From Erysipelotrichaceae bacterium (GTDB lineage: Bacteria > Bacillota_I > Bacilli_A > Erysipelotrichales > Erysipelotrichaceae): a stretch of DNA of 45,362 nucleotides. The notes under the pieces are model-generated. The model had not been told where the DNA came from and searched no databases. It worked only from the letters and a program-made list of their open reading frames with translations. Where the stretch lies: the NCBI GenBank assembly GCA_022767445.1, contig JALENJ010000055.1, positions 1-45,362 of the forward strand, given 5' to 3'. Position 1 is the first letter of the stretch. The number at the start of each line of letters is the position of its first letter. Of this stretch, positions 1-45,362 are shown in pieces. The translations under genes and the position numbers were made by a program.

Positions 1-1
1 T

Positions 2-166
2 ACAAGTTGGGAGTATACAATTACTAACATGTATACACCTCCACAGAATGTTCAAACATCCGATACATTTGCCATGAATCAATGGGTATTTATCTTCATT
101 TCATCCCTATGTATTGTGATAGGAATTCGCATTGTTTTATATAACTCAAAAGAGAAGCTATCATAG
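2..166 (+). CDS. C-terminal end of a membrane-anchored, possibly sortase-anchored, surface protein (partial)
   Basis: An open frame enters from the left edge and ends in TAG at 164-166, giving the last 54 residues. It contains a short VQTSD motif, then about 20 hydrophobic residues (WVFIFISSLCIVIGIRIVL) and a short charged tail (YNSKEK). This order of TxD-like motif, membrane span and positive tail resembles degenerate LPxTG-type sorting signals of Firmicutes surface proteins, but there is no clear LPxTG. It could equally be an ordinary C-terminal membrane anchor. The body of the protein is outside the window, so its function is unknown. Its stop codon lies directly against the stop codon of the convergent helicase gene. 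Confidence 0.6.
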   Translation, partial: TSWEYTITNMYTPPQNVQTSDTFAMNQWVFIFISSLCIVIGIRIVLYNSKEKLS

Positions 167-176
167 CTTCTCTTTT
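148..176. terminator. Bidirectional terminator built across two convergent stop codons
   Basis: A perfect 13-bp stem (148-160 with 164-176) and a 3-nt loop, bounded by an A run on the left and a T run on the right. It can therefore work in both directions. The TGA of the minus-strand helicase (161-163) is the loop and the TAG of the plus-strand gene is 164-166. Confidence 0.85.
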
Positions 177-1513
177 AATATCTCTACTTTTCTTCTCTTT
201 CCTTTGATGAAAAAGTCATCAAGTTTACTAAATATATCTTCATCGGTATTTAGTATCGTTACGGTACTATAAGTATCCTGTATCTCTAACGTACCGATTT
301 CATCAAAAGGAAAGATAGAACACAGTGCTCCGATTACATCCTTGGGACGTATCTTATCCTTTTTACCTGCACGTATTAATAGTGTTTGTGTATTAGGTTT
401 CTTGGTCTGTTCCTTATGATAAGGAACAGATAAGTCATTCCCAGTTGTATCCTGTGGAGTGTATTCCTGTCCATGCATGCGTATATACATTCCTACATCA
501 CTCTTCATATCTTCTGGTGTTAATAGAGTGATGGTTTCGCCTTCATTGTCTTGGTGTCCTGTACGTCCAGAGCGATGAATGAATGTTTCTGTATCGATTG
601 GAATATCATGGTGAATTACATGGGATAACTCTGTAATATCCAGGCCTCTACTAGCCGCATCTGTCGCTACAAGTACTCGTATATTTCCTTTCTTGAATTC
701 GTTCATAATCAGGATACGTTTTCTTTCATCAAAGTATCCTGAAAAAGCTGAGGTGAGTATTTGATGATGACTTAGGTATTCACTTAATGAAATTGCGGTT
801 GATCGATGGTTGACAAATACAATCGCTGTTGTGATTGGTAATGAATGTAATAGTTGTAGTAATGTATCTTTCTTATCATCTGTTTGTATAAAGAAAGAAG
901 ATACACGATTACTAACCGCAATTTCATCTTGTTGAATTACAGAATAGTCATCATCAAAATAAGACGCAACAAGTTCACTACTTGTGGCAGATAGACAAAC
1001 AGTCTGTACATGAGGAATATAACTTCTGATAGTACGGACATCCTCAGATTGTCCGGTGGAATAAATCTGATCTGCCTCGTCTATGATCAATAATGATAGA
1101 TGAGATAAATCAATCTTCTCTTGGTTATATAAATCTAATAGACGACCAGGGGTCGCGATAATGATGTGTGGTTTATGACGTAAAGCGTTGATTTGCTTGT
1201 TGGTGTCCATACCACCAATTAAAGTAACGACATGAACTTTGGCATATGTGGAGATGAAGTTAGCCTCTAGTGATATCTGAATCGCCAATTCACGAGTTGG
1301 CGCAATCACCAAGACGGATGTAAAAGAATCGATACTTTGAATACGATCAATTGCAGGTATGAGATACGAGGCTGTCTTACCGCTACCCGTCTTGGCAAGA
1401 ACATAGAGATTCTCCCCATTCTGAATCAAAGGTATGACTTTATTCTGAATGGGTAAAAGGTCATGATATCCCATTTCATCTAAAGCTTTTTGTACGTTTT
1501 GTGAGATTTTCAT
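161..1513 (-). CDS. dbpA: DEAD-box ATP-dependent RNA helicase, DbpA/YxiN type
   Basis: The 450-residue protein has the full DEAD-box set: a Q-motif-like LPIQ near residue 20, Walker A AKTGSGKT (40-47), PTREL, DEAD in LLIIDEAD, SAT, and HRSGRTG in the second RecA domain. The last ~75 residues (from about TLLIRAGKKDK) match the small RNA-binding domain of DbpA/YxiN helicases, which directs them to 23S rRNA hairpin 92 during large-subunit assembly. The length is close to the 457-479 residues usual for this subfamily. The start at 1513 gives the expected N-terminus, although the upstream ribosome site is weak. It is a cytoplasmic ribosome-assembly helicase, transcribed alone and convergent to the left-edge gene. 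Confidence 0.9.
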   Translation of the reverse strand: MKISQNVQKALDEMGYHDLLPIQNKVIPLIQNGENLYVLAKTGSGKTASYLIPAIDRIQSIDSFTSVLVIAPTRELAIQISLEANFISTYAKVHVVTLIGGMDTNKQINALRHKPHIIIATPGRLLDLYNQEKIDLSHLSLLIIDEADQIYSTGQSEDVRTIRSYIPHVQTVCLSATSSELVASYFDDDYSVIQQDEIAVSNRVSSFFIQTDDKKDTLLQLLHSLPITTAIVFVNHRSTAISLSEYLSHHQILTSAFSGYFDERKRILIMNEFKKGNIRVLVATDAASRGLDITELSHVIHHDIPIDTETFIHRSGRTGHQDNEGETITLLTPEDMKSDVGMYIRMHGQEYTPQDTTGNDLSVPYHKEQTKKPNTQTLLIRAGKKDKIRPKDVIGALCSIFPFDEIGTLEIQDTYSTVTILNTDEDIFSKLDDFFIKGKRRKVEILKEKL

Positions 1514-1608
1514 GTCTTCATTTTAACATATCCTAAAAAACAGTGAGGTAGACATGCAGAGGATGGATAAAACTAGTACAATATATGTAGAATGATGGGA
1601 GGGATAGG

Positions 1609-2934
1609 ATGTTTCAAGATACAATCGCTGCGATTGCGACTGCAGATGCGATGGGTGCGATATCTGTAATTCGACTATCAGGTACAGATTCCATTCATAT
1701 CGTAGAAAAACTAACAGGCAAAACCTTTGCGGATAAAGGTGGATATACAATCCACTACGCAACCATATATGAAGGCACAGAAGCGATCGATGAAGTACTC
1801 GTCAGTTTATTTAAATCCCCAAAGTCATATACAGGAGAAGACGTTGTAGAAATATCTTGCCATGGTGGTGTGTATCTCACAAGAAAAGTATTGTCATTGT
1901 TATTGGGAGCTGGTGCACGTATGGCAAGACGTGGAGAATTTACAGAACGTGCCTTCCTCAATGGAAAGATGGACCTTGCCCAAGCTGAGGGGATCAATGA
2001 TTTAATCTGGGCAAAAGATGAGATGAATGCCAAGAGCGCAATTCATTCCCTTAAAGGATCTGTCGCAAAGATTATGAAACCTTTGGAGGAAGATTTAACA
2101 CAGATTATCGCTAATATCGAAGTGAATATCGACTATCCAGAATATGACGACGTTCACCAACTTACAGAGGAAGAGATTCTACCAAAGGCAGAAAAGTGGT
2201 TGGATGATATTCAAAAAGTCATCACTACCGCACAACAATCCGCTGTGTTAAAAGATGGAATTAATACAGTCATCTTAGGAAGACCAAATGTTGGTAAATC
2301 TTCTTTACTCAATGCATTACTAGAAGAAGACAAGGCAATCGTGACTGATGTTGCTGGTACGACAAGAGATCTGGTTGAAGGCACTGTACGCTTGCATGGT
2401 ATTACACTCAACCTTATCGATACTGCAGGTATCCGTGAAAGTGCAGATGCGATTGAACAAATCGGTATCACAAAGTCACTACAAGCACTTGAAAAAGCAC
2501 AGCTAGTCATCGTGGTATTAGATGGATCACAAGCACTAACTAAAGAGGATGAAGAGCTACTGGAGAAGACAAAAGACTACAATCGCATTGTTGTCTATAA
2601 CAAGAAAGATAAAGAAAGCATACACACAGGAATCTCTATTAGTGCGATACAAAATGATATCCAAGAGTTAACAGACGCAATTATCGAAAAATACCAAAGT
2701 GAATATCTAGCAGCGAATACAGATACACTCAACAATGAAAGACAAATCGGTTATGCTTTACAAGCACAACAAGCGATGAAAGATGCGATTGACTCACTCC
2801 ATGCAGGCATGGAATTAGATTTAGTCACAATTGATTTAGAAAAGGCATGGACTGCCTTAAAAGAAATAACAGGAAAAGCAGGAAAAGAAGACTTACTCGA
2901 TGAGATATTCTCACGTTTCTGCTTAGGGAAATAA
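1609..2934 (+). CDS. mnmE: tRNA uridine-5-carboxymethylaminomethyl modification GTPase MnmE
   Basis: This 441-residue protein has the MnmE order: an N-terminal tetrahydrofolate-binding domain (starting MFQDTIAAIAT), a helical domain, and an inserted G domain with G1 motif GRPNVGKSS at 224-232, DVAGTTRD, and DTAG. It ends in FCLGK, the C[I/L]GK tail whose cysteine is needed for modification. With MnmG it installs the cmnm5 group on U34 of tRNAs reading NNA/NNG codons. The start is supported by GGGAGGG just upstream. It heads a tight cluster with tatD one base downstream. Length and motifs are normal. Confidence 0.97.
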   Translation: MFQDTIAAIATADAMGAISVIRLSGTDSIHIVEKLTGKTFADKGGYTIHYATIYEGTEAIDEVLVSLFKSPKSYTGEDVVEISCHGGVYLTRKVLSLLLGAGARMARRGEFTERAFLNGKMDLAQAEGINDLIWAKDEMNAKSAIHSLKGSVAKIMKPLEEDLTQIIANIEVNIDYPEYDDVHQLTEEEILPKAEKWLDDIQKVITTAQQSAVLKDGINTVILGRPNVGKSSLLNALLEEDKAIVTDVAGTTRDLVEGTVRLHGITLNLIDTAGIRESADAIEQIGITKSLQALEKAQLVIVVLDGSQALTKEDEELLEKTKDYNRIVVYNKKDKESIHTGISISAIQNDIQELTDAIIEKYQSEYLAANTDTLNNERQIGYALQAQQAMKDAIDSLHAGMELDLVTIDLEKAWTALKEITGKAGKEDLLDEIFSRFCLGK

Positions 2935-2935
2935 A

Positions 2936-3721
2936 ATGGAAGATATATGTTTTGTAGATACGCATTGTCATTTGATGGGCGATGAGTATAAAGATGATAT
3001 AGAAGAAGTGTTAAGTCGATGCAAAGAGAAACACGTGGATAAACTCATGTTGATTACTCTTTCCATCGATGAGACCAAACGAGCAATTGAATTTGTAAAA
3101 AGAAACCCACAAAACTATAAGGTAGCTGCGGGTATCTTTCCTGAGGATGTAACGAAAGTAGACGATGCTTATTGGAAAGCGTTCACTCAGGTCGCTAGTG
3201 ACCCTGCAGTAACGGCGATAGGAGAAATTGGTTTAGAGTATCACTGGGTCAGTGATGAAAATGAAAGAGCTCTACAAAGAGAGTTCTTCATCAAACAGAT
3301 AGAACTTGCAAGATCTTTAAATAAACCATTCTTAGTTCACTCACGTGATGCGATGCAGGATACATTTAATATCATGAAGGAACATCATTGGAAGGGTTTA
3401 TTACATTGTTTCCCTGGATCCAAAGAGATGGCAAAAGAGTTTACGAAACTGGGATACTATATCGCTCTTGGTGGTGCATTAACTTTCAAGAATGCTAGAC
3501 ACTCCGTAGATGTTGTAGAAAACATCGATTTAAATTATCTGCTTAGTGAAACAGATTCGCCATATATGGCACCGGTGCCTGTAAGAGGTACGCGCAATGA
3601 GCCATCCAACATTCCATACATCGTAGAAAAGATGGCGAATCTAAGAAATCTACCAGTACAACAGATGGCTAAAATCATCGATGATAACTGGGAGAGATTC
3701 TTGGGAGAATGCAATGGATAA
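2936..3721 (+). CDS. tatD: TatD family metal-dependent deoxyribonuclease
   Basis: 261 residues with the TatD signatures: DTHCHL with the metal-binding His pair at 10 and 12, a Glu in the GEIGLEY segment, HSRDA, LLHCFPGS, and ETDSPY near the C-terminus. Family members are TIM-barrel, Mg-dependent 3'-5' DNases acting in DNA repair and degradation. The gene starts one base after the mnmE stop, with an AGGGA ribosome site inside the mnmE end. It overlaps rnmV by 8 bp. The tatD-rnmV-rsmA order is conserved in Bacillota. Confidence 0.93.
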   Translation: MEDICFVDTHCHLMGDEYKDDIEEVLSRCKEKHVDKLMLITLSIDETKRAIEFVKRNPQNYKVAAGIFPEDVTKVDDAYWKAFTQVASDPAVTAIGEIGLEYHWVSDENERALQREFFIKQIELARSLNKPFLVHSRDAMQDTFNIMKEHHWKGLLHCFPGSKEMAKEFTKLGYYIALGGALTFKNARHSVDVVENIDLNYLLSETDSPYMAPVPVRGTRNEPSNIPYIVEKMANLRNLPVQQMAKIIDDNWERFLGECNG

Positions 3722-4247
3722 AATACAGGAAGTTATTGTCGTAGAAGGTAAACATGATAGCCAACGTCTAAAACAGTTCTTTGCGTGTGAGACAATTGAA
3801 ACGGGTGGTAGTAGTATTGGTGATGTAGTGATTGAAAAGATTCAAAGAGCTGCACAAACAAAGGGTGTCATCATCTTTACAGATCCTGATACACCTGGCA
3901 ATCAGATTCGTCATATCATCAACCAGAAAGTACCTGGTTGCAAACATGCCTTCGTTGATAAGCACAACGCAAGAACGGATAAGAAAGTTGGCATTGAACA
4001 TGCGGATAAGGAAGTGCTGTGGCAAGCATTACAGAATCTTGTTACAATCAAAGATGTAAAACAAGGCAGTCTTACCATGCATGACTTATTTGACTTAGGA
4101 CTTACTGGTGGGAAAGACAGTGCAGCCCTAAGACAAAAAGTTGGTGAACATTACCATCTAGGAGATGGGAATGCGAAAACCATGCTTGCAAGACTGAACA
4201 GTTTAAATATCAGTTATGAAGAACTACACGAGGTAACAAACCAATGA
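3714..4247 (+). CDS. rnmV: Ribonuclease M5 (5S rRNA maturation)
   Basis: A Toprim-domain protein of 177 residues from the ATG at 3714. It has VVEGKHD with the catalytic Glu at residue 11 and the DPDTPG motif with Asp57 and Asp59. RNase M5 trims both ends of the 5S rRNA precursor on the ribosome. I prefer the ATG at 3714 to an earlier in-frame ATG at 3681. GGGAGA sits at 3702-3707 at good spacing, and the protein then starts MDKIQEVIVVEG as in the family. The start overlaps the tatD end by 8 bp, and the stop overlaps the rsmA start by 4 bp (ATGA). Confidence 0.93.
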   Translation: MDKIQEVIVVEGKHDSQRLKQFFACETIETGGSSIGDVVIEKIQRAAQTKGVIIFTDPDTPGNQIRHIINQKVPGCKHAFVDKHNARTDKKVGIEHADKEVLWQALQNLVTIKDVKQGSLTMHDLFDLGLTGGKDSAALRQKVGEHYHLGDGNAKTMLARLNSLNISYEELHEVTNQ

Positions 4248-5086
4248 AGAAGTTAATATCAACTCCATCTAGAACCAAAAAAATCCTAGATCAATTTAAC
4301 TTGAGAGCGAAGAAGGGTTTTGGTCAAAACTTTTTAGTGGATCCTGTCATTGTTGAAAAGTGTGCATCCATGGCCCATGCTGAAAGTGCAGTCATTGAAA
4401 TCGGTCCTGGTATTGGTAGTTTAACCGAAGCTTTATGTATGCATGCCAAGAAGGTAATCGCATTCGAAGTAGACAAAGACTTGATGAATGTATTAGCAGA
4501 TACATTAAGTGACTATGATAATGTTGAGGTCATTCTTCAAGACTTTTTGGAATGCGATTTAGAACAAGTTGTAACAGACTTAAAACAACAATACGGTAGT
4601 GTATCCGTATGTGCAAACTTACCATACTACATCACTACACCAGTACTCTTTAAGATATTTGAAAATCTAGATATCTCCTATATCACAGTTATGGTACAAA
4701 AAGAAGTAGGAGATCGCTTTGCGGCGAAACCAAACGATACAGAATACAGTGCCTTATCCGTGGAGGGACAATACCTATTTGATATCAAGAAACTATTTAC
4801 GGTACCAGGAAGATCATTTAATCCATCTCCTGCTGTGGATAGTGTCATCATTCAATTTTCCCGCAAAGAGAATGATAAGTCAAACCAAGAGATACAAAAC
4901 TTCTTTACACTTGTGCGTGCGTGTTTTAAACAGAGAAGAAAGACAATCTATAACAACCTTAAGGAATACCTACAAGATGGTCAGTTAGCTACACAAGCAC
5001 TTGAGAAAGCAGAGATACCATCCAATAAACGTGCACAACAACTATCCATTGAAGAACTAGAAAGATTGTTCGAGGTGCTTCAATGA
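4244..5086 (+). CDS. rsmA: 16S rRNA dimethyladenosine transferase RsmA (KsgA)
   Basis: 280 residues with the KsgA motifs FGQNFL (26-31), the S-adenosylmethionine loop EIGPGIGSL (52-60), and NLPYY (125-129). The C-terminal part carries the CFKQRRKTI segment typical of the family. The enzyme dimethylates two adjacent adenines near the 3' end of 16S rRNA (A1518/A1519 in E. coli numbering) late in small-subunit assembly. It is translationally coupled on both sides by ATGA overlaps, to rnmV upstream and ispE downstream. Nothing is unusual. Confidence 0.97.
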   Translation: MKKLISTPSRTKKILDQFNLRAKKGFGQNFLVDPVIVEKCASMAHAESAVIEIGPGIGSLTEALCMHAKKVIAFEVDKDLMNVLADTLSDYDNVEVILQDFLECDLEQVVTDLKQQYGSVSVCANLPYYITTPVLFKIFENLDISYITVMVQKEVGDRFAAKPNDTEYSALSVEGQYLFDIKKLFTVPGRSFNPSPAVDSVIIQFSRKENDKSNQEIQNFFTLVRACFKQRRKTIYNNLKEYLQDGQLATQALEKAEIPSNKRAQQLSIEELERLFEVLQ

Positions 5087-5925
5087 AAGAAAGAGCCTAC
5101 GCAAAAATCAATCTATGCTTAGATGTTGTTGGCAAAAGAGAAAATGGATACCATGATTTAAGAATGATAATGGTTCCAATCAACTTCTATGATGTTTTAG
5201 AGATGCACTTCGCTGATCAAACATCACTCACACTCAATCGTGACTATCTACCTGTCAATGATAAGAATACAATCATCAAGGCAATTCATATTATGCAGGA
5301 AAGATTCAATCTACAGGATGAATTCTGTTGTAATCTAGAGAAACATATTCCAACTCGAGCAGGTCTTGCAGGAGGTAGTGCGGATGCGGCAGCGGCGATA
5401 CGTATGATCAATCGTATGTGTAATCTCTATTTAACACAGGATGAAATGATAGAGATTGGCAGAGAAGTTGGTGCAGACGTACCGTTCTGTATTCTAAATA
5501 AACCGGCGATGGTCAGTGGAATCGGTGATAAAATAAACACGTTCAAGTGTCATCCAAACTTTGAATTACTTTTGATTAAACCAAAGAAGGGTGTTTCGAC
5601 TGCTGAAGCTTTCCGTGTTGTGGATAGTACAGAAGGAATCCATCCAAATTGTGATGCGATGAAACAGGCACTTATCGATAATGACTATGATGGAATTATC
5701 AACAATCTAGGCAATACGATGGAAAGTGCAGCGATGTCCTTGGTAAGTGAAATTAAAAACGCAAAACAAGATCTATTAGAACTAGGCTTCGATGGAGTCT
5801 TAATGTCAGGTAGTGGTTCAACCGTATTTGGCATTACCAAAGATATCGATTTAGTCAATCGCAGTGCAACTATACTAAAAGCGAAAAAATACTTTGTTAG
5901 AAAGACAAACATCTTTATTCGCTAA
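5083..5925 (+). CDS. ispE: 4-diphosphocytidyl-2-C-methyl-D-erythritol kinase IspE
   Basis: A 280-residue GHMP kinase. It starts MKERAYAKINLCL with the conserved Lys8, carries the phosphate-binding loop AGLAGGSADAAAA (93-105), and has the catalytic Asp131 in GADVPFC. It phosphorylates CDP-methylerythritol in the MEP (non-mevalonate) isoprenoid pathway, so the organism makes isoprenoids by that route. The start overlaps rsmA by 4 bp. The downstream glmU follows after 29 bp with its own ribosome site. Confidence 0.96.
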   Translation: MKERAYAKINLCLDVVGKRENGYHDLRMIMVPINFYDVLEMHFADQTSLTLNRDYLPVNDKNTIIKAIHIMQERFNLQDEFCCNLEKHIPTRAGLAGGSADAAAAIRMINRMCNLYLTQDEMIEIGREVGADVPFCILNKPAMVSGIGDKINTFKCHPNFELLLIKPKKGVSTAEAFRVVDSTEGIHPNCDAMKQALIDNDYDGIINNLGNTMESAAMSLVSEIKNAKQDLLELGFDGVLMSGSGSTVFGITKDIDLVNRSATILKAKKYFVRKTNIFIR

Positions 5926-5954
5926 CATGCAAGCATAAAGAAAAGAGGTAGCTT

Positions 5955-6896
5955 ATGAAAAACGCAATCATAATGGCAGGTGGAAAAGGCACCCGCATGA
6001 AATCAGAATTACCAAAGGTCTTACACAAGATACTAGAAGTACCAATGTTGGAGATGGTTATCAACACCCTCAAGCAAGCAGGTACAGATCGTATTGTATG
6101 TATCGTTGGTTATAAGCATGAGGATGTTGAAAATACTTTACATGGCGCATGTGAATTCTCTGTACAAGAACCACAACTTGGTACAGGTCATGCGGTCATG
6201 CAGGCAAGACAACTAGAGAATGAAGATGGCATTACGCTGGTCGCCAGTGGCGATGCACCATGTGTCAAACCAGAGACATACAAGAAGATGTTTGATGAAA
6301 TCGGTGATGCGGACATGGCTATCTTAACAACAATTCCAGAAGATAACGGAGCCTATGGTAGAGTCATCCGCAACCAAGATAATACAGTTAAGAAAATTGT
6401 TGAATACAAAGACGCTAATGAACAGGAAAGAGCAGTCAAAGAAATCAACACAGGAATTTATGTCTTTAACAACAAGGCACTCTTTGCTGGATTAAAACTA
6501 CTCAATAACGATAATGCCCAACATGAATACTATCTAACAGATTTAGTGGAGATCTTTATCAAGCAAGGAAAGAAAGTCATCGCAATCCAAACAGACGATA
6601 GCCAAGAAGTACAGGGTATCAATGGCAATGTACAACTAGCGGAAGCTTCTGAATACATGCAGACAAGAATCAATCGTGAATGGATGGAAAAGGGTGTCAC
6701 GATCTACGATCCAAAGAGTACATATATTGGACCTAATGTAAGCTTTGGTACAGATGTTATCATCCATCCAAATACGTATTTATATGGAAATACAAAAATC
6801 GAAGATTTTGTAGAAATCATGCCAGGGACATGGTTAGAAGATACAACTGTTTCAAAAGGTGAAATAGTTGGGCCATTTATCCGCCGTAAGGGTTGA
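5955..6896 (+). CDS. glmU: UDP-GlcNAc pyrophosphorylase, GlmU-like, missing the acetyltransferase domain
   Basis: The first ~230 residues are a clear GlmU uridyltransferase domain, with the nucleotide loop AGGKGTRM at 8-15 and PK at 20-21, then VASGDAP. Residues ~245-313 form only a few left-handed beta-helix turns (IGPNVSFG, IIHPNTYLYG) and the protein stops at VGPFIRRKG. Bifunctional GlmU is about 450-460 residues, and its acetyltransferase active site lies in the missing part. The 67 bp after the stop encode no continuation, so this is not a simple frameshift. The protein should still make UDP-GlcNAc from GlcNAc-1-phosphate. Acetylation of GlcN-1-phosphate would need another enzyme. The prs neighbour is the usual one. 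Confidence 0.88.
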   Translation: MKNAIIMAGGKGTRMKSELPKVLHKILEVPMLEMVINTLKQAGTDRIVCIVGYKHEDVENTLHGACEFSVQEPQLGTGHAVMQARQLENEDGITLVASGDAPCVKPETYKKMFDEIGDADMAILTTIPEDNGAYGRVIRNQDNTVKKIVEYKDANEQERAVKEINTGIYVFNNKALFAGLKLLNNDNAQHEYYLTDLVEIFIKQGKKVIAIQTDDSQEVQGINGNVQLAEASEYMQTRINREWMEKGVTIYDPKSTYIGPNVSFGTDVIIHPNTYLYGNTKIEDFVEIMPGTWLEDTTVSKGEIVGPFIRRKG

Positions 6897-6963
6897 CGAA
6901 CAGCCACAAAACATTTTTAATAAATACGGATAAATACATACATATATAAGAAAAGAGGAAAAT

Positions 6964-7938
6964 ATGGTTAAGGAAACTGTTGTATTCGCTCTGACATCAA
7001 GTACAGATTTAGCAGCCGCAATCTGTGCTGACTTAGGATTACCACTCGGTAAAATAAAAGTAGAGCACTTTGCGGATGGTGAGATTTTAGTCGAACCACA
7101 AGAATCCGTTCGAGGACGTTCTGTATTCATCGTACAATCGACATGCACACCAGTCACTGAACACTTGATGGAAGTTCTCGTATGCATCGACGCATGTAAA
7201 CGTGCAAGTGCAGGAGAAATCAACGTCATCATGCCATACTATGGCTATGCCAGACAAGATCGTAAAGCAAAACCACGTCAGCCAATTACCTCAAAGCTAG
7301 TTGCGAATCTATTGCAGGTAGCAGGAGCTAATCGAATTATCACATTTGATTTACACGCTGCTCAGATTCAAGGATACTTCGATATTCCAATCGATGATAT
7401 TACTGCAGTACCAATGCTAGCAAGCTACTTCAAGGGATTACATATTCCAAGTGATGAACTAGTTGTTGTATCACCAGATCATGGTGGAGTAACACGAGCA
7501 AGAAGAGTCGCTGACTTACTTGATGCGCCAATCGCAATCATCGATAAACGTCGTCCGAAGCCAAACATGGTAGAGGCACAAAACATCATCGGTGATGTGG
7601 AAGGTAAGACATGTATCGTGATTGATGATATCTGCGATACAGCAGGATCACTTGTTGCTGGATGTGAAATCCTAAAGAGACACGGAGCTAAGGAAATCTA
7701 TACAGGAATTACACACGGTGTATTCTCACGTGATGCGATTGAAAAGATTGAAAACTCTCCAATCAAAGAGATGGTAATTACAGATACAATTCCATTAACT
7801 CCAGAGAAGAAAGCCAAGACAACAAAGATTCGTGTACTAACAGTTGCGAAGATGTTAGCGAATACCTTCGAAGCAATTGAAAATCATACACCTGTTTCTC
7901 AAGTGTATGACCAATACTCATTTGATAGCTTTAAGTAA
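6964..7938 (+). CDS. prs: Ribose-phosphate pyrophosphokinase (PRPP synthetase)
   Basis: 324 residues with DLHAAQIQGYF (the family's DxHxxQxQGFF region), PDHGG, and the PRPP loop VIDDICDTAGS. The enzyme makes PRPP from ribose-5-phosphate and ATP for nucleotide, histidine and NAD synthesis. GAGGA lies just upstream of the ATG. The glmU-prs pair is a standard Bacillota arrangement. A strong terminator follows and closes the mnmE-to-prs housekeeping run. Confidence 0.96.
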   Translation: MVKETVVFALTSSTDLAAAICADLGLPLGKIKVEHFADGEILVEPQESVRGRSVFIVQSTCTPVTEHLMEVLVCIDACKRASAGEINVIMPYYGYARQDRKAKPRQPITSKLVANLLQVAGANRIITFDLHAAQIQGYFDIPIDDITAVPMLASYFKGLHIPSDELVVVSPDHGGVTRARRVADLLDAPIAIIDKRRPKPNMVEAQNIIGDVEGKTCIVIDDICDTAGSLVAGCEILKRHGAKEIYTGITHGVFSRDAIEKIENSPIKEMVITDTIPLTPEKKAKTTKIRVLTVAKMLANTFEAIENHTPVSQVYDQYSFDSFK

Positions 7939-7945
7939 TGCTTAT

Positions 7946-7977
7946 CCCTCCTAGTAGATACTAGGAGGGTATTTTTT
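7946..7977 (+). terminator. Intrinsic terminator after prs
   Basis: Stem CCCTCCTAG / CTAGGAGGG (7946-7954 with 7961-7969), short loop, then T6 at 7972-7977. Confidence 0.92.
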
Positions 7978-8000
7978 ATCACCAACATGTAACACATATG

Positions 8001-8029
8001 TTGACAAGTTTATGATAAAAGAATAAGAT
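8001..8029 (+). promoter_or_regulatory. SigA-type promoter of the oxidoreductase/Rrf2 operon
   Basis: TTGACA at 8001-8006, a 17-bp spacer and TAAGAT at 8024-8029. The start of transcription should fall inside the palindrome that follows. Confidence 0.85.
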
Positions 8030-8031
8030 AT

Positions 8032-8056
8032 ACATGTAATATTAAATATTACATGT
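8032..8056. promoter_or_regulatory. 25-bp palindromic operator, probable binding site of the downstream Rrf2 regulator
   Basis: Two perfect 12-bp arms, ACATGTAATATT (8032-8043) and its reverse complement (8045-8056), are separated by one base. The site lies 2 bp after the -10 box and covers the expected transcription start, a classic repressor position. Its placement ahead of an operon containing an Rrf2 regulator suggests autoregulation; this link is inference. A weaker relative, AACATGT..ATATGTT, lies just upstream near 7984-8002. Confidence 0.7.
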
Positions 8057-8071
8057 TAAGGAGAATAACAT

Positions 8072-8704
8072 ATGAAAATAGCAGTCATCGCATCAAACGG
8101 AAAAGCATCCACAGAAATCGTAAAGGAAGCACAGAATAGAGGACTAGAAGTAACTGGTATCTCACGCGGTAGCGTAAATAAATCTGGCGCAAAGACATAC
8201 ATCCAAAAAGATATCTTAGATCTTACAAAGGAAGACCTTGCTGGATTTGATGTTGTCGTAGATGGATTTGGGGTATTCAATCCAGAAGAGTTACCATTAC
8301 ATGTAAAGACATCCCAACATTTAGCAGATATCTTATCAGGCAGTGATACACGTCTACTCATTGTAGGTGGTGCAGGTAGTCTATATGTCAATCCAGAACA
8401 TACAGTACAACTCAAAGATACACCAGAGTTCCCAGAAGAATTTGTAACATTAGCTACAGCACAAGCAGATGAATTAGCAGAAATTCGCAAGCGTAATGAT
8501 ATAAAGTGGACATTCGTATCACCTGCAGCGGATTTTGATCCAGAACTACCAAGAAGTGGAAAATACATTCTTGCAGGGGAAGAGCTAACTTTAAACTCCA
8601 AAGGAGAAAGTGTAATCAGCTATGCAGATTATGCAATCGCTATGGTAGATGAAATTGAGAAAGGTAATCACATCCAACAACGTATTAGTGTTGTAGGCGA
8701 ATAA
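8072..8704 (+). CDS. NAD(P)-binding oxidoreductase, NmrA/YwnB-like atypical SDR
   Basis: A 210-residue Rossmann-type protein: N-terminal beta strand and loop (MKIAVIASNGKASTEIV), an acidic DxxD segment (QKDILDLTKEDL), a VGGAGS turn, and the family's WTFVSPAADF segment. This pattern fits the NAD(P)H-binding atypical short-chain dehydrogenases related to B. subtilis YwnB. It is the first gene of a two-gene operon with an Rrf2 regulator 2 bp downstream, the same pairing as ywnB/ywnA. The substrate is unknown. A role in electrophile or redox stress is inferred from the partner regulator. AAGGAG precedes the ATG. Confidence 0.82.
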   Translation: MKIAVIASNGKASTEIVKEAQNRGLEVTGISRGSVNKSGAKTYIQKDILDLTKEDLAGFDVVVDGFGVFNPEELPLHVKTSQHLADILSGSDTRLLIVGGAGSLYVNPEHTVQLKDTPEFPEEFVTLATAQADELAEIRKRNDIKWTFVSPAADFDPELPRSGKYILAGEELTLNSKGESVISYADYAIAMVDEIEKGNHIQQRISVVGE

Positions 8705-8706
8705 TC

Positions 8707-9144
8707 ATGCAGGTAAGTAGTAAGTTTACAATTGCGATACATATCCTAACAGCGATTGCATACTTCAAAGATACGCAGAAAGAAACGAGTAGTTCCTTGG
8801 CTGGTAGTATCGGCGCAAATCCAGTGATTGTACGCAATGTCATGGGAAAATTAAAAGAGGCAGGTATTATCCACGTCAGCCAAGGCCAAAGCGGAATTAA
8901 ACTTGCCAAAGATGTCGAAGACATCAGTTTATATGATATCTACCACGCAGTGGAAAACATTGAGGAAACCGGGTTATTTCGCTTCCATGAAAATCCAAAT
9001 GCGAACTGTCCAGTAGGCAGAAATATCCATGTGGCAGTTGATCCACATTTGATAGATGCACAAGAAGCGATGGAAACCTCATTAAAATCCGTTAGTCTAA
9101 AAACAATTGTTGATGATACCAACAATGCAATCATAAGTGAATAA
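8707..9144 (+). CDS. Rrf2 family transcriptional regulator, YwnA/HypR-like
   Basis: 145 residues with the Rrf2 winged-helix pattern (QVSSKFTIAIHILTAIAY at the N-terminus, a recognition helix around NPVIVRNVMGKLKEAGI) and a wing with IKL. One cysteine is present, Cys101 in ANCPVGR, aligning with the conserved C-terminal-side Cys of YwnA/HypR proteins. HypR of Staphylococcus senses hypochlorite through an intersubunit disulfide using a second Cys near residue 33, which is absent here. It therefore has no Fe-S three-Cys cluster and cannot form the HypR disulfide. It probably represses its own operon through the palindrome at 8032-8056. Confidence 0.85.
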   Translation: MQVSSKFTIAIHILTAIAYFKDTQKETSSSLAGSIGANPVIVRNVMGKLKEAGIIHVSQGQSGIKLAKDVEDISLYDIYHAVENIEETGLFRFHENPNANCPVGRNIHVAVDPHLIDAQEAMETSLKSVSLKTIVDDTNNAIISE

Positions 9145-9169
9145 GTTCTTCTTAATAGAAGAGCTTTTT
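9145..9169 (+). terminator. Terminator of the oxidoreductase/Rrf2 operon
   Basis: An 8-bp stem including one G-T pair (9145-9152 with 9157-9164), loop TAAT, then T5 at 9165-9169. Confidence 0.75.
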
Positions 9170-9174
9170 CACAC

Positions 9175-9199
9175 AAAAAAGAACGGCATAACCGTTCTT
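9175..9199 (-). terminator. Terminator of the cold-shock gene
   Basis: GAACGG / CCGTTC stem extended by A-T pairs (9179-9186 with 9192-9199). On the minus strand it is followed by a T6 run (complement of 9175-9180). Confidence 0.85.
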
Positions 9200-9218
9200 G
9201 ATTCGTACAATGTTCTAA

Positions 9219-9419
9219 TTAGAGCTTTGTTACGTTGGAAGCCTGTGGTCCACGATTAGACTCTGTGATGTCGAAGCTTACTGTAGCGCCTTCATCAAGT
9301 GTCTTGAATCCTTCACTCTGAATTGCTGAGTAATGAACGAAAACGTCCTTACCATCATCAGTTGTGATGAATCCGTAGCCCTTTTCAGCATTAAACCATT
9401 TTACCTTGCCTGTTGCCAT
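9219..9419 (-). CDS. Cold-shock protein, CspA family
   Basis: A 66-residue single OB-fold protein with both RNA-binding motifs, RNP1 KGYGFI and RNP2 VFVHY, and the family start [17 protein letters not shown]. It binds single-stranded RNA and acts as an RNA chaperone. AGGAG precedes the ATG on the minus strand. About 85 bp of leader and promoter sequence lie upstream (9420-9500). Csp genes often have regulated leaders, but I cannot show a structure here. It is a single-gene unit with its own terminator, and length and motifs are canonical. Confidence 0.96.
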
Positions 9420-9580
9420 TGTGCCTTTGAATCTCCTATTCTATGATACGGAAGTAAATCCTGTATACTCCTTAATGATATACTGTACATCTTGAAAATA
9501 CAAGATATATTTTTTAAACTAACCGTGCATAAATAAAGGTTTTATCGCAATTTATGACGATTTATCCACAATTATGAGTC

Positions 9581-9609
9581 TTTGCAAAAAGGGACTTTCA
9601 ACGTATAAT
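9581..9609 (+). promoter_or_regulatory. Promoter of the metG T-box transcript
   Basis: A perfect TATAAT at 9604-9609 with a weak -35 TTTGCA at 9581-9586, spacer 17 bp. Transcription would begin close to 9616, at the 5' edge of the T-box leader. The upstream 9420-9580 stretch holds only the divergent csp leader and promoter region. Confidence 0.7.
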
Positions 9610-9615
9610 AATACC

Positions 9616-9840
9616 GATAGAAAGCAATGAAAAGAAGAGTATATTTTCCAAAGAAATATAGAGAGCATGTGCTAGGTGGAAACATGCATGAAGGGAAGAT
9701 AGAAAATGGTCTTGGAGCTGACTATACGAAGAGTATAGTCCGGATACGTCCGTTACAACGCTGAGTGGTCAACATAGTTGGCAAGATAAAGGTGGTAACG
9801 CGTGCAAGACGTCCTTTCATTCGGGATGTCTTTTATTTTG
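9616..9840 (+). promoter_or_regulatory. T-box leader (tRNA-Met sensing) of metG
   Basis: The 225-bp leader carries the T-box sequence AAGGTGGTAACGCG (9789-9802). Its TGGT at 9793-9796 can pair with the ACCA end of uncharged tRNA. A terminator stem follows at 9806-9832 (GACGTCC with GGGATGTC, then TTTTA). An ATG at 9706-9708 inside a GAAAATGG context is the best candidate specifier codon, matching the methionine enzyme downstream. Uncharged tRNA-Met should favour the antiterminator and raise metG expression. The T-box and terminator are directly visible; the specifier assignment is by position and context. Confidence 0.88.
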
Positions 9841-9854
9841 AGGAGGTACGCCAA

Positions 9855-11795
9855 ATGGAAAACAAAACACCATATTACATTACAACCGCAATCGCATATA
9901 CATCAGGAAAACCGCATATTGGAAACGTATATGAGATTGTACTAGCAGACGCAATCGCTAGATTTAAACGCAAGGAAGGCTTTGATGTGCGCTTCCAAAC
10001 AGGTACAGATGAGCATGGACAAAAGATAGAAGATCGAGCTAAAGCTGCAAACAAAACACCAAAACAGTTCGTTGATGAATTATCAGCAGTCGTCAAACAA
10101 CAGTTCGATGTTATGAATATTTCATACGATCACTTCATTCGTACAACAGATGCACCACACGAAAGACAAGTACAGAAAATCTTCAAGAAGTTCTATGATC
10201 AAGGTGATATCTACAAAGGATATTATGAAGGACTCTATTGTAAAGAGGATGAAGCCTTCTATACAAAGAGCCAATTAACAGAAGATGGAAAATGTCCTGT
10301 ATGTGGTGGCGAAGTTGTCCCTATGAAGGAAGATGCTTACTTCTTTAAGATGAGTAAGTACGCTGATCAATTGATGAAGTATATTGATGAGCATCCACAT
10401 TTCATTCAACCAGAGAGTCGTAAGAATGAAATGGTTAACAACTTCCTGAAACCAGGACTACAAGATCTATGTGTATCACGTACATCCTTTAAGTGGGGAA
10501 TTCCAGTAGACTTTGATCCAGGTCACGTTGTATATGTATGGATGGATGCATTATCCAACTATATTACAGGCCTAGGGTATGACGTAGATGGAAATAGCGA
10601 TGCATTATATAAAAAGTACTGGCCAGCAGATCTACACTTAATTGGTAAGGATATTATCCGTTTTCATACTATTTATTGGCCAATCATGTTGATGGCATTG
10701 GGTGAGCCATTACCAAAACAAGTATTTGGTCATCCATGGTTACTAATTGGAGATTCCAAGATGTCAAAATCCCATGGAAACGTTATCTATGCGGATGACT
10801 TAGTAAAACTATTCGGTGTCGATGCAGTTAGATTCATCATGTTACATGAGATGCCATTTGCACAAGATGGACATGTAACATATGACCTAATGATTGAACG
10901 CATCAACAGCGACCTAGCAAATAACCTGGGAAACCTAGTGAATCGTACAATCTCCATGCAGAATAAATACTTCGGTGGTGTGGTTGCCAATCCAAATGTC
11001 AGTGAACCAGTGGATGAGGAACTAAAGACATTTGCATTAGAAACTGTAAAGCATGTAAAGGCAAAGATGGATGAGTTACGTGTCGCAGATGCGATTCAAG
11101 AAATCCTAGACCTATTCTCAAGATGTAACAAATATATCGATGAGACAACACCATGGACACTGGCTAAGGACTCTGAAAAGATTGAACGTCTAGCAACAGT
11201 ACTATATAACTTACTAGAATCCGTACGTATTGCGGCTGTATTGATGGAACCATTCTTCCCAGAGACATCCAAGAAGATTCTTGATGACTTAAATACACAA
11301 CAAAGAGACTTCTCTACAATCGAAACATTCGGTTTATTAGAGACAGGTATGCATGTTGCTGAGAAACCAGAAATCTTATTTGCTCGTATTGATGAAAAAG
11401 CAATCCAATCCAAGATTGAGATGATTGATGAAATCAACAGCGCAGCACGTAAGAAGGAAGTCGAAAAGAAAGCAACCATCACAATCGACGACTTTAAGAA
11501 ACTCGACCTAAGAGTTGGTAAAGTCCTATCATGTGAAAGACATCCTGATGCGGATAAACTCTTCATATTGAAGGTAGATCTTGGTGATGGTGAGGTAAGA
11601 CAGATTGTTTCAGGTCTTGCACAAAGCTACACACCAGGTCAGGTAATCGGCAAGAATATCGTTATGATCGCTAACCTACAGCCTACCGTCATTCGTGGCG
11701 TAGAATCACAAGGTATGTTGTTAGCAGGTAAGGAAGAAAAGACAATTGGTTTGGTTGAAGTCAATGGTCTAACTCCTGGTACTAAGGTACAATAA
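9855..11795 (+). CDS. metG: Methionyl-tRNA synthetase
   Basis: 646 residues from the ATG at 9855, which has AGGAGG at 9841-9846. An in-frame start at 9765 lies inside the T-box terminator region and is not credible. Visible features are the class I HIGH-type motif PHIG (20-23), a zinc-knuckle region with CPVCGG, KMSKS in GDSKMSKSHGN, and a C-terminal tRNA-binding OB domain from about residue 545 (FKKLDLRVGKVL). It charges tRNA-Met and initiator tRNA. It is a single-gene unit under T-box control and is of usual length for Bacillota. Confidence 0.97.
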   Translation: MENKTPYYITTAIAYTSGKPHIGNVYEIVLADAIARFKRKEGFDVRFQTGTDEHGQKIEDRAKAANKTPKQFVDELSAVVKQQFDVMNISYDHFIRTTDAPHERQVQKIFKKFYDQGDIYKGYYEGLYCKEDEAFYTKSQLTEDGKCPVCGGEVVPMKEDAYFFKMSKYADQLMKYIDEHPHFIQPESRKNEMVNNFLKPGLQDLCVSRTSFKWGIPVDFDPGHVVYVWMDALSNYITGLGYDVDGNSDALYKKYWPADLHLIGKDIIRFHTIYWPIMLMALGEPLPKQVFGHPWLLIGDSKMSKSHGNVIYADDLVKLFGVDAVRFIMLHEMPFAQDGHVTYDLMIERINSDLANNLGNLVNRTISMQNKYFGGVVANPNVSEPVDEELKTFALETVKHVKAKMDELRVADAIQEILDLFSRCNKYIDETTPWTLAKDSEKIERLATVLYNLLESVRIAAVLMEPFFPETSKKILDDLNTQQRDFSTIETFGLLETGMHVAEKPEILFARIDEKAIQSKIEMIDEINSAARKKEVEKKATITIDDFKKLDLRVGKVLSCERHPDADKLFILKVDLGDGEVRQIVSGLAQSYTPGQVIGKNIVMIANLQPTVIRGVESQGMLLAGKEEKTIGLVEVNGLTPGTKVQ

Positions 11796-11797
11796 GC

Positions 11798-11845
11798 AAA
11801 AAATCTCTGAGAACTTATCACATTGATATGTACTTGGAGATTTTT
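11798..11845 (+). terminator. Terminator after metG; left copy of a repeat that also ends the sugar island
   Basis: An imperfect hairpin, AAAATCTC... pairing with ...GAGATTTT, ending in a T5 run at 11841-11845. The 22 bp at 11798-11819 are identical to 25885-25906, and the next CATTGAT is shared after a one-base insertion. The two copies lie just outside the two ends of the carbohydrate island. Confidence 0.75.
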
Positions 11846-11878
11846 ATTTATTAAGTTTTTATACTTAATAAATAAAAA
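11841..11878. repeat. 16-bp perfect inverted repeat upstream of the Sde182/DUF1593-like gene
   Basis: Arms 11841-11856 and 11863-11878 are exact reverse complements with a 6-bp loop. The arm contains TTTATTAAGT, which recurs in another palindrome at the other end of the next gene (13447-13472). It could serve as a second, AT-rich terminator, an operator, or a remnant of a small mobile repeat. Confidence 0.75.
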
Positions 11879-11969
11879 ACTATACATAAATTATGAGTAA
11901 AATTAAGCATATAACACTTAACCATAATCTGAAGTTTTATATAGAATAGTACTGTGAAGGAGATTATAT

Positions 11970-13454
11970 ATGGTAAGAGTAAACACAATAATAACAACAG
12001 ATGGTGAAGTCGATGATATGAATTCATTGATACACTTATGCCTATATTTAAATGAGATAAATTTATTAGGAGTAGTATATACATCAAGTCAATTCCATTT
12101 TAATGGAGATGGAATACATACATTGGGAGAAATTACGCCAAATTATCGTACTTCAGGCCTTGCAGGCTTAGAAAGACCGCGTACTAAATTTGGACCAGAT
12201 CCAGAAGGTAAGTCATTAAAATCGTTTAGACCTTTCCCTATGGGATGGATAGAGAAAATCTGGGACGGTGCGTATAAGAAAGCATATCCATATCTGAGTC
12301 AGAATGCCGAAGGCTATCCAACACCTGAAGAATTGTTGTCAATTACAAAAGTAGGAAACATTGAGTTTGAAGGTGATGTTCGCTTTGATACAGAAGGATC
12401 TAATCTAATCAAAAAATATATTTTAGATAAAAATAAAGAAATTTTATATTTGCAATCATGGGGTGGTGTAAATACGATTGTGCGTGCACTATTATCCATC
12501 TATGAGGAATATGGAAATAAGGATAATTGGACAACTGTTCAAGCAAATGTAGTAAGTAAAATAAGAGTTCTTGGTGTTAATAAAGGAGTTGGGCAAGATA
12601 ATTCTTGGTTGGATAATCACATCCCAGAACTTTATCCAGGTATTCAAACATTATGGCCTGAGAATCTCTATGGTACATATAGCGGTATGACACCACTACA
12701 ACCGGATGTGTCTGATATGTTTAGTGCTGAGTGGATGACAAAATATATTCATAACGGAAAAGCAGAACTTATGGATGAATATCATCTAATGGGAGATGGT
12801 AGAAGAATTGATGGAGAAGCAGAAGTATACCAGTTCGGTGTCAATGCAACTTTGGACTTTGGTTTCCCTAATGTAGCTGCAAAGCACTTTAATCAATATG
12901 ATTTTATTGGTGAAGGTGATTCAAATACATATATACCATTACTATCATTTGGCTTGTTAGGAAATCAAAATCCAAAATATCCAGGGCTATTAGGATGCAT
13001 GCATGTTAATAATGAGGAATCTGAAGTACCATACAATCCCCAAACAGGTAGATATGAAGCTTATAATCCATTTATAAGAGGTTATCAAGAAGATTGGGCT
13101 GCTAGAGCTAGATGGTGTTATCAAAGCTATTCAGAAGCTAACCATTCTCCAATTGTCAGAATAAATAACAATTTAATTGATGCAAAACCTTTAGAGCATG
13201 TACAACTAACAGCCGATGTACAGGATCCAGATGGTGATGATGTAAAAACAGTTTGGGAAATTTATCCGCATTATAACCGCTATAGTGGTAAAGCAATAGG
13301 ACTAAAAGTCTGGCGTCCAGAGGAAGTGAATACGGTTTTTACAGTTCCTGAGGATGCAAAAAGTGGTGACTATTTTGTATTAATATTGAAAGCTACAGAT
13401 GTAAATAAAACACCAATGATATCTTATGGAACTGTAATTATAAGAGTTTATTAA
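11970..13454 (+). CDS. Sde182/DUF1593-type protein with nucleoside-hydrolase-like domain
   Basis: 494 residues. The N-terminal ~330 residues resemble the nucleoside-hydrolase-like domain of Sde182/DUF1593 proteins. TTDGEVDDM near residues 9-17 has acidic residues Asp11, Asp15 and Asp16 in the pattern that binds Ca in nucleoside hydrolases. The C-terminal ~100 residues (from HSPIVRINNN) look like the beta-sandwich of the same family, with DPDGDD. No signal peptide is seen, so it is probably cytoplasmic here. Family members occur in polysaccharide-use clusters; N- or O-glycoside hydrolysis is likely but the substrate is unknown. GAAGGAGA precedes the ATG. No convincing -35/-10 pair is seen, though TAGAAT at 11942-11947 could be a -10. 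Confidence 0.75.
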   Translation: MVRVNTIITTDGEVDDMNSLIHLCLYLNEINLLGVVYTSSQFHFNGDGIHTLGEITPNYRTSGLAGLERPRTKFGPDPEGKSLKSFRPFPMGWIEKIWDGAYKKAYPYLSQNAEGYPTPEELLSITKVGNIEFEGDVRFDTEGSNLIKKYILDKNKEILYLQSWGGVNTIVRALLSIYEEYGNKDNWTTVQANVVSKIRVLGVNKGVGQDNSWLDNHIPELYPGIQTLWPENLYGTYSGMTPLQPDVSDMFSAEWMTKYIHNGKAELMDEYHLMGDGRRIDGEAEVYQFGVNATLDFGFPNVAAKHFNQYDFIGEGDSNTYIPLLSFGLLGNQNPKYPGLLGCMHVNNEESEVPYNPQTGRYEAYNPFIRGYQEDWAARARWCYQSYSEANHSPIVRINNNLIDAKPLEHVQLTADVQDPDGDDVKTVWEIYPHYNRYSGKAIGLKVWRPEEVNTVFTVPEDAKSGDYFVLILKATDVNKTPMISYGTVIIRVY

Positions 13455-13472
13455 GTTAAATAACTTAATAAA
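13447..13472. repeat. 26-bp perfect palindrome across the stop codon of the Sde182/DUF1593-like gene
   Basis: Arms TTTATTAAGTTA (13447-13458) and TAACTTAATAAA (13461-13472) are separated by AA. There is no T run after it, so it is a poor intrinsic terminator. It shares TTTATTAAGT with the inverted repeat at 11841-11878. Confidence 0.75.
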
Positions 13473-13527
13473 TAGCAATAATACTTAAATTAAGATAGAT
13501 TATTAATCAAATTGACTTAATATATGA

Positions 13528-13556
13528 TTGAAATCGGTTACATTAATGGATAAAAT
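13528..13556 (+). promoter_or_regulatory. Promoter of the PTS gene with an overlapping cre-like site
   Basis: TTGAAA (13528-13533), 17-bp spacer, TAAAAT (13551-13556). TGAAATCGGTTACA at 13529-13542 fits the cre consensus TGWAANCGNTNWCA at every defined position and covers the -35 box and part of the spacer. CcpA or the LacI-type regulator encoded in the island could bind there to block transcription. About 85 bp of untranslated leader follow, in which I see no recognised riboswitch. Confidence 0.75.
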
Positions 13557-13641
13557 AAATAATGCAAATCACCCGATACAAAGTAGGGGATGCCATGAGT
13601 GAGGATTTATCTATTCAGATAATTCAGAGAGGAGAAAGAAA

Positions 13642-15072
13642 ATGGCAAAGTACGCTGATCTATGTAGTCAGATATTAGAGAATGTTGGAGGTAAAGAGAA
13701 TGTTTCTAGTGCTCTTCACTGCATGACGCGATTAAGAATTAATTTTAAGGATAAAGAGAAAATTAATGTTGATGCGATTAAAGGAATTAAGGGAGTTCTA
13801 GGCGCACAATTTTCTGGAGAACAGTTCCAAGTAATTATTGGACAACATGTTTCAGAAGTCTATCCAGAGTTCTGTCAAATGGCAGGAATTGCACAAGGAG
13901 CCGCAATTGATGAGAATCTAGATAAGAAAGAACCTTTTGATATCAAGAAAGTTCCATCCAAGGTACTTGAATATGTCTCTGGTTCTATTACACCAATGTT
14001 ACCAATTATGATTGGCGTTGGTTGGTTTAAATTATTTTATTCATTATTAGGACCAAATTTATTAAATGTAGCATCTGAAACAAGTGACTTTATGCGCTTG
14101 TTGTATATTGTTGGGCAAGCAGGTTTCTACTTTATGCCAGTATTCCTTGCATATGGTGCGGCATTAAAACTTAAGACAAACGTTGTTTTATCAGTATTCC
14201 TTGGATTAATGTTGGTTGATCCAAATATCATTCAGATTGCGACAGATGGAATTCCATTTAAGATTTATGGATTGATTCCAATGCCATTAAATAACTATAC
14301 CCAGTCTTTAATTCCTATCTTACTTTCTGTATGGGCGATGAAGTATGTCTATGATTTCATGAATAAGATTATGCCTAACTGGTTTAAGATTATTGGAATT
14401 CCACTAGGTACAATTGGCATCATGTTGCCATTAATGTTCTGTGTTCTTGCCCCTATTGGTAACTGGATTGGTGTAGCATTATCTGCATTCTTCTCAACAT
14501 TGTATTCTGTTGCAGGACCACTAGCAGTTGCTTTAATTGGTGGATTCTGGATGTATTTAGTAGCAACTGGCATGCATGGTGCAATCATTCAAATCGCATT
14601 GTTGAATATCACAACACTTGGTTATGATCCGGTAGTATTAGCTGGTGCTCAAGCTGCTAACTGTGCATTAATGGGAATGGCAATTGCATACTTTATTCGT
14701 ACAAAAGGCGAAGAAAAACAGCTTGCCGCAACGAATGCAGTTACATTAGTACTAGGTGGTATATCTGAGCCAACAATCTTCTCGGTTTTAATTAGAAACA
14801 AACGTGCAATGATTTCATATACAGTTGGTGGATTGATTGCTGGTTTGATTGTAGGTATATCAGGTGCTGCTATTTACATTCTTGGTGGTTCTTCAAATAT
14901 CTTATGCTTCTTAACATATGCTGGTGGCCCAAGCTCATCATTCATCTGGGGAACAATTGCATGTGCGACTGGATTTGTAATTTCACTTGTAGTAGGACTT
15001 ATCATTGGCTTTGGTGACAAGGCAGATGGCTTACAAAATTACAAACCAAAAACAAAGAAAGCTAACGCATAA
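13642..15072 (+). CDS. PTS transporter subunit EIIBC, glucose/beta-glucoside superfamily
   Basis: 476 residues: an N-terminal EIIB domain (~1-85) with the phosphorylation cysteine Cys27 in ALHCMTRLR, then a polytopic EIIC membrane domain (~105-465) with about ten hydrophobic segments and a GGISEPTIFS motif. No EIIA domain is present, so phosphate must come from a separate EIIA. The protein imports and phosphorylates a sugar or beta-glycoside. The GH1 6-phospho-beta-glucosidase in the same island argues for a beta-glucoside-type substrate. AGGAG precedes the ATG. It has its own promoter with a cre-like site and ends at a hairpin shared with the convergent LacI-type gene. Confidence 0.9.
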   Translation: MAKYADLCSQILENVGGKENVSSALHCMTRLRINFKDKEKINVDAIKGIKGVLGAQFSGEQFQVIIGQHVSEVYPEFCQMAGIAQGAAIDENLDKKEPFDIKKVPSKVLEYVSGSITPMLPIMIGVGWFKLFYSLLGPNLLNVASETSDFMRLLYIVGQAGFYFMPVFLAYGAALKLKTNVVLSVFLGLMLVDPNIIQIATDGIPFKIYGLIPMPLNNYTQSLIPILLSVWAMKYVYDFMNKIMPNWFKIIGIPLGTIGIMLPLMFCVLAPIGNWIGVALSAFFSTLYSVAGPLAVALIGGFWMYLVATGMHGAIIQIALLNITTLGYDPVVLAGAQAANCALMGMAIAYFIRTKGEEKQLAATNAVTLVLGGISEPTIFSVLIRNKRAMISYTVGGLIAGLIVGISGAAIYILGGSSNILCFLTYAGGPSSSFIWGTIACATGFVISLVVGLIIGFGDKADGLQNYKPKTKKANA

Positions 15073-15078
15073 ACCAAA

Positions 15079-15107
15079 AAAGGGTTCAAGATTAGCTTGA
15101 GCCCTTT
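15079..15107. terminator. Hairpin between the convergent PTS and LacI-type genes
   Basis: A 12-bp stem AAAGGGTTCAAG / CTTGAGCCCTTT with one G-T pair and a 5-nt loop. The A6 run on the left becomes T6 on the minus strand, so termination of the LacI-type gene is the stronger direction. Confidence 0.85.
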
Positions 15108-15114
15108 CATATAC

Positions 15115-16113
15115 TCATTTTACAGATTTTCTGATAACAAGATTTGTGTTAATAGCAATTTTGATTGGATAGTGAACTTCAGATTGTATAGTTTCCATCA
15201 AGCGATCTGCAGCAATTTTTCCCATATACACCTTAGGAACATTGATTGAAGTTAAGGGTGGAGTTACATATGCGGAATAATTCATGTTATCAAAACCTAT
15301 GATAGAAATATCTTCTGGAATTCTATAGCCTCTATCTTTAAATGCACGGATTGCACCTATTGCAATTTCATCGTTATCACAGAAATATGCATTAGCTAGT
15401 GGTTCTTTAGAATCTATGATTTCGATCATATCTGCATATGAATTTTCGCTTGAAGCGATAACTTCATGCATGATGACTTGATTTGAATGATAACCTGCAT
15501 TACGAATAGCTTTAAAGAAACCATCTGCACGTTCTAGTGTGTTTGGAAATGCATTAGAGGAGCGGATATAGCCAGGACAGCAGTTGCAATGATCAATTAA
15601 GTATTCGGTTGCTGAACGTGCACCTTCCATGTTGTTAATAACAACACTATCACCATCAAAGGAAGAAAAGTATGCATCCAGCAATAGGACAGGTATTGAT
15701 AAATGATTGAAATAATGAATATCAGAAGACATCATAAGGGTTCCGAAAAGTATGATTCCATCCGGATCATCATTGATAACTTTCTCAATTTCTTTCTGAA
15801 TGTCGCTGTGTTCATGTATATGATATGCATTCAATCGATAACCATGTTCCTTTAGTCGATATTCAATAGAGTTGCCAACTTCAGAGAAAAAAGCAGAATC
15901 GAATATAAAGTTTTTATGCATGAACATCACTGCAATCATTTTATGGTTTTTTCTAAGCATCTTCTTAGAATATTTAAATCCCATTTCATTTGCAGTTGAA
16001 AATATCTTAGCGCGTAGCTCATCAGAAACACCAGGCTTATTATTAAGCGCCATTGATACAGCAGCTGCTGATATATTTAATGCTTTCGCAATATCTTTTG
16101 CTGTTACAGACAT
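15115..16113 (-). CDS. LacI/GalR family transcriptional regulator of the island
   Basis: 332 residues from the ATG at 16113, preceded on the minus strand by GAGGTG with a 7-nt gap. A TTG two codons earlier would put the ribosome site only 1 nt away and is rejected. The N-terminal helix-turn-helix and hinge are clear (VTAKDIAKALNISAAAVSMAL). The periplasmic-binding-protein-like effector domain includes IPEDISIIGFDN and PPLTSINVP. An unusual CNCC cluster sits where the family usually has an LGH-type segment. It is divergent from the isomerase operon with only 64 bp between starts, and probably controls that operon and the PTS gene. The inducer is unknown. Confidence 0.92.
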   Translation of the reverse strand: MSVTAKDIAKALNISAAAVSMALNNKPGVSDELRAKIFSTANEMGFKYSKKMLRKNHKMIAVMFMHKNFIFDSAFFSEVGNSIEYRLKEHGYRLNAYHIHEHSDIQKEIEKVINDDPDGIILFGTLMMSSDIHYFNHLSIPVLLLDAYFSSFDGDSVVINNMEGARSATEYLIDHCNCCPGYIRSSNAFPNTLERADGFFKAIRNAGYHSNQVIMHEVIASSENSYADMIEIIDSKEPLANAYFCDNDEIAIGAIRAFKDRGYRIPEDISIIGFDNMNYSAYVTPPLTSINVPKVYMGKIAADRLMETIQSEVHYPIKIAINTNLVIRKSVK

Positions 16114-16177
16114 AAACAATCACCTCAATAGTATTATACAGAACGATAAAACAAGGTAGAAGAAAAAAGGAGAAAAG

Positions 16178-17578
16178 ATGGAAAGAATAGTAATTGGATT
16201 TGCTCCAACAAGAAGAAGTATTTTTTCAGCACCAGATGCTGTTAAGTATGCGAACTTAACAAGAAAAAGATTAGAAGAGTTGGGAGTCGCATTCATCGAT
16301 ATCGATGATATTGCTGCTGATGGTTTACTACATGAAGACTCTGATCGGATTAAGATTGCTGAAAAATTTAAGGCAAATAAAGTGGATGGATTATTTTTTC
16401 CCCACGGGAATTTTGGGACAGAATATGAAGTTGCAAGATTAGCAAAGGAACTAAATGTTCCGGTATTACTTTGGGGGCCTCGCGATGAAAGACCAGATGA
16501 AAATGGAATTCGCTTGCGCGATTCACAGTGCGGATTATTCGCTACAGGAAAGGTGTTAAGAAGATTTAAAGTCCCATTTACATATTTATGTAATTGTCGC
16601 TTAACAGATTCGGAATTTGAAAGAGGAATAAAAAATTTCTTGGCAGTATGCAATGTAGTTAAAGCATTTAGAAATACTAGAATCTTACAAATTGGCCCAC
16701 GTCCATTCGACTTCTGGTCCACAATGTGCAATGAGGGAGAATTATTAGAAAAGTTCAATATACAACTGTCTCCAATCCCAATTTCTGAGATGGTATCAGA
16801 AATGAAAACAGTAAGAGAAAATCAAAAGGAAGTTGATGAAGTTGTTAACTATTGCAAAGAAAAATTCAATATTAGAGTTACAAGTGAGCAACTTGAGACA
16901 ATCGCTACTCTCAAAATTGCAATTCGCCGATTAGCGGACAAGTATGGTTGTAATGCAGGAGCTATTCAATGCTGGAATGCATTACAAACAGAGATTGGAA
17001 TTATGCCTTGTGCTGCGAATTCATTATTAAATGAAGAGGGTTTCCCAGTTGTATGTGAAACAGATATTCATGGTGCTATTACGGCCATCATGATGGAAGC
17101 TGCTGGCATGGATACAGCTAGAACATTCTTTGCGGATTGGACGGTACGCCATCCAGATAACGAAAATGGAGAGCTGTTGCAGCACTGTGGTCCATGGCCG
17201 ATTTCATGTGCTTCATGCAAACCAACAATTGGATATCCACTAGCATTCGATCATCCTGGTGCAGTTGAGGCAGAAGCAAAAAAGGGTGAACTTACATTAT
17301 GTAGATTTGACGGCGATAATGGAGAATACTCACTACTTCTAGGAAATGCAAAAGGCGTAGAAGGACCATATACCAAAGGTACATATCTATGGGTTGAAGT
17401 CGAAAATCTAAAACGACTAGAGGCTAAGATTGTGGAAGGACCGTATATTCATCATTGTGTTGGAATACATAAAGATGTTGTCCCTGTACTGTATGAAGCA
17501 TGTAAGTATATCGATGTTCAACCAGATTTATATGATGATGTCGAAGAAAAAGTGAAAGCATATATTCGTGGGGAGTAA
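16178..17578 (+). CDS. Sugar isomerase of the L-fucose/L-arabinose isomerase superfamily
   Basis: 466 residues with the FucI/AraA-like fold order: an N-terminal Rossmann-type half (residues ~1-165; VDGLFFPHGNFGTEYEVARLA), a central GPRPFDFW segment, and a C-terminal half with CETDIHGA and GPWPISC. These contain Glu, Asp and His residues of the kind that bind Mn in this superfamily. It should interconvert an aldose and ketose in the cytoplasm; the exact sugar cannot be read from sequence. It is first in a seven-gene operon (isomerase, split transketolase, FGGY kinase, MBL hydrolase, GH1, GH106-like). AAGGAG precedes the ATG. In the apiose hypothesis this enzyme would convert D-apiose to D-apulose. 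Confidence 0.82.
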   Translation: MERIVIGFAPTRRSIFSAPDAVKYANLTRKRLEELGVAFIDIDDIAADGLLHEDSDRIKIAEKFKANKVDGLFFPHGNFGTEYEVARLAKELNVPVLLWGPRDERPDENGIRLRDSQCGLFATGKVLRRFKVPFTYLCNCRLTDSEFERGIKNFLAVCNVVKAFRNTRILQIGPRPFDFWSTMCNEGELLEKFNIQLSPIPISEMVSEMKTVRENQKEVDEVVNYCKEKFNIRVTSEQLETIATLKIAIRRLADKYGCNAGAIQCWNALQTEIGIMPCAANSLLNEEGFPVVCETDIHGAITAIMMEAAGMDTARTFFADWTVRHPDNENGELLQHCGPWPISCASCKPTIGYPLAFDHPGAVEAEAKKGELTLCRFDGDNGEYSLLLGNAKGVEGPYTKGTYLWVEVENLKRLEAKIVEGPYIHHCVGIHKDVVPVLYEACKYIDVQPDLYDDVEEKVKAYIRGE

Positions 17579-17580
17579 GT

Positions 17581-18405
17581 ATGGATAAGTTAACTAGAAA
17601 AGCATATGAATTAAGAAAAGATATTATCGAGATGATCTATAAATCGAAAGCAGGACATGTCGGTGGTGACTTATCTGTTATTGATATTTTGACAGTATTA
17701 TATTTCGATCAGATGAATGTATCGCCAGAGAACTTCAAAGACTCAAATCGTGATCGTTTTCTACTATCGAAAGGTCATTGTGCAGATGCGCTATTCTGCG
17801 TTTTAGGTGAAAAAGGATTTTATCCAAAGCAGGAGGCTATTACAACATTTTCTAAATATGGATCAAAATTTATCGGACATCCTAATACAGAAATTAACGG
17901 AATTGAAATTAATTCAGGTTCATTAGGACATGGCTTATCAATCGCTGTAGGTATGTCACTTGCCGCAAAGATGGATAAAAAAGATTATCGTACATATGTC
18001 GTTATTGGTGATGGAGAAATGGCGGAAGGTTCCAACTATGAAGCTATGATGGCAGCTGGTCATTATAAGCTAAATAATTTATGTGCAACAGTTGATTTAA
18101 ACGGTCTTCAGATATCAGGCTCTACAGAAGATGTAATGTCATCATCGGATTTAGCTGAAAAGTTTAAATCATTCAAATGGAATGTAATAGAGGTACAAGA
18201 TGGCAATCATTGTATGGCATTAAAGGAAGCTTATGAATTAGCTAAGAAGTGTACAGATAAACCGACTGTAATATTAGCGCATACAACGAAAGGTAAGGGT
18301 GTTTCATTTATGGAAAATCAAGCAAAGTGGCATCACGGTGTATTGGATGAAACACAATATTTACAAGCAATTAAAGAAATTGATGAGGTGCTAGCACATG
18401 AATAA
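17581..18405 (+). CDS. Transketolase, N-terminal (thiamine diphosphate-binding) subunit
   Basis: 274 residues corresponding only to the first domain of transketolase. His26 in KAGHVGGDLS, LSKGHCADA, SLGHGLS, and the thiamine-diphosphate/Mg motif starting GDGEMAEG at 143-150 are visible. The downstream gene supplies the pyrimidine-binding half, so the two form a split enzyme. Full-length transketolases are about 660 residues. It sits 2 bp after the isomerase stop and overlaps its partner by 8 bp. In the D-apiose non-oxidative pathway a split transketolase acts on apulose-4-phosphate; that role is inferred. The alternative is a general pentose-phosphate enzyme. Confidence 0.9.
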   Translation: MDKLTRKAYELRKDIIEMIYKSKAGHVGGDLSVIDILTVLYFDQMNVSPENFKDSNRDRFLLSKGHCADALFCVLGEKGFYPKQEAITTFSKYGSKFIGHPNTEINGIEINSGSLGHGLSIAVGMSLAAKMDKKDYRTYVVIGDGEMAEGSNYEAMMAAGHYKLNNLCATVDLNGLQISGSTEDVMSSSDLAEKFKSFKWNVIEVQDGNHCMALKEAYELAKKCTDKPTVILAHTTKGKGVSFMENQAKWHHGVLDETQYLQAIKEIDEVLAHE

Positions 18406-19324
18406 AATTAGTAATCGCCAGGCAATTTGCGATGTCTTAATGGAACATGCAAAAAATGATAAAGATATTGTGGTGGCATGTTCAGATTCAAGAGGCTCTG
18501 CATCATTAATACCATTTGCAGATGCATATCCTGATCAGTTTGTGGAAGTTGGAATTGCTGAACAAAATCTAGTGGGAGTATCTGCAGGGTTAGCTTCTTG
18601 TGGAAAGAAAGTATTCTGTGCATCACCTGCGGCATTCTTGACAACAAGATCATATGAGCAAGCAAAAGTAGATGTAGCATACTCAAGCACAAATGTTAAA
18701 TTAGTTGGAATCTCTGGTGGAGTTTCTTATGGAGCATTGGGCATGACACATCACTCTACTCAGGATTTTGCGGCAATGTCTTCTTTAACAGGTATGCGCG
18801 TATATGATCCATGTGATCGTTTCCAAACAACTAAGTTAATTGAATGTCTACTGAAGGATAAAGAACCTGCATATATTAGAGTATCTAGAAATGCAACAGA
18901 GGATATCTATGATGAGTATTTAGATTTCAAACTAAATAAAGCAAATAGTATCTTTGAGGGAAATCAAGTGTTGATTGTATCTTGTGGAGAATTACTGGTA
19001 TATGCAAAAAGAGCTGCAGAAATTCTAAACGAAAGAGGAATTTCCACAGGATTATTAGATATGTATTGCATTAAACCATTTGATACAGAATCTCTTTTGG
19101 AAAAAGCAAAAAATGTAAGTTTGGTAGTAACTGTAGAAGAACATGGTCCATATGGAGGACTAGGAGCAATTACTGCGAAAGAACTATCAACTCATTTACC
19201 TAAAAAACTATTAACATTAAATTTACCAGATGAACATTTAATGACAGGCACAAATAAAGAAATGTTTGCTTATTATGGATTGGATGATAAGGGCATTGTA
19301 AAGTCAATTGAAGAAGTATTATAA
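18398..19324 (+). CDS. Transketolase, C-terminal (pyrimidine-binding plus C-terminal domain) subunit
   Basis: 308 residues matching the second and third domains of transketolase. EVGIAEQN contains the catalytic Glu55, followed by MTHHSTQDFA and YIRVSR, and the C-terminal domain with VEEHGPYGGLG. It overlaps the N-terminal subunit by 8 bp, so the two are translationally coupled and should assemble into one active site. The FGGY kinase follows 2 bp later. Its placement with a dedicated isomerase and kinase suggests a special ketose phosphate substrate rather than central metabolism. Confidence 0.9.
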   Translation: MNKISNRQAICDVLMEHAKNDKDIVVACSDSRGSASLIPFADAYPDQFVEVGIAEQNLVGVSAGLASCGKKVFCASPAAFLTTRSYEQAKVDVAYSSTNVKLVGISGGVSYGALGMTHHSTQDFAAMSSLTGMRVYDPCDRFQTTKLIECLLKDKEPAYIRVSRNATEDIYDEYLDFKLNKANSIFEGNQVLIVSCGELLVYAKRAAEILNERGISTGLLDMYCIKPFDTESLLEKAKNVSLVVTVEEHGPYGGLGAITAKELSTHLPKKLLTLNLPDEHLMTGTNKEMFAYYGLDDKGIVKSIEEVL

Positions 19325-19326
19325 CA

Positions 19327-20787
19327 ATGAAATACATCATCAGTATTGATCAATCCACACAAGCAACGAAAGCCATTTTGTTTGATGGAACAGGTAAATT
19401 CATAAAGCGAGTTGATAGAAAACATAGACAAATCATCTCTGAGGAGGGATATGTATCGCATAATCCAAATGAGATTTATCAGAATGTTGTTGCACTAATT
19501 GGTGAGTTAATTACTACCACGAAGATACAAACCGAATACATAGTTGCTCTAGCAATTGCGAATCAGCGAGAGACTACCGTGATGTGGGACAAAAATGGGC
19601 AGCCATTAGCAGATGCAGTTGTTTGGCAATGCTCACGAGCAAAGGATATCGCCGAAAAATATGCCGCATTCAGTAATCGCATCAAGGATATAACTGGATT
19701 ACAACTATCACCGTATTTTCCAGCATGTAAGATGCGATGGTTGATAGATCATGTAAAACCTAAAACTGATTATTGTATGGGTACTATTGATTCATGGTTG
19801 ATATATAAATTAACAAAAGGAAGAAGCTTTAAAACTGATACAACAAATGCATCACGTACGCAGCTATATGACATTCATGCAGGTGTATGGTCGGATGAGC
19901 TATGTGACTTGTTTGGTATAGAAAAAAGTCATCTTGCGGAAATTAATGATTGCAATGCAATATTTGGTTATACAGATATTGAAGGAATATTACCAATTGC
20001 AATACCAATCACTGGTGTTATGGGTGATTCCCATGCTGCATTATTTGGTCATGGTTGCATACATGAAGGACAAGTGAAAACAACACTTGGAACAGGATCA
20101 TCAATTATGATGAATATTGGTACTGAAGTGAAGCATTCTTCTAATGGGTTGGTAACTTCTGTTGCATATAGTATGGATGGTATTCGCACATTTGCAATTG
20201 AAGGAAATGTTAACTATGCAGGAGCAGTTATTACTTGGCTACAAAATGATTTGCAGTTAATTAAAAATGCAAATGAAACAGAAGAGATCATAAAAGATAG
20301 TAATAAAAATGATAAAACCGTACTGGTACCGGCATTTACAGGATTAGGTGCTCCTTATTGGAATGCACAGGCAAAGGCTATGTTCTATGGTATGTCACGT
20401 ACTACTACATGGAAAGAACTAGTGAAAGCATCTGTAGAATCCATTGCTTATCAAATCACAGATGTACTTAATGCAATGGTAAGTGATACTGGTATATCAA
20501 TTAAAGAAGTTAAAACAGATGGTGGCCCAAGTAGGAACAAATATCTTATGCAATTCCTAGCAGAGACTTCACGAAAATCAGTGTATGTGAGCTCGGTAGA
20601 AGAATTATCCGCAATTGGCGTTGCCTATATGTCTGGAATTTCTCTTGGATTATATAAACAAGAGGAATTGTTTAAACAAAACAGGTATGAAGTAAGTAAA
20701 TATCATTTAAGTAAGTCTGATTGGAGAGAAATCATAGATAGATGGAATGAAGCTATCCATCTGATCCAAAAGAATCATAACGAATAA
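19327..20787 (+). CDS. FGGY family carbohydrate kinase, glycerol-kinase-like
   Basis: 486 residues with the two actin-like FGGY domains: IISIDQSTQATKAILFD at the N-terminus, NQRETTVMW, GTIDSWLIYKLT, TNASRTQLYD, GVMGDSHAALFGHG and the ATP-site segment TLGTGSSIMM. Sequence style is closest to glycerol kinases, and automatic annotation would probably call it GlpK. The operon has no glycerol uptake or dehydrogenase gene, whereas a sugar isomerase and a transketolase flank it. A ketose such as apulose, xylulose or a similar compound is a more coherent substrate (inference). It starts 2 bp after the transketolase subunit. Confidence 0.85.
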   Translation: MKYIISIDQSTQATKAILFDGTGKFIKRVDRKHRQIISEEGYVSHNPNEIYQNVVALIGELITTTKIQTEYIVALAIANQRETTVMWDKNGQPLADAVVWQCSRAKDIAEKYAAFSNRIKDITGLQLSPYFPACKMRWLIDHVKPKTDYCMGTIDSWLIYKLTKGRSFKTDTTNASRTQLYDIHAGVWSDELCDLFGIEKSHLAEINDCNAIFGYTDIEGILPIAIPITGVMGDSHAALFGHGCIHEGQVKTTLGTGSSIMMNIGTEVKHSSNGLVTSVAYSMDGIRTFAIEGNVNYAGAVITWLQNDLQLIKNANETEEIIKDSNKNDKTVLVPAFTGLGAPYWNAQAKAMFYGMSRTTTWKELVKASVESIAYQITDVLNAMVSDTGISIKEVKTDGGPSRNKYLMQFLAETSRKSVYVSSVEELSAIGVAYMSGISLGLYKQEELFKQNRYEVSKYHLSKSDWREIIDRWNEAIHLIQKNHNE

Positions 20788-20798
20788 AAGGAGAACAT

Positions 20799-21821
20799 AT
20801 GTGGTGGAAAAAGGATATGGAACCACTAGATTGGTCTAGATTTTCAGATATCTTAATAGAGGATGAGGAGGGCGATATTCGTCCGATGTCACAACCTTAT
20901 TTTAAGGCAAAGAAAATCGCAGAAGGAACTTGGCAAGTATTATCTGATGGAGACTATTCCTATGTAATCGAAGGAAGTCAAGAAACTATAGTGATTGATG
21001 CCGGTATGGGTGCAGGTAATATTCGGGAATTTTGTCAAACATTAACCGATAAACCAATTTACAGAATGTTGTTAACACACTGCCATTTCGATCATACTGC
21101 AAATGCATATTTATTTGATTGTGTATACATGTCAAAAGAATCATATGCTCGAAGAAATCAACCAATGGGAGAATTCTTGGAACGAGGAATGCAATTCCCA
21201 GATGACTATCCAGTTGTATTTATCAAGGATGGAGATGTAATAGATTTGGGTGACAGAAAACTAGAGGTATTGAATATTGCTGAGCATGCGATTGGTTCAC
21301 TCCAATTCCTAGATCGTAAGACAAGGACTTTGTTCTGTGGTGATGAGCTAAATGGAAACTTTTTCGACTCAAGAATATCAGTAGAAACATCCTTTAGAAA
21401 TATAGCTAGGTGGAAATCATTCCGGGATGCATATGATGTATTAGCTGCTGGTAATGGTATGCATGATGCAGTATATGTGGATCGCTATTACGATACGCTT
21501 AAATATATTCTTGAAGGGCATGCACATGAAGGCATAGAACACTATATCCCATATAATGATCGATTTGCTTCGATAGATGAGTTGGATGGAAAGCCTGTAT
21601 ATGCACGTAGAGCGCCACATTTTAGAACTCTGGTTGAACCTCTCAAGAACGCAGGCTTTGCATATGACCTGGAATTAAATGATGGTAAAGCATGCTTTAA
21701 TTTATTGAGAAAACTAACACCAGATGGGATATTTGATCGTCAATTAAAGAAAAATAATTGTACTGTATGTTATTATTTGAATCGTATTTGGGATAATGAT
21801 GAAAATCAGAATCTTATTTAA
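20799..21821 (+). CDS. Metallo-beta-lactamase-fold hydrolase
   Basis: 340 residues with an MBL fold in the middle: YVIEGSQETIVIDAGMG (strand and Asp), the zinc motif HCHFDH at 94-99, a third-ligand His in AEHAIGS, and CGDEL with the bridging Asp. The N-terminal ~40 residues and the ~100-residue C-terminal extension are specific to this subgroup and I do not recognise them. In a sugar operon such enzymes may hydrolyse a lactone or an ester side group; this is inference. AAAGGAG precedes the ATG and the GH1 gene follows after 15 bp with its own ribosome site. Confidence 0.75.
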   Translation: MWWKKDMEPLDWSRFSDILIEDEEGDIRPMSQPYFKAKKIAEGTWQVLSDGDYSYVIEGSQETIVIDAGMGAGNIREFCQTLTDKPIYRMLLTHCHFDHTANAYLFDCVYMSKESYARRNQPMGEFLERGMQFPDDYPVVFIKDGDVIDLGDRKLEVLNIAEHAIGSLQFLDRKTRTLFCGDELNGNFFDSRISVETSFRNIARWKSFRDAYDVLAAGNGMHDAVYVDRYYDTLKYILEGHAHEGIEHYIPYNDRFASIDELDGKPVYARRAPHFRTLVEPLKNAGFAYDLELNDGKACFNLLRKLTPDGIFDRQLKKNNCTVCYYLNRIWDNDENQNLI

Positions 21822-21827
21822 CCGTAG

Positions 21828-23264
<1,437 letters not shown>

Positions 23265-23283
23265 TCACTAATTAGGAGATATT

Positions 23284-25863
23284 ATGATGCAAGAAATACA
23301 TGCAGTAACATATCGCGAAATGAAAAATTACATTCTGCCATTCTTTTGGCAACATCATGAAGATGAAAAAACATTACGTGAATACATGAAAGTAATTGAT
23401 GAGGCAAATATAAAAGCTGTATGTATCGAATCCAGACCTCATCCAGATTTCTGCGGAGATGGCTGGTGGCATGACCTGGATATTATATTTGACGAAGCAA
23501 CCAAACGAGATATGAAAGTGTGGATTCTTGATGATTCACACTTTCCATCCGGTTTTAGTAATGGAGAGTTAAAAGGTAAATATCCAAATTTGCATAGAAA
23601 ATTTATCACTTATAAAGAAGTAACGAATATAAAAGATTCTAAGTTTGAAGCTTATGATGAATACAAGGCAGTTCCACCACACAAAAAAACCAAAGTAGAA
23701 GAGTTTATGATGGAAGATTATGAACTCCTACCAGGGGATATATGTAAAGGATTCGTAGCTGTTTCTAAAGATGCAAAAACGGTAAGAAAAGTTTCAGATC
23801 AAGAGTACTTAAATGGTGAATGGACAATATATGGTATTTATGAAACATATAATAGAGGCCCTCATCGTGACTATATCAACATGTGTGATCAAAAATCTGT
23901 AAAACTATTTATTGATACAGTATATGAGTCACATTATGCACATTATAAAAAATATTTTGGAAATGTTTTAGAAGGATTCTTCTCTGACGAACCGGAATTT
24001 GGCAATGGACATCTTTATGAAAAAGGAAAGAGAATCAATGAGATGGATGATTATCCGTTTTCTGATGAAGTGGAGGATGAACTACGTGGTCTCTGGGGAG
24101 ATACGTATCTAGAAAATCTTTCTCTGCTATTTATAAATATAGAAGATCAACAACGCTTAATAGAAGCTCGTATTCAATATATGGACGTCATCACAAAAGC
24201 TGTTGAACGTGATTTCTCCTATCAAATAGGAGATTGGTGTCGAAATCATAATGTGAAATATATTGGACATATTATCGAAGATAATAATGAGCATTCACGA
24301 ACAGGTTCATCGCTTGGACATTACTTTCGTAGCCTAAAAGGTCAAAGCTATGCGGGTATCGATGATATTGGAGGGCAGCTTATCCCTCATATGGAAGATG
24401 CGATAATTCGTTCGAAATTTACAGGAAGTATACGTGACGGAGTATTCTATCACTTCACATTAGGGAAACTCGCATCTAGCGCTGCGAGTATCGACACACT
24501 AAAAAAGGGTAATAGTATGTGCGAAGTATTTGGTGCATATGGATGGCAAGAAGGTGTATATCTCGAAAAATATCTAGTGGATCATCTTATGGTAAATGGA
24601 ATCAATCACTTTGTTCCACATGCCTTTTCGCCTGCTCCATTCCCTGATCCGGATTGTCCACCACATTTTTATGCACATGGGAATAATCCGCAATACAGAC
24701 ATTTTGGTGAATTGATGAAATATACAAACCGTATTTGCGAACTAATCTCTAATGGCAAAATGATACGTAAGGTTGCAGTGTTATACCATGGTGAAGCAGA
24801 CTGGACAGGTTTACCATATATGAGCGAAGATGTAGTAACTCGAGCATTAACGGAAGCTCATATTGATTTTGATATTATCCCATCAGACGTATTTACTGAT
24901 AAGGATTATGAGTATGAAATCAAAAATGCTAAATTGTATATTTCACTGGGAGAATATGATGCTATTGTTCTGCCGACTTACCCAGTAATAAGAGAGACTG
25001 TAGTACATGCATTAAATCAGTTTGTAAAAGAAGGTGGACTCGTATACGCTGTTGATAAGTTACCTCAATTCATAATAGGTGGTGATCAAAAAGAAAATCT
25101 ACAGGCAACTAAGGTAACATTAGATGAAATGTTATCGAATCTATCTGGCTTGCAAGAAGTTAGATTGACTGGTGAATCGACAATGATAAAACACCTTCAC
25201 TATGAAGGAAGTCAATCTGTATTCTATTTTGTTAACGAGGGGAAAGATACTTATAAAGGCACTTTGACGATTCCGTACGTGAAAAACCCTGTGATTTATG
25301 ATGCATGGCAAAATAAATTATATACATTTGAGTTTACTACAGATGAAATTACTATGAATATTCCAATCGAATTAGAAAGTCGTAAGTCTTTGATTATAGT
25401 TGATGGTAACTACAAAAAACCAATTGAGAAATTTGGAATCAATCCTGTATTCAAAGAAAATATGTTATTAACAACATTTAAACGATCCGTATGCACCGGA
25501 AAGGGATATCCACATTTCAAAGAGGAAAAAGAGGTCACTTTACCGGATATCGTGGAGAATGATTATCCGAAGTTTGGTGGATATATCCGTTACTATACTG
25601 AGTTTGTGCTTGATACACAGTCAGCAATATTGAAGATTGATGGATTGTTAGAAGGTGTTGAAGTAATTCTAAATGGTATTCATTTAGGAATACAGATACA
25701 ACCAACATATATTTATGATTTATCAAATGCTCTTAGAAAGGGAAACAACAAGCTAGAAATTATTTCTGCAACAACCTTAGAGCGGTTTGTTGAAAACAAA
25801 CAATCTGATGCAGTACCAACTAATACTTTAGGTATTCAAGGTAAAGTTGAAGTGCTCTATTAG
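23284..25863 (+). CDS. Large GH106-like glycosyl hydrolase of unknown specificity
   Basis: 859 residues. The N-terminal ~480 residues look like a (beta/alpha)8 barrel of the GH106-like group: early YILPFFWQHHEDEKTLREYM, the WILDDSHFPSGFSNG strand, and FFSDEPEFG with acidic residues in a typical catalytic position. Residues ~500-640 resemble a glutamine-amidotransferase-like (Rossmann) trimerisation domain (YDAIVLPTYPVI). The last ~120 residues look like a GH2-type jelly-roll (YIRYYTEFVLD, GVEVILNGIHLG). GH106 enzymes known to me are alpha-L-rhamnosidases, usually longer and secreted. This one has no signal peptide and is shorter. It is the last gene of the operon. Two adjacent ATGs (23284, 23287) share the same ribosome site. 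Confidence 0.65.
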   Translation: MMQEIHAVTYREMKNYILPFFWQHHEDEKTLREYMKVIDEANIKAVCIESRPHPDFCGDGWWHDLDIIFDEATKRDMKVWILDDSHFPSGFSNGELKGKYPNLHRKFITYKEVTNIKDSKFEAYDEYKAVPPHKKTKVEEFMMEDYELLPGDICKGFVAVSKDAKTVRKVSDQEYLNGEWTIYGIYETYNRGPHRDYINMCDQKSVKLFIDTVYESHYAHYKKYFGNVLEGFFSDEPEFGNGHLYEKGKRINEMDDYPFSDEVEDELRGLWGDTYLENLSLLFINIEDQQRLIEARIQYMDVITKAVERDFSYQIGDWCRNHNVKYIGHIIEDNNEHSRTGSSLGHYFRSLKGQSYAGIDDIGGQLIPHMEDAIIRSKFTGSIRDGVFYHFTLGKLASSAASIDTLKKGNSMCEVFGAYGWQEGVYLEKYLVDHLMVNGINHFVPHAFSPAPFPDPDCPPHFYAHGNNPQYRHFGELMKYTNRICELISNGKMIRKVAVLYHGEADWTGLPYMSEDVVTRALTEAHIDFDIIPSDVFTDKDYEYEIKNAKLYISLGEYDAIVLPTYPVIRETVVHALNQFVKEGGLVYAVDKLPQFIIGGDQKENLQATKVTLDEMLSNLSGLQEVRLTGESTMIKHLHYEGSQSVFYFVNEGKDTYKGTLTIPYVKNPVIYDAWQNKLYTFEFTTDEITMNIPIELESRKSLIIVDGNYKKPIEKFGINPVFKENMLLTTFKRSVCTGKGYPHFKEEKEVTLPDIVENDYPKFGGYIRYYTEFVLDTQSAILKIDGLLEGVEVILNGIHLGIQIQPTYIYDLSNALRKGNNKLEIISATTLERFVENKQSDAVPTNTLGIQGKVEVLY

Positions 25864-25884
25864 TTTTGAATCACAAGATACAAT

Positions 25885-25935
25885 AAAAAATCTCTGAGAA
25901 CTTATCCATTGATAAGAACTCAGAGATTTCTTTTT
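25885..25935. terminator. Bidirectional terminator at the right end of the island; right copy of the repeat
   Basis: Stem 25888-25898 with 25919-25929 (11 bp), a 2-bp A-A mismatch, then CTTATC/GATAAG and loop CATT. It ends in T5 on the plus strand and T6 on the minus strand, serving both the GH106-like gene and the convergent DUF1304 gene. Its left arm (25885-25906) is identical to 11798-11819 after metG. Confidence 0.9.
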
Positions 25936-25936
25936 A

Positions 25937-26293
25937 CTAGAATATTGCAGATATTAGCGCAAGAATTGCTAGACCACCTTGCATAAGGATAATCTTAGGA
26001 TTACTTGTAATACCACCATAGATGGCTACTAGGATAACATATCCCATTAAGAGTAATGTCGCTGCCTTGCTGGCGAATACAAATACTGCTAATAGAATCA
26101 ATACAGCGATTAGGCCGTTATATACACCTTGATTCTTAAGTAGTGTGTTCACTGTCTTTTGCTTTAATTCTTCAACTGGAATAGAGAAGACTTTAGAGGT
26201 CTTTTCTGATGTTGTAATGAAAGTCTCTATATATAAGATGTATAGGAACTCTAGGGCTACTAGTGTAGCTAATATTTTAGTAATCATGTTCAT
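25937..26293 (-). CDS. DUF1304 family membrane protein
   Basis: 118 residues from the ATG at 26293, preceded on the minus strand by AGGAG at good spacing. Longer N-terminal readings lack a ribosome site. Four hydrophobic segments are visible, with an NQGVYNG motif between the second and third and a short polar loop after the first (TFITTSEKTSKVF). This order and the NQGxYNG motif are typical of the DUF1304 integral membrane family, whose function is unknown. It is divergent from nadK and lies just outside the sugar island, sharing the terminator hairpin with it. Confidence 0.8.
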   Translation of the reverse strand: MNMITKILATLVALEFLYILYIETFITTSEKTSKVFSIPVEELKQKTVNTLLKNQGVYNGLIAVLILLAVFVFASKAATLLLMGYVILVAIYGGITSNPKIILMQGGLAILALISAIF

Positions 26294-26318
26294 AATTGAT
26301 GTTCTCCTGACACACACC

Positions 26319-26408
26319 TATTATACATCAATAAATTTAATTGTATACAATTTAACTAAAATTTATATGTTAAACATCACAAATAGTAGAATACAGTGAT
26401 GTATAATA
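26319..26408. promoter_or_regulatory. Divergent promoter region of the DUF1304 gene and nadK with mirrored elements
   Basis: TGATGTATAATA, which contains a TATAAT -10 box, occurs on the plus strand at 26397-26408 ahead of nadK. The same 12 bp occur on the minus strand at 26319-26330 ahead of the DUF1304 gene. Between them is a perfect 14-bp palindrome AATTGTATACAATT (26339-26352). Good -35 boxes are not obvious. Confidence 0.65.
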
Positions 26409-26423
26409 CAGATGAGGTAAGTT

Positions 26424-27197
26424 ATGGAAAAGTTTGCGATTGTCACAAGATATGATGAAACATCCAAAAGTATTGGTGAAAAAATAAAAGAAACACTCAC
26501 ACAAAAAGGTTATGTATTCAGTGAAGAAAGTCCTGAAACTGTATTTGTGGTAGGTGGAGATGGAACCTACATTGAAGCGATTCATCAATACCTGGATTTA
26601 ATCCCTAATGTAAAATTCCTAGGATTACATACAGGAACATTAGGCTTTTTTACCGAATACCAAGATAATGAATTAGATGATTTACTACAGATGTATATGT
26701 CGAATGAATACAAAGTCTTAGAGTTCCCACTCCTTGCAGTACAGGCTGGGGATAAAGTTTATCACGCAGTGAATGAAGTCCGTGTAGAGAATGTATCACG
26801 CACACAAGTCTTAGATGTATATCTAAGTGGAGAATACCTTGAAAGATTTAGAGGAACAGGTATGTGTGTTTGTACACAGTTAGGATCCACCGCCTATAAT
26901 CGTTCCCTTGGTGGTGCGGTTATTCAGGATGGATTAGATTTGATTGAGCTAACGGAGATTGCGGGTATTCATCACAGTAAGTATCGTTCCTTATATGCAC
27001 CTTTAATATTGAAGAAAGAAACAGAGGTAGTATTGAAATCAGAGAGCTTCTGTAAAGCAATCCTTGGAGTAGACGCAAATACGTATACACTTGATCAAGA
27101 ACAAGAACTAAAGATAAAAGTATGTGATTGTAAACATGTACGCATGATTAAGGGTAAGAGCATCTCTTACTTTAAGAAGTTAAGTACATTATTCTAG
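26424..27197 (+). CDS. nadK: NAD kinase
   Basis: 257 residues with the NAD kinase signatures: GGDGT at 44-48, the LGLHTGTLGFFTEY segment, NEVRVEN, and the glycine-rich GTGMCVCTQLGSTAYNRSLGGA region that binds NAD. It phosphorylates NAD to NADP in the cytoplasm. GATGAGG lies upstream of the ATG, only a few bases after the likely transcription start, so the leader is very short. The PTS-like gene follows after 9 bp and is probably co-transcribed. Confidence 0.96.
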   Translation: MEKFAIVTRYDETSKSIGEKIKETLTQKGYVFSEESPETVFVVGGDGTYIEAIHQYLDLIPNVKFLGLHTGTLGFFTEYQDNELDDLLQMYMSNEYKVLEFPLLAVQAGDKVYHAVNEVRVENVSRTQVLDVYLSGEYLERFRGTGMCVCTQLGSTAYNRSLGGAVIQDGLDLIELTEIAGIHHSKYRSLYAPLILKKETEVVLKSESFCKAILGVDANTYTLDQEQELKIKVCDCKHVRMIKGKSISYFKKLSTLF

Positions 27198-27206
27198 GAG
27201 GTAGTC

Positions 27207-28736
27207 ATGCGTTATTTACATTCCTATTTTCAAATACTAAAACTCCCATTTGTGATTCTATTATTCGCATGTTTCCTAGGTGGAATCTCAAATCTAATTG
27301 TCAATAATTCCTACGGAATCGTTTCCGTCGTTACAGGAGACGGAATCTATATCGTAGGAGAAGCTATGGGTATGATATCACGAGCAGTGATCAACTACGT
27401 ACCATTACTCATGTTGATAAGATTAACAACACAACGTGAAAAAGGTAGTGTTATGGTAGGTGCAGGTCTACTTGGATACATCACCTTTTTAGCAGCGACA
27501 ATCTTTGTGCCTTCAGCCCCACTACCAGCATATGCATATAGTGCGATGTTTAGCTTGGGCTCTACGACTTCATCCATAAGCTATTTAGCTGGTGCGGCGC
27601 ATTATCCACTACTAAGTGGAATGGTTGGTATCATCATCGTAACCGCATTAACATATGCTGGTTGTAATTCACTAGATAAAAATAAAAATCAAATGATTAC
27701 ACAGGCCTCCATGACACACGCAGTGCTGAAGACGTTTGTGTACTGTTTGATTGCAGGTGTCGCATTTGGTTTTGTGTGGCCATACTTTATATTGTTTGTT
27801 GTACGTTTAGTAAACTACATCTCTTCGGATCTATCGAGCCCATTGAATATGGTTCTATATGGAATTGCGGATAGATTCTTACAGACATTTCACTTAAGTG
27901 CACTGATACGACAACCATTATGGTATACAGCAGCTGGTGGAAGTTGGACAAATATTGCCGGAACAACCATCCTTGGTGATGCGAATATTTGGACAGCACA
28001 AGTAGCTTCTAATGCATTGACAACATCTACTGGCAGATTCTTTGCGCCATACTATGTTATGAATATCTTTGCGATGCCTGCCATGATATGGGCAATGTAT
28101 GGCGTAGGGACATCCCCTAAACAAAGAGGAAAGATGAGAGTGTTATGTATTATGGCAACTCTGATCTCATTTATTTCAGGAACAACTTATCCACTGCAAA
28201 TGATGTTATTGTTGGTATGTCCAGTATTATTCTTATTCCATATGATTTATAACGGATTCTTATACGGATTATTTGCGACAATCAATGTAAATCTTGGTTA
28301 TCAAACTGTTGATGTACATACGATGAGTGCAATGCCAGGAACATTACCAGAGTTCATATCTTATATGAACAATCCTACTCTATATCGAAATTTGATTATT
28401 ATCGCTGTGATAGGAATTGTTTCAGCTGTTGTATATTACATCGTTACAAGATTGTACTTCCACTATGGAGCGTCAGACTTAATTATGCATGATGAAGCGA
28501 AGAAAGATGCGATGTTAATTATCAAGGGCGTTGGTGGACAAGAGAACATCAAGAACGTTGAAGCAGATATAACAAGTCTATATATTACTGTCTATGATAA
28601 AAATACTGTAAATGAAGTTGTCTTAAAAGATATAGGTACCATACAAATCCAAAAGCAGGATAATACTTATGGATTATACTATGGTGCTAAGTCATATATC
28701 TTACGAAAAAACATAAAGAATTCAATACGAGAATAA
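27207..28736 (+). CDS. PTS EIIBC-like membrane protein with a non-phosphorylatable EIIB domain
   Basis: 509 residues. Residues ~1-430 form a polytopic EIIC of the glucose superfamily with about ten hydrophobic segments. Residues ~445-509 align with an EIIB domain (AMLIIKGVGGQENIKNVEADITSLYITV). In active EIIB domains this reads DACITRLRV, with a phosphorylated cysteine. Here the cysteine position is Asp454 (codon 28566-28568) and the following TRLR is TSLY. It therefore cannot carry phosphate on cysteine. It may be a facilitator, a sugar sensor or a decayed transporter. The frame is fully open. TAGGAGG precedes the ATG and it follows nadK by 9 bp. Confidence 0.82.
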   Translation: MRYLHSYFQILKLPFVILLFACFLGGISNLIVNNSYGIVSVVTGDGIYIVGEAMGMISRAVINYVPLLMLIRLTTQREKGSVMVGAGLLGYITFLAATIFVPSAPLPAYAYSAMFSLGSTTSSISYLAGAAHYPLLSGMVGIIIVTALTYAGCNSLDKNKNQMITQASMTHAVLKTFVYCLIAGVAFGFVWPYFILFVVRLVNYISSDLSSPLNMVLYGIADRFLQTFHLSALIRQPLWYTAAGGSWTNIAGTTILGDANIWTAQVASNALTTSTGRFFAPYYVMNIFAMPAMIWAMYGVGTSPKQRGKMRVLCIMATLISFISGTTYPLQMMLLLVCPVLFLFHMIYNGFLYGLFATINVNLGYQTVDVHTMSAMPGTLPEFISYMNNPTLYRNLIIIAVIGIVSAVVYYIVTRLYFHYGASDLIMHDEAKKDAMLIIKGVGGQENIKNVEADITSLYITVYDKNTVNEVVLKDIGTIQIQKQDNTYGLYYGAKSYILRKNIKNSIRE

Positions 28737-29271
28737 TCCATGCATGCAAGTGTACTGATTTTATATATTTTTAATGATAAGTTTTTTCAAACAATATATT
28801 TGTCAATCAAATAGGAAGATGTCTTGAAAATAATATATATATTATATTTAGCTTAGATATAAAGCCGAATGAAACGTAGTTTGCACGTATTACAAAATCA
28901 ATACTGAAATTGGTATAGACGATATAGATAGAAAGGTTAATGTATATGTGTGTAGCAAGGTATAAGACCGGTATTTAGGTTGAAAAAACAACTACATCAA
29001 TGATATTTAGTAGGTGTGTCTACTTAATAACAAGACCAGAGTATAGAATACTAGTGAACTTTCTTTGGGAGAAGAGCTTGTCAGGAACAGCTATATGAAG
29101 TGGCGCCAGAAATGAAAAGTCACTAATTGATTAAGATAGTTATAATCTATAATTTTTACAAAAGAAATATGTAACCGTTATATTGTGTATTATCGGGTTA
29201 TTTCCAGTGTTCTAACTTTATCCCGAATGGAGCTGGTCCACAGTATAAAGCATATAAAATAGGAGTATCAT
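28737..29271. other. 535-bp gene-poor stretch with small hairpins
   Basis: No open frame of useful length and no terminator after the PTS-like gene are seen. Short hairpins are visible: GTTG-A6-CAAC near 28978-28991, GTAG-GTGTGT-CTAC near 29010-29023, and an AGTAT/ATACT type near 29040-29052. A weak AT-rich hairpin followed by T5 lies near 29131-29158. At 29193-29236, TCGGG pairs with CCCGA, and CCAG pairs across it with CTGG in a possible pseudoknot before the next gene. Short frame fragments (for example the codons ending MKWRQK) also allow a decayed gene. I cannot decide between an RNA and a gene remnant. Confidence 0.4.
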
Positions 29272-29511
29272 ATGAAGAAAAAATGGATAAATGTTACAAA
29301 CAAATATACATATTTATTACTAATTACAATACCTATTGCAATATTAAAAATATGTTTGGTTGATATAAGTGCTGCCGGGATTAATTTCTATGGTATATTC
29401 GTTTCAATCATGATTTTGAATGTCGGTTTATATCTATTTATTAGATTTAATACCTATTCACATTTCTATAATCCAAAACATCCTAAACCAGCACAGAAAA
29501 GTAACGAATAG
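29272..29511 (+). CDS. Small two-span membrane protein of unknown function
   Basis: 79 residues: a positive N-terminus (MKKKW), two hydrophobic segments at about 13-32 and 38-58, and a polar tail rich in Pro and Lys. TAGGAG lies upstream of the ATG and a strong terminator downstream, which supports a real transcription unit. I do not recognise the family. Codon use is AT-rich, like the gap before it, and unlike the housekeeping genes, which may indicate transfer. Small membrane proteins beside large non-coding leaders are sometimes immunity or toxin-antitoxin parts, but nothing here shows that directly. Confidence 0.6.
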   Translation: MKKKWINVTNKYTYLLLITIPIAILKICLVDISAAGINFYGIFVSIMILNVGLYLFIRFNTYSHFYNPKHPKPAQKSNE

Positions 29512-29520
29512 AATTGTTAT

Positions 29521-29561
29521 AGAAATGACGGAAGTATTCAAAACTTCTGTCATTTCTTTTT
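29521..29561 (+). terminator. Strong terminator after the small membrane protein
   Basis: A 15-bp stem (29521-29535 with 29543-29557, one G-T pair), 7-nt loop, and a T run to 29561. Confidence 0.9.
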
Positions 29562-29582
29562 AGAAATAAGAATATATAGAAA

Positions 29583-29603
29583 TACCCTCCTGGAAGGAGG
29601 GTA
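29583..29603 (-). terminator. GC-rich hairpin downstream of the AAA ATPase gene
   Basis: TACCCTCC / GGAGGGTA 8-bp stem with a 5-nt loop. On the minus strand it is followed by TTTCTATAT, a weak T-rich tail. It lies 37 bp beyond the stop of the minus-strand ATPase gene and is its likely terminator. Confidence 0.6.
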
Positions 29604-29639
29604 GGAATCAATTAACTCTTTACAAAGTATATGAGGATA

Positions 29640-30839
29640 CTATTTTTCTAATAGCCACTGAATGATGTTTTTATGGATATAACCATTTTGGCTAAAGTCG
29701 ATATCATCCATAGATAAAACATACTTTGGATAATTATCGTTGATGTTGTGATAAACATCAAATTCTCTTTGACGTGTTACCTCGTTAGCTAGAAGATAAC
29801 AAACTTGGTAGTATGCATATTCGCCGTTCTTAGAGGCGATAAAGTCGATTTCTTTATCGTTAACTTTACCAATGTATACGGAGTATCCACGTTTTAGTAA
29901 TTCAACATATACAATATTTTCAAGCACTCTTTCGATATCTTTACTGTTAGAGAATCCTTTTGCTTGGCGAAAGCCGTGATCGTTGAGAAAATACTTTTCT
30001 TCGACTTTAAGAATCTTTTTTCCTAGGAAGTCGTAACGAGGAACTTTCTTTATAATGTATGCGTCCTGACAATAGTTAAGATAGTTTAAGATGGAATCGA
30101 CGGATACATTTCTTCCTTCGCTTTTTAGATAGTTGCGAATACTTAGAGCGGAGAATGTATGACCGATATTTTCACATGCATATAAAAGAATACGGTTGTA
30201 AATATCAATATCACGTATCTTGTGATATTCTAGAACGTCTTTTACTAAAACAGTATTGTAAATATCCTCTAGATATTTAAGAGTAGGGTTTTCATCAAGT
30301 TCAAGGTGGCGAACAGCTGGAATTCCACCAAGTGTAATGAATTTCTGAAAATATTCTTGTTTACTTAAGGATAGGTTTTTATAACATTCGATAAATTCAC
30401 TAAATGTGAATGGCAATATCGTAAAGTTAACATATCTTCCAGCTAATAACGTTGATAAATTGCCGGATAACATACTGGAATTAGAGCCAGTTATATAGAT
30501 ATCGCAATGATAGTCAGCTTGAAGACCATTGACTACCTCTTCCCAGTGGGAAACAACTTGAATCTCATCAAAGAAGAAGTAAAGCTTATGGTTTGTTTGT
30601 AAGAACGGCTTTAGATATTCCGCAAATGAGATAGAGGAGCGGATAGATAAGAAGTCTAGATTTTCAAAGTTGATATAGATTTTATCTTCGGATGGAATAT
30701 CTTTTAGTATATCTTCATTGATCATCTTGAGGATTGTTGATTTTCCAACTCTGCGCATACCAGTGAGTATTTTGATGATAGGTTTATCAATGAATTTTAG
30801 TATTTCATCTAAATAGCTTTGCCGTCGAATGTATTCCAT
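29640..30839 (-). CDS. AAA-type ATPase with DUF4143 C-terminal domain
   Basis: 399 residues from the ATG at 30839, chosen because AAGGAGG precedes it on the minus strand. Longer readings would run into the operator region. An AAA_14-type domain has Walker A GMRRVGKST (27-35) and Walker B FFFDEIQ with Asp91 and Glu92, then ITGSNSSML. A winged-helix-like middle (~205-290) follows, and a C-terminal DUF4143 domain resembling PD-(D/E)xK folds (EIDFIA...YYQVCY). The cellular role of this widespread family is not established; links to defence, toxins and nucleic acids have been suggested. Two 30-bp palindromes surround its promoter, so it is tightly regulated, perhaps by itself. Confidence 0.85.
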   Translation of the reverse strand: MEYIRRQSYLDEILKFIDKPIIKILTGMRRVGKSTILKMINEDILKDIPSEDKIYINFENLDFLSIRSSISFAEYLKPFLQTNHKLYFFFDEIQVVSHWEEVVNGLQADYHCDIYITGSNSSMLSGNLSTLLAGRYVNFTILPFTFSEFIECYKNLSLSKQEYFQKFITLGGIPAVRHLELDENPTLKYLEDIYNTVLVKDVLEYHKIRDIDIYNRILLYACENIGHTFSALSIRNYLKSEGRNVSVDSILNYLNYCQDAYIIKKVPRYDFLGKKILKVEEKYFLNDHGFRQAKGFSNSKDIERVLENIVYVELLKRGYSVYIGKVNDKEIDFIASKNGEYAYYQVCYLLANEVTRQREFDVYHNINDNYPKYVLSMDDIDFSQNGYIHKNIIQWLLEK

Positions 30840-30850
30840 TGGGCCTCCTT

Positions 30851-30880
30851 TATTCATTTCGATTATAATCGAAATGAATA
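30851..30880. promoter_or_regulatory. 30-bp perfect palindromic operator overlapping the AAA ATPase -10 box
   Basis: The arm TATTCATTTCGATTA (30851-30865) is followed directly by its exact reverse complement (30866-30880). The core is ATTTCGATTATAATCGAAAT. The minus-strand -10 box TATAAT (30867-30862) is inside it. The site is only 11 bp upstream of the start codon, so bound protein would block RNA polymerase. Confidence 0.85.
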
Positions 30881-30890
30881 TTAAAATCAA
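30862..30890 (-). promoter_or_regulatory. Promoter of the AAA ATPase gene
   Basis: On the minus strand: TTGATT (30890-30885), 17-bp spacer, TATAAT (30867-30862). The two palindromes cover its -10 box and abut its -35 box. Confidence 0.75.
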
Positions 30891-30920
30891 CATGCATTTC
30901 GATTATAGTCGAAATACATG
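30891..30920. promoter_or_regulatory. Second 30-bp palindromic operator upstream of the AAA ATPase promoter
   Basis: Arms 30891-30905 and 30906-30920 are reverse complements at 13 of 15 positions, with the same TTTCGATTATA core as the first site. The two centres are 40 bp apart, close to four helical turns, so both sites face the same side of the DNA. It lies between the ATPase -35 box and the mutS promoter. Confidence 0.82.
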
Positions 30921-30952
30921 TATTTATGTAAACAAAAATATTGGGGTAATTA

Positions 30953-30961
30953 TGCTATAAT
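30953..30961 (+). promoter_or_regulatory. Extended -10 promoter of mutS
   Basis: TGCTATAAT: a TG dinucleotide one base before a perfect TATAAT (30956-30961). There is no convincing -35 box, as expected of extended -10 promoters. Confidence 0.72.
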
Positions 30962-30984
30962 ACATATGTTTTTGTGAGGCAAAT

Positions 30985-33504
30985 ATGGCAGAAAATTATA
31001 CACCGATGATGCAACAATATTTAAAAGTGAAACAGGAATATGAGGACGCAATCTTGTTCTATCGCATTGGCGATTTTTACGAGATGTTCTTTGATGATGC
31101 GAAGATTGCTTCTAAGGAGTTGGATCTTGTACTGACTGGTAAGAATGCTGGTGTAGAGGATCGTGTTCCGATGTGCGGGATTCCTCATCATGCGGCGAGT
31201 TCCTACATTCCTCGTTTGGTATCGAGAGGATATAAGGTTGCCATATGTGAACAGACACAGGATCCTAAGGAAGCTGTGGGTTTGGTAACACGTGATGTGA
31301 TTCGTGTGATTACTCCGGGTACTGTCATGGATGAAATCGCAGATGAGAAGGCTTCTGTCTATTTAGCTGCGATTACGGATTATGGATATGGATATTCTCT
31401 TGCGATTGTTGAGATGAGTACTGGTGAAAACTATGTACAGGATATTGAACATAAGGATGTCTTGTTGTTACAGACGCTGTTACGCTCTAATGTGCGTGAA
31501 GTGGTTGTGGATAGTGAGTTTGGGGAAAAGACAATTAAGAGTTTAAGGGAATTGCAGATTGTCATTTCCTATTGTGATGAAACACGCATCAAGGAGGAGT
31601 ACTTACCATTAACTGAAGGTATCCTCAAGGAGTATGACATGCGTGCATATGGTCGTATGCTTAACTATCTTGAGAATACGCAGAAACATATGCTTGGTCA
31701 TCTACAGGTTGCACGTATTGAAAATGAGGATGAGATCCTCTACATGGATTATGCGACACGTCAGAATCTAGAGCTTGTGCAACCTCTACATGATAATGGA
31801 AAAGCCATTACACTTTGGTCATTTTTGGATGTGTGTAAGTCTGCGATGGGTTCAAGACAATTACGTAAGTGGATAGAAAAGCCACTTGTATCAAAGTCTA
31901 AGATTGAATCACGTTTTGATAAGACTGAGTGGTTGATTCAAAACTTCATGCAAAGACAACAGTTGCGTGATGCTTTTGCGAATATCTATGATTTACAGCG
32001 TTTGATTGCTAGATGTGCGATGAATACTGCCAATGCGATTGACTGTGTACGTTTAACAAAGACACTAGCTGAAGTACCTAGTATCATGCATGCATTGGAT
32101 GATACTATCTTTGTTGAGAAATCAAGAATTGATACGTTACAGGTTTTATATCAAAAGCTAAAAGATGCTTTTGTGGAGAATCCACCAGTACAGATCAATG
32201 ATGGTGGAATGTTTAGGGATGGATACAACGCAGAGTTGGACGAAGCACGTCGTATTCAACATAGCGGTAAGCAATTCATCGCTGAATTAGAGGCGAAGGA
32301 ACGCGAAAGAACTGGTATTAAAACTTTAAAAATCGGATACAACAAAGTCTATGGATACTATATTGAAATATCCAAAGTCGCAGCCCAATCTGTCAAAGAT
32401 GAATGGGGATATATCCGTCGTCAGACCCTTACCAACAATGAGCGTTTCATCTCACCTGAATTAAAGGAGAAAGAAGACGCAATTCTCCACGCTGAGGAAA
32501 ATGCCATTCGCATTGAGAAACAACTATTCCAAATGATACTGGATGAAATACATACGTATTTACCAAAGCTACAAAAGTTAAGTCAATTCTTAGCAGATAT
32601 TGATGCTCACGTAGCTTTGGCAGAAGTATCTGCGAAGTATGGATATGTAAGACCAATCTTTAGCGATGATGAAATGTCCATCATCGATGGAAAACATCCT
32701 ATCTTGGATGAGATGATGAAGAATCCAAAGTATGTATCCAACTCTGTGTATATGCATAAAGACCAGGATATCCTGTTAATCACAGGACCAAACATGGGTG
32801 GTAAATCTACCTACATGCGTCAAACAGCACTAATTGTGATTATGGCGCAGATTGGTTGCTTTGTGCCAGCTAAGAGCTGTACAATGCCTATCTTTGATAA
32901 GATCTTTACACGCATTGGAGCTTCGGATGATATCCTAAGTGGACAATCAACCTTCATGGTGGAGATGTCTGAAGCCAACCTTGCACTACAAGAAGCGACT
33001 GAAAACTCACTGATCTTATTTGATGAGATTGGCAGAGGTACATCCACATATGATGGTATGGCACTTGCCCAGGCAATGATTGAGTACATCGCAACATGCA
33101 TACATGCTAAGACTATGTTCAGCACACACTATCATGAATTGACAGTGATATCTGATAACATCCCTAATGTTAGAAACATGCATGTTGTTGTTAAAGAAAA
33201 CAATGATGAAGTCACATTCCTATATAAGATGGCAGAGGGACCAGCAGGTCATTCCTACGGTATTAACGTAGCCAGACTTGCAGGACTGCCAGAGACAGTG
33301 CTCAAGCGTGCAAAAGACTTACAAAAAGAATTAGAATCAACCAAACGAGTGGTTCAACAAAACTATCAACTGATTGAAATGAAGAAAGAAGATCCAAAGG
33401 CAGAAGCGGTGATTGAAAAACTTCAACAAGTTGATCTAGATGATCTATCTCCACGTCAAGCATGGGAGATGTTGAGCGACTTGTGTAAGGAGGCAGGAAA
33501 GTAA
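30985..33504 (+). CDS. mutS: DNA mismatch repair protein MutS
   Basis: 839 residues with the MutS1 N-terminal mismatch-reading domain ([11 protein letters not shown], then [11 protein letters not shown] carrying the Phe-x-Glu-type pair) and the ABC-type ATPase with Walker [10 protein letters not shown] at 601-609. TGQSTF-like [13 protein letters not shown] and [12 protein letters not shown] follow. It recognises base mismatches and recruits MutL. mutL, the common neighbour, is not here; uvrA follows instead with a one-base overlap, making a DNA-repair operon. The ribosome site GTGAGG is adequate. Length is typical (about 850). Confidence 0.97.
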
Positions 33505-36344
33505 TGGAATTAGACAAGATTACGATAAAAGGTGCCAAAGAGAATAATCTAAAGAATATTTCTCTGGAAATACCGCGAAATAAAATGGTTGTTATGACGG
33601 GTCTATCAGGAAGTGGTAAGACATCACTTGCCTTTGATACGATCTATGCAGAAGGACAACGTCGTTATGTTGAATCCCTTTCAGCATATGCCAGGCAATT
33701 TCTAGGTGGTGTTGAAAAACCAAATGTAGAGTTGATTGAAGGTTTATCACCAGCGATTTCCATTGATCAAAAGACAACATCAAATAACCCACGTTCTACC
33801 GTAGGTACAGTGACAGAAATTTATGATTATCTACGTTTGTTATATGCAAGAACTGGTGTTCCATATTGCCCAAACCACAATATCCCAATCACAGGGCAGA
33901 CAATCACTGAAATGGTGGATAGCGTGATGGCACTAGAAGATAGAAGTAAACTGACGATCCTAGCACCAACCGTCAGAAATAAAAAAGGAACATTCAAAGA
34001 TGTATTCGCTAAGTTATTAAAAGATGGCTACATTCGTGTACGCATCGATGGCGAAATACACATGCTGGAAGATGAACCAGAACTAGAGAAAAACAAAAGA
34101 CACGACATCGATGTCGTGATTGACCGTATCGTTAAGACAGAGGATTCACGTTCACGTGTATATGACTCACTGGAGACAGCCCTCAATCTAGCAGATGGAC
34201 GTGCAATTGTATTGAATGATGAAGAGGAAATGAGTTTCTCCACACACTTCTCCTGTAATATCTGTGGCTTTACAGTACCAAAACTTGAGCCAAGACTGTT
34301 CTCATTTAACGCACCTGTAGGTGCGTGTGATGTATGTCATGGTTTGGGTATCACAGAAGAGGTAGATATAGATAACCTTATTCCAGATCGCACAAAGACT
34401 ATCCGCGAAGGTGGTATTCGTTACTACAAGAATATCGTCGATACAGAGAATATCGAATGGCAGACTTTCTCTAAATTATTACAACACTACAAGATATCCG
34501 AAGATACACCAATCAAGGATTTAACCAAGAAACAACTCAAAGTCATCCTCTATGGTAGTGATGAACCAATTAAGTACTCCATCACATCAACAGGTGGAAA
34601 CAGTTATCAACGTAATGACTTTATTGAAGGTATTAAGAACCTCATTGAACGTCGTTATGTAGAGACTACAAGTTCAATGAGTAAGGAATGGTATCACTCA
34701 TTCATGGTTGAGTCGGTATGTCCTAAGTGTAAGGGGCACCGCCTCAATGAGGCAGCCCTCAGTGTACGTGTAGGTGATAAGAATATCTATGAGTTTACAG
34801 AACTATCCGTAGGAAAAGCACTGGATTGGATGAACGCATTAAAGCTAGATGCTGAAAAGACAAAGATTGCGGAACTTGTACTCAAAGAAATCCACAATCG
34901 TCTATCTTTCTTAAAAGATGTAGGTCTTGAGTATCTCTCTCTTGATCGACTAGCTGGAACATTGTCTGGCGGAGAGGCACAGCGTATCCGTCTAGCTACA
35001 CAGATAGGTTCTCGCCTTTCAGGCGTACTGTATGTCTTAGATGAACCTAGTATCGGTCTACATCAAAGAGACAACAGTAAATTAATCAAGACACTTCAAA
35101 ACATGAGAGACTTAGGAAACTCATTACTCATTGTTGAACATGATGAAGAGACAATGCTAAGCTCTGATTGGATTGTCGATATTGGACCAGGTGCTGGTAT
35201 CCATGGTGGTCAGGTGATCGCCAATGGAACTCCAGAGGAAGTCAAAAACAACAAAGACTCCATCACAGGACAATATCTATCAGGTAGAAAAGTCATACCA
35301 ATGCCACAGAAACGGCGTAAGGGCAGCGGTAAGTTTGTAGAACTCAAAGGTGTTAGCGAACACAACCTCAAGAATATCAACGTGAAATTCCCACTGGGAA
35401 AGATGGTATTGGTAACAGGTGTATCTGGTTCAGGTAAGAGTACACTCGTCAACGATGTATTCATGAAGGCAGTACAACAAAACCTAGGTAGTAAGAAAGC
35501 CAATCCAGGTAAGTATAAATCTATCAAGGGACTTGAGAATGTCGATAAACTCGTACAGATTGACCAGGATCCTATCGGACGTACACCACGTTCCAATCCA
35601 GCGACTTATACGGGTGTATTTGATGATATTCGTGATATCTTCGCCAAGACACCAGAAGCTAGATTACGTGGATATGAGAAGGGAAGATTCTCCTTCAACG
35701 TTAAGGGAGGACGCTGCGAAGCTTGCCAGGGCGATGGTGTAAAGGTTATCTCAATGAACTTCTTACCAGATGTCTATGTACCATGTGATGTATGCCATGG
35801 CAAACGCTACAATGATGAAACATTACAGTGTACCTACAAAGGCAAAAACATCTACGATGTTCTAGAAATGCCGGTAGAAGACTCACTTGCCTTCTTTACA
35901 AATCATCCAAAGATCAAAAACAAACTACAGACACTCTCTGATGTAGGTCTCAATTATATCAAGCTCGGACAATCCTCTACGACATTATCTGGCGGAGAGG
36001 CGCAACGCGTTAAACTCGCAAGTGAACTCCAAAAACGACCTACAGGTAAAACAATCTACATCCTCGATGAACCAACAACAGGATTACATACGGACGATGT
36101 TAATCGCTTAATCTCCGTATTACAAAGAATTGTAGATAACGGTGATACAGTCATCATCATTGAACACAATCTCGATGTGATTAAATGTGCAGACTGGATT
36201 ATTGACCTTGGCCCAGAAGGAGGCGATGGTGGTGGAACAGTGGTTGCCCAAGGCACACCAGAAGACATCATCAAAGTCAAAGAAAGCTGGACAGGGCAAT
36301 ACCTCAAGAAGGTTATCGATTGGACCAAGCAACATCAACACTAA
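33504..36344 (+). CDS. uvrA: Excinuclease ABC subunit A
   Basis: 946 residues with two ABC ATPase units: Walker [10 protein letters not shown] near residue 33 and GVSGSGKST in the second half, and two LSGGEAQR signatures. It has the zinc fingers (CNICGF...CDVCHG and CEACQGDG...CDVCHG). UvrA dimers find bulky DNA lesions and load UvrB in nucleotide excision repair. The ATG shares its first base with the last base of the mutS stop, and the ribosome site GGAGG lies inside mutS. The gene ends at a strong terminator. uvrB, the usual partner, is not in the window. Confidence 0.98.
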
Positions 36345-36348
36345 CATC

Positions 36349-36371
36349 AAGCATCCTTAGGGATGCTTTTT
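36349..36371 (+). terminator. Terminator of the mutS-uvrA operon
   Basis: AAGCATCC / GGATGCTT stem, loop TTAG, and T5 at 36367-36371. Confidence 0.92.
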
Positions 36372-36427
36372 CTGTGTGAAAAATATCTGATGATTTACAT
36401 TTGTGTTTCTTAGCTATTTACAAGTCA

Positions 36428-36436
36428 TGATATAAT
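36428..36436 (+). promoter_or_regulatory. Extended -10 promoter of the hprK operon
   Basis: TGATATAAT at 36428-36436; no good -35 box is seen at 17 bp. Confidence 0.65.
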
Positions 36437-36460
36437 AATAGACGCTAACGGAGGAAAGAA

Positions 36461-37405
36461 ATGCCGGAACAAAGATATGAAAAGAAAGTGGGTATCCGTG
36501 AACTGGTAAAGTTCTTCAATTTAGAACAGTTAACAGGGAACGATGCTTCATTAGATAGATGGACAGTCGTACAGGATTTGAACCGCCCAGGCTTTGAGCT
36601 TGCCGGTGTATTTAAGAGTGCTGAACCTCGACGTATTATCCTAATCGGTAATAAAGAGAGTGAATATATAAAAACAATGAGTGAGGAGAACCAAAGCGCG
36701 AGATTTCCATTCCTGATGGATGGATTAACGCCTTGTATCATCATCACCAGCAATAACGAAATACCGCCAATTCTAAAAGAAATTGCGATGAAGAATAACT
36801 TCCCAGTATTGCGTACAAAGAATGAAACATATCGTATTACTGCGGATTTAATTACATACCTCGATGAAAAACTCGCACCTGCAGATACCATGTCGGGCGT
36901 ACTGATGTCAGTATATGGTAAGGGTGTCATGATCCTTGGTGAAAGCGGAATGGGTAAATCAGAAACAGCCTTAGACCTAATCCGTGATGGACAGGTATTA
37001 GTCTCAGATGATCGTGTGGATGTACAACACATTCACAACAGTATCTATGGACATGCCCCAGCCATTACCAAAGGACTACTAGAGATACGTGGTATCGGTG
37101 TCATTAACGTAGAGAAGATGTTTGGAGCCTCAGCAGTCGCAGACCGCTCAGAAGTCAATCTCGTAATACGCCTTGTGCCATTTGAAAGAGATGCTGAATA
37201 CAATCGTATAGGGGATGAAACCCAGCGTTATACAAAGATACTCGGTGTACTTGTGCCAACGATTATCATTCCAGTCAGTGCTGGTAGAAATACCTATGTA
37301 CTGGTAGAGTCTGCAGTCACAAACTTCAAATTACAAGAAGCTGGATATAACGGAGCTGCGGAAATTCGCGAACGATTCAGTCGCTTAGCAGGAAAGGATG
37401 AATAA
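36461..37405 (+). CDS. hprK: HPr kinase/phosphorylase
   Basis: 314 residues. Walker A GESGMGKSE at 160-168 and the family signature LLEIRGIGVINV (206-217) are clear, with SDDRVD and AGRNT further along. It phosphorylates HPr on Ser46 in response to glycolytic state and thereby drives CcpA-dependent catabolite repression, matching the cre-like site at 13529-13542. The residue 15 positions before the Walker A loop, a catalytic His (His138) in B. subtilis HprK, is Ser145 here (TMSGVLMSVYG). Lys166 and the Asp pair at 183-184 are kept. Phosphorylase activity may be altered; this is inference. GGAGG precedes the ATG. Confidence 0.93.
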   Translation: MPEQRYEKKVGIRELVKFFNLEQLTGNDASLDRWTVVQDLNRPGFELAGVFKSAEPRRIILIGNKESEYIKTMSEENQSARFPFLMDGLTPCIIITSNNEIPPILKEIAMKNNFPVLRTKNETYRITADLITYLDEKLAPADTMSGVLMSVYGKGVMILGESGMGKSETALDLIRDGQVLVSDDRVDVQHIHNSIYGHAPAITKGLLEIRGIGVINVEKMFGASAVADRSEVNLVIRLVPFERDAEYNRIGDETQRYTKILGVLVPTIIIPVSAGRNTYVLVESAVTNFKLQEAGYNGAAEIRERFSRLAGKDE

Positions 37406-37407
37406 GT

Positions 37408-38781
37408 ATGACATTTTTCCCCGATGATTTTACGCTATTTGCGATAGGGAGTTTCCGTGTACCAAGCTACGTAGTCGCAGTACTAGTAGGATTAGTCATT
37501 TCCCTATTGATACTCACAAAAGAAAACAAGAAACACGGCTATCGAAAGATAGACACATTAGAACTATTTATCGTTTGTATGATTACAGGCTTCCTATTTA
37601 GCCGTCTATTCTGGGTATTAGGAAACCTAGCAGAGTACATGCGTTATACCCCATATATCTTCCTGGTTACGGATGGAGGATATGATGCGACTGGTGGATT
37701 AATTGGTGTTGCGTTAGGAACATGGTTATATACCAGAGGACATCACATGAGTTGGCGAAGAGCCCTCGATATGACAGCTCCACTAACATTGTTGTTAATC
37801 ACAATTGCTAGAGTTGGACGAGTGATGCGTGAGGATACACTCTGGTTTGTCATCGCACTCGACTTTCTTGGATTCATCATAATCTGGTTTGAAATCCATC
37901 GCTACCGCGAGGGAAGAAGACGTGGTGAGACAGCAGCCACAACATTTATGTGGTTTGGTCTAGTTACGTTCTTAACCAATATTATGAAATGGGATATGCG
38001 TAGTACACATGATGTCATCATGGCTGGACTATGTGTTGTGATTGCCCTAATTGGATACATCTACCTACATACACATCCATTGGATCGACCTGTTATTCTA
38101 TTCGACTTAGATGGAACACTGATGGATAGTCGACGCATGGTATTGTTGTGTTTTGGATATTTCTTCAAGAAATACAGCAACATCCGCAACTTTACAATCG
38201 ATAAACAACGTAAAGTATTTATTCAACCACTACGAACATCCTTCAAGGAGTTCTTCCCTGAGCAGGATGATGAAAAACTAGCAGAAGAATATCGTACATA
38301 TCAAGCATCCTTCTCATGGTCTAATGATGTAACACTATTCCCACATACAGAACAAGTACTACACGAACTATGGGAAGATGGATACAAACTTGGTATCGTA
38401 TCTTCACGTCTTACAGAATCATGCGATTCATGGTTGAGACAATTTAGATTGACATACTTCGATGTTGTGATTGGACGTGACCAATATAAACGTGGAAAAC
38501 CTTCATCAGAAGGAATCCTGTATGCATGTCAAAGACTCAAACAAGGACATGATAACTGCATCTATATCGGAGATAGTAAGTCAGATATCGAAGCAGCGAA
38601 GAACGCAGGATGTTATGCGATAGGATTCTATCCAAAACGCAACGATCCAACAGCAGATGAACGCGATAAGTTGAAGCTTGGCGAACTTGAAGCCGCAAAA
38701 CCAAACGCAATCATCGGAGATCTAACAGAATTACTAGATATCCTAAAAGAAACACATGGATGGACCTACGAAAAGATGTAA
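37408..38781 (+). CDS. Fusion of a degenerate Lgt-like membrane domain with a PpaX-like HAD phosphatase
   Basis: 457 residues in one open frame. Residues 1-~222 have about seven membrane spans and the outline of prolipoprotein diacylglyceryl transferase (Lgt). However, the catalytic HGGL motif is TGGL (95-98), and the R-x-G-N-x-x-N region is ARVGRVMRED (134-143), losing both asparagines. Residues 228-457 are a HAD hydrolase with DLDGT (233-237), VSS, and GDSKSDIEAA. The match is to PpaX, the pyrophosphatase that hydrolyses PPi made by HPr phosphorylase. In B. subtilis hprK, lgt and ppaX are near neighbours in one operon, so the two downstream genes appear fused here. The phosphatase half looks active. 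It follows hprK by 2 bp. Confidence 0.82.
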   Translation: MTFFPDDFTLFAIGSFRVPSYVVAVLVGLVISLLILTKENKKHGYRKIDTLELFIVCMITGFLFSRLFWVLGNLAEYMRYTPYIFLVTDGGYDATGGLIGVALGTWLYTRGHHMSWRRALDMTAPLTLLLITIARVGRVMREDTLWFVIALDFLGFIIIWFEIHRYREGRRRGETAATTFMWFGLVTFLTNIMKWDMRSTHDVIMAGLCVVIALIGYIYLHTHPLDRPVILFDLDGTLMDSRRMVLLCFGYFFKKYSNIRNFTIDKQRKVFIQPLRTSFKEFFPEQDDEKLAEEYRTYQASFSWSNDVTLFPHTEQVLHELWEDGYKLGIVSSRLTESCDSWLRQFRLTYFDVVIGRDQYKRGKPSSEGILYACQRLKQGHDNCIYIGDSKSDIEAAKNAGCYAIGFYPKRNDPTADERDKLKLGELEAAKPNAIIGDLTELLDILKETHGWTYEKM

Positions 38782-38791
38782 TACAAAGTAT

Positions 38792-38830
38792 AACGGAAGT
38801 CACTCAGATAATGAGCAACTTCCGTTTTTT
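38792..38830. terminator. Terminator between the convergent Lgt-HAD and glycosyltransferase genes
   Basis: AACGGAAGT / ACTTCCGTT stem with an inner CTCA/TGAG pairing, then T6 at 38825-38830. It is strong for the plus strand and weaker for the minus strand. Confidence 0.88.
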
Positions 38831-38836
38831 AAACGA

Positions 38837-40159
38837 TTAGAATAACTTATGATAAATGTTCAGGAAGATTGTATCTTCGATGGAGAGGAATTGTTCCTGG
38901 GTGCTAAGGTCTATGTTTTGGAAGCGGATTGCATTGAAGTCGTTATCCAAACTTTCAAGATACTTTACAATCTGATCTGCCTTGGAAGATACGGTATATA
39001 TAGCAGGCGATGTTTTTACAGTTGTACGTGTTAGGTATCCATTGAGTGTTAAACGTTCAACTGTAGTAACAAGCACAATGGAGTTGATATCTGTAAACAA
39101 AGACATTTGTTTATCCACGGATGTATTTGGGAAACGATAAAAGTAGTGGATAATACGTAGTTCATTGAAACTGATATTACTAGCTGTCGCAATACGTTGT
39201 AATAAACGTTCCAACAACTTCGTTGTGTAGTAGTTTTGTACAAGAATATCGTTTGTAGGTGATGTTAGTTTCGCTAGGGGAAGAATCTCTTCTCCTAGTT
39301 TCTTTGTGACTGGAGAGAAGGAGAAGGCAGATTCATCAGAGGCGAAATTTAACAAGAAACCAAGAATTTCAGCACGTTTGCGACTATATTCCTTTTCATC
39401 GTAGATGGACTTATAGAATTGATCATAGTATTTGATGACAGATAGTTTCATATCAACAGTACTGCGAATATCTACGTTTTGGGATACGAGGGATCCCTCT
39501 GTCTTTACATAGTAATAGATAGGAAGTTGTAGAGGGATAATCTTATTTACATGTAGTAGATATTCTAGGTTGAAGATGAAGTCTTCTGCCCAGGATAGAT
39601 TTTCATCCATCTGAATATGATATGTATCAATGATGTCTTTCTTATAGAGTTTATTCCAAAGGACGCCATAGTAGTAGTCTGCTGGACTTTGTATCATGTA
39701 TTCCGCAAATTCTTCTTTAGTTAGTACTTTATCGGTATCAATGCGTCCTTTGTGGGAGGTGTTGTTTCCAACAACGCGGTAGAAGTCTGCGATAACCATA
39801 TCGGCCTCTGCTTCTTCGATGGAGCGCACTAGTGTTTTGGTCGCATCTGTTGTCATCCAATCATCCGCATCTAAAAACTGTATGTATTTTCCCTTTGCGG
39901 ATGACATACCAAGATTGCGCGTATTTGATACACCAGTATTTGGTTTGTGGATGACCTTGATGCGATGATCCACATTTGCATAATCATCTAAAATCTTCGG
40001 GGAATCATCCTTACTACCGTCATCCAGTAAGATTAATTCAAAATCGGTATACTCTTGATTGAGGATACTATCGATACAACGATGTAATGTTGTCTTCCCT
40101 TCAGTGAAAGGTTTGGCTGCGTTATAGACAGGGACGATAATACTGACAGTTGGATTCAT
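38837..40159 (-). CDS. Family 2 glycosyltransferase with a C-terminal MarR-like winged-helix domain
   Basis: 440 residues. Residues 1-~240 are a GT-A fold family 2 transferase: VSIIVPVYN at the start, LLDDGSKD (44-51), FLDADDW (95-101, DxD-type metal site) and WAED (190-193). Residues ~328-425 do not belong to this fold. The pattern of a helix ending LRIIHYF, a helix-turn-helix (VDKQMSLF...VERLTLNGYLTR) and a wing then VSSKADQIVKYLESL resembles MarR-type regulators. No membrane span is seen. It probably adds sugars to cell-surface polymers, and the extra domain could be regulatory or only structural. AAGGAG precedes the ATG on the minus strand. No glycan operon surrounds it. Confidence 0.78.
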   Translation of the reverse strand: MNPTVSIIVPVYNAAKPFTEGKTTLHRCIDSILNQEYTDFELILLDDGSKDDSPKILDDYANVDHRIKVIHKPNTGVSNTRNLGMSSAKGKYIQFLDADDWMTTDATKTLVRSIEEAEADMVIADFYRVVGNNTSHKGRIDTDKVLTKEEFAEYMIQSPADYYYGVLWNKLYKKDIIDTYHIQMDENLSWAEDFIFNLEYLLHVNKIIPLQLPIYYYVKTEGSLVSQNVDIRSTVDMKLSVIKYYDQFYKSIYDEKEYSRKRAEILGFLLNFASDESAFSFSPVTKKLGEEILPLAKLTSPTNDILVQNYYTTKLLERLLQRIATASNISFNELRIIHYFYRFPNTSVDKQMSLFTDINSIVLVTTVERLTLNGYLTRTTVKTSPAIYTVSSKADQIVKYLESLDNDFNAIRFQNIDLSTQEQFLSIEDTIFLNIYHKLF

Positions 40160-40240
40160 AGCTAGACTCCTTAATTTACAATATCAATAGTATAATGGAA
40201 ATAGAAATGAATGACAAAAGAGAGTCTAGGGATTGTGACG

Positions 40241-40269
40241 TTGTTTCACCAAAATCCTGATGATAAAAT
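40241..40269 (+). promoter_or_regulatory. Promoter of the rapZ-yvcK-whiA operon
   Basis: TTGTTT (40241-40246), 17-bp spacer, TAAAAT (40264-40269), then GGGGGAG before the rapZ ATG. Confidence 0.7.
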
Positions 40270-40281
40270 AGAGGGGGAGAA

Positions 40282-41163
40282 ATGGTTATGGAAATCAATA
40301 AACGTATCATCCTTGTTAGTGGAATGAGTGGAGCAGGTAAGAGTACTGCGACACGTGTATTAGAAGATATGGGTTATCACATCATTGATAATTATCCTGT
40401 TGTGTTAGTGGATCAGCTTGTAGATTTAATCGAGGCTTCCACAGATCCTAAGTTTAGTTATATTGCGCTAAGTACTTCAGCAGAGGACTTCTCTGTTTTC
40501 TTGCGTAAGCTCAATGGTATCAATGTACTGGTCAATGTGTTGTTTATCGATGCCAGTGATAGTGTGCTATTACATCGATACAAGAGTACAAGACGCATTC
40601 ATCCGCTATTGTTAAGCAATACAGTCAATACATTAGAAGAAGCCATCACAGAAGAAAGAACGATGTTTACACAGAATCTGGATAACACTGTGATTACAAT
40701 CGATACTTCATTTACTTCAGAAAAGGAGTTTAAGAAGAAGCTAGAGCAGTATTTTGCGAAACGAAAGATTCCTTCATTCTCAATTTCGTTTATATCCTTT
40801 GGATATAAGTATGGTGTTCCTTTAGATGCGGATTTGATGATTGATGTACGTTTCTTACCAAATCCGTTCTGGGATGAGAAACTACGTTATTTCTCAGGAA
40901 ATGATGCAGAAGTTTATAACTATGTGATGGATAAACCAGCAACGAAAGAGTTTATCCAACGTTTAGTATCCTTTACAGATTATGCATTCGAACAGTATAC
41001 CAAAGAAGGAAAGAATCACTTTACAGTTGCGATCGGTTGTACAGGTGGACAACATCGTTCTGTTACCATTGCCAACTATCTATATAGTATCTACAAGGAT
41101 CAATACAATTGTTACCTAGATCATCGAGATCAGAAAGAATGGTTAACCAATGACAAAGCGTAA
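40282..41163 (+). CDS. rapZ: RapZ-family nucleotide-binding protein (YvcJ)
   Basis: 293 residues with Walker A GMSGAGKST (14-22), VLFIDASD as Walker B, and the C-terminal family signature GCTGGQHRSV. In enterobacteria RapZ controls GlmS through small RNAs; in Bacillota the homologue YvcJ binds and hydrolyses nucleotides and affects competence. The start at 40282 has GGGGGAG close by; an ATG two codons later is possible. The gene overlaps yvcK by 14 bp, as usual in this conserved rapZ-yvcK-whiA cluster. Confidence 0.95.
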   Translation: MVMEINKRIILVSGMSGAGKSTATRVLEDMGYHIIDNYPVVLVDQLVDLIEASTDPKFSYIALSTSAEDFSVFLRKLNGINVLVNVLFIDASDSVLLHRYKSTRRIHPLLLSNTVNTLEEAITEERTMFTQNLDNTVITIDTSFTSEKEFKKKLEQYFAKRKIPSFSISFISFGYKYGVPLDADLMIDVRFLPNPFWDEKLRYFSGNDAEVYNYVMDKPATKEFIQRLVSFTDYAFEQYTKEGKNHFTVAIGCTGGQHRSVTIANYLYSIYKDQYNCYLDHRDQKEWLTNDKA

Positions 41164-42100
41164 GGTGGTTGTGATTGGTGGAGGTCATGGACAATCATTG
41201 ATTTGTCGTGGACTGAAGACGATCAAAGACATAGACTTAAAGGCAATCGTTACGGTAGCGGATGATGGTGGAAGTACAGGCCGCTTGCGTAAGAACTTTC
41301 ATATACCCGCAATGGGAGATATTCGCAATGTCATGATCAGTATGGCAGAAAGTGAAAATATGTTGAGTTCCTTGATGGATTATCGCTTTGATGATCCAGA
41401 TGGTAAAGAGGATGATATCCTAGGACATAATCTAGGGAATTTAATCCTAACCGCATTAACACAACAGACTGGTTCCTTTATGACAGCGATTCAAGAGGTA
41501 AGTCACATCCTCAATGTGAAGGGAACAATTATCCCTGCAAGTACGGATGTGATTACACTATATGCACGCATGGAAGATGGTGTTATAGTACGTGGGGAAG
41601 CGAATATTCCAAGTCATGACCATCACATTACACAAGTCTTTTACCAAGAATCAGTACATGCATGCAAGGAAGCGGTTGAAGCGATCGAACAAGCAGATAT
41701 TGTCATTTATGGAATTGGTTCGGTATATACAAGTATCTTACCGAATATCATTATTCCTGAAATACAGGAAGCACTATGTAGTACACATGCAAAGCATATC
41801 TACTTTTGTAATGCGATGAGTCAACCAGGTGAAACAGATGGATACAGTGTAGAAGACCATGTGGACGCATTGTTATATCATCATGCGCCTGTGGATAAAG
41901 TGATTGTGGCGGATAACAAAATTCCGGATAAAATCTTACAAAGATATATTGAACATGGTAGTGCACAGGTATTATTAAAGAATGATACTCATTCCTACCA
42001 GATTGAACAAAGAGATTTACTAAACTTCCGCAATGGATTTATTCATCATAATCCACAGAAGATTAAGAATGTCATAGAAGAGTTAATGGAGGGCTTATAA
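41150..42100 (+). CDS. yvcK: YvcK/CofD-family gluconeogenesis and cell-shape factor
   Basis: 316 residues with GGGHG at 10-14, the VADDGGSTGRLR loop and GDIRN of the CofD/YvcK family, and DILGHNLGNL. In B. subtilis YvcK (GlmR) binds UDP-GlcNAc, supports growth on gluconeogenic carbon, and affects peptidoglycan precursor supply. This is relevant because the GlmU in this window lacks half of its usual activities. It overlaps rapZ by 14 bp and whiA by 1 bp. Confidence 0.95.
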   Translation: MTKRKVVVIGGGHGQSLICRGLKTIKDIDLKAIVTVADDGGSTGRLRKNFHIPAMGDIRNVMISMAESENMLSSLMDYRFDDPDGKEDDILGHNLGNLILTALTQQTGSFMTAIQEVSHILNVKGTIIPASTDVITLYARMEDGVIVRGEANIPSHDHHITQVFYQESVHACKEAVEAIEQADIVIYGIGSVYTSILPNIIIPEIQEALCSTHAKHIYFCNAMSQPGETDGYSVEDHVDALLYHHAPVDKVIVADNKIPDKILQRYIEHGSAQVLLKNDTHSYQIEQRDLLNFRNGFIHHNPQKIKNVIEELMEGL

Positions 42101-43038
42101 TGTCATTTGCATCAGAAGTAAAACAAGAAGTAGCCCAAAAGATCATGGAAGGTAATGATGCACGAGCGGAATTATCCGCTTTGATACAAATGACATCTTC
42201 ACTCTCTTTTTCTAACCGTGGAATGACGCTGTTAGTGAGCTTAGAAAATGCGGCAGTATCACGGACAATCTATCGTTTGGTCAAAGAAAGATATGGCGTA
42301 GAAATCAGTCTGTTCGTAAAACGAAAGATGAATCTTCGCAAGAATCGTATCTATGGTATGCGTATTATGAGTGCAGCCCCAAAGATACTAGAAGATTTGG
42401 GTATTTATAGCAGTCGTGGTTTGTTGGATAAACCACTATCCAAGATTGTACAGACCAACAACAACGCAAGAGCGTATCTAGCAGGTGCCTTTATGGCATC
42501 GGGATCGATCAACTCACCAGAGAAGTCATCCTACCACTTTGAGATTACTGCCACCAGTGAAGAACACGCAGAATTTATGGCATCTTTACTAGAGCGCTTT
42601 GATATACATGCAAAGATTACAACCAGACGTAAGAAGTATATTCTCTATGTCAAATCTGCTGAGAAAAACGCAGACTTTTTACGCCTTATCGAAGCAGACC
42701 AAGCAGTATTAAAATACGAAAATATACGCATATCACGCGATTTTAGCAATTCACTCCAACGAATGAATAACATGGATTTAGCAAACGAGGTCAAAGCAGT
42801 TGCGGCCGCAAGTGGACAACTTGAAGATATCCGTATCCTAGAAGAAAATAATCGTGTAGAATATCTAGATAGAAAACTACAGGATATTATCTCCTTGCGA
42901 AAAGAAAACCCTGAAGCTTCGCTAATGGAACTCTGTGGTATCTATGAAAGACAGACGGGAGAAATCGTCTCTAAATCAGGAATGAAACACAGATTCGTGA
43001 AGATTCATGATTTAGCCATGAAAGAGGTGAAAGAGTAA
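42100..43038 (+). CDS. whiA: DNA-binding protein WhiA
   Basis: 312 residues: the N-terminal MSFASEVKQEVAQKI segment, a degenerate LAGLIDADG-like domain (ARAYLAGAFMASGS), and a C-terminal helix-turn-helix (NPEASLMELCGIYERQTGEIVSKSGMKHR). WhiA controls division in non-sporulating and sporulating Gram-positive bacteria. Its homing-endonuclease-like domain lacks nuclease activity. It shares one base with both neighbours, so translation is coupled. Length is normal. Confidence 0.96.
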   Translation: MSFASEVKQEVAQKIMEGNDARAELSALIQMTSSLSFSNRGMTLLVSLENAAVSRTIYRLVKERYGVEISLFVKRKMNLRKNRIYGMRIMSAAPKILEDLGIYSSRGLLDKPLSKIVQTNNNARAYLAGAFMASGSINSPEKSSYHFEITATSEEHAEFMASLLERFDIHAKITTRRKKYILYVKSAEKNADFLRLIEADQAVLKYENIRISRDFSNSLQRMNNMDLANEVKAVAAASGQLEDIRILEENNRVEYLDRKLQDIISLRKENPEASLMELCGIYERQTGEIVSKSGMKHRFVKIHDLAMKEVKE

Positions 43039-43352
43039 TGAATTCTTATGAAATCAGGCGTATCTTAACAGCGATTGTAACATGCATTATCATCGCATTT
43101 ATATTCCGTTACCTATGGTGGGTAATACTATTAGTCCTACTAGCTATCATCGCTTTGATTATCTATGCATACTTTAGAACAAGAAGCTATCGTGATCAGC
43201 TCATGAATGACACTCAAGATTACATCGATGTTGACCGCACGATCCATCAGTCATATTCAACAAATAAGAACAGACAAGATGATATTATTGATGTTGAATA
43301 TCAAGAACATGAGATAAAAAGTGAGGAACAACATGGAGAATATAACCACTGA
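43038..43352 (+). CDS. Small membrane protein with acidic cytoplasmic tail, unknown function
   Basis: 104 residues with two closely spaced hydrophobic segments (about 11-25 and 27-46) followed by a polar, acidic tail rich in Asp, Glu, Gln and His. No family is recognised. The start shares a base with the whiA stop, and the 3' end overlaps the next gene by 20 bp, so it is a true member of the rapZ-yvcK-whiA transcription unit. It might be an envelope- or division-associated factor, judged only by neighbours. Confidence 0.7.
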   Translation: MNSYEIRRILTAIVTCIIIAFIFRYLWWVILLVLLAIIALIIYAYFRTRSYRDQLMNDTQDYIDVDRTIHQSYSTNKNRQDDIIDVEYQEHEIKSEEQHGEYNH

Positions 43353-44247
43353 TATATTAGAAAATGACTTTACACCATTACAAGTGATGGATTGGCCAAT
43401 GGTAGAATCCTATTTACAGCGATGTAAATACGAAGAATCCAACCACAACATCATCAATATGATTATGTGGTTACAATCCTATCCATTGTTCTATTACAAA
43501 ACAGAAACATATTTATTACTACTAGGTATCCATGAAGGTAAATTCTTCATGTATATGCCACTATGTCAAAGACAATACTTTGCGGAAGCCATCCAAAAAG
43601 GAAAAGCAATCTTTGACCACTATGGACATGATTTTACATTGAGTTGTTTTACAAAAGACATGGTGGATGAAGTAGTTAATCTATATCCTGAATATATAGG
43701 TGTCCATGAAGCTTGGGCAGATGATTATGTATATGATGGAGAAAGACTACGTACCTACGCAGGCAAAAAGATGCAAAAGAAACGCAACCATCTCAATGCC
43801 TTCTATAAAGAATTTGAAGGTAGATGGCAATATGAATCACTCAGTGAAGAAAACATTGATGATTGTATTGGCTACCTGCGTACATGGAAGTCGGAAGATC
43901 CCGATGACTTTCTACAGAGCGAAAGAATCGGTACATTCCGCATCCTAGATTTATATAACGAATTACCCTGTAAGGGTGGATTGATACGCATTGATGGAAA
44001 AGTACGTGCCTTTGCGATTGGCTCAATGTTGTCAGACCGTATGTGCCAAGAGAACATTGAAAAAGCAGATGATGATGTACGCGGTTTATATCAATGCATC
44101 ATGAAAGAGATGTTGTCACATGAATTTCCAGGCATTGAACTTGTTAACCGCGAAGACGATACTGGCAGAGAAAACCTACGTGCAGCGAAACTTTCCTATC
44201 ACCCAGTTAATATTATTGAGAAATATCGTATTAAGAAAGGTGTATAA
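43333..44247 (+). CDS. DUF2156-like acyltransferase-fold protein (MprF C-terminal-domain family)
   Basis: 304 residues from the ATG at 43333. GAGGA at 43323-43327 gives 5-nt spacing, whereas an upstream in-frame GTG (43321) overlaps that site. The KKMQKKRNHLNAFYKEFEGRW segment, IRIDGKVRAFAIG, and a C-terminal NREDDTGRENLRAAKLSYHP resemble the DUF2156/phosphatidylglycerol lysyltransferase C-terminal domain, a double GNAT fold. No membrane domain like that of MprF is present. It may transfer an acyl or aminoacyl group; substrate unknown. It is followed 3 bp later by another GNAT-type gene. Confidence 0.78.
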   Translation: MENITTDILENDFTPLQVMDWPMVESYLQRCKYEESNHNIINMIMWLQSYPLFYYKTETYLLLLGIHEGKFFMYMPLCQRQYFAEAIQKGKAIFDHYGHDFTLSCFTKDMVDEVVNLYPEYIGVHEAWADDYVYDGERLRTYAGKKMQKKRNHLNAFYKEFEGRWQYESLSEENIDDCIGYLRTWKSEDPDDFLQSERIGTFRILDLYNELPCKGGLIRIDGKVRAFAIGSMLSDRMCQENIEKADDDVRGLYQCIMKEMLSHEFPGIELVNREDDTGRENLRAAKLSYHPVNIIEKYRIKKGV

Positions 44248-44250
44248 ACC

Positions 44251-45165
44251 ATGATTACAAAAGCAACCAAAGAAAATACTGCGGAAATAAAAAATCTATG
44301 GAAGATATGCTTCCCACAAGAAGATGAAGGATACATTGACTATTACTTCAAGAATCTATTTGTGCCAGAAAACTGCTTTATCTATGTCGAGGATGGCAAG
44401 GTAGTATCCGCAATGATTAAAGCACCACATGCAATCATGTTTAATGATAAAGTATTGCGTACTAGTATGATACTTGGTGTAGCTACCCTACCAGAGTATC
44501 GCAAACGCGGATACATGAAACGCTTGATGGAGATTGTGCTCGATGCCTGTGAACATACAGAACTGATTACACTTATACAGGCATATGATCAAAACCTATA
44601 TACACCATATGGTTTTAGAAATATCTACAATCGCGCATCCTACGAACTAACACGCACCCAAGTAAAGCGTACCACAAACTTTGGTTGTTCCTATGAACCA
44701 ACAGCGATTGATCTACTGAAGGTATACTCTGCATTCATTCGCCGCTTCAACGGATATTATGCACGTGACCTAGAATACTTTGTAAAGTATAAAAAAGAGA
44801 TCAACGCCCAAGGCGGAAAAATCGTAGCCTATTACAACGGCAAAGACCAAATCAGAGGATACGCAACCATGTTGCCAAAGGGAGAGGTACTAGAAATTGA
44901 AGAGTTCATCTACCTAGATTCCACTGCACTTATGAAACTATGTAACGCAGCTCTCTTTGAAAAAGATGTTGTACAAGTACATGTTTCACAAGCAGAAGAC
45001 TTATCACTGATCTTCCAAGATGCCAAGAAAGAAGTCTATGGCTCCACAATGGCAAGACTCAACGACGCAAAGTTATTCTCAAAACTTGTCGGAAGAGATA
45101 TCACTACAGTTGAACAAGCTTTTGCGACAAGTATTAAACCACTCAATCTCAATGAATTTGCATAA
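44251..45165 (+). CDS. GNAT family N-acetyltransferase
   Basis: 304 residues: an N-terminal GNAT domain with LGVATLPEYRKRGYMKRLM, containing the R/Q-x-x-G-x-G/A-type acetyl-CoA loop (here RKRGYM). An LIQAYDQNLYTPYGFRNIY segment follows, then a second GNAT-like half. The two-domain layout resembles Eis-like acetyltransferases, though a C-terminal SCP2 domain is not evident. The substrate is unknown. It lies 3 bp after the DUF2156-like gene and is last in the whiA operon. There is no terminator before the insertion element that follows. Confidence 0.82.
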   Translation: MITKATKENTAEIKNLWKICFPQEDEGYIDYYFKNLFVPENCFIYVEDGKVVSAMIKAPHAIMFNDKVLRTSMILGVATLPEYRKRGYMKRLMEIVLDACEHTELITLIQAYDQNLYTPYGFRNIYNRASYELTRTQVKRTTNFGCSYEPTAIDLLKVYSAFIRRFNGYYARDLEYFVKYKKEINAQGGKIVAYYNGKDQIRGYATMLPKGEVLEIEEFIYLDSTALMKLCNAALFEKDVVQVHVSQAEDLSLIFQDAKKEVYGSTMARLNDAKLFSKLVGRDITTVEQAFATSIKPLNLNEFA

Positions 45166-45175
45166 GAAGGGTGTA

Positions 45176-45251
45176 TGATATAATCCCACCGAGGTAGACA
45201 CACGAAATAATTAAAATTATTCCATCGATGTGAAACTACAAAGGTGGGATT
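45176..45251 (+). promoter_or_regulatory. Promoter and ribosome-site-masking inverted repeat at the start of the transposase gene
   Basis: TGATATAAT (45176-45184) is an extended -10 box. AATCCCACC (45182-45190) is the exact reverse complement of GGTGGGATT (45243-45251), which includes the ribosome site AAGGTGGG of the transposase gene. RNA that reads in from outside contains both arms and can hide the ribosome site. RNA started at the internal promoter would lose most or all of the left arm. Confidence 0.55.
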
Positions 45252-45256
45252 TTTAT

Positions 45257-45362
45257 ATGGGAAGAAAAGCTAAATATACAAAAGAACAAAAGGTACAGGC
45301 TTGTGAAGATTATTTAAGTGGAAGAAAATCTTCAGAACAAATAAAGATTGAATTGAACATGG
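45257..45362 (+). CDS. IS3-type transposase OrfA, N-terminal part (partial)
   Basis: The frame from the ATG at 45257 runs off the right edge after 35 codons. It begins MGRKAKYTKEQKVQACEDYL and continues with SSEQIK, the start of the helix-turn-helix found in OrfA proteins of IS3-family (IS150-like) elements. AAGGTGGG lies 8 bp upstream. The element's left end is probably within 45166-45200, just after the acetyltransferase stop. Terminal repeats cannot be defined from one end. Confidence 0.75.
   Translation, partial: MGRKAKYTKEQKVQACEDYLSGRKSSEQIKIELNM

Follow-up and report, generated by a model that had tools for sequence, protein, structure and literature searches.

What is the role of a protein that joins, in one reading frame directly downstream of hprK, an Lgt-like membrane domain to a HAD phosphatase? 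We addressed this question in a contig of an Erysipelotrichaceae bacterium (GenBank assembly GCA_022767445.1, contig JALENJ010000055.1), whose 45,362 nucleotides are referred to here as the window. An earlier reading of the DNA, made without database searches (the sequence-only reading), had proposed the fusion and a loss of Lgt residues.

One frame joins an Lgt-like membrane half to a HAD phosphatase

The fusion gene is a forward-strand open reading frame of 457 codons that begins with ATG, contains no internal stop or frame break, and is separated from hprK by 2 nt. The features of the locus are listed below.

36349..36368, forward strand: terminator-like hairpin 5' of hprK
36461..37405, forward strand: hprK, bifunctional HPr kinase/phosphorylase (HprK/P), 314 aa, directly 5' of the fusion gene (TIGR00679, 334 bits, cut-off 240)
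37408..38781, forward strand: fusion gene, degenerate Lgt-like membrane half plus HAD phosphatase half, 457 aa
37408..38073, forward strand: pseudo-Lgt half, residues 1-222, seven predicted transmembrane (TM) helices (Pfam LGT, Foldseek match to 5azb, loop charges, dN/dS)
37612..37686, forward strand: residues 69-93 with W69, Y80, Y83, D89 and D93, spanning the end of TM2, arm-2 and the start of TM3, at the predicted outer face
37810..37839, forward strand: residues 135-144 with R135 (R143 in E. coli Lgt), R138 (N146 in E. coli Lgt) and a short loop in place of the periplasmic head and what remains of the signature motif in other Lgts
38092..38778, forward strand: PpaX-like HAD phosphatase half, residues 229-457 (HAD_2, PpaX as best NCBIfam model, VIA-align match to 2ah5)
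38792..38826, no strand: 15-bp terminator-like hairpin 3' of the fusion gene, between convergent genes

The flanking hairpins suggest that hprK and the fusion gene form a two-gene unit, with the caveat that terminator-like hairpins are no more numerous than in shuffled sequence.

Both halves were recognized by profile and by fold, as the sequence-only reading had anticipated. Residues 10-142 match Pfam LGT (PF01790) with 68.4 bits, above the gathering cut-off of 24.9, and residues 230-406 match HAD_2 with 146.3 bits. In an AlphaFold2 model computed from the window protein and nine relatives (mean pLDDT 82.4), seven helices (residues 20-42, 47-72, 94-112, 116-136, 145-163, 174-193 and 203-222) run straight into a HAD fold. 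Foldseek matched this model to E. coli Lgt (5azb; E 1.2e-7, TM 0.55 by target), and VIA-align matched the HAD half to 2ah5 (Z 23.9, 2.2 Å over 202 residues), which together with the HAD_2 score identifies a HAD subfamily IA phosphatase. Run with the whole model, VIA-align listed HAD matches only; the Lgt fold match is that of Foldseek and of sequence. Homology with E. coli Lgt predicts an N-out/C-in orientation for the membrane half, and the most basic loop, HRYREGRRRG, falls on the predicted inside. Because of this topology and the basic inner loop, we infer that the HAD half lies inside.

A missed stop or frame error at junction residues 222-228, named in the sequence-only reading as a way in which the fusion could be spurious, was looked for and excluded, since 28 other genomes of the window's genus have the same single frame. 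This genus, a grouping made by the search tool, includes Lactimicrobium massiliense and MAGs labelled Solobacterium; 70 of its genomes were searched.

Loss of the Lgt active site and a second lgt

We built an alignment of fused Lgts, 31 of them degenerate and 35 intact, together with 38 standalone ones. Six residues are essential in E. coli Lgt (Y26, H103, R143, N146, G154 and R239; PMC13251419, PMC4728403), and G99, G142, G145, Y235 and R246 are also needed (PMC4728403, PMC13251419). The window protein keeps two of the six (Y26 as Y21 and R143 as R135), replaces three (H103 by T95, N146 by R138 and R239 by T187) and lacks G154, which is deleted together with E151, the surrounding segment and the periplasmic head; the TM4-TM5 loop has 8 residues in the window model, compared with about 34 in an intact fused relative. 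G99 (G91), G145 (G137) and the equivalents of G98, R73 and D129 persist, and G142, Y235, E243 and R246 are changed to A134, F183, N191 and K194, respectively. The protein thus shares with E. coli Lgt (PF01790/TIGR00544; 5azb, 5azc) the seven-helix fold, the order of TM helices and several conserved positions, but has lost much of the active site and, unlike E. coli Lgt, carries a C-terminal HAD domain. It scores 48.0 bits against the TIGR00544 equivalog cut-off of 118.9. Judged by these residues, the membrane half of the window protein cannot function as an ordinary Lgt. Restoration of its active site by structural alignment, named in the sequence-only reading as something that would refute the loss, was tested by sequence and does not hold.

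The degeneration is common to the relatives. G154 is absent from all 31 degenerate copies. The copies found in 29 genomes of the window's genus have another residue at N146 and have lost Y235, E243 and, for the most part, R246. R239 is kept in 22 of the 31 and changed in the window's own lineage. Both the fusion and the lost residues are therefore conserved in relatives, a check that the sequence-only reading had asked for. That reading had pointed to loss of the HGGL His and of the asparagines in the signature. The His and two Asn are indeed changed, but the damage is far larger, and the His is not diagnostic. We dropped its loss as a sign of a dead Lgt: Gln, Tyr and His vary at this position among catalytically complete fused Lgts, and the second Lgt of the window genome itself has Tyr there.

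This second lgt (C17:24575-25294, 191.6 bits) supplies the additional gene that the sequence-only reading held necessary for true lipoprotein acylation. Its product falls just under the TIGR00544 cut-off (105.6 against 118.9). All 29 congener genomes with a degenerate fusion also encode a full-length standalone Lgt of another subtype, as do 64 of the 70 genomes of the genus overall, and congeners that lack the membrane half yielded no Lgt other than the standalone one. Genera g16, g18, g32, g33, g50 and g56, in which the fused Lgt is degenerate or missing, likewise carry a standalone lgt. The standalone proteins form one clade (support 0.967) separate from the fused proteins; their signature is of the GCFxAGCCYG subtype, that of the fused proteins of the GNFxNxE type. 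Where E. coli Lgt has N146, the standalone Lgt has Cys, and one mycobacterial paralogue with this variant is presumed to have low activity (PMC13251419), so that the standalone Lgt is a putative active enzyme. LspA is encoded in the window genome, and the lipoprotein pathway remains.

About 840 bp upstream of the standalone lgt is a tmRNA gene (tag ANRTNSFAFAA), and an rpiB/lacB-like gene lies downstream of it (L001:296-649, 1489-2262; G000:C17); mobile elements often make use of tmRNA genes as sites. Elsewhere in relatives there are short, divergent Lgt-like membrane ORFs of 222-284 aa (L123, L124 and L125, in G189, G187 and G179).

Descent from an intact Lgt-phosphatase fusion

Throughout most of the window's family, the gene after hprK encodes an Lgt::HAD fusion of about 485 aa with a complete Lgt half, and these proteins link the window protein by descent to Lgt. 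The 35 intact fused Lgts represent about the same number of genera and carry the GRWGNFxNxExxG-type signature as well as R239, E243 and R246; the one tested by model, that of Erysipelothrix urinaevulpis (L174), passes TIGR00544 (218.5 against 118.9). Intact fusions, which also occur in other families of Bacilli, share with the window protein the gene position, the order of halves and a predicted cytoplasmic HAD. They differ in that the Lgt half is catalytically complete in those examined and that no standalone lgt of the 0.967-support clade was found together with them. Among the 70 genomes of the window's genus, none has an intact fused Lgt and 29 have the degenerate fusion; of the other congener loci examined, hprK is followed by a lone HAD in 21 and is itself fused to the HAD in three, so that at least 24 congeners are without the membrane half. 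On this comparison of sequences, the window form is a derived state that followed Lgt replacement, and the family-wide fusion is usually catalytically complete.

The fusion also fits the locus, as the sequence-only reading had argued: Sporosarcina and Paenibacillus have hprK, lgt and ppaX as separate genes in that order. In the sister family (f2), the gene after hprK is an lgt of its own; genus g69 is the exception, with both halves in one frame of about 505 aa. Further Lgt::HAD fusions were seen in other families of the class, namely in G027 and G031 (f2, g69), G592, G615 and G535 (f14), G461 and G355 (f3), and G475 and G471 (f8), some of them longer, with frames of 550-667 aa.

On the HprK tree, the lineages whose fused Lgt is degenerate or missing fall into more than one group. 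Because they are scattered, Lgt replacement appears to have been repeated, and the standalone gene was probably passed on horizontally; this suggestion is provisional, as the trees are of single genes, and the degenerate g32 and g56 copies take no settled place in them. The HprK and Lgt trees conflict over the sister family f2, which falls outside the fused type in one and within it in the other, and therefore one fusion with later splits and several separate fusions both fit.

Two genera show other outcomes. Genus g5 (L244 and L245; G030 and G008) presents a mirror image, with a complete Lgt half and a HAD shrunk to about 100 aa that lacks the DxD motif; no second Lgt was found in G008. In genus g18 (L250:2482-3711, L252:2715-3893), the HAD is preceded by a membrane segment of about 185 aa that is barely Lgt-like, with only a SWRALD-like motif.

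A proposed membrane-tethered phosphatase beside HprK and its alternatives

The HAD half retains its catalytic residues: motif I D233/D235, motif II S332, motif III K364 and motif IV D389/D393. All 90 proteins compared, whatever their architecture, share D233, D235, K364, D389 and D393, and position 332 is Ser or Thr. PpaX is the best NCBIfam HAD model for each of the four proteins tested (window, 108.7 bits; intact fusion, 152.6; free HAD, 145.8; HprK::HAD, 159.1), all of which stay below the cut-off of 218 of this equivalog model (NF009804); the lgt-adjacent PpaX genes of Sporosarcina (290.8) and Paenibacillus (244.1) pass it. The window HAD thus resembles PpaX (YvoE) in its place after hprK and lgt, its complete motifs and its best-scoring family, but differs in falling under the curated cut-off and in being fused to a membrane domain, and pyrophosphate is its putative substrate. 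A passage of PMC2937029, citing Mijakovic 2002, proposes that B. subtilis YvoE removes pyrophosphate made by HprK/P.

Among the relatives examined that keep the HAD, it lies directly after hprK or is fused to it, with short spacers in g18. The HprK::HAD fusions of congeners have the same HAD type, locus and genus as the window but join HprK directly, with no Lgt half; they measure 537-539 aa (G297, G295 and G219; L054, L055 and L056). HPr itself, with GLHARPA and MKSIMG motifs that hold the His and Ser sites, is encoded on contig C5 of the window genome. Two further ORFs there are of DHHA2 type, family II pyrophosphatase-like (G000:C31:34342 and C73:4685; 538 and 553 aa); they are longer than plain family II pyrophosphatases and possibly of regulatory-domain types. 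Because of these two ORFs, bulk pyrophosphate removal need not rely on the fusion gene.

We consider it likely that a bifunctional Lgt-PpaX ancestor passed its Lgt role to an unlinked lgt, and that the remaining pseudo-enzyme anchors a PpaX-like pyrophosphatase serving HprK/P. The ancestor, encoded directly after hprK, would have combined an active Lgt with a PpaX-like HAD phosphatase. An unlinked lgt of the other subtype would then have taken over lipoprotein acylation in the genus ancestor and, independently, in a few further lineages, after which the fused Lgt half would have lost the catalytic signature segment and the periplasmic head and stayed as a seven-helix membrane domain. Today the pseudo-Lgt most likely tethers the cytoplasmic phosphatase at the membrane near HprK/P. 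As HprK/P dephosphorylates Ser-P-HPr by phosphorolysis, making pyrophosphate, the HAD would remove this product and push the switch towards dephosphorylated HPr. A phospholipid may still sit in the entry site of the pseudo-Lgt, where equivalents of Y26, G98/G99 and R143 are kept.

Both halves are under selection. In the three closest pairs of relatives, dN/dS of the Lgt and HAD halves is 0.052 and 0.053, 0.030 and 0.027, and 0.055 and 0.022; between the window and G085, its nearest relative, divergence is too great for reliable dS. Relative to the HAD half, the pseudo-Lgt changes faster (difference ratio about 1.3) than active fused Lgts do (about 0.85), as expected because catalysis was lost. 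Several residues are conserved in the degenerate copies and not in the active ones: W69, Y80, Y83 and D89 (in 24-26 of 26 core relatives), D93 (D in 20 of 26), and R138, the N146 position, which is Arg or Lys in all 26. At the level of sequence, the pseudo-Lgt half is a domain under its own constraint and not in neutral drift. Because congeners in several distinct branches of the genus have dropped it, we regard it as useful rather than essential, and anchoring itself is not essential, given the at least 24 congeners that do without.

The strong purifying selection and the clade-specific residues at the predicted outer face, along with the Arg or Lys at the N146 position and the largely retained equivalents of the phosphatidylglycerol-entry residues Y26, G98/G99 and R143, could also indicate a receptor. 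The pseudo-Lgt would bind a ligand, such as phosphatidylglycerol or another envelope lipid or precursor, and regulate the cytoplasmic HAD and, via pyrophosphate and phosphate, the HprK/P switch. We think this unlikely, if worth retaining: the conservation may equally be structural, the membrane half has repeatedly been lost in close relatives, R239 is gone in the window's own lineage, and no precedent was found in the literature searched. More doubtful is a transmembrane sensor in which binding of phosphatidylglycerol or another envelope component at the outer face tunes the cytoplasmic pyrophosphatase by HprK/P and links membrane lipid state to carbon catabolite control.

Absence of the membrane half from separate branches, and its barely recognizable g18 counterpart, might instead mark it as a passive remnant that decays neutrally and is kept only because the HAD lies downstream in frame. 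This is improbable and largely refuted by dN/dS of 0.03-0.055 in three separate close pairs, HAD-like in two of them, and by some 220 residues maintained without stop or frameshift in 29 genomes.

Lgt releases glycerol-1-phosphate, PGP-like HADs are broad, and the HAD-Lgt fusion occurs in most of the family. The HAD might accordingly act on another phosphate, for example this product, in what was once a lipid-recycling enzyme. We give this very little credence: glycerol-1-phosphate would be freed at the outer face, on the opposite side from the predicted inner position of the HAD; the HAD is kept even with a dead or absent Lgt half, staying by hprK or fusing to HprK; and the reverse case, an intact Lgt half with a dead HAD, occurs too. 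Least credible is a fusion still active as an Lgt by a different mechanism, with two Lgts on different substrates; the persisting R143, Y26 and G98/G99 equivalents and the R239 of 22 degenerate copies speak for it, but E. coli Lgt needs each of N146, G154 and R239 (PMC13251419), which are changed or deleted in the window protein, G154 is missing from every degenerate copy, and no Lgt but the standalone one was found in congeners without the membrane half.

The literature searched, mostly outside subscription journals, held no description of an Lgt-phosphatase fusion, of an Erysipelotrichaceae Lgt or of an Lgt pseudo-enzyme. The component families are known; an anchor made from a retired Lgt appears to be new, and with it a membrane pseudo-enzyme derived from Lgt is documented. 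For annotation, the case is a warning, as a significant LGT match may pass for an acylating Lgt even though its residues rule this out. Within one order, separate genes, active fusion, dead-Lgt fusion, freed phosphatase and HprK-joined phosphatase are all alive, and genus g5 adds the mirror image of a live Lgt half with a dead phosphatase. This series provides natural controls for what membrane attachment gives a pyrophosphatase in the HPr switch.
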